DNA of 64,000 nucleotides from Breoghania sp. L-A4 (lineage in GTDB: Bacteria; Pseudomonadota; Alphaproteobacteria; Rhizobiales; Stappiaceae): NCBI RefSeq assembly GCF_003432385.1, contig NZ_CP031841.1, forward strand, positions 4,944,501 to 5,008,500. The letters are read 5' to 3'. Positions 1 to 64,000 of this stretch are shown here, one piece after another. The first letter of the stretch is position 1. Each line of letters opens with the position of its first letter. The translations under genes and the position numbers were made by a program. The notes below the pieces were generated by a model. The model was not told where the DNA came from. It worked only from the letters and a program-made list of their open reading frames with translations, and made no database searches.

Positions 1-72
1 CGCCGCTTTCTGACCGGCCTCGATCCAGGCATGATGCAAATAGAGCTGAGCATGCAGAGCAAAAGGACCTGA
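1..72 (+). CDS. 3' end of an unidentified CDS (partial)
   Basis: The first frame of the window is open from base 1 and ends in TGA at 70-72, only 5 bases before the next gene. The 23 visible residues are too few to identify a family. FtsY often precedes septation protein A in related genomes, and an FG/LTGLD-like C-terminus would not be out of place, but that is a guess from context. Confidence 0.3.
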
Positions 73-77
73 CACCC

Positions 78-722
78 GTGGAATTCGAACACGATCCCAA
101 CGCGCCCGATCGCGAGGAAATCAATCCGCTCTTGAAACTGGCGCTGGAGCTGGGGCCATTGGCGGTGTTCTTCTTCGCCAACGCGCGCGGCGAGAGCCTG
201 GCGAAACTGTTTCCCGCCCTGGGGGATCTTGGCGGCCCGCTGTTCGTCGCCACCGCCGCCTTCATGGTGGCCATCACAATCTCGCTGGTCGTCTCCTACG
301 TGCTGACGCGGCGGCTGCCGGTGATGCCCGTGGTTACCGGTGTGGTGGTGCTGGTGTTCGGCGGATTGACGCTCTATTTGCACGACGAGCTGTTCATCAA
401 GCTCAAGCCGACCATCGTCAACGCCCTGTTCGGCGCGGTGCTGCTGGGCGGGCTGCTCTTTGGAAAATCGTTGCTGGGCTATGTGTTTGACAGCGTCTTC
501 AAGCTCGATGCAGAAGGCTGGCGCAAGCTGACCCTGCGCTGGGGGCTGTTCTTTTTCTTTCTCGCGGTGCTCAACGAAGTCGTCTGGCGCTCGTTTTCGA
601 CCGACTTCTGGGTGTCGTTCAAGGTTTTCGGCATGATGCCGATCACTTTCCTGTTCACCCTGTCGCAGCTGCCGCTGATCTCGAAGCACTCGCTTGTGCC
701 GCTCGGCGAAAAGCGGGACTAA
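78..722 (+). CDS. yciB: Septation protein A (YciB/IspZ family inner-membrane protein)
   Basis: A 214-residue, very hydrophobic protein with about five or six membrane segments and the family's N-terminal [10 protein letters not shown] motif near residue 25. Its length fits the YciB/IspZ family of intracellular septation proteins. In enterobacteria these inner-membrane proteins are linked to cell division and envelope synthesis; the biochemical role is unclear. The start is a GTG chosen because an AAAAGGA ribosome site lies about 10 bases upstream and the conserved N-terminus begins directly after it. No ATG fits better. Family assignment is firm, precise function is not. Confidence 0.88.
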
Positions 723-744
723 GGCGCTTTCGGGATCGCGCGGG

Positions 745-1143
745 TCAGGTCGCCAGATTGATCTTGTGCTCTTCGTCGGGATCCCGGTGGGGGCCGTAGA
801 CGACTCCCGGTGCGGTCCCGGGATAGAGCGGCGTGCGCCCTTCGTCCTTCAGATGCCGCGCGCCTTCATGCCGCATACCCAGCGCCTGCCTGGCGTGTTC
901 CGCAGTCGCCTGATAGGCGGCGACCCCGTCGAGCCGCGGCGCCTCTTCATGATGCGCGTCGACAAACACCGCCGGATCCTCGGCGGCATCCGCGATTGCT
1001 TCGCGCTCGGCATCGTCGTGCGGCACGATCTCGGTATGCGCCGGATCGTTTCGATCGTGCCCCTTACGATGATGATCGGTCGAATGATCCGCCGCCTTGA
1101 TGAGCGGAACGGGTGGCTGCAGCCTTTCCACAGTGTATGACAT
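745..1143 (-). CDS. Hypothetical acidic, histidine-rich protein
   Basis: A 132-residue protein with no signal peptide or membrane segment that I can see. It is rich in Asp, Glu and His, with clusters such as DHSTDHHRKGHDRND near residue 20 and DAHHEEAP near residue 65. An AGGAGG ribosome site sits just upstream of the ATG, which favours this frame over the overlapping frames on the other strand. I do not recognise a domain. The His/Asp content could suit metal binding, but that is speculation. It converges with septation protein A and is divergent from the DUF1232 gene. Confidence 0.6.
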   Translation of the reverse strand: MSYTVERLQPPVPLIKAADHSTDHHRKGHDRNDPAHTEIVPHDDAEREAIADAAEDPAVFVDAHHEEAPRLDGVAAYQATAEHARQALGMRHEGARHLKDEGRTPLYPGTAPGVVYGPHRDPDEEHKINLAT

Positions 1144-1332
1144 GTCGGGCCTCCTGCCGGGCCTTCTGGCCCGATGATGGCCGGATCCCGTGCGCGGCCA
1201 TACTGTAGTGTCGCAAGAATTTGTTAATCAATGCTTACGCAAGGTTAATCGTGAAAACTGCGCATATTCCCCGAAATTGGGCATTTCATCGCCTCAATTC
1301 ACGCTAAACTCGGCTTCAGGGAAGGATCCGGG

Positions 1333-1791
1333 ATGCGCGAATACACCGACGAATCACTGCGCAAGGCGCTGGATGGCGAGATCATCGCACCCGGCGAACC
1401 CGTGCGCCTGCGCCCCGCCGGACCCGATCTGGAATCGGACGGAGAGGGGGCTCAGGCGGATCCGCGCGATGAGGCGCGGGTGAGGGCGCGATTCTTCAAG
1501 ACGCTGAAAAAGGCCGCGCGCCAGATCCCGTTCATGGACGAACTGGTCGCCGCCTACTATTGCGCGCTCGACCCCGCCTCGCCGCCCAGGGTGCGCGGAA
1601 CGCTGATCGCGGCCCTCGCCTATTTCGTGCTGCCGTTTGACGCGGTGCCCGATTTCCTGCTCGGCATCGGCTTCGGCGACGACGCCACGGTGCTGCTGGC
1701 CGCCATCGGCCTTGTGCGCGCGCACATCCGTGACGAGCATCTTGAAGCCGCCCGCGCGACGCTGGCGGACGATGACGACCCGCTTGCCTAG
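1333..1791 (+). CDS. YkvA family (DUF1232) membrane-associated protein
   Basis: A 152-residue protein. Residues ~55-130 carry the DUF1232 hallmark: a region ending in AYFVLPFDAVPDFLLGIGFGDD, where the P-x-D-x-x-P-D segment is characteristic, followed by a hydrophobic stretch. The N-terminal 50 residues are charged and look disordered. The ATG follows a GGGAAGGAT ribosome site. Members are small proteins of unknown function, sometimes fused to transport or stress proteins. The stop overlaps the end of the convergent DJ-1/PfpI gene by four bases. Confidence 0.82.
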   Translation: MREYTDESLRKALDGEIIAPGEPVRLRPAGPDLESDGEGAQADPRDEARVRARFFKTLKKAARQIPFMDELVAAYYCALDPASPPRVRGTLIAALAYFVLPFDAVPDFLLGIGFGDDATVLLAAIGLVRAHIRDEHLEAARATLADDDDPLA

Positions 1792-2417
1792 TTGAGCGGA
1801 CAGGTCGTGGCCACGGGCAGATCGGCAGACACGGGCGGATCGGGGAAATATTGCGTCATGCGCTGGACCCGTTCGGCCATCTCCGTGCCGTGCAGCAGTT
1901 CCACCAGCTTCAGAGATTCATCGAGGCCCGAGGAGATTCCGCCGCCGGTCAACCGGTTGCGGTCATGCACATACCGCGGCGCGCCGGGGGCGACCTTGAT
2001 ATCCGGGTATTCCTTCAGACAGGGAATGAACGCCCAATGCGTCGTGGCCTCGAATCCGTCCAGAAGGCCGGCGGCGGCGAGCAGCAGCGCGCCCTCGCAG
2101 ACCGAGCAGACATAGCGCGCGCCCTGCGCCTGACGGATCAGAAAATCGAGATAAGTCCGCTGCGGATCGGCAATGATTCGCTTGAGCTCGTCAGGATCTC
2201 CGCCCGGCACCCACAGCACATCGAGTTGCCCGGCGGTCTCGAAGGTATGGCTGACCTTGAAGGTGAACCCGTCCCGCGTGGTGACGTCGCAGTCGCTTTG
2301 CCCGATGAGCCGGATTTCCGCCGGAGGCGCGAACTGCCGCATCCAGCCAAGGATTTCATAGGGGCCTGTCACGTCGAGCAGGTCGACATGCGGATAGACC
2401 GGCATCCCGATAATCAT
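1788..2417 (-). CDS. DJ-1/PfpI family protein, isonitrile hydratase-like
   Basis: A ~209-residue glutamine-amidotransferase-fold protein. The N-terminus runs into the DVTGPYEIL motif near residue 17. The nucleophile elbow SVCEGALLLAAAGLLDG contains the expected catalytic cysteine near residue 107, followed by ATTHW, and a GGGISSGLDESL segment lies near residue 160. This arrangement resembles Pseudomonas isonitrile hydratase (InhA) and the DJ-1-like domain of GlxA regulators, but there is no AraC helix-turn-helix. The substrate cannot be told from sequence. An AGGAGG site sits 7 bases before the ATG at 2417, which favours it over the ATG at 2423. Confidence 0.82.
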   Translation of the reverse strand: MIIGMPVYPHVDLLDVTGPYEILGWMRQFAPPAEIRLIGQSDCDVTTRDGFTFKVSHTFETAGQLDVLWVPGGDPDELKRIIADPQRTYLDFLIRQAQGARYVCSVCEGALLLAAAGLLDGFEATTHWAFIPCLKEYPDIKVAPGAPRYVHDRNRLTGGGISSGLDESLKLVELLHGTEMAERVQRMTQYFPDPPVSADLPVATTCPLN

Positions 2418-2533
2418 CGCCATCCCTCCTCGTTCGCTTGCACCGGCATGCGGCGATTGTCGCGCAACGGAGCACGCGTGCGATGAGGAAACTCACAGGA
2501 AGGCTTGAAAGCACGCCGGTCCATGCGTCCCGC

Positions 2534-3001
2534 TCAAAAGCCTGACTTGCGCCCGGCGATCAGCCAGTAGACGAAACCCGCGGCGAAGCCGGCGGCAAGA
2601 AAGATGTTCCAGTCCGCGGGCAGGCGCACGTCTGGCGCCGGCGGGATCCACGTTGCGACGACGATGGCCAGCGACACCAGCCCGCCTGCTACCAGATGAT
2701 AGATCAGACCCCGGATATGCTTCACCTCCGCCAGCACGATCGCCAGCCCCGCGGGCACCAGCGCCATGGCGCCGATGAAACTGGTCGCGAAGGTGGCGAG
2801 AAACAGCGCCGCAAAGACACCGACCGTGCCGTCACCGGTGGCCAAGAGACCGCCCTCGACATCCCAGCCGCTGTATGTGGTGAAATCCACCGCCCAGCCT
2901 TCCGCCGAGAACACCAGCACCAGGCTCGCGGTGTAGCAGGCGGCGACAAAGCCGAAGGCTATGACGACCAGTCGGCCGAAGAGGCGGAGGATATCGTCCA
3001 T
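2534..3001 (-). CDS. Hypothetical four-helix membrane protein
   Basis: A 155-residue protein with four predicted membrane helices, near residues 8-30, 60-88, 95-118 and 130-148. It has no signal peptide and no motif I recognise. It begins 14 bases after the stop of rlmN on the same strand, so the two are probably co-transcribed. The weak ribosome site (GGAT) just before the ATG suggests modest or coupled translation. Function unknown. Confidence 0.7.
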   Translation of the reverse strand: MDDILRLFGRLVVIAFGFVAACYTASLVLVFSAEGWAVDFTTYSGWDVEGGLLATGDGTVGVFAALFLATFATSFIGAMALVPAGLAIVLAEVKHIRGLIYHLVAGGLVSLAIVVATWIPPAPDVRLPADWNIFLAAGFAAGFVYWLIAGRKSGF

Positions 3002-3015
3002 GATCCAGATTCGTC

Positions 3016-4242
3016 TCAGCCGGCGGCGCCGGAGGCGGCTTCAAGCGCCTCGCGGTCCTTGCGCTTCATGCGCTCGGATTCCGATTTCAGCTGGCCGCAG
3101 GCCGCCAGGATATCGCGGCCGCGCGGCGTGCGGATCGGCGAGGCGTATCCCGCTCGGTTGACCACCTCGGCAAACACCTCGATCTGCTCCCAGTCGGAGC
3201 ACTCGTAGTCCGAGCCCGGCCACGGATTGAAGGGAATCAGGTTGATCTTCGCCGGAATGCCCTCCAGCAGCTTCACCAGCTTCTTGGCGTCGGCGATGCT
3301 GTCGTTGACGCCCTTCAGCATCACGTACTCGAAGGTGATGCGGCGGGCGTTGGAGACGCCGGGATAGGTGCGGCAGGCCTCCAGCAACTCCGCGAGCGGA
3401 TATTTCTTGTTGATCGGCACCAGCACGTCGCGCAGATCGTCGCGCACCGCGTGCAGCGAGATCGCCAGCATGCAGCCGATCTCCTCGCCGGTGCGCGCGA
3501 TCATCGGCACCACACCGGAGGTGGACAGGGTGATGCGGCGCCTGGACAGGCTCAGCCCGTCGCCGTCCGACGCGATCAGCAGCGCCTTCTTAACCTCGTC
3601 GAAATTGTACAGCGGCTCGCCCATGCCCATCATCACGACGTTGGAGACCAAGCGGCCCTCGCTGGGCACGGAGAAGCCCTGCGGCGTGTCGATGTCGGGG
3701 AAGTCGCCCAGCCGGTCGCGCGCCACCATGATCTGCATGATGATCTCTTCCGAGGTCAGGTTGCGCACCAGCTTCTGCGTGCCCGTATGACAGAAGGTGC
3801 AGGTCAGCGTGCAGCCCACCTGGCTGGAGACGCACAGCGTGCCGCGGCCTTCCTCGGGAATATAGACGGTCTCGATGTCCACCGGCCGGCCGGCGCCGCG
3901 CGGCGGAAAGCGCATCAGCCACTTGCGGGTGCCGTCGACGGAAATCTGTTCCGCGACGATTTCGGGCCGCGTCATTGAGTAGACATGGGCCAGCGTCGTG
4001 CGCAGTTCCTTCGACACATTGGTCATGTGATCGAACTCGGTGAAGCCGCGCACGTAGATCCAGTGCCACAGTTGCGCCACCCGCATGCGCACCTGCTTGT
4101 CGGCGACGCCCACCGCGCGCAGCGCATCGCCCAGTTCCTCGCGTGACATGCCCACCAGCGATGGTTTGGCCGGCGTCACCGCCGGAGCCACACCGATGGC
4201 CGGAGCCGCATTGCCGTGGGAAATATCGAGGGAAACCGCCAT
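3016..4242 (-). CDS. rlmN: Dual-specificity 23S rRNA/tRNA adenine-C2 methyltransferase RlmN
   Basis: A radical-SAM enzyme that methylates C2 of A2503 in 23S rRNA and A37 in some tRNAs, helping translational fidelity. With the ATG at 4242 it is 408 residues. The [4Fe-4S] cluster motif C-x3-C-x2-C (CTLTCTFC) gives cysteines near 144, 148 and 151. The preceding LCVSS cysteine (~137) and the C-terminal ILAACGQL cysteine (~382) match the mechanistic pair known from E. coli Rlm[13 protein letters not shown] and the HAVRD region are also typical. An upstream in-frame ATG at 4332 would add 30 unconserved residues; 4242 has a modest AAAGAG site, so I prefer it. Confidence 0.95.
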
Positions 4243-4395
4243 TGCGCTTGCTCTTTGCCGGCCCATCCGGGCCGCTCCTGGTGCCTGGCGCGGACCATAC
4301 CGCCGCCTGAACGAAAGCAGGGCGGTGACCAAGCGTCACCACCCCGCGTTTATAGCTCTATATAGCGCGTTTTTGAAACCGCGCTACTCCTGTCG

Positions 4396-4905
4396 TTATT
4401 TGCAGGCTTCCGACGCCGCGTTCACCGCAGCCGTGATGCCCGCCAGGGAGTAGGTGTAACTGGTTGCAGTGCCGCGCGAGGATTCGCCGGAGACCTTCAT
4501 CGCCCGGCCCGCGCGCATCGCCGAAACCAGACGGGCCTCGTCGGCGGCGTTCTTCACCCACGCCCCGTCACCCTTGGTGAACATCTCGAACTTCTGGCCA
4601 TCCACGTCGACCGAAACGGATGAGTTTTCCTTGAACGGATAGCCCACGAGCAGGCTCGGTTCGTTGGAAACACCCTCGTTGGGGCGCGTGGAGACGAAGA
4701 AGAACACATCTCCATGGTTGCGGTCGGTGGGCGACAGCGTTGTCGGCTTCGACAAGGCGTAGCAGAACTTGCCGTTCTGCCCCGAATGCGCGTAGGCCGC
4801 CCAGTCCTTGAATTGATTCAGGAGTGTGGGCGACTGCGCGTTCGCAGCAGCGCCTGAAAAAGCGAGGGCCAGAATGGCCATGGCCAACATTCGTGCGTGC
4901 ATCAT
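4396..4905 (-). CDS. Invasion-associated locus B (IalB) family exported protein
   Basis: A 169-residue exported protein. Residues 1-23 form a signal peptide that likely ends at ANA-QS. The mature part begins with a short segment leading to the family's FxDWxxY-like motif, then KFCYALSKP, and ends in EACK, leaving two cysteines placed as in IalB proteins. In Bartonella IalB is linked to erythrocyte invasion, but homologues are common in free-living Hyphomicrobiales, where the role is unknown. The 334-base region upstream separates it from the methyltransferase gene, so it probably has its own promoter. Confidence 0.85.
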   Translation of the reverse strand: MMHARMLAMAILALAFSGAAANAQSPTLLNQFKDWAAYAHSGQNGKFCYALSKPTTLSPTDRNHGDVFFFVSTRPNEGVSNEPSLLVGYPFKENSSVSVDVDGQKFEMFTKGDGAWVKNAADEARLVSAMRAGRAMKVSGESSRGTATSYTYSLAGITAAVNAASEACK

Positions 4906-5239
4906 CTCGTAACCGCTTTATTTGCGCCAAGTTGAGTGGATTTGTTCAACAGCTGTAAACCTCAATCAAACGTTACCCGATCGCCGGTTACGAAAGGGTT
5001 GATCCCGTCCGTCGAATTGCGGAATGGTGCGGAAATCCGCACATTTCCGCCGTTTTATGGATCAAATTTGATTGCCCGGACGGCTGGGTCCGGTCAGAAA
5101 GCCGCTGCAATTGCTCTTAACCGCGGTGCACTCGCCCCCTTCCGGCGGTTGAAAGGGGCAACAAAGCACGCGCGGCAAAACGCTGTGACCACAAATCGGC
5201 GAGAGTATGGCGGCGCCGTCCGCGCGCCGGCGTATCGGC
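4906..5239. other. Intergenic region upstream of the IalB-family gene
   Basis: About 330 bases without a supportable gene. It must carry the promoter of the leftward IalB gene. A TTGAAC hexamer about 40 bases before the start is a possible -35, but no convincing -10 follows. I see no hairpin strong enough to call a terminator for the methyltransferase gene, whose stop lies at 5240. Confidence 0.5.
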
Positions 5240-5791
5240 TCAGATATCGTCGCGGCCACCGATCTTGCCGCCGCGGAACGTCGGCTTGCCGTGAATGTGC
5301 TCGCTGAGTTCCGCGCGCGGCGCCCCCGAGCCGATTGGCCGCTCGGCGAAACGCCCCAGCGTGCGCACCCGGTCGTACATGACGATGGCCCCGGCCGTGG
5401 CGACATTGATGCAGAAGCCGGTCGGGATCTTGATGATGTGATCGCAGCGTTCCTGCATTTCCGGTGACAGCGAGCCGCGCTCGGGACCCAGGATATAGGC
5501 CGCCTTGAGCGGATGACCGAAGCTCGGCAGCTCGATGGCGTCGTCCGTCAGTTCGATGCCGACAAGCTGGCAGCCCTTGGGCAGGGCCATTTCTGCGATC
5601 GACCCCCACGCGTAGTAGGGCATGTGATCGGGGCTGTTTGAGGTGTCCGACGCCGGGGCCCGGCGGATCTTCTGTGCGGCGTCGACGGTGAAGAAGAAGC
5701 TCGCGCCAAACCCGTGCGCCGAACGCATCAGGTTGCCGAAATTCATCACCTTGGAAAGACCTTCGGCGCCGACGGCGAAATAACCGCGCAT
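5240..5791 (-). CDS. SpoU/TrmH-family RNA 2'-O-methyltransferase
   Basis: A 183-residue SPOUT-fold methyltransferase consisting only of the catalytic domain. Motif 1 is seen as MNFGNLMRSAHGFG (~residues 15-28), motif 2 as AYILGPERGSLSPE (~105) and motif 3 as IPTGFCINVATAGAIVMYD (~130). It has no separate RNA-binding domain, so it is a minimal family member; tRNA or rRNA ribose methylation is likely but the site is unknown. The frame stays open to 6190, but that stretch runs back over the divergent oxidoreductase gene. The conserved N-terminus MRGYFAVG fixes the start at 5791. Confidence 0.85.
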   Translation of the reverse strand: MRGYFAVGAEGLSKVMNFGNLMRSAHGFGASFFFTVDAAQKIRRAPASDTSNSPDHMPYYAWGSIAEMALPKGCQLVGIELTDDAIELPSFGHPLKAAYILGPERGSLSPEMQERCDHIIKIPTGFCINVATAGAIVMYDRVRTLGRFAERPIGSGAPRAELSEHIHGKPTFRGGKIGGRDDI

Positions 5792-5939
5792 GGTGTTCTC
5801 GTTTTTTACATCCCGGAGGGTGCGGTCATAGCCCCATCGGGGCCCGCCTGACAAGGCCGCGGCATGGTTAATGAAACCTTTCCATCGCTCATCACGCGTG
5901 ATACCAGCGTGCGGGGATTCCAAACGCTGGGTTGGTGGA

Positions 5940-6914
5940 ATGAGAGCAGTTGTTTGCGAGGCTTTTGGGCCTCCGTCTTCCTTGACCATTGCGGACATCA
6001 AGGCGCCGCAGGCCGGGCCGGGCGAGGTCGTCGTCGATGTGAAGGCCGCGGCGCTCAACTTCTTCGACACGCTGATCATCGAAGGCAAATACCAGGTGCG
6101 GCCGCCGATGCCGTTTTCGCCCGGCGCGGAAATGGCGGGCGTCGTCGCTTCCGTCGGTGATGGCGTCACGCGAGTGAAGCCCGGCGACAAGGTCGCCGCC
6201 TATACGAAATTCGGCTGCTGCCGCGAACAGGTCCTGCTCTCCGAGGACGATGTGATCGCCGTGCCCGACGGCGTGGATTTTGAGACCGCGGCCGGGCTGA
6301 TGGTCACCTACGGCACGACCATGCACGCGCTGCGCGGCCGCGCCCGGCTTCAAGAGGGCGAGACGATTGCCGTGCTCGGCGCCTCGGGCGGCGTCGGTCA
6401 GGCAGCGGTGGAAATCTCCAAGCTGATGGGCGCGCGCGTCATCGCCTGCGCCTCATCGGAGGAGAAGCTGGCGTTCGCCAGGAAATCCGGTGCCGACGAA
6501 ACGGTTAATTACGCCGAGGAAGACCTCAAGACACGGCTCAAGGCGCTGACCGGCGGCTGCGGCGTCGACGTGGTCTATGACCCGGTCGGCGGCGCTTACG
6601 CGGAAGCGGCGCTGCGCGCCACGGCCTGGCGCGGCCGCTTCCTGGTGATCGGCTTCGCCTCGGGCGAAATCCCGAAGATCCCGCTCAATCTCGCGCTTCT
6701 CAAGGGGTGCGACATTCTCGGCGTGTTCTGGGGCGAGGCCATCGTGCGCGAGCCCGAGGACCATTGGGCCGATGTGGCGCAGCTTCTCGCCTGGGCGGCG
6801 GAGGGCAAGCTCAAGCCGCATATCCATGCCGTCTACCCGCTGGTGCAAACCGCCGAGGCGCTCGAGGAGCTGGCCCAACGCCGCGCGCTGGGCAAGGTCA
6901 TCGTCAAGCCCTGA
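5940..6914 (+). CDS. NADPH:quinone oxidoreductase family protein (zinc-free MDR)
   Basis: A 324-residue medium-chain dehydrogenase/reductase of the zeta-crystallin/Qor type. The N-terminal GroES-like part includes ALNFFDTLIIEGKYQ and PFSPGAEMAGVV. The nucleotide-binding domain is marked by VLGASGGVGQAAVEI near residue 145. The catalytic-zinc ligands of alcohol dehydrogenases are absent, as expected for this subgroup, which reduces quinones or other enoyl-type acceptors with NADPH. The ATG at 5940 matches the family start (MRAVVCEAFG); the frame upstream runs into the divergent methyltransferase promoter region. The substrate is unknown. Confidence 0.9.
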   Translation: MRAVVCEAFGPPSSLTIADIKAPQAGPGEVVVDVKAAALNFFDTLIIEGKYQVRPPMPFSPGAEMAGVVASVGDGVTRVKPGDKVAAYTKFGCCREQVLLSEDDVIAVPDGVDFETAAGLMVTYGTTMHALRGRARLQEGETIAVLGASGGVGQAAVEISKLMGARVIACASSEEKLAFARKSGADETVNYAEEDLKTRLKALTGGCGVDVVYDPVGGAYAEAALRATAWRGRFLVIGFASGEIPKIPLNLALLKGCDILGVFWGEAIVREPEDHWADVAQLLAWAAEGKLKPHIHAVYPLVQTAEALEELAQRRALGKVIVKP

Positions 6915-6935
6915 GCATTGCCTGGACCATCGCGC

Positions 6936-8711
6936 TCAAAGCGGCCAGAACACCAGGATCGCCGGAACGCCGGTGACGACGATCAGGATCTCGAGCGGCA
7001 GGCCCATGCGCCAGTAGTCCGAGAAGGCGTAGCCACCCGGCCCCAGGATCAGCGTGTTGTTCTTGTGGCCGATCGGCGTCAGGAACGCGCAGGAGGCGGC
7101 CACCGCCACAGCCATCAGGAACGGATCAGGGCTGACGTTGAGGCTGTGGGCGATATCGATGGCCACCGGTGCTCCAATCACCGCCGTGGCGGTGTTGTTG
7201 AGCACGTCCGACAGGGTCATGATCACCACCATCAGCACGAACAGTACGGCCGCCGCCGGCATACCGGCCGTCAGCCCGACAATTCCTTCCGCGATCAATG
7301 TGGTCCCGCCGGATTCCTCAAGCGCGATGCCGAGCGGGATCATCGAGCCCAGAAGCACCACCACCGGCCACTCGATGTGATCGTAAACCTCGCGGATCGG
7401 CACGATGTCGAACAGCACGTAAAGCGCGACGACGAAGCCAAGGGCGATGGGCAGCGCGACGAAGCCGAATGTGGCCCCCGCGATGGCGGCCGCGAAAATT
7501 CCCACTGCAAGCGCCGCCCGGCGGTGCTGCGTGACCCCGATGCCACGCGCGGCAAGCGGCAGCGCGCCGAGCCAGCGCGTGACATCGGCCAGCCGGTCGG
7601 ACGGACCGTAAAGCAGCAGGATGTCGCCGGCGCGCACAGTCAGCCGCGCCACGCGTTCGTAAAAGCGGCGGCCATGGCGCGAGACGCCCAGCAGGGTGAC
7701 GCCCTGCCGGCGGAGCAATTGCAGGGCCAGCGCGGAGCGGCCGTCGAGCCGCGAATCGCGCGGCACCACCACCTCTGTCAGGCCCATGCCCTCGCCGGTG
7801 GCGGAACCGGTACGCTTGTCTCCGGCGACCTCAAGCTTGGCCACGCCACGGAACCTGTCAATCCCCTCGGGCGTCGCCTCGACGATCAGCACATCGCCGG
7901 GCCGGATCTCGACATAGCGTGAGGAGGCGGAGAACCGCGTCTTCGCCCGGGCCAGGCCGATCACCGCCACGTTGGCCTCCTCGGTCTCCTCGTCGATTTC
8001 GCCCAGCTTCTTTCCCACGAGGGGGGAGTCATCGCCCACAATCAGTTCCGCGATGTAGTCGTCGAGATCGAACAGGCTTTCCTCGCCGCCGCCGGAGCGC
8101 ACCCGCGTCGGCAACAGCCGCCAGCCGATGAGGGCGACGAAGATCAGCCCCACGGTGGCGCAGGCCAGGCCCACGGGCGCGAAATCGAACATGCGGAACG
8201 GCCCGTCGAGCGACCGTGCGCGGATCTGGGAAATGATGATGTTCGGCGGGGTGCCGATGAGCGTGACCATGCCGCCGAGAATCGTGGCGAAGGCCAGCGG
8301 CATCAGGGTCAGCCCCGGTCCGCGTCCGGCGCGCTGCGCGGTCTGCAGGTCGACCGGCATCAACAGCGCCAGCGCCGCCACGTTGTTCATGAAGGCGGAG
8401 AGCACGGCCCCAATGCCGCCCATCAGCGCGATATGGCTTCCCAGTCCTCTGCCGCCGCCGACGACCTGGCGGGTGATGATCTCAACCGCGCCGGAATTGA
8501 CCAGCCCGCGCGAAACCACCAGCACCAGGGCGACGATAATCGTCGCCTCGTTGCCGAAGCCCATGAAGGCGTCCTCGACCGGAATCGTGCCCAGGGCGAC
8601 CGCCACCAGCAGCGCCAGGAAAGCGACAAGGTCGTAGCGCCAACGGCCCCACAGCATCAGCGCGAAGACAGCGAAGAAAATCGCAAAAAGGACGATCTGA
8701 TCAAACGGCAT
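6936..8711 (-). CDS. SLC13/DASS-type permease with two internal TrkA-C domains
   Basis: A 591-residue inner-membrane transporter. The N-terminal ~185 residues and C-terminal ~220 residues are membrane helices of the CitM/ArsB/SLC13 superfamily, including a TLIGTPPNIIIS segment near residue 160 that is typical of the substrate/sodium site. Between them lie two soluble regulator (RCK_C/TrkA-C) domains at about 205-290 and 300-370. This split layout is common in bacterial SLC13-like permeases for divalent anions (dicarboxylate, sulfate); the substrate cannot be assigned. The start at 8711 (MPFDQIVLFAIFF) opens directly into the first helix. An upstream ATG at 8786 would add 25 polar residues. 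Confidence 0.88.
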   Translation of the reverse strand: MPFDQIVLFAIFFAVFALMLWGRWRYDLVAFLALLVAVALGTIPVEDAFMGFGNEATIIVALVLVVSRGLVNSGAVEIITRQVVGGGRGLGSHIALMGGIGAVLSAFMNNVAALALLMPVDLQTAQRAGRGPGLTLMPLAFATILGGMVTLIGTPPNIIISQIRARSLDGPFRMFDFAPVGLACATVGLIFVALIGWRLLPTRVRSGGGEESLFDLDDYIAELIVGDDSPLVGKKLGEIDEETEEANVAVIGLARAKTRFSASSRYVEIRPGDVLIVEATPEGIDRFRGVAKLEVAGDKRTGSATGEGMGLTEVVVPRDSRLDGRSALALQLLRRQGVTLLGVSRHGRRFYERVARLTVRAGDILLLYGPSDRLADVTRWLGALPLAARGIGVTQHRRAALAVGIFAAAIAGATFGFVALPIALGFVVALYVLFDIVPIREVYDHIEWPVVVLLGSMIPLGIALEESGGTTLIAEGIVGLTAGMPAAAVLFVLMVVIMTLSDVLNNTATAVIGAPVAIDIAHSLNVSPDPFLMAVAVAASCAFLTPIGHKNNTLILGPGGYAFSDYWRMGLPLEILIVVTGVPAILVFWPL

Positions 8712-8859
8712 GAAGGCCACGCTACAGGGAGACCGGGTGCATGAAAAGCGGCCCCGGTGGGTCTCGGGAATGGGAACGGCAACCAAAGCGGATCGCCAAG
8801 AGAATCAGCAATGAATTCGCCCTGCCCCGGACATCCGGAGCATCAGGCCCTTGTGTGCG

Positions 8860-9630
8860 TTAAGCCCATATTGCCATGCGTAAACCCCGCGCATCGCGGT
8901 TTGGTTCCGCAGGAAAGGCTTCGGCGCGATTGAAAAAGATCCGTTCGGCGATCACGGCGGCCGCCGCCGCGTCGACCACGTCATCCGCGCCCACGCGCGG
9001 CGGGCGCGGCGCCTCGAAGAAGGCGGGATCAAACCCGTGGCGTTCCAGCAATGCCTGACGCTGCACGATTCCGAGGCCGGCGGCACGGCCCTTCACCTTC
9101 TTGGGCTCGCTCATCGGCGCCTCACCATTGAGCCGCCAAAACGCCAACTCCGGATGTACCTCATAGATGCGGCTTTCAAGCTCAGGCGACATCAGCGCAT
9201 CGATTTCAAGAATTTTCGGAAACAGCGCGAAGCCCTGGCGCGAGACCTTTCTGGGCGGCTCGGAAGTTTCCAGCGCGATGCCGCAGGCCTCGCGGTAGTC
9301 GCCCGCCAGCACCGCCGCGCGCGAGGGAATCGAGAACACCGAGGACTTGCGATCCCCCAGCAGCGGCCGCACAGCCCTCTCCGGTCCGCGCCCGCCAGGG
9401 CCCGCACGCTCCGGCAGTCCGATCGGCATGTCCACGGCGATGATCGCCGGGGCTTCGGCACAGGTGAGCAGGTCGCGAAACTCCGCGAACACCCGGCGCG
9501 TATGGCGTGGCGTCCCGCCAAGCGTGCGGAACACGGCGAGCCAGCCCAACGGGCAGCCGTCCACACCGCAGACAACCGGATCATCACCGCCGGAACCCTG
9601 CCCGTCGCGCGCGCTCTGCCAATCCGTCAT
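8860..9630 (-). CDS. DUF429 domain-containing protein (RNase H-like fold)
   Basis: A 256-residue protein of the DUF429 family. It opens with GVDGCPLGWLAV (~residue 22) and VDMPIGLPE (~65), acidic segments placed like the first catalytic strands of RNase H-like folds. RKSSVFSIPSR and EVHPELAFW are further family motifs, and DDVVDAAAAAVIAERI closes the domain. It is thought to be a nuclease-like enzyme, but no activity is known to me. Its ATG overlaps the TGA of the upstream lipase gene (ATGA), so translation is probably coupled. The frame stays open into the lipase gene, but conservation starts here. Confidence 0.85.
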   Translation of the reverse strand: MTDWQSARDGQGSGGDDPVVCGVDGCPLGWLAVFRTLGGTPRHTRRVFAEFRDLLTCAEAPAIIAVDMPIGLPERAGPGGRGPERAVRPLLGDRKSSVFSIPSRAAVLAGDYREACGIALETSEPPRKVSRQGFALFPKILEIDALMSPELESRIYEVHPELAFWRLNGEAPMSEPKKVKGRAAGLGIVQRQALLERHGFDPAFFEAPRPPRVGADDVVDAAAAAVIAERIFFNRAEAFPAEPNRDARGLRMAIWA

Positions 9631-10799
9631 GAGCCGTATTGCTCGTCCATGTATTTCCAGTAATTGCCCAGATGGTGCTGCCAGAAATAGTCGGTGGGAT
9701 CGTTCGGATTGGCGCCCGGGGTGGCGAACAATGGCGCCAGTGACCCGGCATAGGCGAAATTGAGCGACAACTGAATGCGCTTGAGAAAGGCGTCGAACAG
9801 CCCCGTCAGCGTTGCCCCGTCCAACGTCTCCGTCTCCGGCCCGCCCAGCGCGCTGGCCTTCAGGCAGATGTCGGAAGCAGCAAGTTTCGGCGCCAGTTCG
9901 GCAAGCGCCGCGCGCGTGTTCGCCACGTGATCCTGGCGGATTGAGGCGACGGCTGGCTCCAGCTTGTAGGCGAGACGCGCAAGCTCCGGTTCCTTCGACA
10001 GATCCAGCGCTCCGCCATAGGAGCGCAGCGGATTGGGGGTGTTCACGTCCCACGGGCCCTCCAGCGTGAAGGGCGCCTGCGGCACCCATCCTTGGGTGCT
10101 GACCACGCTGTAGCCCAGGCCCTTCACCCCGGCGATGAAATCGTAATCATAGCCATAGTGATCGTTTCCGGGTTTGGCGGGCGCGAACACATAGGTCTTG
10201 TAGGACGGCTTGGCCAGGTCCTCGAAGATCCCCGAGGCATGCCGCACAAAGGAGGTCAGTAGCGTCGCCACCGAGGCGCCCTGGCTGTGCCCGGTGATGA
10301 AGATCTCGATGTCCTCGCCCAGCTTCTTTTTCAGCGCGAGAACCCCCAGCGTCTCCAGCAACGGCCGGTCGGTGGTGGTCAGCATCAAGAGCAGCCCGAG
10401 CGTGAACCCCAGATGGGTGCCCGCGACCACAGCGCTGCCGGTCTCCTCACGCGCCAGGTTGAAGGGAATCTCGTAGGTCGTGCCCGCAACCGTGACGGAC
10501 AGGCTCATCCGCGCATCGATCAGCGGAAACAGCAGATCGGCAAGAATGCTCGGATCGGTGTCCACCGTCCCGCGCACCGAAACCGCATACTGGTTGGGGT
10601 TGGCGTCACTCTGCCAGACCGCCCAGAAATTATCGAGCAGGGTCTGCGTGGTCGGCGACAGGCTGTCGACCTTCGACCAGCCGACGTCGGCCGGAGTGGG
10701 GGGCTGAGTCGGGGTTGGCGACGGCGCGTCGTAGATCGCCTGCGACAGGGCGATCATCGCCTTGGCCTCGGTGAAATCGAATCCCGGCGTCAGCGTCAT
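9627..10799 (-). CDS. Class 3-type lipase family protein (alpha/beta hydrolase)
   Basis: A 390-residue predicted hydrolase without a signal peptide. The nucleophile elbow FITGHSQGASVATLLTSF places the catalytic serine near residue 172, as in lipase_3 proteins and fungal lipases. Later segments such as VFAPAKPGNDHYGYDYD and the C-terminal FWQHHLGNYWKYM supply candidate Asp and His partners. It starts with a strong GGGGAGGG ribosome site. The product probably acts on esters or lipids in the cytoplasm, unless it leaves by a signal-independent route. It is translationally coupled to the downstream DUF429 gene. Confidence 0.82.
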   Translation of the reverse strand: MTLTPGFDFTEAKAMIALSQAIYDAPSPTPTQPPTPADVGWSKVDSLSPTTQTLLDNFWAVWQSDANPNQYAVSVRGTVDTDPSILADLLFPLIDARMSLSVTVAGTTYEIPFNLAREETGSAVVAGTHLGFTLGLLLMLTTTDRPLLETLGVLALKKKLGEDIEIFITGHSQGASVATLLTSFVRHASGIFEDLAKPSYKTYVFAPAKPGNDHYGYDYDFIAGVKGLGYSVVSTQGWVPQAPFTLEGPWDVNTPNPLRSYGGALDLSKEPELARLAYKLEPAVASIRQDHVANTRAALAELAPKLAASDICLKASALGGPETETLDGATLTGLFDAFLKRIQLSLNFAYAGSLAPLFATPGANPNDPTDYFWQHHLGNYWKYMDEQYGS

Positions 10800-10960
10800 G
10801 TCACCCTCCCCCTGTGTTCGACATCATCCCGCACGCAGCCGCATGCCTGCGGGCGTCCGCATGGACACGCCAGAACATGCCCGAAAGGAATGCTGATGAG
10901 CCTGTGTCATTTGTCAAATGACAATTCCCACACGACCTGATGAAACAGCCGTGGGAGCCG

Positions 10961-11806
10961 TCAGGCGGGCGTTCGGGGAGTCGCCAGCCGCCGCGTCGTC
11001 ACCATCGCCATGGGCCGGGCGATCGCCTGTTGGTATTCGGCCAGAAGCAACTCGTCGGCGCCGGCCTGAACGCTGCGCGCTGTCACCTCGAATGTTGCCG
11101 ATGCGGCGCGCTTCAGCGCCTCTTCATCGCCCGTCTGCATCAGGCTGTGCGCCAGAAACAACGCCGCGATGAGATCCCCCGTCCCGTGCGGCGGATCGGC
11201 GAGCGCGGTGTGCTCGGCCACGAAGGCGGTGCGCGGCGTGGCCAGCATCGTGGCGATGGCGCCGCGTCTGAGCGCGGGCGACGAGGTGACCATCACCCGC
11301 GTGTTGCCCATCGCTCGCGCCGCCTGCGCCGCCTCGCGTTCGCTGCCCACCGCCTGGCCCGTGAGCCAGCCGAGTTCAAACAGGTTGGGAGTGACGATGT
11401 CCGCGCCCGTCACCAGCCGCGCCTTGATCGCATCGGCGGTCGCCGGCGGCACATAAAGCGCGCCGTTGTCCCCCATGACCGGATCGCACAGATGCAGCGC
11501 GCCAGGCGTCCGGGCCCGCACGGCCGCAATCAGCCGCGCCAGAGGTTCAGCCTGATGCGCGGCACCCAGATAGCCGGTCATCACCGCCCCGACCTCGCCA
11601 AGCCACGGCGCATTGATCAGATCATCCACCAGCGCGCAGAAGTGCGCGTCGTCGGGGGTGATGCGTGTCGCGAGACCATGGCCGGGGTGCCACGGCAGTT
11701 GCACCGTCGGCAGGAACCAGACTCGAAAGCCGAGCCGTTCCAGCGCGAAAACCGCCGCGCGGCCGCCGACGCCGCCGCGCACCACCTGCGAAGTGGCAAC
11801 GATCAC
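10961..11806 (-). CDS. pdxY: Pyridoxal kinase
   Basis: A 281-residue ribokinase-fold enzyme that phosphorylates pyridoxal to PLP in the B6 salvage pathway. It begins with a GTG and reads SQVVRGGVGGRAAVFALERLG, then TVQLPWHPGHG, both typical of PdxY/PdxK. LCDPVMGDNG and ITPN-like VTPNLFELGWLTG follow, and HGTGDLIAALFLA carries the catalytic Asp of the GTGD anion hole near residue 235. It lies 51 bases downstream of ispG on the same strand and is probably co-transcribed with it. Confidence 0.9.
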   Translation of the reverse strand: MIVATSQVVRGGVGGRAAVFALERLGFRVWFLPTVQLPWHPGHGLATRITPDDAHFCALVDDLINAPWLGEVGAVMTGYLGAAHQAEPLARLIAAVRARTPGALHLCDPVMGDNGALYVPPATADAIKARLVTGADIVTPNLFELGWLTGQAVGSEREAAQAARAMGNTRVMVTSSPALRRGAIATMLATPRTAFVAEHTALADPPHGTGDLIAALFLAHSLMQTGDEEALKRAASATFEVTARSVQAGADELLLAEYQQAIARPMAMVTTRRLATPRTPA

Positions 11807-11857
11807 GGCTGGTTTGCGGGGGCTTGGCCCCTGCCGGCGTCTGCGGTGGGCGCCGCC

Positions 11858-13129
11858 TCAGGCGACATCCGCGGAGACCTTCTGCGCGGCATACCCGGAT
11901 CCCTGGCCGTAACGCTTCTCGATGTAATCGAGCACCATGTCCTTGAAATCATCGGCGATGTTGGGCCCGCGCAGGGTCGCCACCTTCTCCCCGTCGACGA
12001 AGATCGGCGCGGCGGGCGTTTCCCCGGTGCCGGGCAGCGAGATTCCGATGTTGGCATGCTTGGATTCGCCGGGGCCGTTGACGATGCAGCCCATCACCGC
12101 AACCGTCAGCGCCTCGACGCCGGGATACTGCTCGCGCCACGCGGGCATGCTGTCGCGGATGTGGCCCTCGATGTCCTGCGCAAGCTCCTGGAACACCGTC
12201 GAGGTGGTGCGTCCGCAGCCCGGACACGCTGCGACGACCGGCACGAACGCGCGAAAGCCCATGGTCTGCAGCAGCTCCTGCGCCACCTGCACCTCGCGGG
12301 TGCGGTCGCCGCCGGGCTCCGGCGTCAACGAGATACGGATCGTGTCGCCAATGCCCTGCTGCAGCAGGATGCCCATGGAGGCCGACGACGCGACGATGCC
12401 CTTCGAGCCCATGCCGGCTTCGGTCAGGCCCAGATGCAGCGCGTAATCGCAACGTCCGGCCAGATCGCAATAGACCCCGATCAGGTCCTGCACGTTGGAG
12501 ACCTTGGCCGAGAGAATAATCTTGTCGCGTCCCAGACCCAGGTCCTCGGCGCGCGCGCCCGACAGCAGACCGGACTGGATGATCGCCTCGCGCATCACCG
12601 CCCGCGCCTCCAGCGGGGCGGGGCTGGCGGCGTTCTCGTCCATCAGCCGTGTCAACAGTTCCTGGTCCAACGAGCCCCAGTTGACGCCGATACGCACCGG
12701 CTTGTCGTAGCGCATCGCCATCTCGATGATCTGGCTGAACTGCTTGTCCTTCTTGGCCTTGAAGCCGACGTTGCCCGGATTGATGCGGTATTTCGCCAGC
12801 GCTTCGGCACAGGCCGGATGATCGGCGAGAAGCTTGTGGCCGATGTAGTGGAAATCGCCGATCAGCGGCACGTCGATGTTCTTGAGCATCAAGCGGTCGC
12901 GGATATGCGGCACGGCCGCCGCCGCCTCGTCCCGGTCCACGGTGATGCGCACCAGTTCGGAGCCCGCGCGCGCCAGTGCTGCGACCTGCGCGACCGTCGC
13001 CTCGATGTCGGCGGTGTCAGTGTTGGTCATCGACTGCACGGCGACGGGCGCATCGCCACCTACGGTGACCGGGCCCACCTTGACCGGCACGGAGCGCCGT
13101 CGCGCAAGCGGTTGGCTGAGAAACTCCAT
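11858..13129 (-). CDS. ispG: 4-hydroxy-3-methylbut-2-en-1-yl diphosphate synthase IspG
   Basis: A 423-residue GcpE/IspG protein, an Fe-S enzyme of the MEP isoprenoid pathway that converts MEcPP to HMBPP. The N-terminal TIM-barrel starts with the [20 protein letters not shown] motif. The C-terminal part holds the [4Fe-4S] cysteines in ACPGCGRT and [11 protein letters not shown]. The length fits the proteobacterial form without the plant-type insert. The window also shows [15 protein letters not shown] and [15 protein letters not shown], typical of alphaproteobacterial members. Confidence 0.97.
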
Positions 13130-13387
13130 GAATCCTCACGGCTTTCGTTCTGACGATCGGCGCTCCGCGGAGACATACTCTCGACACGGGGCCTCGGATA
13201 TAGGTCCGGGCGGCGGGCGCGCAATCCGCGCCGCGAACTGACCGGAACCGCAGCAGTGCGGCAAGCCGCGCGCGCTGTCAAATGAAGAAGCTGCGACACT
13301 GGGCTGCGGCCATCGCCGGCCCGTCGCCGCCGCGCGGGTCCCTCATCGTCGGCAACCCGGATCCGGCCATGTCCGAAACAGCTCCGC

Positions 13388-14179
13388 CTAATAGAGATCC
13401 AGCGAGAACCGGTGACTGACGCCAACGCCAATGGAGAACTGGTCGGCGGAACCGCGTTTGACGATGGGCGAGGATCCCGCGTCAGCAATCAGCCGGCGGT
13501 ATCCGCCCTCAAGCGACAGGGTCGTCGTGTCCGTCCAGGCATAGTTGACAGTGGCCTCCAGGCCGATGTCCTTGATGCCGCCGCCGGCCTTGTGCACCGC
13601 CAGCGCGCCGCCGGACGCGGCCGATTCCGCCGCCGAAACGCCGAAATAGGTATCCATGTACTTGCCGTCGGCAAAGCCCATGCGCGGACCGGCCAAGAGC
13701 GTGACCTTGTCCATGGGATGGAGAATCGCATCCACGCCCACCTCGCCGACAAAGCCATTGTGGCCGTGAAGGCCGCGCCGCACCTCGGCGAAGGCGCGCA
13801 GATATTCGTTGCGGAAGCCCACCCCGGCGCCGAGCTCGACCGCCCAGTCGACGCTGTTCAACCCGGTGAGGCTCGCGTTGTCGCGCGCGGTGCGCGCGCC
13901 GACGAAATTGAACGACGGATAGAAGAACACGCCGGCTTCCGGCTTGTCTTCCAGCGTGTACAGGCTTCCCAGCCGCAAATAGGACAGCTTGATGATCGGG
14001 AAGGGCGATAGCAGATAGCTTTCCGCGCCCTCGTATTTCGGCTGCAACCGGGCGCCGATACCGAGATCGATCACAAGATCCGTGCCGGCTTGCCGGCCCG
14101 CATCCTGCGCATGCGCCGCGGCAAAGGGCGCCGCCATGACGGCAAGCAGAGCGACGGAGGCGATCAACGGCGTGCGCAT
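13388..14179 (-). CDS. MipA/OmpV family outer-membrane protein
   Basis: A 263-residue secreted protein with a signal peptide (residues 1-25, ending AHA-QD). The mature part alternates short beta-strand segments (GIGARLQPKYEGAESYLLSPFP, AELGAGVGFR-like) and ends in an aromatic-terminated strand (GVGVSHRFSLDLY), as outer-membrane barrels usually do. It belongs to the MipA/OmpV group; the E. coli member scaffolds murein enzymes, others are barrels of unknown substrate. The ATG at 14179 is chosen because the signal peptide starts there. Confidence 0.87.
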   Translation of the reverse strand: MRTPLIASVALLAVMAAPFAAAHAQDAGRQAGTDLVIDLGIGARLQPKYEGAESYLLSPFPIIKLSYLRLGSLYTLEDKPEAGVFFYPSFNFVGARTARDNASLTGLNSVDWAVELGAGVGFRNEYLRAFAEVRRGLHGHNGFVGEVGVDAILHPMDKVTLLAGPRMGFADGKYMDTYFGVSAAESAASGGALAVHKAGGGIKDIGLEATVNYAWTDTTTLSLEGGYRRLIADAGSSPIVKRGSADQFSIGVGVSHRFSLDLY

Positions 14180-14343
14180 GAGTGATTCCCGAAAGCATGT
14201 TCGTGTCGCAAGGGACAATAAATTATCCCTCGCACAAGAGAAACCCGGTAACACCCACTAAAGGCTTAAAATCGATCCATTTTTCTGTGCGTCACCCGAT
14301 TGCCACAGGTACCCGCGACCACCGGGCCTGTCGCCGCTCAGGA

Positions 14344-16119
14344 TCAATATCCCGCCGTCAGCGCGCCCGCGCGCCGCGGGTCCGATGCGCCGGCCAGCCT
14401 GTCGCCCACCACCTGGATCGACTGCGTCGATCCCATGGCATTCTTCACCGCGACCGTATGGCCGCGTGCCTCCAGGAGCCGCAGCGTGTCCGGACTCAGC
14501 CCCTCCTCCACACGCAGCTCATCAGGATACCACTGATGGTGAATACGCGGCGCGTGGCTGGCTTCCGCAATGTTCATGCCGTGATCGATAACGTTTGAGA
14601 TCACCTGCAGCACGGTGGTGATGATGCGGCTGCCGCCGGGAGAGCCGGTGACCAGCGACACCTTGCCATCCTTGAAGACAATCGTCGGGCTCATCGACGA
14701 CAGCGGCCGCTTGCGCGGCTCCACCGCGTTGGCCTCCCCGCCGATCAGCCCATAGGCGTTGGGCACCCCCGGCTTGGCGGAGAAATCGTCGAGCTCGTTG
14801 TTGAGCAGCACGCCCGTGCCCGGCGCGACGACGCCCACGCCATAGGAGAAATTCAGCGTGTAGGTGTTGGACACGGCGTTGCCATCGGCATCGACCACGG
14901 AGAAATGCGTCGTCTGGTCGCTTTCGTAGGGCATGGGATTGCCGGGCGTGACCAGATCGGACGGTGTCGCCTTGTCCGCCTGAATGCTCGCGCGCAACAG
15001 CTTGGCGTAGTCCTTGGACGTCAGTCCGGAGACCGGCACCGTCGTGAAATCCGGATCGCCGAGGTATTTCGAGCGGTCCGCGTAGGCCCGGCGCATCGCC
15101 TCCGTCAGCCAATGGACGGTGTCGGCGGAATTGGCGCCCATCTCTCCAAGCGGCTGCGCCTCGACGATGTTGAGGATCTGAATGATATGCGCGCCGCCCG
15201 AGGAAGGCGGAGGCATGGAGGCGATCTCATAACCGCGATAGGCGCCGGTCACCGGCGCACGCACCACCGGCGTATACGACGCCAGATCCTCCGCCGTCAT
15301 GCCGCCGCCCGCCGCCTGCACGCTCGCCGCGATCGCCTCCGCGACCGGGCCTTGATAAAAGCCTTTCGGTCCGCTCTCGGCGATGGCCCGCAAGGTCCCG
15401 GCGAGATCGGCTTGACGCAGCACGTCGCCCGGGGCGGGAGGCGTGCCGCCGGGATAGAAGATCCGCGCGGCCTCCGGGTCGCGGCTCATCCGCTCGTGGC
15501 GCTGCGCGAGCGATTCCGCGAGATCCGGCGTGACCATGATACCATCCTCCGCGAGCGTGATCGCCGGCTCGATCAGCTCGGCGAGCGTCAGCGCGCCGCT
15601 GCCGTAAACCCCGTGCGCGAGGGCCAGACCGGAAACGGTGCCCGGAACGCCAACCGCCAGGCCCGAATAACGCGACTTCTGCGTGTCCGCCTCGCCTGCC
15701 GCGTCCAGGAACATGTCGCGATGGGCGGCCTCGGGCGCCATTTCCCGGTAGTCGATCGCCACCGTCTCGTTGGTGGCCGCCATATGCACCAACATGAATC
15801 CGCCGCCGCCGAGATTGCCGGCGCGCGGCAGGGTCACGGCCAGCGCGAACCCCACCGCAACGGCAGCGTCCACCGCGTTTCCGCCGCGCTTGAGAACATC
15901 CACACCAATGCGGGTCGCCAGCGCCTCCTGGCTCGCGACCATGCCACGGTCGGCAACCACGGGATGGACCAGATCGCGGCCGGAAATGATGGGCGCGGTT
16001 TCAGCCGCGGCCGGCACCTGGGCGAATGTCGCGGCCGGGGTGAACGCGAGCGCCGCGGCCAGAAGCCAGACAGGCGCGCGCAGTCCGGTGGAACAGTAAC
16101 GCGTCTCACGTTGCGGCAT
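14344..16119 (-). CDS. ggt: Gamma-glutamyltransferase
   Basis: A 591-residue Ntn-hydrolase precursor that cleaves gamma-glutamyl bonds such as in glutathione. The signal peptide ends near residue 33 (TFA-QV), so the enzyme is periplasmic. The proenzyme is expected to self-cleave before the threonine in DQTTHFSVVD (~residue 398), giving large and small subunits. GNLGGGGFMLVH, MPPPSSGG and the small-subunit segment LLNNELDDFS are canonical. A GGAGG site lies 7 bases before the ATG at 16119, which overrules the ~100 upstream in-frame residues. Confidence 0.95.
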   Translation of the reverse strand: MPQRETRYCSTGLRAPVWLLAAALAFTPAATFAQVPAAAETAPIISGRDLVHPVVADRGMVASQEALATRIGVDVLKRGGNAVDAAVAVGFALAVTLPRAGNLGGGGFMLVHMAATNETVAIDYREMAPEAAHRDMFLDAAGEADTQKSRYSGLAVGVPGTVSGLALAHGVYGSGALTLAELIEPAITLAEDGIMVTPDLAESLAQRHERMSRDPEAARIFYPGGTPPAPGDVLRQADLAGTLRAIAESGPKGFYQGPVAEAIAASVQAAGGGMTAEDLASYTPVVRAPVTGAYRGYEIASMPPPSSGGAHIIQILNIVEAQPLGEMGANSADTVHWLTEAMRRAYADRSKYLGDPDFTTVPVSGLTSKDYAKLLRASIQADKATPSDLVTPGNPMPYESDQTTHFSVVDADGNAVSNTYTLNFSYGVGVVAPGTGVLLNNELDDFSAKPGVPNAYGLIGGEANAVEPRKRPLSSMSPTIVFKDGKVSLVTGSPGGSRIITTVLQVISNVIDHGMNIAEASHAPRIHHQWYPDELRVEEGLSPDTLRLLEARGHTVAVKNAMGSTQSIQVVGDRLAGASDPRRAGALTAGY

Positions 16120-16297
16120 GATTGATCCTCCGCAAGGACGGCCACCCGCCGCCCTCTCATACTGTGTTTTGGTTTCAACGCGGGATGGTACCGCAAGTCC
16201 GCGAAAATGACAGACCTGCAATGGACCAAGACCAGGGTGCATGCATGACATGCGGAGCGGTCCGTGACAGCCATCCGGCAAACGGTACGAGGGACGC

Positions 16298-16630
16298 ATG
16301 AGGACAGGAAACAGGGGATCGCGGACAGCTCTCAGCGCCTGCGCGGTCGTCGCGACGCTGCTGACGGCATCATCTGCGGGGGCGGCGGGCGACAGCCAGA
16401 ACGGCGAAACGCTTGCCCGCATCTGGTGCTCGGCGTGTCACGTGGTGGCCACGGACCAGACCGCTGCAAGCGCCGATGTCCCGACGTTTCAGGCAATCGC
16501 CCGAAACCCGCTGAACACGCCGGAGAGGCTCGCGCAATTCCTCGCCGATCCGCATCCGGTGATGCCGGACATGGATCTGTCGCGCATCGAGGTTGCGGAC
16601 ATTATCGCCTATATCGAGACCCTGAAATAG
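16298..16630 (+). CDS. Small class I cytochrome c
   Basis: A 110-residue periplasmic monoheme cytochrome. Residues 1-30 are a signal peptide. CSACH (residues 44-48) is the heme-attachment motif, and a methionine in PVMPDMDLSR (~residue 87-90) can be the second axial ligand. The C-terminal helix DIIAYIETLK is typical. It may pass electrons to or from an oxidase or dehydrogenase; none is encoded next to it. It ends three bases before the convergent phosphatase-family gene. Confidence 0.87.
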   Translation: MRTGNRGSRTALSACAVVATLLTASSAGAAGDSQNGETLARIWCSACHVVATDQTAASADVPTFQAIARNPLNTPERLAQFLADPHPVMPDMDLSRIEVADIIAYIETLK

Positions 16631-16633
16631 CGC

Positions 16634-17632
16634 TCAGATCCTGAAACCCGCGACCAGCGGCGCATGGAACGACCCCAGTTCCGCCTCCGTGCCGCTGTCG
16701 TCCATCTCGTCGGCGAGGCCTTCGTTGAGGACCTCGACCGTGCCCAGTGCGCCGAGCAGCGCGGGGCTTGCGAGAATATGGTCGAGCATGTGCCGCCGGC
16801 CATGGTGCAGCACCGTGTACCGGCGCTGGCGCGGGATCTGCGTCTCCACCGGCGTCATGACGCGCGGCGAAAGCTCCAGGTTGCCGGTATCCTCCACATT
16901 GGCCGCCACAATGCGTAACGCCGATTCGACAGTCACCGCGTTGAAATCCCCCGCCGCCAGAACCCACGCCTCCAGGTCGCGCTCAAACACCGTCTCGATC
17001 GCCTGACGCAGTTCCAGCGCCTGGCCGACACGCTTCATCGCCGCGAGATAGTAGCCCTCTGCCCATCCAGAGACACTCTTCCAGCGCGTCGCGGAAAGCT
17101 TTTGTCCCGCGACGGGCGCCGCGATCGGCGCGCGCAAATGCACATTGAACACATGCAGGTGCCGGCCCGGCGCATCCAGTTCCACCGCCAGAATCGGTCT
17201 GTCGAACGTAATGCCGGGGTCCGTCTCGTCTCCCATCCGCGCCTCCGGCCCACCCGGATCACGAACGGCGTCACCCGTGCCGGCATGCCACTGCGGCGGC
17301 GGCACATGGTCGTGGCGGATTGCCCGGCTTGCGATCACCCGATAGCGCGAGAGCACCACCAGATTGTGCCGTTCGGCCGGAGCCGCGCCCTCCGCCACCC
17401 CGCAGGCCCGGTGAAACCCGGCGTAATCCGTGCCCTCGAGCAGCGCATCAAGGGCCGCGAAGCCGCGTCCGGGCCGACCGGGAACCCTTTGGGCGTTGAC
17501 CTCCTGCAGGCACACTACATCCGCCGCGAGCCGCTCCAGCACGGGCCTGAGCCGCGCGATGCGCGGCGCGAGTGCGGCATCATTGAGCGTGTCGTCGCCA
17601 AAGGATTCCAGATTGAACGTCGCAAAGCGCAT
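16634..17632 (-). CDS. Endonuclease/exonuclease/phosphatase (EEP) family protein
   Basis: A 332-residue metal-dependent phosphoesterase of the DNase I-like superfamily. The catalytic motifs appear in order: FNLESF (~5), CLQEVNA (~43), a HVFNVHLRAP segment (~160), AAGDFNAVTV (~220) and RHMLDHILAS (~280). Superfamily members cleave DNA, phospholipids or sugar phosphates, so the substrate is open. It has no signal peptide. The start at 17632 follows a GGCGGAG site; the frame upstream adds 13 unconserved residues. Confidence 0.85.
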   Translation of the reverse strand: MRFATFNLESFGDDTLNDAALAPRIARLRPVLERLAADVVCLQEVNAQRVPGRPGRGFAALDALLEGTDYAGFHRACGVAEGAAPAERHNLVVLSRYRVIASRAIRHDHVPPPQWHAGTGDAVRDPGGPEARMGDETDPGITFDRPILAVELDAPGRHLHVFNVHLRAPIAAPVAGQKLSATRWKSVSGWAEGYYLAAMKRVGQALELRQAIETVFERDLEAWVLAAGDFNAVTVESALRIVAANVEDTGNLELSPRVMTPVETQIPRQRRYTVLHHGRRHMLDHILASPALLGALGTVEVLNEGLADEMDDSGTEAELGSFHAPLVAGFRI

Positions 17633-17728
17633 GCGGACTCCGCCGGTAATGGCCGATTCTACCAACACCAATCCTACAGCGGATCAGCGCGAAGTCCCGC
17701 CGCGGCGGTGTCGCATGCGACGGCACGC

Positions 17729-18220
17729 TCACACGCCGATGGGGATCTTCAGTTCCTGACCCGGAAAAATCAGATTCGGATTGTCGATCACCAGCGGATT
17801 GGCGCGCACGATGTCAGGAAACCGGGCGGGATCGCCGTAATGCGCGTTGGCGATGGCCGACAGCGTGTCCCCCGGCTGCACCTCGTAAAGACGGTATCCG
17901 ATATAGCCGGGCACGATGCGCGGGCCGTAGATCACCGGCACGATGACCTTGTTGATCTCCGACCCGTCCTGCGCGCTTTCCTCGAAAATCTCGACAAACA
18001 ACCGGTCGAGCGCGAAAGCCGCATTGGAAACGTCAATGGCGAGCTGAAACTGGCCGTGCTCGCCGGTGCCGCCGCCCACATTGAAATGTCCCGACACCTC
18101 GTCGTGGCCTTCATGGATACGGAATTGCAGGGTCGCCTCGAAGCCGTTGCCGATACCGCCAACCAGCACCGGGCTGCCGACGAGATCATAGGGCTTGGGC
18201 TGCTGGATTTCGTTTGTCAT
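17729..18220 (-). CDS. Gmad2 plus LysM domain protein
   Basis: A 163-residue two-domain protein without a signal peptide. Residues ~8-100 match the Gmad2 immunoglobulin-like domain: VGSPVLVGGIGNGFEATLQFRI, then a beta-rich stretch ending in VIVPVIYG. Residues ~112-163 form a LysM domain (YEVQPGDTLSAIANAHYGD to NLIFPGQELKIPI). LysM binds peptidoglycan or chitin-like polymers, and Gmad2 is found in spore-germination and other surface proteins. How it would reach the periplasm is unclear. It may form an operon with nothing on either side. Confidence 0.83.
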   Translation of the reverse strand: MTNEIQQPKPYDLVGSPVLVGGIGNGFEATLQFRIHEGHDEVSGHFNVGGGTGEHGQFQLAIDVSNAAFALDRLFVEIFEESAQDGSEINKVIVPVIYGPRIVPGYIGYRLYEVQPGDTLSAIANAHYGDPARFPDIVRANPLVIDNPNLIFPGQELKIPIGV

Positions 18221-18423
18221 GGAAAATGCCTCCGGAAATCATTGATCTGAAAACGCAAGCACTGGGAGTATTGGAAATATGAAATTCGCCATCCGCATAC
18301 CGGTTTCCGCAACGCAATCGGCGTCACGAAAGCGGCATGCGCCAATAGTCTAACAACAGATTATGACGAGAAACAGCCTGAAAGCGTCCGGAGCATACGC
18401 AGGCCATGCAAGCCGGCGACGCT

Positions 18424-19482
18424 CTACTTGGGCAACGCGACCCAGATATCCAGATCCAGGATCACATCCGGATCATAGGCGCCGGCGGAATCCTGATCCG
18501 GGAAATCCGCGCAGGACCGGTTCTTAGTGGCGATGGTCCGGATGCGCAGCAGCCCCACATCCGGACGGCCTTCCAGCGGCTGCTTGTCCAGCACCTGCGA
18601 CCAGGCATAAACGGTGTCGCCGGCGAACAGGGGCGCAACGTGCCGCCCACCGTTGATTCCCGCCACATGGAACGCCGCGCCTAGCCCATTGAACGACAGC
18701 GCGCGCGCCAGGCTGATGACATGGCCGCCATAGACCAGTCGGCGGCCGAAGCGGCCTTCGCCTTCGGTATGCTGGTTGAAATGCACCTTCGCGGTGTTCT
18801 GGTACAGCCGCGTGGCCATCTGGTGCTCGGCCTCTTCCACCGTCATGCCGTCGGCATGGTCGATCTTCTCGCCAATGGCATAGTCGTCCCAGCGGTGCGC
18901 GCTGCCCGCCAGGTCATTGTTCCAACCGTCGAGATCCAGCATCGGCACGGCGTTGCCCAGCACCTGGGGTGCGAGTTCGCCCGGCAGTTCCGGGACAACC
19001 GGCGCGGGGGCGGGATTGGCGGCGTTGCGCTTCTTCACCATCACCCAACGCACGTAATCCAGCACCTCGGTTCCGTCGGCCTTGTAGCCTGTGGACCGCA
19101 CATAGACGACGCCGGTCTTGCTGTTGGAATTCTCCTTCAACCCGATGATCTCGGAGACCGCCGACAGCGTGTCGCCGGGATAGACCGGCGCCAGGAACCG
19201 CCCGCCCGCGTAGCCCAGGTTGGCGACCGCGTTGAGCGAGATGTCCGGCACGGTCTTTCCGAAGACGATGTGAAACACCAGCATGTCGTCGACGGGAGAT
19301 TGCGGATAATTCACCGCCTGCGCGAAGGCGTCCGAAGACTGCACAGCGAAGCGCGGGCCGAACAACGCGGTGTAAAGCGCGACATCTCCGGCCGTCACCG
19401 TGCGCGGCGTCGCATGCGCGATCACCTGCCCCAGCGAGAAATCCTCAAAGAAATTGCCGCTGTTCGTCTTGCTCACGATCAT
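18424..19482 (-). CDS. mch: Mesaconyl-CoA hydratase (beta-methylmalyl-CoA dehydratase)
   Basis: A 352-residue double hot-dog (MaoC-like) hydratase. The N-terminal FFEDFSLGQVIAHATPRTVT, the FGKTVPDISLNAVANLGYAGG segment and GMTVEEAEHQMATRLYQNTAK agree closely with what I recall of the Rhodobacter sphaeroides mesaconyl-CoA hydratase, which is of similar length. That enzyme interconverts mesaconyl-CoA and beta-methylmalyl-CoA in the ethylmalonyl-CoA pathway for acetyl-CoA assimilation. The window also encodes Ccr, another enzyme specific to that route. The ATG at 19482 is preceded by GAGGAG; the frame upstream is unconserved. Confidence 0.92.
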   Translation of the reverse strand: MIVSKTNSGNFFEDFSLGQVIAHATPRTVTAGDVALYTALFGPRFAVQSSDAFAQAVNYPQSPVDDMLVFHIVFGKTVPDISLNAVANLGYAGGRFLAPVYPGDTLSAVSEIIGLKENSNSKTGVVYVRSTGYKADGTEVLDYVRWVMVKKRNAANPAPAPVVPELPGELAPQVLGNAVPMLDLDGWNNDLAGSAHRWDDYAIGEKIDHADGMTVEEAEHQMATRLYQNTAKVHFNQHTEGEGRFGRRLVYGGHVISLARALSFNGLGAAFHVAGINGGRHVAPLFAGDTVYAWSQVLDKQPLEGRPDVGLLRIRTIATKNRSCADFPDQDSAGAYDPDVILDLDIWVALPK

Positions 19483-19671
19483 CGCATCCGCGCTCCTCAC
19501 ATCCCGCTGAAATAGAGCCTGTGTTGCGGTGCGGCGCAAGAGGGCCGATGGACGCGCCCTGCGGTTGATCGTGCCGCGCGTATGCTCGCGCGCACGGATA
19601 CCAGCCCAGGTACCGGGCCGGGGAGCGGATGAGACATGGGGATGGGCCGGCGCATCAGGCGGCTTGTCGCC

Positions 19672-21069
19672 CTATTGCGCCGCCTTGGAGCCGCCGAACC
19701 AGCGCGACACCACGTCGCTGACGGCGGCGATGCTGGATTTCTTTTCTTTCGGCTTGGGCAGCGATTCGGTGGTGACCGGGTCCGCCTGCGGCTGCATGAT
19801 CTCCGCCGCCGCGGCCGCACCCGTGTTGGTCTCGACAGATTGGGGAGACGCGGCGGGCACCGGCGGCATGATCAGCGGGGTGCTCGGGCTCGTCTCCACG
19901 GCCTGCTGTTCGGGCAAGCGCTGATCCTCGGGCACATCCGGGGCCTTGTCGCGCTTGAACAACCCGCCGAACAATCCGCCCGATTCTTTCGCGGTGAACG
20001 GCTTCGTCGGATTGCGCGCGGGCACGGGGATTCCCGCATAGGCCATGGCCGCGGGGTCGTCGGAGGGCACACCCTGGGCGTCGGCGTCCGAAACAACGTT
20101 CTGCGTCTCGGCGTCCGCGCTGCCGCCGAAGATCTTGGCGAGCGCCGTGTCGCCGTTCTTCCAGGCTTCCTCGCGCGCCCGCTTGGCTTCTGCCTGCGCG
20201 ACCAGCACCGTCATCTTCTCGTCGTCACGGCGCTGCTTGGCGGCAACGGCCTGCTGGATCGGCGCGGGCACCTGATAGGCCGGGCATTCCTTGTCGGCGA
20301 TGAACTTGTCGCGGTCGTTCTCGAGCTGCGCATCGAACACGTAGCGCTTGCCGCAGACATCGACCTTGGGCACCAGCCGCGTCACCTCGAAGTGGTCGTA
20401 GCCTTCCTTGAGCATGCGCCAGAAGGGCATGAACTCGTTGTCCGCGTGCCGGGCCATGTTTTCCGGCGTCATGCGAAACGGATAGGCCTCCACCTGGAAG
20501 TCGCGCTGACCGCCGCGGAACGATTCGCGCGCCAGCGAATAAATCTCCTGGATCTGCTCGTCTTCCATCGCGTAGCAGCCGCGCGAGGAGCACGCGCCGT
20601 GCACCATCAGGTGCTGGCCGGTGCGGCCGTAGGCGCGGTCATAGGCATTGGGATAGCCGAGGTTGAACGACAGGTGATAGGAGGAGTTGGGGTTCATCTG
20701 GCCCGGGCGGATCGTGTAGAATCCTTCCGGCGCCTGGCGGTCGCCTTCCTTGAACTTCGGCCCCAGCTTTCCCGACCATTTGCAGATCGGGTAGCTCTTC
20801 AGCAGCGCGAACTTGCCGTTCGACGTCCGCTTCCAGACCTCAAGCTCGGATTCTTCCTTGAACAGCCGCACCAGGACCGGATCGCCCGGGCTCATGTCCT
20901 TGGACTTCATGTCCGCCTTGATGGCGTAGCTCAGCGGCTGCAGATGCTTGGGTCCATAGCCAAGGCTGTCAGGCTGGCATCCCGCGACGACGCCGGCCAG
21001 CGCACAGGCCGCCGCAAGCCGGGTCCAACCGGCTCCGATCCCAAAGCTGCGCGATGTGTTCGCGGACAT
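19672..21069 (-). CDS. YafK-type L,D-transpeptidase lipoprotein
   Basis: A 465-residue predicted lipoprotein. The lipobox-like VVAG-C places the lipidated cysteine at residue 31. A YkuD/YafK-like catalytic domain spans ~60-170, with H157 and the catalytic C165 in HGACSSRGCYAM. L,D-transpeptidases form 3-3 crosslinks or attach proteins to peptidoglycan; YafK-type (DpaA) enzymes instead release Braun lipoprotein in E. coli. The C-terminal ~200 residues are Lys/Glu-rich and then Pro/Ala/Thr-rich and look disordered. The stop lies well before the convergent region at 19.6 kb. Confidence 0.87.
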   Translation of the reverse strand: MSANTSRSFGIGAGWTRLAAACALAGVVAGCQPDSLGYGPKHLQPLSYAIKADMKSKDMSPGDPVLVRLFKEESELEVWKRTSNGKFALLKSYPICKWSGKLGPKFKEGDRQAPEGFYTIRPGQMNPNSSYHLSFNLGYPNAYDRAYGRTGQHLMVHGACSSRGCYAMEDEQIQEIYSLARESFRGGQRDFQVEAYPFRMTPENMARHADNEFMPFWRMLKEGYDHFEVTRLVPKVDVCGKRYVFDAQLENDRDKFIADKECPAYQVPAPIQQAVAAKQRRDDEKMTVLVAQAEAKRAREEAWKNGDTALAKIFGGSADAETQNVVSDADAQGVPSDDPAAMAYAGIPVPARNPTKPFTAKESGGLFGGLFKRDKAPDVPEDQRLPEQQAVETSPSTPLIMPPVPAASPQSVETNTGAAAAAEIMQPQADPVTTESLPKPKEKKSSIAAVSDVVSRWFGGSKAAQ

Positions 21070-21314
21070 GCACTATCCCTGACTGTCCGGCGCGCTTGCC
21101 GCCGGTTGACCGGTCACCAGCCTAATCCGTTAACCTTTCGCATTTCTTGCCAAAGGCGAGGCTATATTTTGACACCCCTCTCCTCAAGCCGGAATTCGGC
21201 AATTCAATGACCACGCGCGGATTTCTCGCACGCTTCGTCAGCGTCCGGGCGCAAAACAGCTTGGGATCGGGAGTATGCCGCGATTTCGGACAGGTTCGGA
21301 GGAATCCGCCCCGA

Positions 21315-22268
21315 CTAAGTCTTCTGGCCGATCGCGAGGAATTTCTCACGCCGCCGCTGGCGGATTTCCTCGGGCGCGACATTGTCAAAGCCCTCAAGCG
21401 CCGACTCGATAGCGTCACCGGCCGCCCTGATCACCTGCACCGGCTCGCGATGCGCGCCGCCGACGGGCTCGGTGACGATCTCGTCGACCACGCCGAGCCT
21501 CAGCAGGTCCTGGGCGGTGATCTTCATGTTGGTGGCCGCGTCCTGCGCACGCGCCGAATCGCGCCACAGAATGGAGGCCGCACCTTCCGGCGAGATCACG
21601 CTGTAGATCGAGTGTTCCAGCATGATCACGTGATTGGTCGCGGCGATCGCGATGGCGCCGCCGGATCCGCCCTCGCCGATGACCAGCGCGACATTGGGCA
21701 CGGTCGCCTTCAGGCACGCGGCGGTGGAGCGGGCGATCGCCTCGGCCTGGCCGCGTTCCTCGGCGCCGATGCCGGGATAGGCGCCGGCTGTGTCGACGAG
21801 CGAAACCACGGGGATCTGAAAACGCTCGGCCAGTTCCATGATGCGCACCGCCTTGCGGTAGCCCTCGGGCCGCGCCATGCCGAAATTGTGCTTCAGCCGG
21901 CTCTTCGTGTCATGGCCCTTTTCCTGGCCGATCAGGGCGACGGAGCGGCCGCGAAAGCGCCCGAAGCCGGCGATGATCGCGTGATCCTCCGCAAACTTGC
22001 GGTCGCCGGCCAGCGGCGTGAAGTCTTCCACCAGGCGATTGACATAGTCGCTCATGTGCGGACGGTCGGGATGGCGCGCCACCAGCGTCTTCTGCCAGGG
22101 CGTCAGCTTCGCATAGAGTTCAGCGAGCGCCTGGCTGGCCTTGGCCTCGAGCCGCGCGATCTCGCCGGCGACGTCGACGGTCTCGCCTTCCTTGGTGAGC
22201 GTTTGCAGCTCATGCACCTTGCCCTCGAGATTGGCCACCGCTTTTTCGAATTCAAGATAGCTGCGCAT
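21315..22268 (-). CDS. accA: Acetyl-CoA carboxylase carboxyltransferase subunit alpha
   Basis: A 317-residue AccA. Together with AccD it moves carboxyl groups from biotin-BCCP to acetyl-CoA, making malonyl-CoA for fatty acid synthesis. The N-terminal helix (YLEFEKAVANLEGKVHELQ) and the crotonase-fold core with ETPGAYPG-like DTAGAYPGIGAEERGQAEAIA, GEGGSGGAIAI and the SPEGAASILWRD segment are standard. The start at 22268 is where family similarity begins; the frame upstream to 22556 looks like non-coding read-through. Its partners accD/accBC are not in the window. Confidence 0.96.
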   Translation of the reverse strand: MRSYLEFEKAVANLEGKVHELQTLTKEGETVDVAGEIARLEAKASQALAELYAKLTPWQKTLVARHPDRPHMSDYVNRLVEDFTPLAGDRKFAEDHAIIAGFGRFRGRSVALIGQEKGHDTKSRLKHNFGMARPEGYRKAVRIMELAERFQIPVVSLVDTAGAYPGIGAEERGQAEAIARSTAACLKATVPNVALVIGEGGSGGAIAIAATNHVIMLEHSIYSVISPEGAASILWRDSARAQDAATNMKITAQDLLRLGVVDEIVTEPVGGAHREPVQVIRAAGDAIESALEGFDNVAPEEIRQRRREKFLAIGQKT

Positions 22269-22645
22269 GAGAATGGTCACTCGTGAGGTAGGTCTGATCG
22301 GGCCCGTGCCCTGTCGTATTCCAGTTCGCGCCCCATCCCGGTTCGCGCGCCCGTCTCGGGCGCCCTGAACCGGCGGATTCCGGAGCGGATTCGGACCATG
22401 GTGCGTCGGGCAGGAAGCCGTATGGGCTGGTCGCGGCCGCACTATCTGTCCGAAAATCGGCTGAAACGGGGCGCCACCAGCGGTTTCACTCGCCGGAGCG
22501 GCCAATGGCCGGACGCGATGCGGCGCGACACTGGCCGCAAGGGGCCGATCTGTCAAGCCGCGGTGGCAAGGCGCCCTGATTTCATGGAATGGCGGCGCGG
22601 GTTTCCCGTAAATGCACCCGCGCCTTCGTAAAACCGGAAATTGTA
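22269..22645. other. Intergenic region upstream of accA
   Basis: About 375 bases between the stop of the DUF3108 gene and the start of accA, both leftward. No convincing gene or hairpin was found. It should contain the accA promoter. Several open frames cross it, but none has a ribosome site or recognisable product. Confidence 0.45.
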
Positions 22646-23524
22646 CTAGCGGCTGGCGTGCTTGCGTTCCCCGGTGCGGATCTCAAGCTTGCGGGCCTGG
22701 ACCACCAGATCGCCGGTCATCGTGCGCATGGAGATCCGATAGGGCAGCAACACGTCGCTGGTCGCCATGGGCGCCAGCCAGATTTCGATGTCGCGATTGT
22801 CGGCCATGTATTTTACCGACTTCTTGGCCGGGCGGTGGCCCGCCACCGGCACCCAGCGCGCGCCGCACACGATCACCGGGCCATCGTAGCCGCGGCCGCT
22901 GACCGTCTGGGTGCTCTTGTACGACAGCTGCACATCATAGCGCGTCCAGCCGTCGAAGATCGGAATGCGCCGGTCGCAGCCCTTGGGCGTCAGCGCCTGG
23001 CCGGCGTTGGCCACCGGCATCAGAATGGCGCTCAGCGGATCGACGATGCCGCGCTGATGGACGCGCGTCACCGGCACCCGGTCCGGTCGCTTGGCGAGTT
23101 GCGGGCTTGTGGCAATGTCGCGCACGTTGCCGCGGGACAGGCCCATCGCGACCCGCGAGGACCGCTCGCTCTCCTCGGAAATCATGTCGTAGCGGTCCGG
23201 CATCACCCTGGTGCCGTGCAGCGAGCCGGTGGCGTAGGCATTGCTCTTTCCCGCAATAATGATGCGCGCCAGGCCAGACGGACGCATGCCGACACGCGCC
23301 GAATAGGCGTCGCCCTGCAGCTCCAGCGACAGCGTGCCCTTTGCGAACACGAAGCCGGCGATGGAGATGTCATAGGCCGCGCCGACGTCGGCGTTCTCCG
23401 CCAGTACGGGTGCCGGCGCAAACGTCAGGGCGCACCCGAGCAGCGCGCCAATGGTACGCAGCGCGCCTGTTGTTTTCGCAAGGGGCCGCGCGACAGCGCT
23501 TCCAACGACTGGTTTACCGAACAC
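22646..23524 (-). CDS. DUF3108 domain-containing exported protein
   Basis: A 292-residue protein with an N-terminal signal peptide ending near residue 42 (VLA-EN). The DUF3108 body follows: AYDISIAGFVFAKGTLSLEL (~50), the GLARIIIAGKSNAYATGSL stretch, RVHQRGIVDPLSAILMP (~150) and a CDRRIPIFDGWTRYDV segment with a conserved cysteine. Such periplasmic proteins are widespread in proteobacteria and of unknown function. It is divergent from rpmB across a 383-base spacer. Confidence 0.85.
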   Translation of the reverse strand: MFGKPVVGSAVARPLAKTTGALRTIGALLGCALTFAPAPVLAENADVGAAYDISIAGFVFAKGTLSLELQGDAYSARVGMRPSGLARIIIAGKSNAYATGSLHGTRVMPDRYDMISEESERSSRVAMGLSRGNVRDIATSPQLAKRPDRVPVTRVHQRGIVDPLSAILMPVANAGQALTPKGCDRRIPIFDGWTRYDVQLSYKSTQTVSGRGYDGPVIVCGARWVPVAGHRPAKKSVKYMADNRDIEIWLAPMATSDVLLPYRISMRTMTGDLVVQARKLEIRTGERKHASR

Positions 23525-23907
23525 CGACTGTCCTCCACACGACCGGATTCCGCGTCACAATTGACGCCGATCCGGCGATCGCGCCGCGTCTGGGAATGCG
23601 TCGCGCGAACGCGGTGCTCCCGTGGCCGATTGTTCGCCAACATGGTAACTGCCGGGTTAACGCCGCGTGCAATATCGATGGCCACGACCCGCCGGTTCCC
23701 GCGCTTTCGGCCTTGACGCCGCAAATCCGCATCACTATACCGAGGCAACTTTCCGACAGGAGCGGGATGCTGCCTCCCGGGTGCCCACCGCGTATGGCAC
23801 CGAGCGTACGGCAATGAACCGCCAACTGTCTTCCGAAAAATCGGCTGCTTTCGCCGAAACCGCCAACCGAACCGGCCCGGCCGGTCAGTAATATAAAGGG
23901 TGTACCC
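23525..23907. other. Divergent promoter region between DUF3108 gene and rpmB
   Basis: A 383-base spacer with no supportable gene. It must hold the outward promoters of both neighbours. The last ~30 bases before rpmB contain TAATATAAAGGGTG, which combines an AT-rich stretch and an AAGGG ribosome site. I did not find a clear -35/-10 pair in the rest. Confidence 0.45.
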
Positions 23908-24195
23908 ATGGCTCGACGGTGCGAACTCACCGGCAAGGGTGTGCTGACAGGTAACAACGTCAGCCACGCGAAGAACCGCTCGCGGCGCCGGTTCCTGCCC
24001 AATCTGTGCAATGTCACGATGATGAGCGAAGCGCTTGGCCAGTCCATCCGCATGCGCGTCAGCGCCAACGCACTGCGCTCGGTTGAGCATCGCGGCGGAC
24101 TGGATGCGTTCCTGGTCAAGGCAAGTGCCGATGATCTGTCGCTGAAGGCCAAGCAGCTCAAGCGCGACATCCAGAACAAGCTGGCGGCCGTCTAA
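23908..24195 (+). CDS. rpmB: 50S ribosomal protein L28
   Basis: A 95-residue basic protein of the large ribosomal subunit. The start [21 protein letters not shown] and the [11 protein letters not shown] segment are diagnostic of L28. The single N-terminal cysteine is present, but the full four-cysteine zinc motif of the C+ form is not. It stands alone, has an AAGGG ribosome site, and is followed by a strong intrinsic terminator. Confidence 0.97.
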
Positions 24196-24236
24196 CGACG
24201 GCTGCGTCGCGCCACGCGCGGCACCCAAGAATTCCG

Positions 24237-24279
24237 ATAGCGCCGCCCGGCTTGTCCGGCGGCGCTATTTGGCGTTTTG
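24237..24279 (+). terminator. Intrinsic terminator of rpmB
   Basis: A perfect 11-bp stem (ATAGCGCCGCC / GGCGGCGCTAT, 24237-24268) with a 10-base loop, followed by TTGGCGTTTT. It lies 41 bases after the rpmB stop and between two convergent genes. It may also act on transcripts arriving from the right. Confidence 0.8.
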
Positions 24280-24317
24280 ACCCCGGATGTTTCCGGCACG
24301 AGACCCGCTGGCGCCGC

Positions 24318-25457
24318 TTAGGGCTTGGCGCGCGGCTGCGCTCCCGTGGAGGCCGCGTCGGGCGCCACCGCATCGGGTCCGTCCATGGAGCCCGGCTGCG
24401 GCGCATCGATCAGCCGAAAACGCAGCAGCACGGTGCGCTGCAGGACCGATTGATTGTCGTCGGAAATCATCGTGATGATGGTCTGCCCGGCGGCATTCTG
24501 GTGCACCGCCAGGCCTTCCATGTTGTCGATCTGGTGACGCAGGTCCGCCTCCATCACCAGGCTCGCGTCGATAGCGCCGCCGCGGCCGAGATCCGCGCCC
24601 CTGATCCGGCGCAGCCGCATGCCGAGCCCGTACCGCAGGTTGAAGCGCCGTTCGAGCACCAGAAGATCGCCGCCGGGCAGAAAGGCCGCGTCGGTGACGT
24701 CGAAGTCATCGCTTTGGCGCAGGCGGAACGAAGTTTCCCTGCCGGGTCCGAAAATCCAGCCCGGGTTGCCGGGACGCTCCTGAGGATCCCGCTCGGCGAT
24801 TCCCACCAGCGCGCCCTTCAGCGGCCCGTCTGCGGCACTCGCCGCCAGCCCTTCCAGCCCCTTGTTGCCATCCAGCGTCTTGATCGCCGCCGGCGCCTTG
24901 ACGCGCCGCGCAAGTCCGCCGGGTATGCTCTGCGCTCCGTCCCAAGCCAGAACGCGGTGCTGCTGTTCGAAGGCCACGAAAATCGTCCCGCCGTCCGGCG
25001 TCATTGTCAGGGCTTCCGCGTCGCCGCGATGCCGGTTGTCCAGCGAGACGCCCTTTTTATCGAGGACCGGCCCCATCGTGGCCTCGGTGACATCCAGCGG
25101 CGTACCGTCGGCGTCCTGGCTGATGCGTGCCGAAAACCAGTTGCCCCGGTCGCTGACGGCCAGGAGCCGTTCCCCCTGCCGCAGGCTGAGCAGGCCGGAA
25201 AATCCACCGAACCGCGGATCGCTTGAGGAAATTCTCAGCCCACCGAGCCACTCGAGTTGGCCGAACACCTTCTCCGCCGGATAGCGGCCGCGAAAGCCGC
25301 CCAGCGGCTCCGCGCTGATCGCAACCGGCGTCGCGCCGGCGGCCGCGGCGTTCGACGACGCAAGAAGGGGCATCGCGCAAACGGCCGCGAGACCCAGAAC
25401 ACCCGCGAGGCCGCCGCGCGGCCCGTGGCGCGGCCACATTGGCGCCACCGAGCACAT
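24318..25457 (-). CDS. Esterase-like activity of phytase family protein (exported)
   Basis: A 379-residue exported protein of the 'phytase-like' (esterase-like activity of phytase) family, predicted as a beta-propeller. Residues 1-38 include a signal peptide ending near SNAAAA. Family motifs include GFSGLLSL, LLAVSDRGNWFSA, DAEALTMTPDGG and NMEGLAVHQ. Members often carry weak phosphatase or esterase activity; the substrate is unknown. The ATG overlaps the cobT stop as TGATG, so the two are probably translated in a coupled way. An alternative ATG lies at 25439. Confidence 0.82.
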   Translation of the reverse strand: MCSVAPMWPRHGPRGGLAGVLGLAAVCAMPLLASSNAAAAGATPVAISAEPLGGFRGRYPAEKVFGQLEWLGGLRISSSDPRFGGFSGLLSLRQGERLLAVSDRGNWFSARISQDADGTPLDVTEATMGPVLDKKGVSLDNRHRGDAEALTMTPDGGTIFVAFEQQHRVLAWDGAQSIPGGLARRVKAPAAIKTLDGNKGLEGLAASAADGPLKGALVGIAERDPQERPGNPGWIFGPGRETSFRLRQSDDFDVTDAAFLPGGDLLVLERRFNLRYGLGMRLRRIRGADLGRGGAIDASLVMEADLRHQIDNMEGLAVHQNAAGQTIITMISDDNQSVLQRTVLLRFRLIDAPQPGSMDGPDAVAPDAASTGAQPRAKP

Positions 25458-27358
25458 CAGGCGCGCCGTCTGCGCGTGCCGCGCCTCGTGTCGGTCTTGG
25501 GCGTCTCATCGAACAGATCCGCGAGTTGGTCGGTCATCGCGCCGGCCAGTTCATCCGCGTCGACTATGGTCACCGCGCGCTTGTAGTAACGGGTCACGTC
25601 ATGGCCGATGCCGATGGCGTTCAGTTCCACCGGAGAGCGGTTCTCGATCTCGTCGATCACGTGGCGCAGGTGACGTTCGAGATAGTTTCCGGGATTGACC
25701 GACAAGGTGCAGTCGTCGACCGGCGCGCCGTCGGAGATCACCATCAGGATGCGCCGCGCTTCCGGCCGCGCCAGCAGGCGGGTGTGCGCCCATTCGAGCG
25801 CCTCGCCGTCGATGTTTTCCTTGAGCAGCCCCTCGCGCATCATCAGCCCGAGATTGCGGCGCGCGCGCCGCCACGGCGCGTCCGCCGACTTGTAGATGAT
25901 ATGACGCAGGTCGTTCAACCGCCCCGGGGTCGCGGGCTTCTCCGCCTGCAGCCACGCCTCGCGCGCCTGCCCGCCCTTCCACGCACGCGTCGTGAAACCG
26001 AGAATCTCCACCTTGACGCCGCAACGTTCCAGCGTACGCGCCAGGATATCGGCGCACGCCGCGGCCACGGTGATCGGTCGGCCGCGCATGGAGCCCGAAT
26101 TGTCCAGCAGCAGCGTAACGATTGTGTCGCGGAAATCCGTCTCGTGTTCGTGCTTGAAGGCCAGCGGCTGCATCGGGTCCATGATGATGCGCGCCAGCCG
26201 CGCGGAATCGAGGATCCCTTCTTCCTGGTCGAAATCCCAAGCCCGGCTCTGCTGCGCCATCAGCCGCCGCTGCAGCCGGTTGGCGAGCCGCGCCACGGCG
26301 CCCTGCAGGTTGACCAGCTGCTTGTCGAGAAAGCCGCGCAACCGGTCGAGTTCGGCCGCGTCGCACAGGTCTTCGGCGGAGACCACCTCGTCGAACGCGG
26401 TGGAGAAGACCTTGTAGTCGGACACCGGAGGCTGGTTGGAGAAGGGGAAATCCTGCCGGTCGGCGTCGCCTGAATCCTCGGCGTCCGCGTCCGCGTCGGT
26501 GTCCTGGAACTCCTCGGAGTAGCTTTCACCGGACTCCTGTTCGCCCGCGTCCTGCTCGTCGCCGGACATCTCGCCGTCCTGCGAATCCGTGCCCTCGTCG
26601 CCTTCGGTGTCCTCGTTGTCGCCCGACGTCGCATCCGAGCGCTCGTCCTGACCCTCTTCCTGGTCCTGGTCGTCCTGATCTTCGGGATTTTCCGATCCCA
26701 GTTCGTCGGCCATGTCGAGATCGGCGAGCAGATCGCGCACCGTCTGCGCGAAACCCTTCTGGTTGTCGACGCAGGTGGAGAGCGAATCCAGCGTGCGACC
26801 GCCCTTCTCCTCCACCCATTGCCGCCAGGCATCGACCAGGGGCGCCGCGTTCCGCGGCGGTCTTTGGCCGGTCAGCCGCTCACGCACCATCAGCGCCAGG
26901 GCTTCCTCCAGCGGCGCATCGGACTGAGAGGCGATTTTTTCCGCCTCGCCCGCGTAGCGCTGTTCCAGCATGGCGGTGATATTGCCGGCCACCCCGGCCA
27001 TCGCCCGCGCGCCGATGGCCTCGCAGCGCGCCTGCTCCACGGCCTCGAAGATCGTGCGCGCGTTCTGGCCTTCCGGCGCCAGTTGCCGGTGCACCTTGGG
27101 ATCGTGGCAGGCCATTCGCAGCGCCAGCGCGTCGCCGTGGCCGCGGGTGACCGCGATATCGCGGGCGCTCGGCTTGCGCGGCAGCTCCGGCAACCGCGCC
27201 CGCTCGCCGCTGACGCCGGGCTGGTCCGAGGAAAACACCACCTCCAGCTCCGGGTCGCGCGCGATCGCCCGCATGGTGACGGACACCGCGCGCTTGAACG
27301 TGTCGTTGGGCAAATCGCCTCGCCCGCCCGGATTGCTGTTGCTGCCCGGCCCTGCCAT
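25457..27358 (-). CDS. cobT: Cobaltochelatase subunit CobT
   Basis: A 633-residue subunit of the aerobic ATP-dependent cobalt chelatase CobNST, which inserts cobalt into hydrogenobyrinic acid a,c-diamide. It has the usual layout: an N-terminal CobT domain, a long Asp/Glu-rich linker (~215-300) and a C-terminal von Willebrand A domain with the MIDAS motif DNSGSMRG (~410). [10 protein letters not shown] lies further on. It follows cobS after one intervening exported protein. CobN is not in the window. Confidence 0.96.
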
Positions 27359-27364
27359 TGCCGC

Positions 27365-27850
27365 CTACCTCTTTACAATTGCGGGGTCCAGGACATCGAT
27401 CTCGACATCCTCGACCCGCGCACCCGACAGGAGAATCTGCGCCTCATCGACCGCCTGCAACGACAGCGAACTGATGCCCTGGTTCATGCCGCCGTATTTG
27501 ACGAGAAAGAACCCGTCGAACACGTGAAATCCATGCTGAAGACTGTGTCCCTGCGTGGCCACGATCTCCGTTTCCATGTCGGGCCCCGGCTTGTAGGTGA
27601 CGAACATCTCGCCATCCACATAGGCCTGCACCTGGCCGTCCCGGGAGCCGCTCCCGTCCTCGAAGGAGACCTTCAGGCCGACGATCGAATCCACCGAGTC
27701 GGAAAGAAACCCCTCCAGCGCCGCGAAGTTGTCATCCGTCACCGTGCCGTTGACCCGGTGGATCACCGCCGCCGCCGCGGCTGTCCCCGTCTGCAAGGCG
27801 ACCGGCGACAGCAGCAGCAACGCCAGGAAGGCGCGTCGGAACCCGGTCAT
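27365..27850 (-). CDS. Hypothetical exported protein between cobS and cobT
   Basis: A 161-residue protein with a clear signal peptide (residues 1-27, ending AAA-AV). The mature part is beta-rich and acidic, has no cysteines, and matches no family I know. It begins one base before the cobS stop region and ends six bases before cobT, so it is embedded in the chelatase operon. Position suggests co-expression with cobalamin genes, but an exported protein has no obvious role in the cytoplasmic chelatase. Confidence 0.75.
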   Translation of the reverse strand: MTGFRRAFLALLLLSPVALQTGTAAAAAVIHRVNGTVTDDNFAALEGFLSDSVDSIVGLKVSFEDGSGSRDGQVQAYVDGEMFVTYKPGPDMETEIVATQGHSLQHGFHVFDGFFLVKYGGMNQGISSLSLQAVDEAQILLSGARVEDVEIDVLDPAIVKR

Positions 27851-27851
27851 C

Positions 27852-28838
27852 CTAGCTCAGCGCCACATTGACCGATGATTCCGGCAGATCCTCGCCAAAG
27901 CAGCGCTGATAGAACTCGGACACCACCGGGCTTTCCATCTCGTCGCACTTGTTGAGGAAGGTCATCTTGAAGGCGAAACCGATGTCGCCGAAGATGTCGG
28001 CGTTCTCGGCCCAGGTGATGACCGTACGCGGGCTCATGACGGTCGACAGGTCGCCGTTCATGAAGGCGTTGCGGGTCATGTCGGCGACGCGCACCATCTT
28101 GGAAACGATGTCGCGGCCTTTCTCGTTCTGGAAGAATTTCGCCTTCGACAGGACGATTTCCACCTCGTTGTCATGCGGCAGATAGTTCAACGTGGTGACG
28201 ATCGACCAGCGGTCCATCTGGCCCTGGTTGATCTGCTGCGTGCCGTGATAGAGACCAGAGGTATCGCCCAGGCCCACCGTATTGGCCGTGGCGAACAGGC
28301 GAAAGGCCGGATGCGGCTTGATGACGCGGTTCTGGTCGAGCAGCGTCAGGCGGCCGGAGGCCTCCAGCACGCGCTGGATCACGAACATCACGTCCGGACG
28401 GCCCGCGTCGTATTCGTCGAACACCAGCGCCGTGTTGGTCTGCAGCGCCCAGGGCAGGATTCCGTCGCGAAATTCGGTGACCTGCATGCCGTCCTTGAGA
28501 ACGATGGCGTCCTTGCCGATCAGATCGATGCGCGAGATATGCGCATCGAGATTGACGCGCACGCACGGCCAGTTGAGCCGGGCGGCGACCTGCTCGATAT
28601 GCGTCGATTTGCCGGTGCCGTGATACCCCGTCACCATCACGCGGCGGTTGCGCGCGAAGCCGGCGAGAATGGCAAGCGTCGTCGGTCTGTCAAACAGATA
28701 GTCGGGGTCGAGATCCGGAACATGCTCGGTAACCTGTGAATAGGCCGGCACGTCCAGGTCGCTGTCGATTCCGAACACCTGCCTGACGGAGATTGTCATG
28801 TCGGGCATGTCGGCGTGTGTCTCTACGGCTTCAGTCAT
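27852..28838 (-). CDS. cobS: Cobaltochelatase subunit CobS (AAA+ ATPase)
   Basis: A 328-residue MoxR-like AAA+ ATPase that powers cobalt insertion with CobT and CobN. The Walker A motif is [10 protein letters not shown] near residue 75, Walker B is LVFDEYDAG near 140, and [19 protein letters not shown] follows. The N-terminal [18 protein letters not shown] segment is typical of CobS. A GGAGG site lies just upstream of the ATG. It heads the cobS / exported protein / cobT / phytase-like run of leftward genes. Confidence 0.96.
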
Positions 28839-29023
28839 CGATCCTCCGCTGGCCCCAGCTGCGGGGCATACGAACGTGGGAGAGGTTTGCGGCGCAGACT
28901 AAGGCATGCGGTTGCCGCGGCCTAGAGCGCATTGCGCGAAAATGGATACGGTTTCAGGGAGGGAAGGCACCGAGAAACCCGGATCCGGAAGTCCGGTTAC
29001 CGGTCTGGACCGGCCCGTGGCGG

Positions 29024-29659
29024 CTAGCAGAGCCCGGCCTGTTTGAGGATGTTGTAGGCCTTGATGATTTCGCTGAGCTGGTCCTCGCTGGATCGGTCGC
29101 CCCCGTTGGCGTCCGGGTGATGCAGTTTGACCAGCTCCTTGTAGCGCGCCTTGATTTCAGGCCCCCTGGCGGTGCCGTCAAGATTGAGCACGCCCAGCGA
29201 GCGGCGCTCCAGCGCCAGCAGCTTGCGTTGCCGCGTCTGCTGCACCGGATCGGGCCGCGTCGCGCGCTCGCCGTCAAACAGGCTGAACGGATCCTGCATG
29301 CCGGAGAAGCCCGCATCGGGGCCCTTCGCCGCCTTCTTTTCGTCAACCCCCATCCGCCATGTCGGCCGGTGCCCGGTCAGCGCGTCCTTCTGGAAGGTGC
29401 GCACCTGGGTGTCGTTCATGCCGTCGAAATAGTTGTAGGACTTGTTGTATTCACGCACGTGGTCGATGCAGAAGTTCAGATACTGCCCTTCCGCGCCACG
29501 GCCCTTCGGCGCCCGGTGCGGTCCGGCGAGGTCACAGCCTTCCCATTGGCACATGGGCCCCGTGTCCACGCGCGGGGCCTGCTTGCCCCGCTTGGATCCC
29601 TTGGCACCCTTGGCGCCCTTGATGCGGATGCTGTCGAAGATTTTGGAATCGAGTTTCAT
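29024..29659 (-). CDS. J-domain (DnaJ-like) protein
   Basis: A 211-residue protein with the J domain at its C-terminal end (~150-211), including the catalytic HPD motif in KLHHPDANGGD. The N-terminal ~45 residues are basic, and the middle contains MCQWEGCDLAGPHRAP, a possible metal or RNA-contact segment with two cysteines. This C-terminal-J architecture is common next to cobS and bolA in alphaproteobacteria. It probably stimulates DnaK ATPase on a specific client, which is unknown. Confidence 0.87.
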   Translation of the reverse strand: MKLDSKIFDSIRIKGAKGAKGSKRGKQAPRVDTGPMCQWEGCDLAGPHRAPKGRGAEGQYLNFCIDHVREYNKSYNYFDGMNDTQVRTFQKDALTGHRPTWRMGVDEKKAAKGPDAGFSGMQDPFSLFDGERATRPDPVQQTRQRKLLALERRSLGVLNLDGTARGPEIKARYKELVKLHHPDANGGDRSSEDQLSEIIKAYNILKQAGLC

Positions 29660-29812
29660 TTCGTCATTCTGGCTTCAAGCTGGTATCGGAACACGGGAGG
29701 CGGTCTCCGAAACCGCGCGACAGGATGGGTGCAGCATAGGTGCAGCGCCGATGGGCGTCGAATCTGTAGCGTTGCAGATGGCGCAGCCGAAATAAGTAGC
29801 AACGGAACGGCC

Positions 29813-30085
29813 ATGAACACAAGAGAGCGGATCGAAACAAAGCTGCGCGAGGGCCTCGCGCCCGAGGCGCTGGAGGTGATCGACGAGTCACATTTGCACG
29901 CCGGCCACGCCGGCGCGCGCGAGGGCGGCGAGTCGCATTACCGCGTGCTGGTGCGCGCCGAAGCCTTTGCCGGCAAGAGCCGGCTGGAACGCCATCGCAT
30001 GATCAACGCGTTGCTGGCCGAGGACCTCGCCGGCACCGTTCACGCGCTGGCCATTCGCGCCTCCGCGCCCGGCGAAGCCGGCTGA
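29813..30085 (+). CDS. BolA family protein
   Basis: A 90-residue BolA-like protein. The family pattern is clear: ESHLHAGHAGAREGGESHYRVLVRAEAFAGKSRLERHRMINALLAEDL, cut here into the H..H metal-site histidines near residues 26-29 and 41, and the class helix RLERHR (~59). BolA proteins pair with monothiol glutaredoxins to handle Fe-S clusters. The start at 29813 gives the normal length; the in-frame sequence upstream belongs to the intergenic region. Confidence 0.9.
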   Translation: MNTRERIETKLREGLAPEALEVIDESHLHAGHAGAREGGESHYRVLVRAEAFAGKSRLERHRMINALLAEDLAGTVHALAIRASAPGEAG

Positions 30086-30107
30086 TCGGAGCCTCGGCTG
30101 TTGAACC

Positions 30108-31436
30108 TCAAGGCGTCTCCGCGCGCACCGGTACGTCGCTGCGCGCGGCGACACGCTCCATGCCGTTGCCGTCCAGCGGCATCACCCGCAGCCGCGTGAT
30201 GCGGTTCTTTTCCTTGCGCATCACCGTGAAGCGGAAGCCGTGGAAGGTGAACACCTGCCGCTCCTCGGGGATCATCCGCGCATCGTGGATCACCAGCCCG
30301 GCGATGGTCGTCGCCTCCTCGTCGGGCAGTCGCCAGTCCATCACCCGGTTGAGATCGCGGATCGGCACCGAGCCGTCGGCGATCACCGAGCCGTCTGGCT
30401 GCGGCCGCACGCCTTCCACGACCACATCGTGCTCGTCGGAAATCTCGCCGACGATCTCCTCCAGGATATCCTCCAGCGTCACCAGACCCATCACCTCGCC
30501 GTATTCGTCGACGACCAGGGCGAAATGGCTCTTGCGCTTGAGGAAGCTGTTGAGCTGATCCTGCAGCGAGGTGTTCTCCGGCACGAACCAGGGCGCGGCG
30601 GCGATATCCTCGACGTCGAGCTTCTCGATGTCGCCGCCGCAGGCATTGTAGGCGCGCAGCAAATCCTTGGCGTGCAGCACGCCGACGATGTTGTCCGGCG
30701 CGTCGCGCCACAGCGGCAGCCGCGTGTAGGAGCTCGACAGCACCTCGTCGACCAGCGTCTTGGGCGGCGCGCCGGCGTTCAGCGCATGCATGTTGGTCCG
30801 GTGCACCATAACGTCGGAGACGTCCATGTCAGCCAGATCCAGCAGGCCGCCGAGGCGGTCGCGCTCGGCCTTCACCAGCCCGCCGGTCAGATGCTGCAGA
30901 TCCACCGCGCCGCGCAGCTCCTCGTGCGCCGACAGCACCGCGGTGTTGGCGTCCACATCGACGCCGAAGACGCGCAGCAGACGGCGTACAAAGATCTCGA
31001 TGCCCGCGATTACTGGTCCGAAGACCGCCACCATGACGCGGACGATCGGTGCGACCGACAGCGCGAAACGTTCCGGGTCGCCAATGGCCCAGGTTTTCGG
31101 CAGCACCTCTGAGAACACCAGCACCAACACCGTCATGATCAGCGTGGCGTAGAGGACGCCGGTGTCGCCGAACAACGTCAACAACACGCTCGTAGCCAGC
31201 GACGAGGCGAGGATATTCACCAGGTTGTTGCCCAGCAGCAACGCGCCGATCAGCCGCTCGCGCGACAGGATCAGCTTCGAAACCAGCACGGCGCGGTGAT
31301 CGCCGCTTTTCTCGATCTGGTGGATGCGCGCGCGCGATGCCGCCGTCAGCGCCGTCTCCGAGCCGGAAAAGAAACCCGACATGACCAGCAAAACGACAAT
31401 GCCGGCGATGGTCAGCCAAAGTCCGGGATCCGTCAT
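30108..31436 (-). CDS. HlyC/CorC family protein (CNNM, CBS pair, CorC_HlyC)
   Basis: A 442-residue inner-membrane protein. Residues 1-~190 form the CNNM/DUF21 membrane domain (GFFSGSETALTAASRARIH near residue 22), ~205-325 a CBS pair (VMVHRTNMHALN, FALVVDEYGEVMGLVTLEDILEEIVGE), and ~340-425 the CorC_HlyC domain. Such proteins are linked to magnesium and cobalt efflux; older annotations call them hemolysins. It overlaps the aroB stop by four bases, suggesting coupling. Confidence 0.9.
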   Translation of the reverse strand: MTDPGLWLTIAGIVVLLVMSGFFSGSETALTAASRARIHQIEKSGDHRAVLVSKLILSRERLIGALLLGNNLVNILASSLATSVLLTLFGDTGVLYATLIMTVLVLVFSEVLPKTWAIGDPERFALSVAPIVRVMVAVFGPVIAGIEIFVRRLLRVFGVDVDANTAVLSAHEELRGAVDLQHLTGGLVKAERDRLGGLLDLADMDVSDVMVHRTNMHALNAGAPPKTLVDEVLSSSYTRLPLWRDAPDNIVGVLHAKDLLRAYNACGGDIEKLDVEDIAAAPWFVPENTSLQDQLNSFLKRKSHFALVVDEYGEVMGLVTLEDILEEIVGEISDEHDVVVEGVRPQPDGSVIADGSVPIRDLNRVMDWRLPDEEATTIAGLVIHDARMIPEERQVFTFHGFRFTVMRKEKNRITRLRVMPLDGNGMERVAARSDVPVRAETP

Positions 31437-32587
31437 GATGGATGCATCTCCTCGAGGAATGCCGCGACGCGCGCCGGATCGACGCCCGTCTCGACGAAGG
31501 ATTGTCCGATACCGCGGGTCAGAATGAAGGTCAGCGCGCCGCGCGAGACCTTCTTGTCCTGCGCGATGCTGTCCATCAGCGCCGCCACCGGCGGCAGCTG
31601 GCCCGGAATCTGCTGCATGTGCACCGGAAGGCCGATGGCGCTCAGGTGACGCTCGACCCGCGCCACATCGTCTTCAGGGCACAGCCCCAGTTCGGCGGAA
31701 AACCGGTGCGCCAGGCTCATGCCGATCGCAACGCCTTCGCCGTGCACCAGCAAGGCGCCGTCGTAGCCGACGGCCGCCTCCAGCGCGTGGCCAAAGGTGT
31801 GCCCCAGATTGAGCAGCGCGCGTCGTCCCGCCTCGCGTTCGTCAGCGGCGACAACGCTCGCCTTGGCGCGGCAGGACCGGGCGATCGCCTCGATCCGCGC
31901 CGGGCCGCCGTCGAAAATCCCGCGCCAGTTCTCCTCCAGCCAGACGAAAAACTCCGGATCGTCGATCAGCCCGTATTTGGCGACCTCGGCATAGCCGGCG
32001 CGAAAGTCGCGTTCGGTGAGCGTATCGAGCGTGTCGGTGTCCGCCAGCACCAGCGCCGGCTGGTTGAAGACGCCGATGAGATTCTTGCCGAACCGCGTGT
32101 TGATGCCTGTCTTGCCGCCCACCGAGCTGTCCACCTGGGCCAGCAGTGTCGTGGGAACCTGCACGAAGGTCATGCCGCGGCGCACGACGCCTGCGACGAA
32201 CCCTGCCAGATCGCCGACGACGCCGCCGCCAAGCGCCACGATCACATCGTTGCGCTCGAGTCGGGCGGCCAGCACCTGATCGCAGACGTCCTGGAACGTG
32301 GCGAAGCTCTTCGACCCCTCGCCCGGCTTGACCATGATCACCGTGGAAGTAAGGCCCGCCGCATCCGTGCCGCGGACGAAGGCGTCCAGATGATGCCGCG
32401 CCACATTGCTGTCGGTGACGATCGCCAGCCGTGCGTCGGGAAATTTTTCAGCCAGATTCGCGCCGGCCTCACTGATGAGTCCGGGGCCGATCAGGATATC
32501 GTATCCGCGATCGCCCAGTTCAACCCGCACCCGCTCGTGTTTGTCGGTATCTGCCGCCAGATCCATCATGAATGTCCGTCTTTTCAT
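31433..32587 (-). CDS. aroB: 3-dehydroquinate synthase
   Basis: The second shikimate-pathway enzyme, which converts DAHP to 3-dehydroquinate. 384 residues from the ATG at 32587 or slightly fewer from the ATGs at 32569/32566. The NAD site VALGGGVVGDLAGFVAG, QVPTTLLAQVDSSVGGKTGIN, and the metal-binding LLNLGHTFGHALE and LVHGEGVAIGM segments are all present. It lies about 20 bases downstream of aroK, the normal order, and overlaps the CorC-like gene. The exact start is unclear because no candidate has a good ribosome site. Confidence 0.95.
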   Translation of the reverse strand: MKRRTFMMDLAADTDKHERVRVELGDRGYDILIGPGLISEAGANLAEKFPDARLAIVTDSNVARHHLDAFVRGTDAAGLTSTVIMVKPGEGSKSFATFQDVCDQVLAARLERNDVIVALGGGVVGDLAGFVAGVVRRGMTFVQVPTTLLAQVDSSVGGKTGINTRFGKNLIGVFNQPALVLADTDTLDTLTERDFRAGYAEVAKYGLIDDPEFFVWLEENWRGIFDGGPARIEAIARSCRAKASVVAADEREAGRRALLNLGHTFGHALEAAVGYDGALLVHGEGVAIGMSLAHRFSAELGLCPEDDVARVERHLSAIGLPVHMQQIPGQLPPVAALMDSIAQDKKVSRGALTFILTRGIGQSFVETGVDPARVAAFLEEMHPS

Positions 32588-32607
32588 CAAGGTGCATCGA
32601 GCCGGTA

Positions 32608-33189
32608 TCAGATCGCGGGGCCGGCCTCGGGATGCGCCGCGAAATAGTCATCCAGCCCCGCCAGGATCTCGTCGACGATGACCTCGTGCGGCACATCGCG
32701 CGAGATCACCGTGACATCGGCTTGCGCGTAGACCGGATCGCGTTCCGCAAGCAGCTTGCGCATGACACCTTCCGGATCCGGATTTTGCAACAGCGGACGC
32801 GACGTCCTGCGGCTGACGCGTGCGAAAAGGGTCTCGAAATCCCCCTTCAGCCAAACGGATACGCCGCGTTCGGCAATATTGGCGCGCGTCTGCGCGTTCA
32901 TGAAGGCGCCGCCGCCGGTCGCCAGCACCCGGGGCGGCTGTCCGAGCAGACGGGCTATGACCCGCCGTTCTCCGGCGCGGAAATAGTCCTCGCCGTGACG
33001 GGCGAAGATCTCCGGTACGGTCAGATTGGCGGCTTCCTCGATTTCGTGATCGGCGTCGACGAAGGGGATCTTCAGCCGCGCGGCCAATTGGCGTCCCACA
33101 CTGGTCTTGCCGCAGCCCATCATGCCGACGAGCACGATCGAGCGCGCGCCGAGGCGCTCCCGCAACCGGTCCGGGTCGCGATCGTGCAT
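32608..33189 (-). CDS. aroK: Shikimate kinase
   Basis: Phosphorylates shikimate in the aromatic amino acid pathway. With the ATG at 33189 the protein is 193 residues. The Walker A loop is VGMMGCGKTSVG near residue 24, FVDADHEIE carries the Walker B-type Asp, and TGGGAFMN and SRRTSRPLLQ are shikimate and lid segments. The frame continues to a TTG at 33273, adding 28 poorly conserved residues; either start is possible. It forms an operon with aroB. Confidence 0.93.
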   Translation of the reverse strand: MHDRDPDRLRERLGARSIVLVGMMGCGKTSVGRQLAARLKIPFVDADHEIEEAANLTVPEIFARHGEDYFRAGERRVIARLLGQPPRVLATGGGAFMNAQTRANIAERGVSVWLKGDFETLFARVSRRTSRPLLQNPDPEGVMRKLLAERDPVYAQADVTVISRDVPHEVIVDEILAGLDDYFAAHPEAGPAI

Positions 33190-33400
33190 CGCTGGCTGCG
33201 CCGCTTGGCCACTGCGGCTTTGAGAAAAGTTCACGCGGACTGTCTCCTGGGCATCGTGCCGAAGCTCAGCCAAGCTTTGAGCGTATGCGCCGCACCCCTG
33301 TCAAGCGTGGCGGGGCGATGCGGCCTTGTCAGGATCGCCCCGATGAACGAAAAAGACACGCGACGATAACATCGAACCGGAGCGCGTTCCGGTGCAGCAG

Positions 33401-33562
33401 ATGGAATCCCGGACGGACATGCCGACACTCACGCGATACCTGTTCTTGCTGATCGTGCTTGGCGGCTGCGGCTATGGGGTGCTCTACGCGCTGGCGAACT
33501 TCGTCGAGCCCACGCCGCGCCAGATCACCGTGCGCCTGCCGGTCGACCGGCTGTACCGCTGA
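33401..33562 (+). CDS. Small single-span membrane protein upstream of xerD
   Basis: A 53-residue frame from ATG 33401 to TGA 33562; an alternative ATG at 33419, preceded by CGGACGGAC, gives 47 residues. One hydrophobic segment (YLFLLIVLGGCGYGVLYALA) is followed by FVEPTPRQITVRLPVDRLYR, cut here into a short periplasmic tail. I recall small proteins with the same FVEP-P-R pattern at this position in other Hyphomicrobiales, so it is likely real. Function unknown. It is divergent from aroK and precedes xerD by 66 bases. Confidence 0.72.
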   Translation: MESRTDMPTLTRYLFLLIVLGGCGYGVLYALANFVEPTPRQITVRLPVDRLYR

Positions 33563-33628
33563 GCTGACCGGCCGCGACGGCGCGAGGCGGCCCCGATATC
33601 ACGACGGCGCGACGGCGCCACTGTCCGC

Positions 33629-34591
33629 ATGGGATCTGGCGGAATGCGCGAAGGCCACCACTCAGAGGCGTTTCTGGAGATGCTCGCGGTGGAGCGCGGC
33701 GCGGCCATCAACACGCTCGACAGCTACCGCCGCGATCTCGAGGATTTCGGCAGCTTCATCGCGACCTTCGGCCGGGCAGCGCATGAAGCCGAAAGCGCCG
33801 ACATCGCCGCCTACATGCGCGATCTCACCCAACGCGGTTTCGCCGCCAGTTCCCAGGCCCGGCGGCTCTCCGCGCTCAGGCAGTTCTTCAAGTTCCTGTA
33901 TGGCGAAGGCATCCGCAAGGACGACCCCTCTTCCACCATCGCGGCTCCCAAGGGCCGCCAGTCGCTGCCGGGCGTGCTCACCGAGGCCGAGGTCGACCGG
34001 CTGATCGAATCCGCCCGCTTCAACGCGTCGATCGATGGCGAGAGCGCGGCGCGGCGCCTGCGCGCCGCCCGCCTCTATACAATGCTCGAAGTGCTCTATG
34101 CCACGGGTCTGAGGGTGTCCGAGCTGGTGGCCTTGCCGCTGCGTGCGGCAAGCCACGGCGCGCGCATGCTGATGGTGCGCGGCAAGGGAGGACGCGAACG
34201 CATGGTGCCGCTGTCCGACCGCGCGCACGAGGCCATGATCCGGTACACCGAGTTGCGCCGCACCGAGGCCGCCTATGCGGACAGCCCGTGGCTGTTTCCC
34301 TCCTTTGGCGAAAGCGGCCATTTCAGCCGCCAGGCCTTCGCCCGCGACCTCAAGGCGCTGGCCCGCGACGTGGGCATCGCGTCGGCCAGTGTTTCGCCGC
34401 ATGTGCTGCGCCACGCCTTCGCCAGCCACTTGCTGCAAAACGGCGCCGATCTGAGGATCGTGCAGCAATTGCTGGGCCATGCCGACATCTCGACGACCCA
34501 GATCTACACCCATGTGCTGGACGAGAGATTGAAACAGCTGGTCCAGACGCACCATCCGCTTGCGGAAAAACGTCCGGTTTCAAAGACCTAG
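33629..34591 (+). CDS. xerD: Site-specific tyrosine recombinase XerD
   Basis: A ~320-residue tyrosine recombinase that with XerC resolves chromosome dimers at dif near the division septum. The N-terminal SAM-like core-binding domain covers ~10-100. The catalytic residues are visible: R in GLRVSEL (~163), K in [12 protein letters not shown] (~190), H-x-x-R in [12 protein letters not shown] (~258), H in [11 protein letters not shown] (~284) and the nucleophile Y in IYTHV (~293). The true start may be the second Met ([10 protein letters not shown], 33644). Confidence 0.94.
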
Positions 34592-34739
34592 GGCGCCACC
34601 TGTTCGTGCGGACGACGCAACACTATCGTAAGCTTTGCTGACATAAAATCGCTCCCGCTACCCGAACTCACAATTCCAACGCCCGTGGCGCGGTCCCGGG
34701 CCTGTATACCCATGACGGCATCAAGGGGCTGGTCGAGGC

Positions 34740-35717
34740 ATGAGCGAACATGTTGCGGTCGTTTTCGGCGGCGCGGGCTTTATCGGCACGCATCTGCTCC
34801 GGTCCCTGGTCGCTGACGGGCGCCACACTGTTGTCATCAGCGCCGACATCAAGGATCCCGCGCGCACCGTCGAAGGCGTCGACTACCGCTACTGCGACGT
34901 CCGCCAGCCGATTGATGCGGCCGCCATCGGTCATGCCGACACAATCTACAACCTCGCCGCCGTCCACACGACGCCGGGTCACGAGGAATGGGAGTACTAC
35001 TGGACCAACGTGCTCGGCGCGACGCATGTCTGCGACTACGCCCGCGCCGTGGGCGCGCCGCGCATGGTCTTCACAAGCTCGATTTCCGTCTATGGCCCGT
35101 GTGAGACGGCGAAGGACGAAACCTCCAGGCTCGAGCCCAATTCCGGCTATGGCCGTTCGAAATTCCAGGCCGAGGAAATCCACCGCGCGTGGCTGCACTC
35201 AGGCGACGGCCGCCGCCTGCGCATCGTGCGTCCTGCCGTGGTCTTCGGCCCCGGCGAAGGCGGCAATTTTACCCGCCTCGCCGGCCTGCTGAAGAAGCGC
35301 CGGTTCCTCTATCCCGGCCGCAAGGACACCATCAAGGCCTGCGGCTACGTCGGCGAACTGGTGCGGATGCTCGACTACGCGCTTGAGCGCGACGAGGCCG
35401 AGCTCACCTTCAACTTCGCCTACCCCGAACGCTATACCACCGAGGACATCTGCCGCGCCTTCCACACGGTGGCCGGAACGCCCATGCCGCCGGGCGTGAT
35501 GCCGCTGCCCGTCATGCTGATGGGCGGTCTGGCGTTCGAGGTGCTGGGCACGCTCGGCTACAAGACCTCGGTCAATCGCGCCCGCGTTCTCAAGCTCGTC
35601 AACTCGACCAATATCGTGCCCAAAGTGATGCCCGCGCTGGGCTACGCCTATGAGACCGATCTCGAGGAAGCGCTGCGCCGCTGGCAGGCGGCGGATCCGG
35701 CCGGCGACTTCGTCTGA
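34740..35717 (+). CDS. NAD-dependent epimerase/dehydratase (extended SDR)
   Basis: A 325-residue extended short-chain dehydrogenase/reductase. The Rossmann motif VVFGGAGFIGTHL sits at the N-terminus, NLAAVH and SSISVYGPCE follow, and the catalytic YGRSK lies near residue 140. FNFAYPERYTTEDICRAFHTVAG is typical of the nucleotide-sugar branch. It most likely changes a UDP- or GDP-sugar for surface glycans, but the substrate is unknown. The frame opens slightly upstream of the chosen ATG, which begins the Rossmann strand. Confidence 0.87.
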   Translation: MSEHVAVVFGGAGFIGTHLLRSLVADGRHTVVISADIKDPARTVEGVDYRYCDVRQPIDAAAIGHADTIYNLAAVHTTPGHEEWEYYWTNVLGATHVCDYARAVGAPRMVFTSSISVYGPCETAKDETSRLEPNSGYGRSKFQAEEIHRAWLHSGDGRRLRIVRPAVVFGPGEGGNFTRLAGLLKKRRFLYPGRKDTIKACGYVGELVRMLDYALERDEAELTFNFAYPERYTTEDICRAFHTVAGTPMPPGVMPLPVMLMGGLAFEVLGTLGYKTSVNRARVLKLVNSTNIVPKVMPALGYAYETDLEEALRRWQAADPAGDFV

Positions 35718-35806
35718 TCCGCGCTACCGACGTGACACCCGGGATTGGCGCGCGGCGGTCGCAACGTGATAGATACGCGTGATCCTGTACTCACGGCGAG
35801 CGAGCC

Positions 35807-36214
35807 ATGACGCAATGCCCCTGCCGGTCCGGCGAGACCTTTGACGCCTGCTGCGGCCGCTTCCTCTCCCGCGCGGAACTGCCTGAGACGGCAGAACAGT
35901 TGATGCGCTCGCGCTATGCGGCCTTCGTCCGACGCGACATCGCTTATCTCAAGGAAACGCTCTGGCCGAAATTCCAGAAGACCCTGGATACCGCGGGCCT
36001 TGCGGCCTGGGCGGAACAAAAGCAGTGGGTCGGGCTGGAAATCCTCAAGACCGGCGCCGGCGGCCCCGCCGACAAGCTCGGCATGGTGCTGTTTGTCGCC
36101 CGCTCACTTGAAGGCGGCGAGATCCGCGAGCACCGCGAATACAGCCTGTTCCGCAAGAAGAACAAGCGCTGGTATTACGTCGGCGCCGAAAAGGACGTGA
36201 TGCTGCCGGGCTGA
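35807..36214 (+). CDS. YchJ family protein with SEC-C motif
   Basis: A 135-residue protein. It starts with a zinc-binding SEC-C motif, CPCRSGETFDACCGRF, followed by a cystatin-like YchJ domain (EQLMRSRYAAFVRRDIAYL to KRWYYVGAEKD). YchJ proteins are common and of unknown function. The second SEC-C motif seen in longer YchJ members is absent. It converges with the ATP-grasp gene; about 95 bases separate the stops. Confidence 0.88.
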   Translation: MTQCPCRSGETFDACCGRFLSRAELPETAEQLMRSRYAAFVRRDIAYLKETLWPKFQKTLDTAGLAAWAEQKQWVGLEILKTGAGGPADKLGMVLFVARSLEGGEIREHREYSLFRKKNKRWYYVGAEKDVMLPG

Positions 36215-36310
36215 ATGCGACAAGCGGGCGGCCGGAAGTGCCTCCCCTCCCGGGGCGCGGCCGAAGGTTGCACGCCACGGCAACAGCCTCGCGCGTCGAT
36301 CGCAACAGGC

Positions 36311-37215
36311 TCATTTTCGTGCCATCAGCCAGTCGATCATCGCCGCGCAGAGTGCGCCCCGAGCGACCTCATCGAAGGCGGCGAACATCGGCCCGGAATT
36401 GACCTCCATGAATCGCAAATCGCCATCGTCTGCGGTCTTCAGATCGAAGGCGCAGAAATCGAGACCGAGATCGGCGGCAAGCGCGGCGAGTTTTTTCGCA
36501 AGCAGCCCGTCAAGCGCGCTCGCACCGCGATAGACAATGCTGTGATTGCGCCCTGCGCGGTAGTCGAGATCATCGGAAACGATTTCGAAGACATGGGGCG
36601 CGCTGCCGACGAAAAAGACGCGCAATTCGGGGTAACGCAGCTTCTCCTGCACGAAAGCAGGCACCGGTGCGCGCCCATCATGCCAGTCGGTTTGTGCGTC
36701 CGCCGCGGTTGCATCCAACGTATAGGCGCCACCGGCGACCGGCTTGACGATCGCCGGACCCTCGGCCATCGCGGTTGAAAGCGTCTCGCGTTCGTTGGTG
36801 ACCCGGGTTTTCGGAATGGCGAGGCCATACGCGCGCGCTGCCGTCAGAATAAGGCTCTTGTGGCCGCAGGCGGCGCTCATGGTCCGGTTGAACTGACGGA
36901 TTGTGTCGTGTGACTGGCACCAGCCCCGAGCGCAGAGAACCACGCCTGCGCCCGGTCGATGGCGCCGGCGGCCTGCGGGACCGAGAAGACGTCGTAGCGC
37001 TGGAAGGCCGCGGCGCAGACAAGCGGCCTGCCTGCGACAGTCATCTCGCCCGTCTCCAGATCCCAGCTCAGCGCCGGTTCGCTTTCCGCGTCGTGCAGCA
37101 CGGCGTGAACCATCACGCCCGCCGTCCGGGCCGCGGCGGCGAGCGCATGCAAATTGGGATCGCGCGCGCCGCCGGATATCAGCAGCGCGCCGTCGTCTCC
37201 CGGTCTCACCGCCAT
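36311..37215 (-). CDS. Graspetide-type ATP-grasp ligase (frameshifted)
   Basis: An ATP-grasp ligase of the MvdC/MvdD-like group, predicted to join side chains of the adjacent precursor through ester or amide bonds. It is read here in two frames. Residues 1-~97 start at ATG 37215; the rest continues one base shifted from about 36923-36927, giving ~301 residues if one base is restored. A Lys-bearing strand AIVKPVAGG (~165) and the metal-binding LRFMEVNSGPMFAAFD (~275) match ATP-grasp ligases of the microviridin/graspetide type. Its ATG directly abuts the precursor stop (TGAATG), so the two are translationally coupled. The break is at a GGGGC run and could be a sequencing error. Confidence 0.82.
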
Positions 37216-38137
37216 TCAGCGGCGCCCGAAGGGATTGCGGAGGCCCAGGTCGGCCAGCCAGTTTTCGCCGAAGGGCGGCTTGGGATCGTCGACCGTGGGG
37301 CTTGTCTCGCCCACGGGTGATTTCTCCTCGCCAACGGCAAACGTCGTCGGGCCTTCTTCACCAAACGCCGGCGTGGTGCCCCACCCTCCTCGCCGAACGC
37401 CAATGTCGTGGGATGCGGCCCCTCCTCACCGAGCGCCAGTGTCGTGGGGTGCGGCCCCTCTTCGCCGAGCGCCAGCGTGGTCATCTGGGGGCCTTCTTCC
37501 CCGATCGCAAGCGTGGTGGGGCCCTCCTCACCGAAGACCAGTGTGGTGACGGGTCCGCTTTCCTCCCCAGCGCCAGCGTGGTCACAGCGCCCTGGCGGCC
37601 GCCATCTTCCTCGCCGGTGGCCATGGTGGTCGGCCCGCCGCCATCCTCCTCCCCCGTGGCCATGGTCGTGGGCCCGGCGCGGGAGCGCTGGGCCGCAAGC
37701 CCTTCCTCCTCGCCTGTGGCCATGGTGGTGAGATCACCGCCGTCTTCTTCACCGGTCGCCATGGTGGTGACACCGCCGGCCTCCTCGCCGATGGCGAGCG
37801 TGGTGGGTCCTGGCCCCGCCACGCCCAGGAAGCGGATCATGTCGTTGGTGCGGGAGAAGACGCGCACCGCAACAATTCTCTCGACGTCCTTCTCGACGAC
37901 GAGAACCGCGCAGATGGGCGTGAGCACGGGCAGGGAGATCTCCGATGGCGGCTGGGCCACGAACTCCAGATCGAGGATGCCGTCGGGTGACAGCGTCTTT
38001 TCAAGCGGCACCAGCGCGGGCGCGCTCCAGTCCGATGAGGTGGTCAACCCGTGCGCAGTGACGACAAGTTGCGGCGGATTGGTCTTGTTCAGATGCAGGG
38101 TGAGATCGACGATCGCATAAATCTTCATCTTCGCCAT
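37216..38137 (-). CDS. Multi-repeat graspetide precursor with TTxxxxEE motifs (two frameshifts)
   Basis: A leftward gene starting at ATG 38137 behind a strong GGGAGG site. With one base restored at 37565-37568 and one at 37379-37382 (both CCCC on the plus strand) it encodes ~307 residues. Residues 1-~111 are a non-repetitive, beta-rich region. Residues 112-272 hold 13 TTxxxxEE motifs (TTLAIGEE, four TTMATGEE, TTLALGEE, TTLVFGEE, TTLAFGEE, TTPAFGEE, TTFAVGEE and repeats), separated by Gly/Pro-rich linkers. A ~35-residue tail ends in PFGENWLADLGLRNPFGRR. TTxxxxEE is the core motif of plesiocin-type graspetides, in which Thr and Glu side chains are joined by ester bonds. No cysteine-rich or signal sequence is seen. 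Confidence 0.85.
37324..37804 (-). repeat. Tandem repeat tract encoding 13 TTxxxxEE units
   Basis: Coding repeats of 24-60 bases inside the graspetide precursor. Repeats 2-5 (GCCATGGT-rich on the plus strand, 37605-37770) encode identical TTMATGEE cores and look like the youngest duplications. Repeats 6-13 encode hydrophobic TT-L/P/F-x-x-GEE cores; 9 and 10 are nearly identical, with the same GPHP linker. Unit length varies through the linkers, so this is coding repetition, not a fixed-length satellite. Confidence 0.85.
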
Positions 38138-38498
38138 GGAAAACCTCCCGAATACACAATTCAAAAAAGTGCCAGATGTGAAAATGAACAACTCACTCTA
38201 CGTCAATTTTGAGTTTCGGACAACAGCGCGAAGCAAGGCGGCACGCACAGGCCCAACGCAACTGTTGCAGCAAGGCGTTGATCTTACAAAAGTATTGATG
38301 GGCGGAAGCAACACCTCCAGAATCTCGTCCTCCCGCGCGCCGGGTGCAATCCTTCCGGCGTCGATGCAGGACGCCCGAAATACGCGCACGGCCCTGTCCA
38401 AGGCGCCGCGTCAGGCCGCACGCGGCGCTGCCGCATTCCCGCTCTCGTAAAATTTACCATCGCGGCCCGCGCGCCGGCGACGGAAAATTAAGCCACGA
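38138..38498. other. Divergent intergenic region between graspetide precursor and flippase
   Basis: About 360 bases, less GC-rich than its flanks near 38150-38220. For the leftward precursor a TTGACG hexamer (complement of 38201-38206) lies ~65 bases before the ATG and could be a -35, though no good -10 follows at 17 bases. The rightward flippase promoter must also be here. No further gene is supported. Confidence 0.4.
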
Positions 38499-39965
38499 GT
38501 GGGACACTCGCCGCCTGTGAACCGCAGACGGAACCACGACGTGCGACCAACGACGCCATCAGCCGGTGAAACCGCATCGCAGGCCCAAGGCATGCTCGGC
38601 ATGCTCCGCGCCCGCCTCTCGGCGCTGCGCGAGGGCACCACCGACGCGGCCGGCGCCCAGCGCACCGCGCTGTTCACCTTCACCGTGCGGATCTTCGGCG
38701 CGGCGCTGGCGTATCTGTCGCAGGTGTTTCTCGCCCGCTGGATGGGCGGACACGAATATGGCATCTTCGTCGTCGTCTGGACCTGGATTGTCATCGTCGG
38801 GGTGATCGCGCCACTGGGGTTCAACGCCGCTGTGCTGCGGCTGATCCCCGAGTATCTGGAAAAGAACCAGCCGGAACTGCTGCGCGGCGTGCTGCTCGGC
38901 TGCCGTGCCTATTCCGTTGGCTCCGCGGCGCTGCTCGCGGCCATTGGCGCCCTCAGCGTGTGGCTGCTCAGCGGCGAGATCGCCTCCTACTACATCCTGC
39001 CCGCCTATCTGATGGCCCTGTGCCTGCCGCTGTTCACGCTCACCGACGTGCAGGAGGGCATCGCGCGCGCCAACAGCTGGAGCGATCTGGCGATGCTGCC
39101 GACCTACATCTGGCGGCCGTTGCTGATCCTCGCCGTGATGCTTGGCGCCAGCCTCCTCGACTGGCCGCACACCGCGGTCACCGCCTGCGTCGCCGCCATC
39201 ATCGCGACATGGCTCGTGGGTCTCGGGCAATACGCGGCCATCAACCGCCGGCTGCGCCGCATCGTCGCGCCAGGTCCGCGCGCCTGGGCCCCGCGCGCCT
39301 GGCTGGCCATCGCGCTGCCGATCTTCCTGGCGGAGGGCTTCTTCGCGCTGCTCACCAGTTCCGACGTGCTGATGGTCGGCTATTTCATGCCGCCCGAACG
39401 GGTCGCCGTCTATTTCGCCGCCGCCAAGACGCTGGCCCTGGTGCATTTCGTCTATTTCGCCGTCAAGGCGGCCACCGCGCACCGCTACTCGCGGCTGCAT
39501 CACGCCGGTGATCGCGCCGGGCTCGCCGCCTTCGTGGAAGCCTCGGTCAAATGGACCTTCTGGCCGTCGCTCGCCGGCACCCTGTTCCTGCTGGCCTTCG
39601 GCAAATACATCCTGCTGATGTTCGGCAAGGACTTCGCCGACGGCCAGCTGCTGCTGTCGATCCTGCTGATCGGCGTGCTGGCGCGCGCCGCCATCGGTCC
39701 CGTCGACGCGCTGCTGACCATGGCCGGCGAGCAGAAGCGCTGCGCCATGGCCTATCTCGCCGCCTTCGTCTGCAATCTGACGCTGAACCTGACGCTAATC
39801 CCGCTCTACGGCCTCGAGGGCGCGGCCATCGCCACCGCGGCCGCCATGGTCATTGAGGCGGCGCTGCTGTTTTCCATCACCCGCAGGCACTTGGGGCTCT
39901 ACACCTTCATCTGGCGGCCTGCGGGCGTCGCGCTGGATACGCGCGCGGAGGCGGCCCATGGCTGA
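38499..39965 (+). CDS. Wzx/MATE-like polysaccharide flippase family protein
   Basis: A ~488-residue membrane protein with about 12-14 helices from residue ~55 on, of the oligosaccharide flippase (MOP) superfamily. Typical segments are AQRTALFTFTVRIFGAALAYLSQVFLARWMGG and GLEGAAIATAAAMVIEAALL, each spread over the first and last helices. It probably moves a lipid-linked sugar or related molecule across the inner membrane. The start is uncertain: GTG at 38499 is the frame's first, but a GTG at 38541 with GGAACC upstream gives a better ribosome site. It overlaps the next gene by eight bases. Confidence 0.85.
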   Translation: MGHSPPVNRRRNHDVRPTTPSAGETASQAQGMLGMLRARLSALREGTTDAAGAQRTALFTFTVRIFGAALAYLSQVFLARWMGGHEYGIFVVVWTWIVIVGVIAPLGFNAAVLRLIPEYLEKNQPELLRGVLLGCRAYSVGSAALLAAIGALSVWLLSGEIASYYILPAYLMALCLPLFTLTDVQEGIARANSWSDLAMLPTYIWRPLLILAVMLGASLLDWPHTAVTACVAAIIATWLVGLGQYAAINRRLRRIVAPGPRAWAPRAWLAIALPIFLAEGFFALLTSSDVLMVGYFMPPERVAVYFAAAKTLALVHFVYFAVKAATAHRYSRLHHAGDRAGLAAFVEASVKWTFWPSLAGTLFLLAFGKYILLMFGKDFADGQLLLSILLIGVLARAAIGPVDALLTMAGEQKRCAMAYLAAFVCNLTLNLTLIPLYGLEGAAIATAAAMVIEAALLFSITRRHLGLYTFIWRPAGVALDTRAEAAHG

Positions 39966-41154
39966 CACGCTCACCTTGCAGCAGACCGCGCCGCTGGCGG
40001 CGCCGGCGCACCTGAGCGCCCTGCGCGGCGAATGCCTGACGCTCGACGAGGCGCTGGGCGAGATGCAGCATTGGCGCGCGCTGGCGGACAACCCGCTGGA
40101 GCGCAACGCGTTCTTCGGGCCCGACTTCCTGCCCGCCTATCTGCGCAACCTGGCGCCGGAGACGATCCGCGTCGCGGTCGCCCGCCACCACCGCACCGGC
40201 GCCCTGCACGCGCTCGCGCCTGTCGGCCGCCGGCGGCTGGGCCTGGGGTTCGCGGGCTCGGCTGTGGCCGTATGGAGCAACAATTTCGCGCCCCTCGGCA
40301 CGCCCCTGGTCCAGGGCGACGCGGAAGCCGCGCTGGACGCCCTGTGCGCCGCCGCCACACACGGTTTCGAAAGCCCGCTTCTCGCCATCCCCTTCATGCG
40401 ACTCGACGGCCCGGTCTACGCCGCGCTGAAAACCGTGCTCGCCGCACGCGGGCGGACCATTGGGCTGGCCGATCACTACCGCCGCGCCAGCCTCGACTGC
40501 ACGCTGACTGCCGACGCCTACATGGAAAAGAACCTCTCGGGAAACCGTCGGCAGAAGCTGCGCCGCTCCCGGCGCACGCTCGCCAGGGAAGGCGCCTTCG
40601 AGTCCCGCTGGTGCACGCGGGAAACTGACGTGGAGGCCGCCTTCGAAGCCTTCCTGACGCTGGAGGCCGCGGGCTGGAAGGGTGAGGGCGGCAGCGCGAT
40701 CGCCTTGAACGAAGCGCGCGACCGCTTCGCCCGCGAAGCGGTTCTGGCGCTCAGCAAACACGGCAAGGTCGGTGTGCTTGTCCTCAGCCTGGACGATCGC
40801 CCGGTCGCCGCCAACGTGATCCTGCTCGACGGACCGCACGGCATCGCCTGGAAAACCGCCTATGACGAGAGCCTGTCGCGCCATTCGCCCGGCGTCATGA
40901 GCATCATCGACGGCATGCAGGCGATCATGGGCGGAGGCGTGCTGCGCGAGGTGGATTCGCTCACCGAGCCCGGCCATCCGATGATCGAGCCGCTGTGGCA
41001 CGAGCGCATTCCCGTCGCCACCGTTCTGACCGCCGGCGGCCCATTGGCCGCCACCCGCCTCGCCCTGATGCAAGCCGACATTCGCGCCCACCACACCGCC
41101 CGCGCCCTGGCCAAGCGCGGCGTCGCCAGGGCGAAGCGCCTGCTGAATCGCTAG
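39958..41154 (+). CDS. FemAB/GNAT-like acyltransferase
   Basis: A 398-residue protein of the BioF2-like/FemAB GNAT fold. The C-terminal half carries the best signature: AYMEKNLSGNRRQKLRRSRR (~190), then LEAAGWKGEGGSAI and MSIIDGMQAIMGGG. Such enzymes transfer acyl or aminoacyl groups in cell-wall or surface-polymer synthesis and often accompany flippases. Its ATG lies inside the end of the flippase gene (8-base overlap), so translation is coupled. The substrate is unknown. Confidence 0.83.
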   Translation: MADTLTLQQTAPLAAPAHLSALRGECLTLDEALGEMQHWRALADNPLERNAFFGPDFLPAYLRNLAPETIRVAVARHHRTGALHALAPVGRRRLGLGFAGSAVAVWSNNFAPLGTPLVQGDAEAALDALCAAATHGFESPLLAIPFMRLDGPVYAALKTVLAARGRTIGLADHYRRASLDCTLTADAYMEKNLSGNRRQKLRRSRRTLAREGAFESRWCTRETDVEAAFEAFLTLEAAGWKGEGGSAIALNEARDRFAREAVLALSKHGKVGVLVLSLDDRPVAANVILLDGPHGIAWKTAYDESLSRHSPGVMSIIDGMQAIMGGGVLREVDSLTEPGHPMIEPLWHERIPVATVLTAGGPLAATRLALMQADIRAHHTARALAKRGVARAKRLLNR

Positions 41155-41481
41155 CGGGTTCACTGTGCTCCATGCGGCGCGCCGCCTGGCGGGCGAAGGC
41201 GCGGGGCAAGTTCCGCACACGCCGCCCCTCCTTCGAGACGCGCGCGGTGCCAGTCCCCTCTCCCATTGGGAGAGGGTTAGGGTGAGGGGATCAGATGCCT
41301 GAGAAATACTGAGGGATCACAACCCCTTGCATGTTGTTTCCAGCGCAAATCGGCGATGATTTGTGCTGGCCGCGTGCGGATGGCCATCCGCACGCGGCCG
41401 GATCGGCGGGGCCGCGATCCCCTTGGTCGAGACCCGTGGGTGAGCCTGGTCCGCCGATCCCTTTGCGCCTGTTCTGAACAG
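41155..41481. repeat. Intergenic region with a perfect 9-bp hairpin left of the IS110 element
   Basis: About 330 bases. CCCTCTCCC / GGGAGAGGG (41256-41276, 3-base spacer) is a perfect palindrome and is followed by GGGTTAGGGTGAGGGG. A near copy lies to the right of the IS at 42546-42566. Just upstream, CTTCGAGACGCGCG is shared with the extragenic repeats at 46.2-46.4 kb. No gene is supported here. Confidence 0.6.
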
Positions 41482-42473
41482 ATGATTGGGAGCCAGACCC
41501 GCATGCAAGGCCAGATCCAGCCGCAAACACCCGGCGCACAGCCAGTCTACGTCGGCATCGACGTCTGTAAAGACCATCTCGACATCCACCTGCATCCCCT
41601 CGGGCACGGCCTGAGGCTCGCCAACGACCGAGACGGCGTGAGCCGGCTGAAGCGGCTGCTGGCCCGACACGACGTCGCGCGCGTCGTGCTGGAGCCGACG
41701 GCCAGCTACCATCGGCTCGTCCACCGCTCGCTGGCCCAGGCCGGCTGGCCGGTGGCGGTCGTCAACCCGCTGCGCGCGCGGCTGTTCGCCGAAGTCCTCG
41801 GCAGCCGCGCCAAGACCGACCGCGTCGACGCGAAAATGCTGGCGATCCTCGGCGCGACGCTGGCCCCCCAGGCCACGCCGCCGGCGCCCGAAGCGCTCGA
41901 GGAACTGCGGGAGCTGGTGCATGCGCGCGCCGCCGCGACCCAGGAGCGCACCGCGCTCGCCAACCGGCTGACGGCCAGCCACGTCGCCGTCCTCAAGGCC
42001 GAGCTCAGGCGGCTGCTGGCCGGCCTCGACAGGCACATCGCGCGGCTGGCCCGCGAGATCGGGCGCCGCATCACCGACGATCCGGGGCTGGCGCGGCGCC
42101 AGGCCATCCTCACCTCGATCCCCGGCATCGGCGCCACCGTCGCCGCCGTGCTGATCGCCGACATGTCCGAGCTCGGCCAGCTCGACCGCCACGCCTGCGC
42201 CAGCCTGGCCGGCGTCGCCCCCTCGCCAACGACAGCGGCGACATCCGGGGGCCGCGCCACATCAGGGGCGGCCGCGCCATGCCCCGCCGCGCGCTCTATT
42301 GGGCAGCGCTGTCCGCCGCCAGGTACAATCCCGACCTCGCCGCCTTCTACAAACGCCTGCGCGACAACGCCAAAAAACCCAAGGTCGCCCTCACCGCCGT
42401 CATGCGAAAGCTCATCATCCTCGCCAACACCCTGCTCAAGGAGGACAGACTGTGGACCCCAAAATACACTTGA
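41482..42473 (+). mobile_element. IS110-family insertion sequence, degenerate
   Basis: Coordinates cover the transposase; true element ends are not defined because IS110 elements usually lack terminal inverted repeats and target duplications. The region between palindromes at 41256-41276 and 42546-42566 is the outer limit. IS110 elements often target palindromic repeats, which fits this setting. GC and codon use are like the host, so the element is not recent foreign DNA by composition alone. Confidence 0.75.
41482..42473 (+). pseudogene. IS110-family transposase, one frameshift
   Basis: A DEDD-type transposase of ~330 residues, starting at ATG 41482 or 41503. The N-terminal DEDD catalytic domain shows YVGIDVCKDHLDIHL, LEPTASYHR and SRAKTDRVDAKML. 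The C-terminal transposase_20 domain begins TSIPGIGATVAAVLIADM. After ~residue 246 (SLAGVAP, CCCCC at 42218-42222) the frame shifts by one, and IRGPRHIRGGRAMPRRALY to LLKEDRLWTPKYT continues in the other frame. Restoring one base makes the protein full length. Confidence 0.85.
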
Positions 42474-42545
42474 CCTGAAACACAGATGCTCACCCGGCGC
42501 GGAGCCTGTCCTTGGGCTGGCCACAGGCCAGACCCGAGGGCGCCG

Positions 42546-42566
42546 ACCTCTCCCCATGGGAGAGGT
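42546..42566. repeat. 21-bp palindrome right of the IS110 element
   Basis: ACCTCTCCC / GGGAGAGGT with a 3-base spacer. The inner bases match the palindrome at 41256-41276 except at the spacer and ends. Confidence 0.75.
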
Positions 42567-42656
42567 GTCTGAAGCCCCCGCAGGTTCACAAACGGTTCTC
42601 CTGCCATCAAGCGAGAGAAACGACTCTTGTTCCTATCCTTCTTCCAGGCAAGCCCC

Positions 42657-44291
42657 TCAGCCCTCGGCTTCCGCCTTGGCCTCGTCGCGCAGGATGCGGC
42701 GGATAACCTTGCCGGTGGTGGTCATCGGGAGGCTATCGACGAAGGCGATCTCGCGCGGATACTCGTGCGCGGCCAGCCTCTCGCGCACGTAGCTCTGGAT
42801 CTCGCGCTCCAGCGCCTCGGAGCGCGCATCCGGGTCTTTGAGCACGATGAAGGCCTTGACGATTTCCGTGCGCAGCTTGTCCGGCTTGCCGATGGCGGCG
42901 GCCAGCGCCACGGACGGGTGCGACAGCAGGCAATCCTCGATCTCGCCCGGACCGATGCGGTAGCCGGCCGAGGTGATCACGTCGTCGTCGCGGCCGACGA
43001 AATGCACGTAGCCGTCGCCGTCCATCAGCCCCTGGTCGCCGGTCAGCATCCAGTCGCCGACGAACTTGTCGCGCGTCGCCTCCGGCCGCTTCCAGTATTC
43101 CAGGAACATCACCGGATCGGGCCGCCTGACCGCGATCTGCCCTTCGGTCTCCGCCTCCACCACGTTGCCCTCAGCATCGATGATCGCGACCTCATGACCC
43201 GGCACCGGCTTGCCGATGGCGCCGGCGCGCGACACCCCGGCCGCCGCACAGGACGACAGCACCAGGTTGCATTCGGTCTGGCCGTAGAACTCGTTGACGG
43301 TGATGCCCAGCGCCTCGCGCGCCCACTCGAAGGTCTCGCGGCCCAGCGACTCGCCGCCCGAGCCGATGGTGCGCAGCTTGAGATCATACTTGGCGCGCGG
43401 GTTCTCCATCGTCCGCAGCATCTTCAGCGCCGTGGGCGGAATGAAGGTGTTGCGCACGCCGCAGTCGGCCATCAGCTCGAAGGCGCGCTCGGGATCGAAT
43501 TTCTCCGCCGGTCCCGCGACAACGGGCACGCCGAAGTGCAAGGATGGCAGCAGCACGTTCAAGAGCCCGCCGGCCCAGGCCCAGTCCGCCGGGGTCCAGA
43601 ACAGATCATTGGGCTGCGGGAAGAATTCATGCGGCATCTGCACGCCGGGCAGATGGCCCAGCAGCACCCGGTGGCCGTGCAGCGCGCCCTTGGGCGGCCC
43701 CGTCGTCCCCGAGGTGTAGATCATCAGCGCGGGATCGTCGGGCACGCTGTCGAACGTCTCGAAGGCGTCGCGCGCGCGCTCCATCAGATCCTCGAGACCA
43801 AGGCTGCCCTCGGTCGGCCCGCCGATGGTGATGACGTGGCGCAGGTTCGGCAGCTCGCCGCGGATCTCGGAAATCTTTTCCGCGCCGGCGGCGGTGGTCA
43901 CCAGCACCTTGGCGTCGCAATTGTCCAGCCGGTAGCGCAGCGCGTCGACGCCGAACAGCGAGGCCAGCGGCACGGCGATGGCGCCGAGCTTGTAGACCGC
44001 GATATGCGAAAACGCCGTCTGCGGCGATTGCGGCAGCATCAGCGCCACCCGGTCCGCGCGCCCGACGCCGAGGCCGCGCAGCACGTTGGCGAGCCGGTTG
44101 GCCGCGCGGCGCAGGTCCTCGTAGCTGTGGGTCTCGTGCCGGCCGTCATGCAGCCTGTGGATCAGCGCGATCCGGTCGGGCTCGGCCGCCGCCCAGCGGT
44201 CGCAGACGTCGGCGGCGATGTTGTAGCGCGCGGGGATGTTCCAGCGGAAACCGGCGACGAGCCCGGCATAGTCGGATGCGGTGGGCAGCAT
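42657..44291 (-). CDS. AMP-binding acyl-CoA synthetase
   Basis: A 544-residue adenylate-forming enzyme that activates a carboxylic acid with ATP and CoA. The P-loop-like motif is MIYTSGTTGPPKGALHGH (~195), the adenylation motifs are FYGQTE (~320) and WMLTGDQGLMDGDGYVHFVGRDDD (~410), and the C-terminal lysine lies in MTTTGKVIRRILRDEA (~530). This subtype resembles medium-chain or benzoate-type acyl-CoA ligases and acyl-CoA synthetases of the AcsM group. The substrate cannot be fixed by sequence. It may serve the aromatic module 2 kb away, but it is separated by Fic and repeats. Confidence 0.88.
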   Translation of the reverse strand: MLPTASDYAGLVAGFRWNIPARYNIAADVCDRWAAAEPDRIALIHRLHDGRHETHSYEDLRRAANRLANVLRGLGVGRADRVALMLPQSPQTAFSHIAVYKLGAIAVPLASLFGVDALRYRLDNCDAKVLVTTAAGAEKISEIRGELPNLRHVITIGGPTEGSLGLEDLMERARDAFETFDSVPDDPALMIYTSGTTGPPKGALHGHRVLLGHLPGVQMPHEFFPQPNDLFWTPADWAWAGGLLNVLLPSLHFGVPVVAGPAEKFDPERAFELMADCGVRNTFIPPTALKMLRTMENPRAKYDLKLRTIGSGGESLGRETFEWAREALGITVNEFYGQTECNLVLSSCAAAGVSRAGAIGKPVPGHEVAIIDAEGNVVEAETEGQIAVRRPDPVMFLEYWKRPEATRDKFVGDWMLTGDQGLMDGDGYVHFVGRDDDVITSAGYRIGPGEIEDCLLSHPSVALAAAIGKPDKLRTEIVKAFIVLKDPDARSEALEREIQSYVRERLAAHEYPREIAFVDSLPMTTTGKVIRRILRDEAKAEAEG

Positions 44292-44731
44292 GAACGGCCT
44301 TCTCTGTGTCGCATTGTGCGCCGCAACTTAACCAGATGCACAGGGAAGAGGCAATTGGGGAGGGAAGCAAAGGGCGTGGGGCGGTTTCAGCTGGCAACCT
44401 TAATAACAACCACGCGCGATCCTTCACGAGGTTCAGTGCCTCGTCGCGAAACGGCCGTTGGCAGGGAGAAAAATCTCAACAGCTGGATTGTTGTCAAACG
44501 GCATTTGAAATTTTGGTGCCGAGTTTGTGGGCCATAAGACGGAAAAAACCGTTCACAACACCTTTTGAAGCACTTACGACTGCTGCAAAATTCGTTGTGT
44601 TACGAAATTGGACCCAAATGTCGCACGACATAGTTTGTGTCGGAAAATTCTCCCACAACAGAGTTTGTGTTGCAAAATTTAAGAAATTTATTACACAAAT
44701 AAGCAGCCACGATCAAAATAGGAGCTGCGCA
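44292..44731. promoter_or_regulatory. Fic upstream region with three phased repeat motifs
   Basis: A 440-base AT-rich region between the divergent acyl-CoA synthetase and Fic genes. Three related motifs precede the Fic gene: CGTTGTGTTACGAAATT (~44593-44609), AGTTTGTGTCGGAAAATT (44632-44649) and AGTTTGTGTTGCAAAATT (44662-44679). Their TGTGT cores start 40 and 30 bases apart, near whole helical turns. A further GTTTGTGG core lies near 44523. They could be operator sites, for example for an autoregulating Fic protein. No clear -35/-10 was identified. Confidence 0.6.
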
Positions 44732-45865
44732 ATGCCGGTCAATATCGAATCCTATGACCTCAGCAACCTAGTCGACTATCACTATGGGCGTTTTCCTCCT
44801 AGCCAGCTCGATCTTGCTCGCTTGATAGAACCCCTAGCAAAGGCACAAGACGCGATCTCACGCTACGATCAAATGCTCCTGTCACTTCCAAACAGCGAGC
44901 TTCTCTTGGCCCCGCTTCGCCAAAACGAAGCAGTTATCTCTTCTCGGATGGAGGGGACAATTTCAACCGTCGATGAGGTCATGATCTACGAGGCGGAAAG
45001 CGAAGACGATGGGACATCACGGCCCGCACGGGATGATGTCGTTGAGGTGGCTCTCTACAGCCATGTTTTACGCCGCGCCCAAACCGCTGTTGCCAAAGGT
45101 GATCCAATTAACGAGGGGCTTATCAAGAACGCGCATCGTGTTCTTTTAAGCTTTGGCCGCGGTGCAAGCAAATCTCCAGGTCAATATAAATCAGAACAAA
45201 ACTATGTCGGCGACGACAGAAGAAAAATAATTTATTTCAAGCCGATCAGCCCCCTGCATCTTCAACCCGCCATGCAGGACCTCTTGACGTTCATTGAGAC
45301 GTCCACAATGCTACATCTGTTTAAGGTTGCTATTGCGCATGTCGAATTCGAAGCACTACATCCGTTCAACGATGGGAATGGACGTATCGGCCGGCTGCTC
45401 ATAACGTTGTTGCTGTGGAAATTCGGCCTAATTCACAAACCCCATTTCTACGTCAGTGCGTTTTTCGAGACCCACAAGGAAGCATACATCGAATTGATGC
45501 GTGCTGTCTCGCGCGATGATGACTGGACCGCTTGGACGGCATTCTTCCTGGAAGCCATCGCCGAGCAGGCCGAGAGCAATCTTCAAACAGCGAAGAAAAT
45601 CACGACCCTTTACGACGACATGAAAGAACCGTTTCGGGAAATGTCCGGTTCGAAATGGCACATCGCGGCCCAAGACAGCATATTTGAGAATCCGATTTTC
45701 AAGAACAGTCATCTGATCAAGCGCTCGGGCATGCCCAAGCACGTGGCCACTCGGATCACAAAGCTTTTGCACGAAGGCGGCTTGTTGCGAGAAATCCGTC
45801 CCGCGAGCGGCCGCAGGGGCGCACTCTACATGTTCGAGCCGCTGATGGAAATCGTTAGAGCTTGA
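44732..45865 (+). CDS. Fic family protein with winged-helix C-terminus
   Basis: A 377-residue class II Fic protein. A Fic_N-type segment covers ~1-95 with the inhibitory motif S-x-x-x-E-G (SSRMEG, residues 70-75). The catalytic motif HPFNDGNGRIGR lies at 210-221. The C-terminal ~70 residues form a probable winged helix (LIKRSGMPKHVATRITKLL). Fic enzymes AMPylate or otherwise modify proteins, or act as toxins; the target is unknown. A GGAG site sits 7 bases before the ATG. Codon and base use are clearly more AT-rich than the neighbours, which indicates transfer. Confidence 0.9.
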   Translation: MPVNIESYDLSNLVDYHYGRFPPSQLDLARLIEPLAKAQDAISRYDQMLLSLPNSELLLAPLRQNEAVISSRMEGTISTVDEVMIYEAESEDDGTSRPARDDVVEVALYSHVLRRAQTAVAKGDPINEGLIKNAHRVLLSFGRGASKSPGQYKSEQNYVGDDRRKIIYFKPISPLHLQPAMQDLLTFIETSTMLHLFKVAIAHVEFEALHPFNDGNGRIGRLLITLLLWKFGLIHKPHFYVSAFFETHKEAYIELMRAVSRDDDWTAWTAFFLEAIAEQAESNLQTAKKITTLYDDMKEPFREMSGSKWHIAAQDSIFENPIFKNSHLIKRSGMPKHVATRITKLLHEGGLLREIRPASGRRGALYMFEPLMEIVRA

Positions 45866-45932
45866 CCGGAGGTCTGATATCGCGGGAACACCAATCCAAT
45901 TGAAGAGCGTTCTCACCACCCCTGGAGCCCCC

Positions 45933-46157
45933 ATGCGTATCGTCAAAATTCTGCTGATCGGGGTGGGTTCTGCGTGGTGCGCGGCGGTGCTGGGGGCGTG
46001 GGGCTGGCTGCTGGCGATGGGCTGCGGCATGAACCCGACGGGCTGCCAGCGCTTTCCCATGCCCTGGGAGGATCCCGAGCTGGCCGCCGTCATGCTGCTT
46101 CTGCTGCTCATTGGCGGCGCGATGATCGGCGCGGGCTGGCGGCAGCGCAGGGGCTGA
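45933..46157 (+). CDS. Small two-helix membrane protein, hypothetical
   Basis: A 74-residue protein with two hydrophobic segments (residues 3-28 and 50-68) joined by a short CGMNPTGCQRFPMPWEDPE loop with two cysteines. The ATG follows GGAG. No family was recognised. It lies 67 bases downstream of the Fic gene but has normal GC content. Confidence 0.5.
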   Translation: MRIVKILLIGVGSAWCAAVLGAWGWLLAMGCGMNPTGCQRFPMPWEDPELAAVMLLLLLIGGAMIGAGWRQRRG

Positions 46158-46671
46158 ACCGGTCCGGCAAGCGCGCACCCTGTTCAAGCTTGCCGCGGGA
46201 ATGGGGCCAGTCGGGAATGGGCCACCGTCCCGGCATGGCGCCGATGCTTCGAGACGCCCGGCTTGCGCCGGGCTCCTCAGCATGACGCTGGGGGAGGATG
46301 ACGCTGGAGGGAGGAAAACTCTTAAGAATATCAATACGATGACGTCATCATGTTGATATTCTGATAAAATCACCACCCACTCAACGTCATGTTGAGGAGC
46401 GCCACCTGGCGCGTCTCGAAGCATCGGCCGCATGTCGGGAAGACGACACACCCTTGGGAAGGCGGCCCCGACGGCGGGAGCCGGCAGCGCTTCACGCACC
46501 GTATCATTCCCGCGCAGGCGGGAATCCAGCCACCACCTGGCTGAATTGAGTTACTCAGTCTTAAGTCCACGGAGGTCTGGATTCCCGACCCGGGCTTCGC
46601 CCTCTCGGGAATGGCACCGGGCGCGAAACGCCAGGACAGCGCCACCACCCGTTCCGGAAACCATCCGCGCG
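46158..46671. repeat. Block of extragenic palindromes and inverted repeats
   Basis: About 510 non-coding bases. A dispersed-type element CGATGCTTCGAGACGC...GGCTCCTCAGCATGACG runs at 46241-46287, and an inverted near copy runs at 46385-46427. Between them is a nearly perfect 38-base palindrome (46325-46362) with arms AGAATATCAA / TTGATATTCT and a central GATGACGTCATC. At 46506-46612 sits a compound unit: ATTCCCGC/GCGGGAAT hairpin, then CTGGATTCCCGA...TCGGGAAT. These resemble REP/BIME-type extragenic repeats. Confidence 0.7.
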
Positions 46672-48611
46672 TCACGCCACGGCCGTCTCCGGAAGCTTCG
46701 CGCCGGCGGGCAGCATGAAGCCGTCGAAGAAGCGCGCGAGCACATCAAAGGCGTCGATCGGCAGCACGTGGGCGACATACTGGTCCGGCCGGACGATCAG
46801 CAGGCAGCCTTCCGCGCGGTCGATGCCGCGCAACTCGAAAATGTCGCGGTCGTTTTTCAAATCCGGGCAGAGCATCTTTTCATAGTCGATGAGTCCCAGC
46901 CGTCCCTTGCGCGGCAGCAGGAAGGCCGGCATGGCCTCGAGCGCCAGCGCGTGCCGGTCCTGCTGGAAGACCGCGCGCACGTCGATGACACTGTCGATAT
47001 CCGCGTCTTTCGCGGTGTACCGGCGCACGGGCGAGTCCGGCGCCTCATCGAGAAAGCGGCACAGCGCGCGGATCGCCGAGTTTTCGGCCGCCGGGTCCTC
47101 GTCGGGGCTGAAGGCATAGAGATGCCAGCGCGTGTCGGCGCTCACCGTGTGGCCCAGCTCGATGGTCTTGGCGTCGGCCAGCCGGACGACGGGCGCGGAA
47201 TGAAACCGCGTGCCGATCTCAAATCCTTGCGCCAGCGCTTGCCAGCGCGCCTCGCCGGTCAGCACGGAAGGGCGGTAGGTCACCGACACGCCGGCGGTCG
47301 AGCGGCCGTGCTCGATGAAATAGCGCTGGAATTTCGGCGCCGCGCCGTCCGCGCCGTCGCCGGCTTCCGGCGGCTCGCTCATGATCCGCGACCACTCCCG
47401 GTCGAAATCGATCAGATCGCTCGCCACCGCCTGGCGCTCGGCGGAATAGCTGTGCAGGATTTCTGGCGGGCAGCGCCCCTGCAGCACGGAGACCAGCTTC
47501 CAGCCCAGATTGAAGGCGTCGCCCATCGACACGTTCATCCCTGCCCGGCCTTCGGGCTGTGGGTATGGCAGGCGTCGCCGGCGATGAACACATGCGGCAG
47601 GCGGGCATCGATATCGTCCTGCGGCACGTCGTCGAACTTGTCGGTCAGGCGCTGGCCGATCTCGTAGACCGACCACCACACCACCTCCTGCACCGACAGC
47701 GCATAGGGGCGAAAAATCCGCTGGGCGGCGGCGATCAGCCGGTCGATGGTGATGTTGCGGCTCGCCACCCGTTCGTCCGCGCCGAGCTTGTCGAGCTCGA
47801 TGTAGAGGCGCGTGAGATAGCCGCCCTCGCGCGGGATGATGATGATGTTGCCCTCGCCGGCCGACTGGATCAGCGTCTTGCAGCGGATGTCGGGAAAATC
47901 CGTGGTCGCCAGCACGTCCATGACGCCCCAGGCCTGATTGGCCGAATCGCCCACAAGCTCGCGGCCGATGGCCGTGCGCACGGCGCTGCGCGCACCGTCG
48001 CAGCCGACCACATAGCGCGCACGCACGGTGAGCCGCTCGCCCGCGCGGCCCGGATCCACCCGCTCGAGCGTCGCGGTCACCGGATGCGCGCCGCCCGCCG
48101 GATCCACGCTCAGTTCAACGAGTTGCAGCGAATAGTCGGGCTCCAGCCGCGTGGGCGAGCGCCGCATGACGTCGAGATACATGTCGTGCACGCGCGCCTG
48201 GTTGAGGATCGTGTGTGGCATCTCTGACAACCCGTCCTCCACGTCCTGGATGCGACCGTTGCGGATGATATGGTCGGGCTGTTCCGGATCCGGCTTCCAG
48301 AAGGTCGTCTCGTTGACCCAGTAGCCCTGCTTCATCACCGTGTCGGCGAAGCCGAAGGCGTTGAACATTTCCATCGACCGGCAGGAGATTCCGTCGGCCT
48401 GGCCCTTTTCCATCGGCCCCGCGCGGCGCTCGACGATCCGCGTGGTGATGTCGGGGAAGGCGGAAAGCTGGGCTGCCAGCGTCAGTCCCGCGGGGCCCGA
48501 GCCGACGATCAGCACATCCACCGCATCGGGGAGGTCCGCGCCGTCACGGCCGGGCGCTGCGTCGGAGACTTCCGGATCGCCGGGGCGGAACCCGTTCAGG
48601 TGATACTGCAT
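46672..48611 (-). CDS. FAD-dependent aromatic hydroxylase, MobA/phenol 2-monooxygenase-like (one frameshift)
   Basis: A flavin monooxygenase of ~646 residues once one base is restored at 47539-47541. Before the break the FAD motif LIVGSGPAGLTLAA, the VGCDGARSAVR segment and FIAGDACHTHSPKAGQG are seen; after it, in the other frame, MNVSMGDAFNLGWKLV and a C-terminal thioredoxin-like dimer domain follow. This is the group of MobA (3-hydroxybenzoate 4-hydroxylase) and phenol 2-monooxygenase. The start has a GGGAGG site at 48611. The substrate is inferred as a hydroxylated aromatic acid or phenol. A MarR regulator is divergent. Confidence 0.83.
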
Positions 48612-48638
48612 GGTCGACCTCCCATGGGACAAAATTAA

Positions 48639-48693
48639 TAAGTTGACTTACTTTATGCGGCGTGGCGTCGAGGGCGTCAATAAAAAAGTATGT
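48639..48693 (-). promoter_or_regulatory. Promoter and operator of the monooxygenase gene, shared with the TRAP operon
   Basis: Read leftward: a TTGACG -35 (complement of 48675-48680), a CATAAA hexamer 17 bases on, and the inverted repeat TAAGTtgACTTA at 48639-48650 directly downstream. The motifs TAAGTTGAC, GTCAAT (+37) and AAAAGTATGT (+45) on the plus strand occur with identical spacing at 52277-52331, upstream of the TRAP operon. The inverted repeat suits binding by the dimeric MarR regulator encoded next to it. Confidence 0.7.
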
Positions 48694-48764
48694 GTCCTTA
48701 CTGAATCTGAGTATGTTTGGGACATCCGCCGGCGAGTTCGGCTTCGGACCAATCACGAGGTTTC

Positions 48765-49199
48765 ATGAGCGCGAGCTCCAGAATGCCGGGACATCTGATC
48801 CGGCGATTGCATCAGGTCTCCACGCATGTGTTCGTGCAGCGGGTGCGCGAGGCCGGGTTCGACCTGACGCCGGTGCAATTCGCCGCGCTGGACGCGCTGC
48901 GCCACAGCCCCGGCATCGACCAGGCGGGCCTGGCGCAGGCCATCGGCAAGGACCGCGCGACGGTGGGCGCCGTGGCCGACCGGCTGGAGCAGAAGGGGCT
49001 TGTGAGCCGCACCGTCAGCCAACGCGACAAGCGCGCGCGCGAACTGGTCATCACGAACGAAGGCGCGGCGATCGTCGCGACGCTTCTTCCCATTGTGGAA
49101 AAGCTTCAAAAGGAGATCCTGCCCGGCCTCGATGAGGCCGAATACCAGCAGTTCATCGCCCTGGCCGCGAAGGCCGCCAACGTCACAATCGAGGATTGA
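48765..49199 (+). CDS. MarR family transcriptional regulator
   Basis: A 144-residue winged-helix regulator. The DNA-binding helices run through LTPVQFAALDALRHSPGID, then DRATVGAVADRLEQKGLVSR and the wing QRDKRARELVIT. It is divergent from the flavin monooxygenase, the same arrangement as the MarR-type MobR next to MobA in Comamonas. It probably represses both the hydroxylase and the TRAP transporter and releases DNA on binding an aromatic ligand. GAGG lies 4 bases before the ATG at 48765. Confidence 0.9.
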   Translation: MSASSRMPGHLIRRLHQVSTHVFVQRVREAGFDLTPVQFAALDALRHSPGIDQAGLAQAIGKDRATVGAVADRLEQKGLVSRTVSQRDKRARELVITNEGAAIVATLLPIVEKLQKEILPGLDEAEYQQFIALAAKAANVTIED

Positions 49200-49205
49200 G
49201 CACGC

Positions 49206-50510
49206 CTAGCGGAACATCGCCTGCGGGATCACCAGCGCAATCTGCGGAAACAGCACGATCAGCAGCAGGCATACCGCCATCGCGCACCAGAACGGCAGCA
49301 CGCCGCGAAAGATCGTCGCCATGGGCACATCCCGGGCGACGCTCTTGACCACGAAGACGTTCAGCCCCACCGGCGGCGTGATCATACCCATCTCGATCAC
49401 AATCACCGCGATCACGCCGAACCAGATCGGATCGAATCCGACCGCAATGATAATCGGAAAGAAGATCGGGATCGTCACGACCAGCATTGCCAGCCCGTCC
49501 ATGAACATCCCCAGCACCAGATAGGCGAGCACGACCAGCAGCAGCACACCGTAGGGCCCGAGCCCGGCGGACATCATTGCCTCGCCGAGGGTTGCCGGCA
49601 GTTGGGTCAGCGCGAGGAAGGGATTGAGTACGCTGGCGCCGATGATGATGAGATAGAGCATCGCGGTCGTGCGCACGGTGTCGGCGACGGCCTTGCCGGC
49701 GAGCGCCCGGTCGAGCTTTCCCGCCGCCACCGCCATGATGATCACCAGCCCCGCGCCCACGCCCGCGGCCTCCACCGGCGTGAACACGCCGAGATAGATG
49801 CCGCCGATCGAGACGATGATCACGGTGATCAGCGGCAGAGCGCGCGCGAGCGCCAGAAAGCGCTCAGGCAGCGGCACGCCGGGTCCACGCGGTCCGGCGG
49901 CGGGGTCGACGAGGGTCACGAGCGTGATGGCGGCCATGAAGCACGCGGTCAGCAAAAGCCCCGGCAGAATGCCCGCCATGAACAGTTGGCCGATGCTTTC
50001 CTCCGTCAGGATCGCGTAGATCACGAAGCCGGTCGACGGCGGGATCAGAAAGCCCAGGGTGCCACCCGCCGCGACCGCGCCGGTGGCCAGGGCGTCCGAA
50101 TAGCCGAACCGCTTCATTTCCGGCAGCGCCACCCGCCCGATGGTCACCGCGGTGGCGACCGAGGAGCCGCTGACGGCGGCAAACGCCGCGCAGCCGACGA
50201 TCGACGCCGAGGCGAGGCCGCCGCGCAGCCATCCGACCCAGGCAAAGGCGGCCTCGTAGAGGCGACGGCTGAAGCCCGCGGCCGAGGCGATGTTGCCCAT
50301 CAGGATGAACAGCGGGACCACGGTCAGCGAGTAATTCGCGGTCGCGGAAAACGTCTCGGTGACCAGCAGCGCGTTGGCGGAGCGACTGCCGTTCAGAATC
50401 AGAGTGCCGAAGTAGCCGGCCGCCAGCATGGCCATGCCCACCGGCATGCGCAGGATCATCAGGACGAACATCGCCCCCAGACCGCCGAGCCCGATCGCGA
50501 AATCACTCAT
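49206..50510 (-). CDS. dctM: TRAP transporter large permease (DctM)
   Basis: A 434-residue DctM-type permease with ~12-13 helices, the sodium-coupled transport core of a TRAP system. GCAAFAAVSGSSVATAVTIGRVALPEMKRFGY (spread over the first half) and MITPPVGLNVFVVKS (~380) are the typical scaffold motifs. It overlaps the small permease gene by eight bases and forms the operon dctP-dctQ-dctM in the leftward direction. Confidence 0.94.
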   Translation of the reverse strand: MSDFAIGLGGLGAMFVLMILRMPVGMAMLAAGYFGTLILNGSRSANALLVTETFSATANYSLTVVPLFILMGNIASAAGFSRRLYEAAFAWVGWLRGGLASASIVGCAAFAAVSGSSVATAVTIGRVALPEMKRFGYSDALATGAVAAGGTLGFLIPPSTGFVIYAILTEESIGQLFMAGILPGLLLTACFMAAITLVTLVDPAAGPRGPGVPLPERFLALARALPLITVIIVSIGGIYLGVFTPVEAAGVGAGLVIIMAVAAGKLDRALAGKAVADTVRTTAMLYLIIIGASVLNPFLALTQLPATLGEAMMSAGLGPYGVLLLVVLAYLVLGMFMDGLAMLVVTIPIFFPIIIAVGFDPIWFGVIAVIVIEMGMITPPVGLNVFVVKSVARDVPMATIFRGVLPFWCAMAVCLLLIVLFPQIALVIPQAMFR

Positions 50511-51027
50511 TCCGGCTCACTCCGGCACGTAGGACATCGGCGAGCTGCAGCGCGAGGACAAGCGCGTAAAGCGCCGCGCCGAGCGCCAGAAGCCCGTAGA
50601 ACGGCCACAGCGGAATGGCGAGCATATTTGTGGCGTCGCCGAATTCGGCGGCGTCGCGCAGCTTGGCCCAGGTGCGCCAGGCAAGCAGCGACAGCAGGTA
50701 GATCGAGATCCCGCGCGCCAGGATGTCGCCCAGGAATCGTCCGGTCGCGCCGATGGCGTTGTCGAACACATCGACGCGCACATGGTCTTCGCGCTGCGCC
50801 GCCGACGGCATCGCCAGCATCACAAGCGCGACGGAAACCAGTTCGATGATCTCGTTGCCACCGAGAATGGGGGCGGAAAAGACATAGCGCATGATGACCC
50901 CGGCGAAGGTCGCGATCAGCAGGATCGCCAGCGCGATCGAGGAAAGCAGGGTCAGGGCGCGCACGGCCCATTCGACGGGTGTCGAATGGGCCAGACCGCG
51001 CGAGGGTCGCGCGGTCTCGTCAGTCAT
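50503..51027 (-). CDS. dctQ: TRAP transporter small permease (DctQ)
   Basis: A 174-residue four-helix membrane protein with the DctQ pattern: a first helix SIALAILLIATFAGVIMRYVFSAP, then GGNEIIELVSVALVMLAMPSAAQREDHVRVD, each split across helix 1 and 2. It pairs with DctM and docks the periplasmic receptor. It overlaps dctP and dctM by eight bases each, so all three are tightly coupled. Confidence 0.92.
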   Translation of the reverse strand: MTDETARPSRGLAHSTPVEWAVRALTLLSSIALAILLIATFAGVIMRYVFSAPILGGNEIIELVSVALVMLAMPSAAQREDHVRVDVFDNAIGATGRFLGDILARGISIYLLSLLAWRTWAKLRDAAEFGDATNMLAIPLWPFYGLLALGAALYALVLALQLADVLRAGVSRNE

Positions 51028-52009
51028 CTTTCAGAGCGCTGACGTAGGCCGAGGCCTCGAGCCCGTTCGCATCGGCCTCGGCGATCACGGTTTCCACCAC
51101 CGAAGCGGAGGCCGCGTTGAATTTCTCGGCTTCCTCAGGCGCCAGCGTGATCAGCTCCTTGCCGTCGGTTGCCACGAAATCGGCGATCGCCTTATCAGCG
51201 ATGCGCAACCACGCCGCGTTGCCGTCGAGCGCCGCCTGGCGGCCCGCATCGAGAACGACCTTCTGCTGCGCCTCGATCAGGTCCTTGAAACCGTCGCGAT
51301 TCATGATCAGGAAGAAGCTGGAGATCGTGGTGTCCATGCCCTGGGTGATGTATTTCGTGACTTCCTTCAGCCGGAACGCGCCAAGGGTGGTGGCGTCGAT
51401 CATGGCGCCGTCGATCACCCCGGTCTGCATGGCGTTGTAGATCGCCGGGGCGGGCATCGACACGGGCGCGGCACCCCAGGCTTCGATTACCAGCCCTGCG
51501 TTGCGCGAGGGAACCCGGATCTTGAGCCCCTTGAGATCGTCGAGGCTGCGCACCGGCTTGTCCGCCATGAACAGCAGATTGGGGGCGTTGTTCCAAAGTC
51601 CCAACAGCACCACGCGGCGGTATTCGCCCGAGAGCTTGTCGAGATTGGCCAGCACCCTGGCGGTGCCGGTCTCGGCATCGATGACGCCGGGAAGTTCGCT
51701 CAGAAGAGTTTTCGGGAAGGTTGACGCCGTGTAGCCGGGCAGGCTGAAGACGATGTCGGCGACGCCGTCGACCGCGCGGTTGTATTGCTCCGCCGGTCCA
51801 GGACCGAGCTCGCCGCCCATGAAGAGGCTTACGGTGACCGCGCCGTTGGTCGCCTCGGAAATGGTCTTGGCGAAGGGCTTGTACGTCGTATCGACAACGA
51901 AATGGGTGGGCGGCTGGAAATCGGCCAGCTTCAACTCGGTCGCCTGCGCCATCGGCGCGACCAGCATCAGTGTGGCGGTCAGCCCGCCAGTCAGAGTCTT
52001 CACAATCAT
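51020..52009 (-). CDS. dctP: TRAP transporter substrate-binding protein (DctP)
   Basis: A ~329-residue periplasmic receptor with a signal peptide ending near AQA-TE. The family ARG/FAD-like motif region is seen in SLDDLKGLKIRVPSRNAG (~150), with the conserved arginine in KIRVPS, and INAMQTGVIDGA-like IYNAMQTGVIDGAMID (~170). It likely binds a carboxylate; co-regulation with a hydroxylase suggests an aromatic acid. GGGAGGAG lies 8 bases before the ATG at 52009, so I prefer it to the ATG at 52015. Confidence 0.92.
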   Translation of the reverse strand: MIVKTLTGGLTATLMLVAPMAQATELKLADFQPPTHFVVDTTYKPFAKTISEATNGAVTVSLFMGGELGPGPAEQYNRAVDGVADIVFSLPGYTASTFPKTLLSELPGVIDAETGTARVLANLDKLSGEYRRVVLLGLWNNAPNLLFMADKPVRSLDDLKGLKIRVPSRNAGLVIEAWGAAPVSMPAPAIYNAMQTGVIDGAMIDATTLGAFRLKEVTKYITQGMDTTISSFFLIMNRDGFKDLIEAQQKVVLDAGRQAALDGNAAWLRIADKAIADFVATDGKELITLAPEEAEKFNAASASVVETVIAEADANGLEASAYVSALKDD

Positions 52010-52015
52010 CCTCAT

Positions 52016-52477
52016 CTCCTCCCGTATCCTTTGTTCACCGGGTCCCGCGCGAGGGCCCCGCTCCTTCGTGCGCGCTCCACAATGTGCAATGGACGCAGCC
52101 TTCCGATCGGCGGTCTGTGAAAAAGGCCGCTAACCGGTGCGCCGCCTCCAGCCCTGCGAAAAGGGATCCCGCGACAGCGGCCGTCCGACGCACATCGCAT
52201 CTCGATCGTCTCGCATCCGCCCGTTTCCCCGGAGGCCATGTCGGGAACGCGCTGCCCGCTCATGCGACAAATTTGATAAGTTGACATATCATAAGCATGG
52301 AATTCGGCCGGCGGTCAATTCAAAAGTATGTACAGATATCAATTTGCGTGACGCGGCACAGGCCCGGCGTCACGGGCGTATCCGGCCACACGGAGACTGT
52401 CGACGCGGCGGATTGCCGGCGGTCGTGCCCTGCCCTTCGGGCGGGATGGGTTTCCCGATTGCCGTTAAGGAGGTCTT
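52016..52477. other. Leader and intergenic region between dctP and the CAP gene
   Basis: About 460 bases. Beyond the promoter/operator at 52275-52331 I see no gene. The 52020-52270 part would be the transcribed leader of the TRAP operon; no riboswitch pattern was recognised. Confidence 0.5.
52275..52331 (-). promoter_or_regulatory. TRAP operon promoter and operator, copy of the monooxygenase element
   Basis: Read leftward: TTGACC (complement of 52313-52318), then a CTTATG/TATGAT hexamer 17-19 bases on, and the imperfect inverted repeat GATAAGTtgACATATC at 52275-52290. Its three motifs share both sequence and spacing (0, +37, +45) with 48639-48693. It lies ~265 bases before dctP, which implies a long leader. 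Confidence 0.7.
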
Positions 52478-53044
52478 CTAAGGCTTCACCGCCGGAACCG
52501 GCTCAGCTGCTGTCTGCTCGCCCTCCGTCGCCGGGCCGGCGAGCACCAGCGACCAGAAGACCTTATATTTGTTGCCCGGCGCGTAAGCCGTCGCGATGCC
52601 CATGCGGGTGACGTCGGCATGGCGCATGTTGGCATCGTGGCGCGGAGATCCACGCCAGCCGGAAAAGGCGTCGGCCAGCGTGTGATAGCCGGCCGAGACA
52701 TTCTCGACAGCGGGACCGGCGGGATATCCGGCGCGGTCGAGCCGCGCGCGCACCAGGTTTCCACGCTCCAGCGACACATCTACCTGGCCCTTTTCCGCCA
52801 TGGCGCGGGCCTGGCTGTGCGCGACCCGCTGCAAGGCCGCGTCGGCCTGCAGCAGCGGCAACCCCTTGTTGCGGCGGTACCCGTTGATCATGGCGACGGC
52901 CGCCTCCGTGTCGATTTCCGCATCGCGCTCGGCGAGATCGACATAGAACGACGGACCTCCCGCATCGCGCGGGCCGCAGGCGGCCAGGGCAAGAGGCAGG
53001 CCGAGAAACAGCGCGGTTGCGGCGCGGCGAGCGATGATTGTCAT
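52478..53044 (-). CDS. CAP (SCP/PR1-like) domain lipoprotein
   Basis: A 188-residue predicted lipoprotein. The lipobox-like LALAA-C places the lipidated cysteine near residue 23. The CAP domain follows, with NGYRRNKGLPLLQADAALQRVAHSQA near residue 60 and the CAP-type HDANMRHADVTRMGIATAY near residue 130. Bacterial CAP proteins are of largely unknown function. The ATG at 53044 has GAGGAAC upstream; a GTG at 53059 would add five residues. It lies 11 bases after the MscS-like gene stop and is probably in its operon. Confidence 0.86.
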   Translation of the reverse strand: MTIIARRAATALFLGLPLALAACGPRDAGGPSFYVDLAERDAEIDTEAAVAMINGYRRNKGLPLLQADAALQRVAHSQARAMAEKGQVDVSLERGNLVRARLDRAGYPAGPAVENVSAGYHTLADAFSGWRGSPRHDANMRHADVTRMGIATAYAPGNKYKVFWSLVLAGPATEGEQTAAEPVPAVKP

Positions 53045-53055
53045 GGGATTGTTCC

Positions 53056-55911
53056 TCACCGGCCGTCTCCGTCGCCCGCGTCCTGCGAACCTTCATCACC
53101 GGAAACGTCGTCCTTCGTCGCCGCACCGGGCGGCGTCGCCGCGACTGGCTTGCGGGCGGCCGCAGTCTCCGCAGGCGCCGGTCGCGCGGCCCGTCCGCCG
53201 CGGCCCATCACGGCCTCCAGCCGATCCATGTCGCGCAAATGAATATCCTGCTGCGGGAAGGGAATCTCGATGCCCGCCTCGCGGAAACGTCGGATGATGT
53301 CGAACCGTATCTCGGACTTGACGATCAGCGACTGGTCGATATTGGCGAGATAGGCGCGCAGTTCGAAATCCAGCGAGCTCGCGCCGAACTCCATGAAGAA
53401 CACCTGCGGCGCCGGATAGGCGAGCAGCTGTTTGGTGTCGCTGGCGACCTCCATGAGAATGTCGCGCACCTGTTCAGGATCCGAGGCGTAGCTCACGCCG
53501 ATGGGAATGATGATGCGGCCGGTCGTGTCGTGGTGCATCCAGTTCTTGACCACACCGGATATCAGGTCGGAGTTCGGCACGATCACGGTCTGGCGGTCGA
53601 AGGTCTCGATTTCCGTCGCCCGCACGTTGATGCGCCGGACGAACCCTTGTTCGGCGCCCACCACGATCCAGTCGCCCACCTTGATCGGACGCTCGGCGAG
53701 CAGGATCAGGCCGGAGACGAAGTTGTTGACGATCGACTGCAGGCCGAAGCCGATACCGACGGAAAGCGCGCCCGCGACGATGGCGACATTCTGCAGGTCC
53801 AGGCCCATGAAGGTGAAGGCCGCCATGGCGGCGATGATCACGCCGATGTAGCCGAAGGTGGTGCGGATGGAGGTTTTCAGACCCACGTCCAGCCGCGTGT
53901 GCGGCAGATAGCGGTTTTCCAGCCAGCGCTGCATAGCGCGCGTCGCGGTCAGCCCGACCACGAAGATCGCCAGCCCGATGACGATGTCCGACAGCGCGAA
54001 GGTGAAGGAGCCGACCTGGAAGCCGAACATCGCCTGGCGCAACAGGCTGGTGATATCGGTCGTGTTCACGCCCCAGGGCGCCAGCACGGAAACCACGGCG
54101 CCGACGATCAGCAGGATGCGCACGACGCCCGACAGCAGCACGCCGATCTGTTCGACCGCGTTGCCGCTAATCGCAAGACTCTCGGTCAGTCCGCGACCCA
54201 CCGGCGCGTCGGCACGGAAGGCCGCCGCCGCCACGTCGTCGGTGAAGATCAGCAGCAGATGCAAAAGCCCCAGCACCGAGGCGCTCCAAACGATCTGCTC
54301 GGTGATGAACCAGGAGAACTGGATGTAGCCGAACACGGGCGCGGCCAGAGACACAAGGGCGGCGAGCCAGTACACCGGCATCAGCCAGCGCCACAGGAAA
54401 TTCAGCCCCGATGCGCCCGCGGCATCCTCCTCCTCGCGCGCCGGTTCCGCCGCGACGATCCTGAGCGCCGCCATGCTCAGCAGCGCCACGGCGATGGAGA
54501 TGACGGCCGCGATGGCATCCGAGGATTCAACCGGGACGCGCAGCACCTCGTCGATGCCGTCGGCAAAAAGTCCCAGGCCAAAGACCACGCCGCCAAGAAA
54601 CACCAGTTTCATCAGCCCGTCGGCGCGCGCATCCGAAAGCGGAATCAGCCGCCAGCCCGGCTTCTTGGGCGCGATCACCGCCCAGCCCAGCCCCTGGGCG
54701 AAGGCGAACATCAATAGCCCGCGGAAAATCGCCCGCAACGCCATGCCGATGCGCTCGGGCATCAGCTCGAAAACATCGAGCCCGCGGTAGAGCACGACCA
54801 TGGTGATAACGGGTACGACAACGGCGAGAAAGGTGATGGCGACCGCGGCGCCCGAGCGCGCAACGGGCGTCGGGTCGGCGACGTCTCCATCGCGCGCCGC
54901 GCGTTCCAGCAGCACATGGCGAACCGGCCACACCAGAATCACGGAGGCGATCAGCGCGCCGAAGACGAAGAGCACAGCCCAGCCGCCGGCCCTGGAATAG
55001 ATCAGGCTGAACCAGTCCTGCACCAGCAGCCGCAGGGCTGTCACTGTGGCCGGCGTGTCGGTGGCCACCCGCAGCCACAGGCCGGGATCGAGAATGCTCG
55101 AGGACGGCGTCAGCAGCCGGCGCGTGAGCTGACCACGTCGCACATCGGAGATCCGCGTGATCATCTCTTCCGCGCGCAGTTGCACCACCTGCACCTGCTT
55201 CAGCGCTCCAGTGAGCGTGGCCAGCAGCGCGCGCTGCTCGGCGAGTTGCGCGCGCACCTCCTCGGTTTCGGCTTCCGCGCCGGCTTCCGCCGGCGCCAGT
55301 TCGGCAACCTTGCGCTCCACCGCCTTGACCCGCGGCTGCAGGCTGCGAGCCGTGTCCTCGGCGGCGGCTTTCACCGCTTCGGCGCGACTGCGCAGGTCGT
55401 CGAGGATCGGACGGCCGATGCCGGGCCGTTTCAGCGCCGCGTCGATCTGCTCAAAGGTGACCGTCCAGGCGTCCAGCTTCGCGTGAACCTGAGCCGCGCG
55501 CTCCTGGTCGCCGAGCGTGTCGGAGCCGCCGGGCAGGCGCACCGCGTCGCGCAGGGTCGGCAGCGGACCCGCGACCGGCGGCGCATCGGTGGCTGTGACG
55601 GGGGATGCTGCGTCGTTCGACCCGGTACCCGGCGCCGCATCAGAGGACGCATCCGATGTCGGGCCGGCCGGATTTGCCGCCTTGGGCGCGTCCTGCGGCG
55701 GCAGGGCCTGGTTCAGGATGCGGCCCACCACGCCGGGCACAGGCTGCGTTTCGGTTGCCTGCTCGCTTGCGGGCTGGGCCAGGGCATTCAGAGCGCCCGC
55801 CCAGTCGCGGCCGGTCCCCGCAGTGATTCCGGCCAGCACCGCGATTCCGACCACGGCCGCGGCCAACGGTCCGGTCACGGCGCGGCGAAAATTTCGAATT
55901 CGGCGCTTCAC
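53056..55911 (-). CDS. MscS-family mechanosensitive channel with DUF3772 domain
   Basis: A 951-residue large mechanosensitive channel. The N-terminal ~40 residues form a signal peptide or first helix, and ~150-330 a periplasmic DUF3772 and coiled-coil-rich region. Many helices follow, and the conserved MscS pore/beta domain lies at ~720-850 (SIGIGFGLQSIVNNFVSGL, then ERPIKVGDWIVVG). The C-terminal ~60 residues are Pro/Ala-rich. The GTG at 55911, with AGAGAGCC upstream, starts at KRRIRNFRRAV; the frame upstream to 56169 is not conserved. It would release solutes on hypo-osmotic shock. Confidence 0.87.
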   Translation of the reverse strand: MKRRIRNFRRAVTGPLAAAVVGIAVLAGITAGTGRDWAGALNALAQPASEQATETQPVPGVVGRILNQALPPQDAPKAANPAGPTSDASSDAAPGTGSNDAASPVTATDAPPVAGPLPTLRDAVRLPGGSDTLGDQERAAQVHAKLDAWTVTFEQIDAALKRPGIGRPILDDLRSRAEAVKAAAEDTARSLQPRVKAVERKVAELAPAEAGAEAETEEVRAQLAEQRALLATLTGALKQVQVVQLRAEEMITRISDVRRGQLTRRLLTPSSSILDPGLWLRVATDTPATVTALRLLVQDWFSLIYSRAGGWAVLFVFGALIASVILVWPVRHVLLERAARDGDVADPTPVARSGAAVAITFLAVVVPVITMVVLYRGLDVFELMPERIGMALRAIFRGLLMFAFAQGLGWAVIAPKKPGWRLIPLSDARADGLMKLVFLGGVVFGLGLFADGIDEVLRVPVESSDAIAAVISIAVALLSMAALRIVAAEPAREEEDAAGASGLNFLWRWLMPVYWLAALVSLAAPVFGYIQFSWFITEQIVWSASVLGLLHLLLIFTDDVAAAAFRADAPVGRGLTESLAISGNAVEQIGVLLSGVVRILLIVGAVVSVLAPWGVNTTDITSLLRQAMFGFQVGSFTFALSDIVIGLAIFVVGLTATRAMQRWLENRYLPHTRLDVGLKTSIRTTFGYIGVIIAAMAAFTFMGLDLQNVAIVAGALSVGIGFGLQSIVNNFVSGLILLAERPIKVGDWIVVGAEQGFVRRINVRATEIETFDRQTVIVPNSDLISGVVKNWMHHDTTGRIIIPIGVSYASDPEQVRDILMEVASDTKQLLAYPAPQVFFMEFGASSLDFELRAYLANIDQSLIVKSEIRFDIIRRFREAGIEIPFPQQDIHLRDMDRLEAVMGRGGRAARPAPAETAAARKPVAATPPGAATKDDVSGDEGSQDAGDGDGR

Positions 55912-56244
55912 GATCGCAGGCTCTCTTGAACGGTCCGCACGCGATTGCGTCCGGGGACACGGGATCCGGCGCGCCTCCGGCGGGCAAACGTCCGGGGCGC
56001 GTCGGACAAGATCCCGATGGGCGCGGGCCCTTGCCTGAATAGCGCAGAAACTGACATAGCGTAAACCTGAAGCGTCGGTCGCCCCGCGCGGGGTTGGATC
56101 CGGGCGCGAATCCGGCCCCGATGTGCCAACACATTGTGGCGCCGACGCGGCGGGCCGGAGCGACACCATCTCGCGCCGTTGCCGGCGCGGGGTGGGCCTA
56201 CGGTTCGTTCTGGCGGCACGCTCCGCAAAGGCGCGGCGCCGGCG
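55912..56244. other. Intergenic region between MscS-like gene and proV
   Basis: About 330 GC-rich bases between two leftward genes. No supportable gene, hairpin or recognised regulatory site was found. It should hold the MscS-like gene's promoter. Confidence 0.45.
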
Positions 56245-57450
56245 CTAGTTCATCGCCTTCGCGGCCGGATCCTCGGGCGGCGGCGTCAGCGCGCGGCTCA
56301 TCTCGTCGTGCCCGACGACGCCCTTGAGCTCGCCCTTGTCGCCGAGAACGGCGATCGGATAGTCGCTTTCCAGCGACGCCGGCAGTACGTTTTCCAGCGT
56401 GTCCTCGGGCCCGAAGTGGGGTGCCTCGACGGCGATATCCGACATGGTCACGGCCCGGTCGTTGCCCGCGATCGCCTGCTCCACGGCCTCCTGGGTGACA
56501 ACGCCATGATAGATGTCGTCCGCCACGTAATAGCCGAAATCCTTGCCCGTGCGCCGCATCTCGTCCAGCGCGCGGTCCAGATTGTCGGTGGTGATGCGGT
56601 GGGCCGGCGGCTTCATCACCACGTCCACGGTCAGCACCCGGGCGCGGTTGACGTCACGCACGAAGGCGCGCACGTAGTCGTCGGCCGGGTTGAGCAGGAT
56701 CTCAGGCGGCGTACCGACCTGGATCAGCTCGCCGTCCTTGAGAATGGCGATGCGGTCGCCGATCCGCAGCGCCTCGTCGAGATCGTGGGTGATGAAGACG
56801 ATGGTCTTGTGCAGCTTCTCCTGCAATTCGATCAACTGGTCCTGCATCTGACTGCGGATCAGCGGGTCGAGCGCGGAGAACGCCTCGTCCATCAGCAGGA
56901 TATCGCCGTCGGTCGCCAGCGCCCGTGCGAGGCCGACGCGCTGCTGCATGCCGCCTGAAAGCTGGCTGGGATACTGGTCCTCGTAACCCGCCAGCCCGAC
57001 GCTCTCGATCCACTTCCGCGCGGTCTCCTGCCGTTCCGCCTTCGGCACCTTCTGGACCTCGAGGCCGAAGGCCACGTTGTCGATGACAGTGCGGTGCGGC
57101 AGAAGGCCGAAGCGCTGGAACACCATGCCCATGCGGTGACGCCGGAAGGCCACCAGCTCGCTGGTCTGGAACTTCATAATGTCGGTGCCGTCGACCTCGA
57201 TGGCGCCGTCGGTGGGATCGATCAGCCGGTTGAAGTGGCGGATCAGCGTGGACTTGCCGGAGCCCGACAGGCCCATAATGACGAAGATCTCGCCCTGCTC
57301 GATGCTGAGCGAGACATCGTGCAGGCCGAGCGTGTGGCCGGTTTCGGCCAGCAGCTCGTCCTTGCCCATGCCGGCCTTGACCAACGGCAGCGCCTTTTCC
57401 GGCGCCGAACCGAAGATCTTGGTCACATTCTTGATTTCAATCAGGGACAT
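56245..57450 (-). CDS. proV: Glycine betaine/L-proline ABC transporter ATP-binding protein
   Basis: A 401-residue ATPase of the ProVWX/OpuA osmolyte importer. The Walker A is GLSGSGKSTLIRH (~60), the signature LSGGMQQRVGLARALA (~160), the Walker B ILLMDEAFSALDP (~180). The C-terminal ~110 residues form a CBS pair, used in OpuA to sense ionic strength. FQRFGLLPHRTV and KIFG-type start segments are typical. It lies one base after the proW stop region (proX-proW-proV, leftward). Confidence 0.94.
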   Translation of the reverse strand: MSLIEIKNVTKIFGSAPEKALPLVKAGMGKDELLAETGHTLGLHDVSLSIEQGEIFVIMGLSGSGKSTLIRHFNRLIDPTDGAIEVDGTDIMKFQTSELVAFRRHRMGMVFQRFGLLPHRTVIDNVAFGLEVQKVPKAERQETARKWIESVGLAGYEDQYPSQLSGGMQQRVGLARALATDGDILLMDEAFSALDPLIRSQMQDQLIELQEKLHKTIVFITHDLDEALRIGDRIAILKDGELIQVGTPPEILLNPADDYVRAFVRDVNRARVLTVDVVMKPPAHRITTDNLDRALDEMRRTGKDFGYYVADDIYHGVVTQEAVEQAIAGNDRAVTMSDIAVEAPHFGPEDTLENVLPASLESDYPIAVLGDKGELKGVVGHDEMSRALTPPPEDPAAKAMN

Positions 57451-57451
57451 C

Positions 57452-58321
57452 TCAACCAGCCACCTTGCGGAACTTCTGCATCCTCTGGCCGACAGCCTGG
57501 GTGATGCGGTCGAAGATGATCGCCAGAATCACGATGGCGATGCCGCCGATCAGTCCCTGCCCGGAATCGTTGCGCTGGAGACCCAGCAGCACCGTTTCGC
57601 CGACACCGCGCGCGCCGATCATCGAGGCGATCACCACCATCGCCAGGGCCATCATCATGGTCTGGTTGACGCCCTGCATGATGGAGGGCAAGGCGAGCGG
57701 AATCTGTACGCTCTTGAGGATCTGCCAGCGCGTCGAGCCGAAGGCGCGCGCGGCTTCCACGACTTCGGTGTCCACCATGCGGATGCCCAGATCGGTGAGG
57801 CGGATCAGAGGCGGCGCGGCGTAGATCACCGTCGCCAGGATCGCCGGCACCTTGCCGAGCCCGAACAGCATCGCCGCCGGGATCAGGTAGACGAAGCTCG
57901 GGATGGTCTGCATCAGATCGAGCACGGGGTTCAGCGCGGTGCGAAATCGCAGCGAACGGGCGGCCAGCACGCCGAGCGGCACGCCGATCACCAGCGACAG
58001 GAACACCGAGACCAGCATGATCGCGATGGTCTGCATGGCCTGCTCCCACAGTCCCAGCGAGCCAATGAACCACAGCCCCGCGACCATACCGAACGACATG
58101 AAGAGCCGGCGGCTTGCGGCATAGGCCAGAAGCCCGACGACCAGCAGGATGACGATCGGATCCGCGCTGCGCAAGAGCTGCTCAAGGGCCACCAGCAACG
58201 TCAGGATCGAATTGGAAAAGGCTTCGAAGCCGTCCCCGTAGTTGATCACCAGAAAATCGACGAACGTGTTGGCCGCCTTGCGGATCGGGCGTCCGAAATC
58301 CAGAAACAGCGAAATTTCCAT
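57452..58321 (-). CDS. proW: Glycine betaine/L-proline ABC transporter permease
   Basis: A 289-residue membrane permease with about six or seven helices and the EAA-type loop EVVEAARAFGSTRWQILKSVQIPLALPSIM, spread over ~190-220, which contacts ProV. GARGVGETVLLGLQRND near the end is typical of ProW. The start at 58321 has GGACGAG upstream; in-frame upstream ATG 58381 would add 20 unconserved residues. Confidence 0.94.
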   Translation of the reverse strand: MEISLFLDFGRPIRKAANTFVDFLVINYGDGFEAFSNSILTLLVALEQLLRSADPIVILLVVGLLAYAASRRLFMSFGMVAGLWFIGSLGLWEQAMQTIAIMLVSVFLSLVIGVPLGVLAARSLRFRTALNPVLDLMQTIPSFVYLIPAAMLFGLGKVPAILATVIYAAPPLIRLTDLGIRMVDTEVVEAARAFGSTRWQILKSVQIPLALPSIMQGVNQTMMMALAMVVIASMIGARGVGETVLLGLQRNDSGQGLIGGIAIVILAIIFDRITQAVGQRMQKFRKVAG

Positions 58322-58398
58322 TGACGTCTCGTCCTTGCACGAAGGGCGGGACACGAACCTCGTCGCGCCCCGCCCAATCAATCACACTGCCGTGTGCC

Positions 58399-59430
58399 TC
58401 AGCCTTCCAGGCCAGCCATGACGCGTGCCGCCACCTCTTCCGGAACCCAGGTGGTCCAGACGTCGCGGCTGTTCTTCAGGAAGTCCTGAGCGGCATCGTC
58501 AGCCGTGCCGCCGGTGTCCTGCATGTAGGCCAACGCCCTGGAGACCATCGCGTTGGTCGTCTCGTAGGCGGTCAGGAACTCCACGAGCTTCGGCGCCTTG
58601 TCCGCGAAATCGGAGTTCGCGTAGACGTGCACCTTCGACAGCGGATAGGCCGTCGCCTCGGTCACCTTGGTCGGGTCGGTCTCGGCCGACAGCTTGTCCC
58701 AGATTTCCTTGTCGTAGGCCGGCTCTTCAAGCGCCACCACTTCGTCGCCGATCTTGCCGAGAACCCAGGTCGGACCCCAGTAATAGAAGACGATCGGCTT
58801 CTTGCGCTTGATCGAGGATTCGATCACCGCGGCCAGCGCGCCGCCGGTGCCCGGACGGAAGTTCACGAAATCGTCGAGCAAGCCGTAGGCGTTGAGCTTC
58901 TTGGTGTTGATGACCTCGCAGCCCCAGCCGGCGATGCAGTTGTAGAAGCGGCCCTTGCCCGGCTCTTCCGGATCGGCAAAGAGTTCCTTGTACTTCGGCA
59001 GGTCGGAGACCTTCTTCAGTCCCTTGGCCGGCGCGTCGTCGCCCTCGACCATGTATTTCGGCACGAACCAGGCCTGGGTCGCATCGGGGAAGTTGATTCC
59101 CAGATCCTGGAACTGGCCGGCAGCCGTCCCCTTGGCCAGCGCCTCGGTGACGTTGTCGGGCCAGATTTCCATGGTCACGTCGATGTCGCCGCGTGCCATG
59201 CCGTTGAGAAGCGGAATGGTCGAGCCGGGTATGACGTCCGTCGCGCAACCGTAGCCTTTTTCCAGAATGTAGCTGGCGAGCGCGGTGTGAAACGCGTTGG
59301 AATCCCAGTCCAGGCCGGCAAACACGACCGGGCGGTCGATTTCGCATGTCGGCTCGGCGGCGGCGGCCGACATCGTCGTCAGCGGCAAGGCCAGCGCAAG
59401 GCCGGCGAGCACATTAAAGAGTGGGCGCAC
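58399..59430 (-). CDS. proX: Glycine betaine/proline ABC transporter substrate-binding protein
   Basis: A 343-residue periplasmic binding protein with a signal peptide ending near SAAAA-EP. The OpuAC-type fold shows VFAGLDWDSNAFHTALASYIL, GSTIPLLNGMARGDIDVTMEIWPDN and FYYWGPTWVLG, where aromatic residues bind quaternary ammonium groups. Two cysteine pairs (GYGCATD, NCIAGWGCEV) could form disulfides. The start is a GTG at 59430 with TTGGAG upstream; the long in-frame stretch before it is not conserved. It heads the proX-proW-proV operon, with a ~750-base spacer upstream. Confidence 0.92.
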   Translation of the reverse strand: MRPLFNVLAGLALALPLTTMSAAAAEPTCEIDRPVVFAGLDWDSNAFHTALASYILEKGYGCATDVIPGSTIPLLNGMARGDIDVTMEIWPDNVTEALAKGTAAGQFQDLGINFPDATQAWFVPKYMVEGDDAPAKGLKKVSDLPKYKELFADPEEPGKGRFYNCIAGWGCEVINTKKLNAYGLLDDFVNFRPGTGGALAAVIESSIKRKKPIVFYYWGPTWVLGKIGDEVVALEEPAYDKEIWDKLSAETDPTKVTEATAYPLSKVHVYANSDFADKAPKLVEFLTAYETTNAMVSRALAYMQDTGGTADDAAQDFLKNSRDVWTTWVPEEVAARVMAGLEG

Positions 59431-60186
59431 GTGTCGTCTCCAATTCGATTGAAGCGATGCCCACGAAAACATCGGCGTTCTCGCGGCGAAACCGCTCCGG
59501 ATTTCCGTTTGTTCGAGCCCATCCGCGCGAAACAAGGCCGTTTCTCGCGGATTTACTCTCTTGGCATGTACGGCCCTGCCGGTCCCGAAGGATCGTTTCG
59601 AGCGCGGATCAAGCAATCCACGGCACGCTCCCGAGTCCCTCAGGAGCGGAAGACACGCCAGACACCACACGCTCAGCGCACAGGCATCGAAATGGTTCAA
59701 CACGACGGAAAACATCCCGGGAACCATCGAAGGCGCCATGAAAGGCGCCGGCAAGCGCTGCGTCTTGCATGAAATCCGTGCTCGAGTGTCGAGCAGGAAG
59801 CGGCCGCACCCAATCACGCGACGCCGGGAAGGCGTCACGGTATTTCATCTGATCATGATAGATTTTTTGACCGACAAGTCAACACAGAGCTGCGGTTGAA
59901 GGTGCGAAAACCCGGGACTCTTCAATATTCGTGAAAAAATAATCTATCCGACTACACGATGAAAAATAATTATTTCACCTTGAGAGAAAATTTCATTCAT
60001 TCTTACTTATTCTCCTAGGCCCCGCACGCAAGATCTCGAATATGTCTTGACGCATACTGAAACTGTAACTTCGAGGGCAAGACAATCCGTGCCGATTCAA
60101 AGAAAATGCCGCTTCCGGGAGAACCGGGAGCGGCATGAAGCAAGCGGGGATGGCAAGGCCCGCGCGCCGTTCCCGGCGCGCCATTG
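59431..60186. promoter_or_regulatory. Long AT-rich region upstream of proX, with an inverted repeat
   Basis: About 750 bases between ccr and proX, both leftward. The middle (59840-60010) is clearly AT-richer than the flanks. TTGAC-cgacaa-GTCAA at 59867-59882 is a perfect 5-bp inverted repeat in a regulator-like setting, after a GATCATGATAGA stretch. It may bind a regulator of osmolyte uptake, but nothing identifies one. Short open frames here lack ribosome sites. Confidence 0.45.
60102..60136 (-). terminator. Intrinsic terminator downstream of ccr
   Basis: Leftward hairpin with stem ATGCCGCT / AGCGGCAT extended by an inner CCGG pair (60106-60136), followed by TTTTCTTTG on the minus strand. 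It lies about 50 bases after the ccr stop. A second GC-only hairpin, GCGCGCCG / CGGCGCGC, sits between them at 60162-60181. Confidence 0.75.
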
Positions 60187-61481
60187 TCAGCGTGCGGACG
60201 CATCCAGCACGTCGTCGAACGAGCGTAACCCGGCTTCCGGCGCGTTGACCAGAACCGCCATGTTGCCCGGCGCGTGCTGGTTCTTCCACATTTTCGTGTG
60301 CGCCTTGGGGATCTGCGCCCAGGGGAACACCTCGCTCATGCACGGGTCGATGCGGCGCTCGATCATCAGCTTGTTGGCGGCGGCGGCCTGTTTGAGATGC
60401 GCGAAATGCGATCCCTGGATGCGCTTTTGGTGCATCCAAACGTAGCGCGCATCAAAGGTGATGTTGAAGCCCGTGGTGCCGGCGCAGAACACCACCATGC
60501 CGCCGCGCTTGACCACGAATGTGGAAACCGGGAAGGTCTGCTCGCCCGGATGTTCGAAGACGAAGTCGACATTGACCCCTTGCCGGTGATGTCCCAGATC
60601 GCCTTGCCGAACTTGCGCACTTCGTTGAACCAGGTCTTGTATTCCTCGGAATTGACCTTCGGCAGCGGCCCCCAGCAGGAAAAATCCTTGCGGTTGATGA
60701 CGCCCTTGGCGCCCAGGCTCATGACGAAGTCACGCTTGTCCTCTTCCGAGATGATCCCGATGGCGTTGGCGCCGGCCGCCGCGCACAGCTGGACGGCGAA
60801 GACGCCCAGTCCGCCGGAGGCGCCCCACACCAGCACGTTGTCGCCGGGCCTGATGATATGCGGACGATGCCCCCACAACATCCGGTAGGCGGTGGCCAGC
60901 GTCAGCGTGTAGCAGGCGCTTTCTTCCCACGTCAGATGCTGCGGCCGGTGCATCAGCTGGCGCGCCTGCACGCGGGCGAATTGCGCGAACGATCCGTCCG
61001 GCGTCTCGTAGCCCCAGATGCGCTGCGAGGGCGAGAACATCGGATCGCCGCCGTTGCACTCCTCGTCGTCGCCATCGTCCTGATTGCAGTGGATGACCAC
61101 CTCGTCGCCGACCTTCCAGCGTCGCACCTTCGAGCCCACCGCCCAGACGATGCCCGAGGCGTCCGATCCCGCGATGTGATAGGGGCTCTTGTGGACGTCG
61201 AAGACGGAAATCGGCTCGCCCAGACCGGCCCAGATGCCGTTGTAGTTGACGCCGGCGGCCATCACCAGAACCAGCACCTCGTCGTCGGCGATCTCCCAGG
61301 TCGGCAGCACCTCGAGCTGCATGGCCTCTTCCGGCGGACCGTGCCGCTCGCGGCGGATCGCCCAGGCGTGCATCTTCGCCGGCACATGACCCAGCGGCGG
61401 GATCTCGCCGATGTCGTAGAGATCCTTGAGTTCGGCCTTGGGGACCGGACGTGTTTCTTCGGCTTCAACGATTGCTGACAT
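60187..61481 (-). CDS. ccr: Crotonyl-CoA carboxylase/reductase (one frameshift)
   Basis: A medium-chain dehydrogenase that reduces and carboxylates crotonyl-CoA to ethylmalonyl-CoA, the committing step of the ethylmalonyl-CoA pathway. It has ~431 residues if one base is restored at 60576-60579 (CCCC on the plus strand), near the normal ~430. Before the break: FDVHKSPYHIAGSDASGIVW, HCNQDDGDDEECNGGDPM and VWGASGGLGVFAVQL. After it, in another frame: VKRGGMVVFCAGTTGFNITFDARYVW and HAPGNMAVLVNAP, each spread over the C-terminal third. The start has AAAAGGAAC upstream. As written it is truncated after WDITGKG. Confidence 0.9.
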
Positions 61482-61863
61482 GTTCCTTTTCCCGCGCTAG
61501 ACGGACTCCCCCGCGCCATCCCCTCGTTATTTCACTCTTTCCGCGCGCCTTCGCGCGGCGGAAGGGTCAGGATGCGCCAATCAATAGTGCGATGCAATAT
61601 GCGCCCCGCGCAAGAGGCAGGAATGGTCCTTTAGTCGCAACCATCGTAAAGCCGGGAGCCGCACACGGTCATAATCTTGCGTGGCCGTCACTCGCGGCCC
61701 GGCGGGAAAGATGGCAGAGATGGCATGCATTTGCCGAGAAATGGCGCGGAACGCGCCATAAATCAGTGTTTTCAAACGAATACGAAAAAACCCGGCGCGA
61801 AGGCCGGGTTTGATGCTGCATTGCAACGAAGTCCCGCCGGGAAACCCGGCGGGAACTCTTAGC
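61482..61863. other. Intergenic region between ccr and the chemoreceptor
   Basis: About 380 bases. It contains the chemoreceptor terminator (61788-61811), a perfect hairpin ATGGCGCG / CGCGCCAT at 61741-61759, and another perfect 9-bp hairpin CCCGCCGGG / CCCGGCGGG at 61833-61853. The ccr promoter must lie towards its left end. No gene is supported. Confidence 0.6.
61782..61811 (-). terminator. Intrinsic terminator of the chemoreceptor gene
   Basis: Leftward: AAACCCGGC / GCCGGGTTT stem (61788-61811, 6-base loop) followed by TTTTTTCGTA on the minus strand. It lies about 50 bases after the receptor stop; a second perfect hairpin lies between. Confidence 0.85.
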
Positions 61864-63539
61864 TCAACCGGCGCGCACGCGCTGCAGGAAGGCGTCGACC
61901 TGGCCGTTGAGAAGCTGCGCGTCGCCCATCAGCTCGCTGGCCGATGTCTTGACGCCGCCGCTCATCGCGCCGGTCTCCGCCGCCGCATCGCGCACCATGA
62001 TGATGGTCGAGCTGACCTGGTCGGTGCCACGCGCGGCTTCGGTCACGTTGCGGGCGATTTCCTGCACCGACATGCCCTGCTCCTCGGCCGCGGCCGCGAT
62101 GGAGGAGGCCGTGTCGCGCATCACCGAAAGACGCGTGCTGATGTTCTCCACCGCTCCAATCGACTCGGTCGCCGCGTCGCGCATCTGCGCGATCTGCTCT
62201 TCGATCTGCTCGGTGGCGGTGGCGGTCTGGTTGGCAAGCGCCTTCACTTCGGAGGCAACGACCGCGAAGCCCTTGCCCATCTCGCCGGCCCGCGCCGCCT
62301 CGATGGTGGCGTTGAGCGCCAGCAGGTTGGTCTGCGCCGCGATCGCCTGGATCAACGCGATAACGTCGGAGATCCGCGAGACCACGTCGCGCAGCCGGCC
62401 GACCGAGCCGGTGGTGCGCTCCGCCTCGTTCGCCGCTTCCACGACCAGCTTCGAATTGCTTTCGAGCTGGCTGTTGATCTCCGTGACCGATGCCGAGAGC
62501 TGTTCGGCGGCGGCGGCCACGCTGTGCACGTTAGCGGACGCCTGCTCGGAGGCGCTGGAAACGTCGATCACCTGCCCGAGGTCGCATCCGCCAGGCCGGC
62601 CATCTGGTCGGCATTGCGGGTCAGCTGCTCGGCGGAGTTGCCGACGCGGCTGACGACGCTGCGAACGGTGCTTTCGAATTCCTCCACCAGCGCATTGAGA
62701 TCCGCGGCGCGCTGACGCGCGGATTCCTCGTCGCGGGTCTTGGCCTCGGCTTCCATCTGCCGGTTTTCCGCCAGCTTGTCGCGGAACACCGTCAGGGTGC
62801 GGGCCAGGGCGCCGATCTCGTCGCCCCGCTCGCCATACTTGATCTCCGTGGTCAGATCGCCATCGGCGATGGCCTGGGTCTGCTCGGCGATGCCGCGAAT
62901 GGGCCGCGCCACGCTGCGGTAGGAGAATACGGCGGCGCACAAGGCGACCACCAGCATGAAGACGCCGCTGCCGATGGCGATCGCGCTGACGCTGTCCAGG
63001 CGGCTCTGCTGATGTGCGTCGGCGGCGTTGACACTCGTTGTCACCGCGGCGCGTACGGCCTGTACCGCATCGCCAATTTCCTGCGCGCGCTGCTGCGGTT
63101 CGCCGGTCACCTCCAGGGTACGGGCCAGCTCGACCGTGTCGGGCCGTTCCATCAGCCCGATCTGCCGGCGCGCCAGTTCACTTTCCCACGCGGCCGCACG
63201 CTGTTCGGCGACGTTGAGCAGGTCCAGCTCCGGCCCGGCAATCTCCCGCAGGTCGGCCACGATCCCGGCGCGGCTCGTGACCGCCGCCTCGAAGGCATCG
63301 ACGGCGCGGGTGTCGCCGGTCAGCAGGAACACGCGCACCGCGCCCTGGGCACGCGAGACCTGCAGCTCAAACGCGTTGATTTGCTCGAGCTCGTGCATGA
63401 GCTGGGTTTTCTGCCTGATCGAATTCTCGACGTCGGTGATCTCCCAGCTCGTCACGACGGCTGCGGCGGCGCTGGCGAAAAAGATGGCGGCGAAAATGAG
63501 GGTCAGTTTCGCCGTGACGGTCAGCTTGCGGGTCTTCAT
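61864..63539 (-). CDS. Methyl-accepting chemotaxis protein (one frameshift)
   Basis: A chemoreceptor of ~558 residues once one base is restored at 62575-62577. N-terminal part: a membrane helix at ~10-30, a CHASE3-like four-helix sensor (~35-180), a second membrane helix (~185-210) and a HAMP domain ([22 protein letters not shown]). It breaks within [20 protein letters not shown]. The C-terminal part in the other frame has the signalling tip [29 protein letters not shown], cut here at its centre. As written it would lack the whole signalling domain. Confidence 0.88.
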
Positions 63540-63572
63540 GGTCTATCGTGCCTTTCTTGGCAGGCGGCGGCA

Positions 63573-64000
63573 TCACGACGTCAGGCGCGGGTGCGGCGCT
63601 CGAGCTCGGTCAGGTTCATCTCGAAGGTGACGGCGCCGATCGGCTTTCCGGTTGCCGCATCGGCAACAGAGACATTCACCTGGACGCGCCAGGTGTGGCT
63701 GTCCTCGTGCCACTCCGGCGCGTCGACGAACACCGCCTCGCCGCCCTTGAGGAACGTCTTTTGCCACTTGTCTTCGTCGCCCTGCCAGTAGTCGGAGGTC
63801 ACCGAACTCTGGCCGACATTGAGACCCTTGTCGTCCATGAGAAAGATTTCGGAATACAGCCCCAGTGCCTGGGCCTGCTTGCGCAGCAGGAAAATCGATG
63901 CCGGATTGGACAGCGTGCGAGCGATCAGCGGCTGCTTTCCCGTTGCCTCGGTCTCCGCCCGCCACATCTTGTCGAGTTCGTCGATCTTGGCCGCGTCAAG
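63573..64000 (-). CDS. Cache-like sensor protein, partial (runs off window)
   Basis: A leftward gene open to the window's end. The last ~141 residues are visible (reading LDAAKIDELDKMWRAETEAT at the edge). It contains a PDC/Cache-like pattern: a helix, LRKQAQALGLYSEIFLMDDKGLNVGQSS, then TSDYWQGDEDKWQKTF and a strand ending in GAVTFEMNLT, each shared over the domain. No membrane segment follows, so it is either a soluble periplasmic sensor or the end of a membrane-anchored one. It ends 33 bases before the chemoreceptor start and is probably in its operon. Confidence 0.78.

What the first reader, a model, noticed from the sequence alone, without database searches (positions are those of the whole stretch)
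36311..38137. Candidate graspetide (plesiocin-type) biosynthetic locus in an alphaproteobacterium
Seen: a precursor with 13 TTxxxxEE motifs sits directly upstream of, and translationally abuts (TGAATG), an ATP-grasp ligase with VKPVAGG and FMEVNSGPM motifs. Known: in plesiocin and related graspetides, ATP-grasp ligases join Thr and Glu side chains of TTxxxxEE units through esters, giving hairpin-like protease inhibitors. Inferred: this pair makes an ester-crosslinked multi-hairpin product. No dedicated exporter or peptidase gene is seen next to it, so the product might stay in the cell or use a general route.
Basis: partly seen in the sequence, partly recalled or inferred. Interest (0 to 1): 0.93.

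Follow-up and report, generated by a model that had tools for sequence, protein, structure and literature searches.

The report
Plesiocin-type graspetide pair, C-terminal tag
This locus carries a two-gene recipe for a protein whose tail of 13 short repeats is probably stapled into small hairpins by a plesiocin-type enzyme; unusually, its likely enzyme-docking tag sits at the very end of the tail and its front is a folded domain, and the genes look broken probably only because of sequencing errors.

Summary
The 13 TTxxxxEE units, TGA|ATG junction and ATP-grasp motifs are present, but only when three frames are read together: both genes carry apparent one-base frame breaks at GGGG runs. All five non-junction frame changes in the window, one in a core metabolic gene, fall at G/C homopolymers, so assembly error is likelier than decay. 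Its front is a ~108-residue beta-sandwich that also occurs alone; relatives put the repeats behind unrelated front ends (DUF6174, RTX, PrcB_C, Nif11, GG leader, or none); and in the window's type the constant extra is a C-terminal PFG. RPFG is the reported recognition tetrapeptide of the fuscimiditide leader, which still works when moved C-terminally, so this looks like a natural 'follower' design. Crosslinking, follower role and protease inhibition are inferred; an AlphaFold model did not show the tag docking. Verdict: new variant of a known kind.

The parts
38144..38149 (-). Ribosome-binding site GGGAGG of the precursor gene
   Evidence: Sequence
37216..38137 (-). Graspetide-type precursor gene, about 307 residues when its three frames are read together
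   Evidence: Frames; frame segmentation; homologous unbroken precursors in L035-L037
37814..38137 (-). N-terminal ~108-residue beta-sandwich domain of the precursor
   Evidence: Shared with L034-L038 and stand-alone L053; model with best pLDDT 86.6
37324..37804 (-). Array of 13 TTxxxxEE units (core)
37219..37236 (-). C-terminal NPFGRR, candidate ligase-recognition follower
   Evidence: PFG at 0-4 residues from the C-terminus in 8 of 8 precursors of this type; about 3 of 1706 control ORFs
37213..37218 (-). TGA-ATG junction of precursor stop and ligase start
36311..37215 (-). PsnB-like ATP-grasp ligase gene, about 301 residues in two frames
37565..37568 (-). GGGG run with frame change 1 (precursor)
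37379..37382 (-). GGGG run with frame change 2 (precursor)
36924..36927 (-). GGGG run with frame change 3 (ligase)

Best explanation
A two-gene graspetide module of the plesiocin (PsnB/TTxxxxEE) kind. The ligase activates the Glu side chains of each TTxxxxEE unit with ATP and closes two esters onto the two Thr of the same unit, giving a chain of up to 13 ring-within-ring hairpins carried behind a folded beta-sandwich domain. The ligase probably finds its substrate through the C-terminal PFG element (a follower) rather than an N-terminal leader. The hairpins most likely act as a multivalent serine-protease inhibitor, as plesiocin does; with no dedicated exporter or leader peptidase seen, the tail probably stays on its carrier domain. 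Shown here: gene pair, repeats, ligase kinship, domain architecture, conserved C-terminus. Inferred: esterification, follower role, inhibitor function. The frame breaks are most likely sequence errors, so the pair is probably intact.
For: 13 units far above chance; ligase profile hits PsnB at 2.7e-33 and a model of the L035 ligase returns PsnB first; catalytic and substrate-arginine positions invariant in 18 ligases; 17 of 18 homologous loci have an adjacent TTxxxxEE precursor; family ligases lie on one side of a branch, 88/92; PFG C-terminus in 8 of 8 precursors of this type, including leaderless L039 and the PrcB_C-type L041; RPFG is the reported recognition tetrapeptide of fuscimiditide and works C-terminally (PMC13003496); breaks confined to homopolymers.
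Against: No direct chemistry. The window copy is broken as sequenced. The PFG tail is not confidently placed in a tethered AlphaFold model (pLDDT about 36-45). Ten family members (Thiotrichaceae, Bacteroidota, Nif11 types) lack a PFG end, so recognition must differ there. L038 keeps the ligase with almost no TTxxxxEE units. Identity to PsnB is only about 30% over 187 aligned residues.
Confidence: 0.8

Rival explanations
1. Same chemistry but ordinary leader logic: the N-terminal beta-sandwich domain, or a segment of it, is what the ligase recognises, and the C-terminal PFG is conserved for another reason such as protein stability or simple common descent.
For: All six precursors with this domain form one ligase clade; known graspetide ligases use N-terminal leaders (PMC8939145); no docking of PFG in the model.
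Against: The PFG end is shared by L039, which has no N-terminal extension, and by L041, whose front end is a PrcB_C domain; the beta domain exists alone in genomes without a ligase beside it.
Confidence: 0.4
2. This copy is a pseudogene pair: a plesiocin-type module that was acquired horizontally and is now inactivated by three real frame breaks.
For: Three breaks in 1.8 kb; absent from two congeners and about 35 family members; syntenic neighbours are unbroken.
Against: Every break in the window, including one in a crotonyl-CoA carboxylase/reductase-like gene, is at a G/C homopolymer; all 13 motifs and all family-invariant ligase residues are otherwise intact.
Confidence: 0.15
3. The ATP-grasp enzyme is a RimK-like ligase that adds glutamate to the EE-rich tail instead of forming esters.
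For: Weak RimK matches (Pfam 0.1; RimK_fam 9e-6).
Against: Graspetide ligases score far better than RimK (2.7e-33 to 2e-14 against 4e-5); the Thr pairs are kept as strictly as the Glu pairs, which glutamylation would not need.
Confidence: 0.04

Closest known systems
Plesiocin (PsnA2/PsnB), group 2 graspetide of Plesiocystis pacifica
   Same: TTxxxxEE repeats as substrate; PsnB is the closest solved relative of the ligase; precursor next to ligase
   Different: 13 units (plesiocin is described as having four hairpin-like repeats, title of reference 22 in PMC8939145); folded beta-sandwich domain in place of a leader peptide; conserved C-terminal PFG; about 30% ligase identity over the aligned part
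Fuscimiditide/amycolimiditide (ThfA/ThfB), RPFG leader recognition and engineered C-terminal leader (PMC13003496)
   Same: A PFG-containing recognition tetrapeptide; a recognition sequence placed C-terminally to the core is tolerated
   Different: There PFG lies in an N-terminal leader in nature and the C-terminal placement was engineered; Thr-Asp crosslinks; an O-methyltransferase partner that is absent here
Microviridin ligases MvdC/MvdD (MdnB/MdnC)
   Same: Same ATP-grasp superfamily and fold
   Different: Scores far below the MvdC/MvdD cut-offs (33 of 425 and 32 of 475 bits); different core motif; no PFFARFL leader
GRASP_SAV_5884 (TIGR04187) ATP-grasp peptide maturases
   Same: Best NCBIfam model for all 18 family members
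   Different: 59 of 350 bits, so not a formal member

Membership tests
Graspetides (omega-ester RiPPs) | ATP-grasp ligase of the peptide-maturase branch encoded next to the precursor | tested here: met
   PsnB 2.7e-33 and other graspetide ligases about 1e-15; TGA-ATG junction
Graspetides (omega-ester RiPPs) | Ester or amide crosslinks between Thr/Ser/Lys and Glu/Asp side chains | not testable with these tools
   Needs mass spectrometry
Plesiocin type (group 2) | TTxxxxEE core motif | tested here: met
   13 units
Plesiocin type (group 2) | PsnB-like ligase | tested here: met
   Best solved relative by profile and by fold; tree places PsnB next to the family without resolving the order
Plesiocin type (group 2) | Short N-terminal leader peptide recognised by the ligase | tested here: inconclusive
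   N-terminus is a ~108-residue beta-sandwich domain, not a short peptide; recognition itself is untested
Plesiocin type (group 2) | Serine-protease inhibition | not testable with these tools
   Assay needed; known for plesiocin from PMC13097080
MvdC or MvdD family (NCBIfam equivalogs) | Curated score cut-off | tested here: not met
   33 of 425 and 32 of 475 bits
GRASP_SAV_5884 (TIGR04187) | Curated score cut-off | tested here: not met
   59 of 350 bits

The most novel reading that the evidence does not exclude
A family of graspetides in which the crosslinked repeats are a tail grafted onto unrelated folded carrier proteins, and in which, in the window's branch, the ligase is recruited by a natural C-terminal PFG follower, the arrangement that was engineered for fuscimiditide and of which I found no natural graspetide example in the papers held.
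Probability: 0.4. Interest if true: 0.72.

Novelty: new variant of a known kind. Interest (0 to 1): 0.55.

Why it matters
If the PFG tail is the recognition element, nature already uses the follower design that graspetide engineers built, and proteins ending in a TTxxxxEE tail plus PFG could be stapled at their C-terminus inside cells. The exchange of N-terminal domains suggests these crosslinked tails are appendages of working proteins rather than released peptides, which changes what function to look for.

Tried and rejected
Docking of the tail: AlphaFold of the L035 precursor tail plus ligase, read through the TGA, gave pLDDT about 36-45 for the tail; no support, though the tether is only a few residues. 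Fold of the N-domain: only marginal matches to NigD-like domains (Foldseek E 0.8; Z 7.5, under the tool's trust limit), so no function is drawn from it. Plasmid search with a homologous ligase: one distant Streptomyces hit whose small upstream ORF has neither TTxxxxEE nor PFG. Viral contigs: one 26% relative, not followed. PDB search with the repeats found no peptide chain. No held paper contains TTLALGEE, or DUF6174 together with ATP-grasp. The key classification papers (Lee 2020, Ramesh 2021) are not held, so whether this clade was already listed as group 2 could not be checked. An attempt to widen the sample in other families failed because only G handles can be centres. A first tree with a mis-framed L034 row was replaced.

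Full report
Observation. On the minus strand from 38137 to 36311 lie two genes. The first begins at ATG 38137 behind a ribosome-binding site GGGAGG and ends in TGA directly followed by the ATG of the second (37218-37213). Read in all frames, the first contains 13 TTxxxxEE units; the same residues shuffled give 0.10 units on average and at most 2 in 20,000 trials. The second carries the KPVAGG and EVNSGPM ATP-grasp motifs.

Correction. Neither gene is a single open frame. The frame changes near 37568, 37382 and 36927, each at a GGGG run. A frame segmentation of the whole window found five frame changes that are not gene junctions: these three, one in an IS110-type transposase at a CCCCC run (42219), and one at a GGGG run (60576) in a gene that I read as crotonyl-CoA carboxylase/reductase from its sequence. 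Syntenic housekeeping genes compared with two congeners are unbroken. Since every break is at a G/C homopolymer and one hits a core metabolic gene, uncorrected sequencing error is the likelier cause; real inactivation of this copy remains possible (about 0.15).

Ligase. Single-sequence searches give GRASP_SAV_5884 (3e-16), MvdC (3e-8) and MvdD (9e-8), all well below their curated cut-offs. A profile of 18 family members hits PsnB, the plesiocin ligase, at 2.7e-33, other graspetide ligases at 6e-16 to 2e-14 and RimK only at 4e-5. A model of the L035 ligase returns PsnB chains first. Residues invariant in the family include the KPxxGG lysine (K158), R199, D218 and R220 (a DxR pair), E271 and N273. 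R199 aligns with residue 233 of the 7drm chain; if that construct carries a 20-residue tag, which I infer, this is PsnB Arg213, which I recall as the arginine reported to hold the acidic core residue.

Relatives. One scan of bacterial genomes found 18 loci with a homologous ligase (31-45% identical), in alphaproteobacteria, Thiotrichaceae, Bacteroidota, Gemmatimonadota, Cyanobacteriota, Myxococcota and Bdellovibrionota. In 17 of the 18 an adjacent precursor carries at least two strict TTxxxxEE units; the exception is L038. The family's ligases lie on one side of a branch (88/92) against other alphaproteobacterial ATP-grasp enzymes. The window groups with two Rhodobacteraceae (96/90) inside a clade of six whose precursors all share its N-domain (98/92). 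The pair is absent from two congeners and about 35 members of its family and single-copy in its genome. No exporter or peptidase gene is evident beside it or in the eleven neighbourhoods listed, read by eye; L036-L038 share one location, with a glutathione-reductase-like or related gene on one side and a DAHP-synthase-like gene further along, so the pair can also be inherited in place.

Architecture. The precursor is not a short leader plus core. Residues 1-108 form a domain shared with L034-L038 and predicted as a beta-sandwich (best model pLDDT 86.6, the other four 45-78). Stand-alone homologues exist in other proteobacteria (L053, L065-L067), and some with signal-peptide-like starts lie near fabD- and ribosomal-protein-like genes (L069-L071). 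Elsewhere the same TTxAxGEE repeats follow a DUF6174 domain (L042, L044), DUF6174 plus RTX repeats (L040), a PrcB_C domain (L041), a Nif11-like leader (L049, weak in L051), a GG-type leader (L043), or nothing (L039, L050). In the window's type the constant element outside the repeats is the C-terminus: PFG ending 0-4 residues from the end in 8 of 8 precursors (window, L034-L039, L041). No shuffle of the same tails gave more than 3 of 8, and about 3 of 1706 control ORFs have it.

Mechanism. In fuscimiditide the leader tetrapeptide RPFG was identified as a key recognition sequence, and the leader still works when moved to the C-terminus (PMC13003496). I therefore propose that PFG here is a natural follower that brings the ligase to the tail, and that each TTxxxxEE unit receives two Thr-Glu esters as in plesiocin. 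PMC13097080 states that plesiocin is a potent serine protease inhibitor whose potency rises with the number of cyclised motifs, so a 13-unit tail would be a multivalent inhibitor. Full modification would remove 26 waters, about 468 Da. Esterification, recognition and inhibition are inferred. An attempt to see docking in a tethered AlphaFold model gave no support (tail pLDDT about 36-45), and family members without PFG must be recognised otherwise.

Known or new. The chemistry and the ligase type are known (plesiocin, group 2). The folded carrier domain, the exchange of N-termini, the 13 units and the C-terminal PFG make it a new variant. The main classification papers were not available, so prior listing of this clade as group 2 cannot be excluded; Makarova 2022 (PMC8939145) describes recognition motifs in N-terminal leaders in the sections read. 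Searches for 'follower peptide' with 'graspetide' returned only general RiPP papers.

Noticed in passing
window 60197-61470 (-): A gene that reads as crotonyl-CoA carboxylase/reductase is split by a frame change at a GGGG run near 60576, a sign of homopolymer errors in this assembly.
   Followed up: partly
window 41474-42444 (+): IS110-type transposase with a frame change at a CCCCC run near 42219, four genes from the locus.
   Followed up: partly
L038:5324-6007: Precursor keeps the beta domain and the NPFGGR end but has lost nearly all TTxxxxEE units while its ligase is retained.
   Followed up: no
L041:5043-5995: A Myxococcota MAG precursor also changes frame inside its TTxxxxEE array; cause unknown (assembly error or repeat instability).
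   Followed up: no
L040:3960-5453; L042; L044: In Thiotrichaceae the TTxxxxEE repeats follow a DUF6174 domain, once together with RTX calcium-binding repeats typical of type I secretion substrates.
   Followed up: partly
L069-L071: Signal-peptide-like proteins carrying a relative of the beta-sandwich domain, conserved near fabD-, rpsF- and rpsR-like genes; function unknown.
   Followed up: no

Follow-up and report, generated by a model that had tools for sequence, protein, structure and literature searches.

PcaV of Streptomyces and HosA are MarR regulators of hydroxybenzoate catabolism, and they bind hydroxybenzoates other than 3-hydroxybenzoate. MobR of Comamonas testosteroni KH122-3s belongs to the MarR family and regulates the gene for 3-hydroxybenzoate hydroxylase (Yoshida et al. 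2007, cited in PMC4737184), and its binding of 3-hydroxybenzoate is described in a passage of PMC4737184. On the uptake side, passages of PMC3610893 present TarPQM of Rhodopseudomonas palustris, a TRAP transporter with a binding protein for aromatic acids, encoded in a catabolic cluster together with the MarR regulator CouR, which responds to p-coumaroyl-CoA. Here, we describe elements of both kinds in the window, by which we mean the whole 64-kb stretch of DNA analysed. Sequence comparison gives good support to a small regulon in which uptake and the first hydroxylation of an aromatic acid would be placed under an adjacent MobR-like repressor.

The hydroxylase, regulator, and transporter genes

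The leftward gene divergent from marR encodes a mobA-like 3-hydroxybenzoate 4-hydroxylase (Table 1). Its N-terminal part alone scores above the cut-off of NF006144 and matches PDB 2dkh at E 3e-160. Two overlapping open frames, 47535-48632 and 46672-47679, make up the gene, and at their junction (47535-47560) the DNA has one base fewer than in all six relatives compared, which breaks the reading frame. This frameshift could represent either a broken gene or a sequencing error in this assembly. The genome holds two protocatechuate 3,4-dioxygenase beta-subunit genes above the family cut-off, and the MobA product could therefore be used.

The nearest PDB relatives of the MarR protein by sequence are HosA and PcaV, with matches of only 53-80 bits. 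Its GHLIRRL segment, in which the arginine pair R13 and R14 is invariant in 21/21 rows, aligns with GHLARRL of PcaV, where an arginine contacts the ligand. No other close MarR relative was found in the same genome at E 1e-20 or better. In the tree, the window protein clusters with the MarR of a Devosia MAG (80% identity, support 90) rather than with those of the Stappiaceae rows; because few branches of the tree are supported, this would be only a hint of a horizontal origin of the locus. All homologues found in a search of plasmids were less than 60% identical.

For the binding protein DctP, the best sequence matches were 7nr2, 4p56, 5im2, 5i5p, 5iga, and 7nsw, TarP_Sse being among them. According to the PDB titles, 7nr2 and 7nsw are TarP with coumarate, and 5i5p and 5iga are "specific for aromatic acid ligands." The structural ranking of DctP, made with a middling AlphaFold model (pLDDT 67), mixes aromatic binders with binders of other ligands at Z 21-24.

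By eye, two further open frames were noted in the window, one at 44306-45865 with a Fic-like HPFNDGNGRIGR motif and one at 41356-42792 resembling an IS110-type transposase, perhaps frameshifted.

Table 1. Positions of genes, predicted operators, and promoter elements in the window
Feature	Coordinates	Strand	Sequence	Basis or remark
mobA-like 3-hydroxybenzoate 4-hydroxylase gene	46672..48611	-		NF006144, PDB 2dkh; split by one-base frameshift near 47540
O1, mobA promoter	48637..48652		AATAAGTTGACTTACT	21.9 bits, 0 mismatches to RRTAWGTNNACWTAYY
Possible -10, mobA promoter	48652..48657	-	CATAAA	17 nt after -35; weak; read from sequence
-35-like, leftward mobA promoter	48675..48680	-	TTGACG	Read from sequence; spacer TCAA conserved in relatives
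O2, between mobA and marR	48687..48702		AGTATGTGTCCTTACT	15.4 bits, 1 mismatch to RRTAWGTNNACWTAYY
marR (MobR-like), 144 aa, divergent from mobA	48765..49199	+		Pfam MarR_2 and MarR above cut-off
dctM, large permease; end meets marR end	49206..50510	-		PF06808, TIGR00786
dctQ, small permease	50503..51027	-		PF04290
dctP, TRAP solute-binding protein	51020..52015	-		PF03480
O1, TRAP promoter	52275..52290		GATAAGTTGACATATC	20.6 bits, 0 mismatches to RRTAWGTNNACWTAYY
Possible -10, TRAP promoter	52288-52293	-	TATGAT	Spacer 19 nt from -35; read from sequence
-35-like, leftward TRAP promoter	52313..52318	-	TTGACC	Read from sequence
O2, TRAP promoter	52325..52340		AGTATGTACAGATATC	20.8 bits, 1 mismatch to RRTAWGTNNACWTAYY

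Paired predicted operators in the window and in foreign genomes

The initial annotation had described a three-word element, repeated with equal spacing and orientation at 48639 and 52277, and a MarR gene beside the first copy. Both observations hold: TAAGTTGAC, GTCAAT, and AAAAGTATGT start at 48639/48676/48684 and again at 52277/52314/52322 with identical spacing and orientation, and the adjacent marR matches both Pfam families. Within the 64-kb window, searched on both strands, TAAGTTGAC and AAAAGTATGT each occur just twice, while GTCAAT by itself is frequent (8 on the plus strand and 11 on the minus strand). The two 55-column elements are identical at 34/55 positions, a level that is not decisive alone, as 50 of 54.7 million sampled segment pairs reach it. 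The three words proved to be fragments of a 16-bp palindrome, RRTAWGTNNACWTAYY, present in two copies per promoter, 50 bp apart at both. The single inverted repeat that had been placed just after the -10 gives way to a different unit, namely two full operators flanking the promoter.

Five aligned MarR proteins served as the query in a search for relatives, and the best 80 of the 510 confirmed relatives' loci were kept (1.42 Mb). In 68 of these 80, marR and mobA are divergent, with less than 400 bp between the matches. A weight matrix was built from these 68 foreign mobA-marR intergenic regions, with the window left out; the window and three relatives supplied its seed pattern, and the foreign regions alone its counts. 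Applied to the window, the matrix ranked the four sites of Table 1 first to fourth (21.9, 20.8, 20.6, and 15.4 bits), with the next site at 8.3 bits, a gap of 7 bits.

The best 80 of 510 loci hold 138 sites of at least 13 bits, 120 of them within the mobA-marR intergenic regions, which total 11.7 kb; of these regions, 67/68 have at least one and 52/68 have two or more. Because the matrix was trained on these very regions, the test that counts is made by the 18 sites elsewhere, whose coordinates were read. A TRAP dctP follows six of them (one each in L034, L067, L082, and L088, and two in L098). Another eleven are found upstream of a mobA or marR that is arranged differently, and the last, L091:3309, is on the far side of marR. 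The position of the predicted MarR operators is near-exclusive to mobA, marR, and TRAP genes. The operator module is thus old and is common to Alpha- and Betaproteobacteria.

Pairing is also widespread: 56 of the 68 regions have two sites of at least 10 bits, 27-56 bp apart. The spacings fall into ranges of 30-36, 42-48, and 49-51 bp, plus one at 55 bp, and helical phasing of the pair was dropped from consideration, as they show no single phase. In the window, GTCAA adjoins O2 in the spacer between the operators and reads on the gene strand as TTGAC(G/C), a good -35. A -35 followed by a -10 had been assigned to each copy, and the former stood up well, with TCAA found between the paired operators in 44 of the 56 regions against 7.6 expected from shuffled spacers. 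The -10 did not; it is weak, and a scan with a consensus promoter found no leftward promoter at either the mobA or the TRAP module and did not accept the CATAAA -10. Between the TRAP module and the dctP gene downstream of it there are 260 bp, a greater distance than in L034 and L067.

It is also worth pointing out that eight loci (L009, L011, L012, L014, L015, L017, L020, and L023) have a different palindrome, near TATACTGATnATCAGTATA, upstream of marR. The mobA-linked MarR of these loci belongs to the same family (46-54% identical), so that two operator types occur with the same gene pair.

A genome-wide scan for the motif, which the initial annotation had proposed, covered 5.03 Mb. RRTAWGTNNACWTAYY occurs within one mismatch at 5 places, and the reversed pattern used as control at 6, so the count itself is unremarkable. 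What is exceptional is pairing and position, as four of the five places make up the two modules; the remaining one, at 1969892, falls within an open frame. With two mismatches allowed, there were 51 places against 91 for the reversed control, and among the matches listed 26 were scored with the matrix. Open frames were read around the best of the others (3370061, 2417789, 1517466/1517509, and 915483), and no recognisable aromatic genes adjoin them. No further regulon member was found among the matches listed from the one- and two-mismatch scans, and the protocatechuate dioxygenase loci have no operator at one mismatch.

Control of the TRAP operon in relatives

An orthologous TRAP operon (dctP 66% or more identical) is found in 20 other loci. 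Gene order varies: it is dctP-dctQ-dctM in the window (49206-52015) and in Hoeflea-like loci, and dctQ-dctM-dctP in Roseibium, Pannonibacter, and others (L026:10304-13255).

An operator of at least 13 bits stands upstream of the orthologous TRAP operon in only 2 of the 20 loci, L034 and L067, and each of these has a single O1, with TCAA about 37-39 bp on. The TRAP module of the window, on the other hand, repeats the mobA module in full, with both operators at the 50-bp spacing. In relatives, a LysR gene of the type seen in L026 stands upstream of the TRAP operon. The L026 gene (13450-14709, minus strand) encodes a 419-aa LysR protein with two HTH_1 matches before the substrate domain and is PcaQ-like, below the cut-off. 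A LysR gene like it occurs in 15 of the 20 loci, none of which has an operator at TRAP; this count takes in L028, where the gene is on the opposite strand, 3.9 kb upstream, and L040, whose LysR is just 38% identical. Of the six rows without this LysR (the window, L034, L043, L062, L067, and L080), the window, L034, and L067 have an operator at TRAP, and L043, L062, and L080 have neither. The mutual exclusion of LysR and operator gives a Fisher exact p of 0.015 over 21 rows with kinship ignored. Counted as independent pairs, of which there is 1 on starred branches and 3 in all, it gives a sign test p of 1, which is not informative.

The genome of the window has its best LysR match (42% identical) at 186996, at a distance from the TRAP operon. 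This locus (L122, 186996-188180) holds a second tandem-type LysR, beside frames that by eye resemble oxalomesaconate-type ring-cleavage genes.

The genes of a different TRAP transporter (dctP 34%) diverge from marR in L082 and L098, with operators in the region that separates the two. In L098 these operators are a pair 50 bp apart, with GTCAA, in front of the nonorthologous TRAP operon. Repressor and TRAP uptake thus appear to be coupled in several arrangements. Judged from the sequences compared, the repressor-TRAP link is lineage-specific. In most relatives this TRAP operon has a LysR gene close by and no operator, so the window may be a case of regulatory takeover. That control of TRAP uptake moved from a pathway activator (LysR) to a substrate-sensing repressor, and did so more than once, is a tentative reading to which we give somewhat less than an even chance; the window would then be a naturally occurring example of a possible switch of regulator at a transporter.

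The proposed switch and its relation to described systems

The earlier idea of one regulon for uptake and hydroxylation gains support from several sides. The operator is present in all but one of the foreign marR-mobA regions, the hydroxylase is a MobA homologue, the binding protein matches TarP and other aromatic-acid binders, and operators precede TRAP genes in L034, L067, L082, L088, and L098. We consider it highly probable that one two-operator module serves both promoters and that the MarR protein represses mobA, the TRAP operon, and itself until an aromatic acid, likely 3-hydroxybenzoate, releases it. The overall mechanism is best read as ordinary repression by MarR dimers at two promoter-flanking operators.

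In the switch that we infer, with respect to binding, repression, autoregulation, inducer, and substrate alike, the two elements would be two copies of one module, each made of two MarR-dimer operators around a leftward promoter. O1 would cover the -10 and start region, and O2 would sit just upstream of the -35. With no inducer present, the MobR-like repressor would bind both modules and keep mobA and the TRAP operon shut, and marR would likely control itself by way of the O2 that lies in the divergent region. The TRAP module has a strong O2 with no divergent gene, and O2 thus probably also serves the leftward promoter and not just marR autoregulation. An aromatic acid, most likely 3-hydroxybenzoate, would release the repressor from both modules, and uptake would be switched on along with the first hydroxylation, which yields protocatechuate.

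The substrate of the hydroxylase, the analogy with MobR, and a gentisate-type neighbour in one relative all point to 3-hydroxybenzoate as the ligand. In that relative (L102, 8134-9884), the same type of MarR has as neighbours a gene resembling gentisate-1,2-dioxygenase, which scores below the family cut-off, and a gene of the fumarylacetoacetate hydrolase family, with an operator upstream of marR and a TRAP operon downstream of it. Such a neighbour is consistent with 3-hydroxybenzoate as a shared signal. Homology does not fix the ligand, because PcaV and HosA bind other hydroxybenzoates.

A transporter with a different cargo is possible, if unlikely. Here the MarR protein would bind the TRAP promoter as proposed, and the transporter would carry another aromatic acid, such as a phenylpropenoid, as part of a broader aromatic intake. 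The nearest solute-binding proteins do include TarP with coumarate and cinnamate, and PMC3610893 calls such systems promiscuous in its title and reports, in the passages concerned, that 4-hydroxybenzoate did not bind RPA1782. The regulator, however, adjoins a 3-hydroxybenzoate hydroxylase homologue in most of the best 80 of 510 loci and a gentisate-type gene in one relative, and both neighbourhoods point back to 3-hydroxybenzoate.

Far less probable is that the TRAP module is a relic of recent copying of the mobA-marR promoter segment and not a working switch. The equal 50-bp spacing and some likeness beyond the operators (TGnGACAAA) would suit a copy, although part of this outer likeness recurs elsewhere as flanks of single operators (AATT/AATTT). 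Moreover, the TRAP module has kept both operators while its spacer diverged, leaving 34/55 identity overall, and its O2 outscores that of mobA (20.8 versus 15.4 bits). Promoter duplication, as such, is a possible origin of the module. Still more doubtful is binding of the TRAP module by another MarR paralogue of the same genome with equal site preference: MarR operators can be alike, and a first look gave 36 candidates among weaker paralogues, but mobA-linked MarR paralogues of the same genus or family, 46-54% identical, use the clearly different palindrome near TATACTGATnATCAGTATA. That two AT-rich promoters in a GC-rich genome look alike by chance is very unlikely, since a matrix of foreign origin ranks the four sites first with a wide gap to the next, even though their overall identity is occasionally reached by sampled segment pairs.

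Taken as a repressor switch shared by mobA and the TRAP operon, the locus would give a precise operator, RRTAWGTNNACWTAYY, usually paired around TTGAC, to a large and little-studied group of MobR-like repressors. MobR-like regulons would therefore be predictable from sequence in Alpha- and Betaproteobacteria. Also, an orphan TRAP transporter gains a likely substrate class and a regulator.

PcaV and HosA provide the nearest solved structures to the window MarR, but their target genes differ. As in the MobR system, a MarR-type gene stands beside a 3-hydroxybenzoate 4-hydroxylase gene, whereas in the window the operator pair also precedes a TRAP operon. In the Comamonadaceae loci (Curvibacter and Hydrogenophaga), the genes diverge as in the window and the operator is the same, but the pair is spaced about 31 bp apart there and 50 bp here. 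With TarPQM, as described in passages of PMC3610893, the window has in common a tripartite transporter with a MarR regulator in a catabolic cluster; a shared twin-operator module, in contrast, is not part of those descriptions. This type of switch is known; within the literature searched, its application to this TRAP transporter seems to be new.
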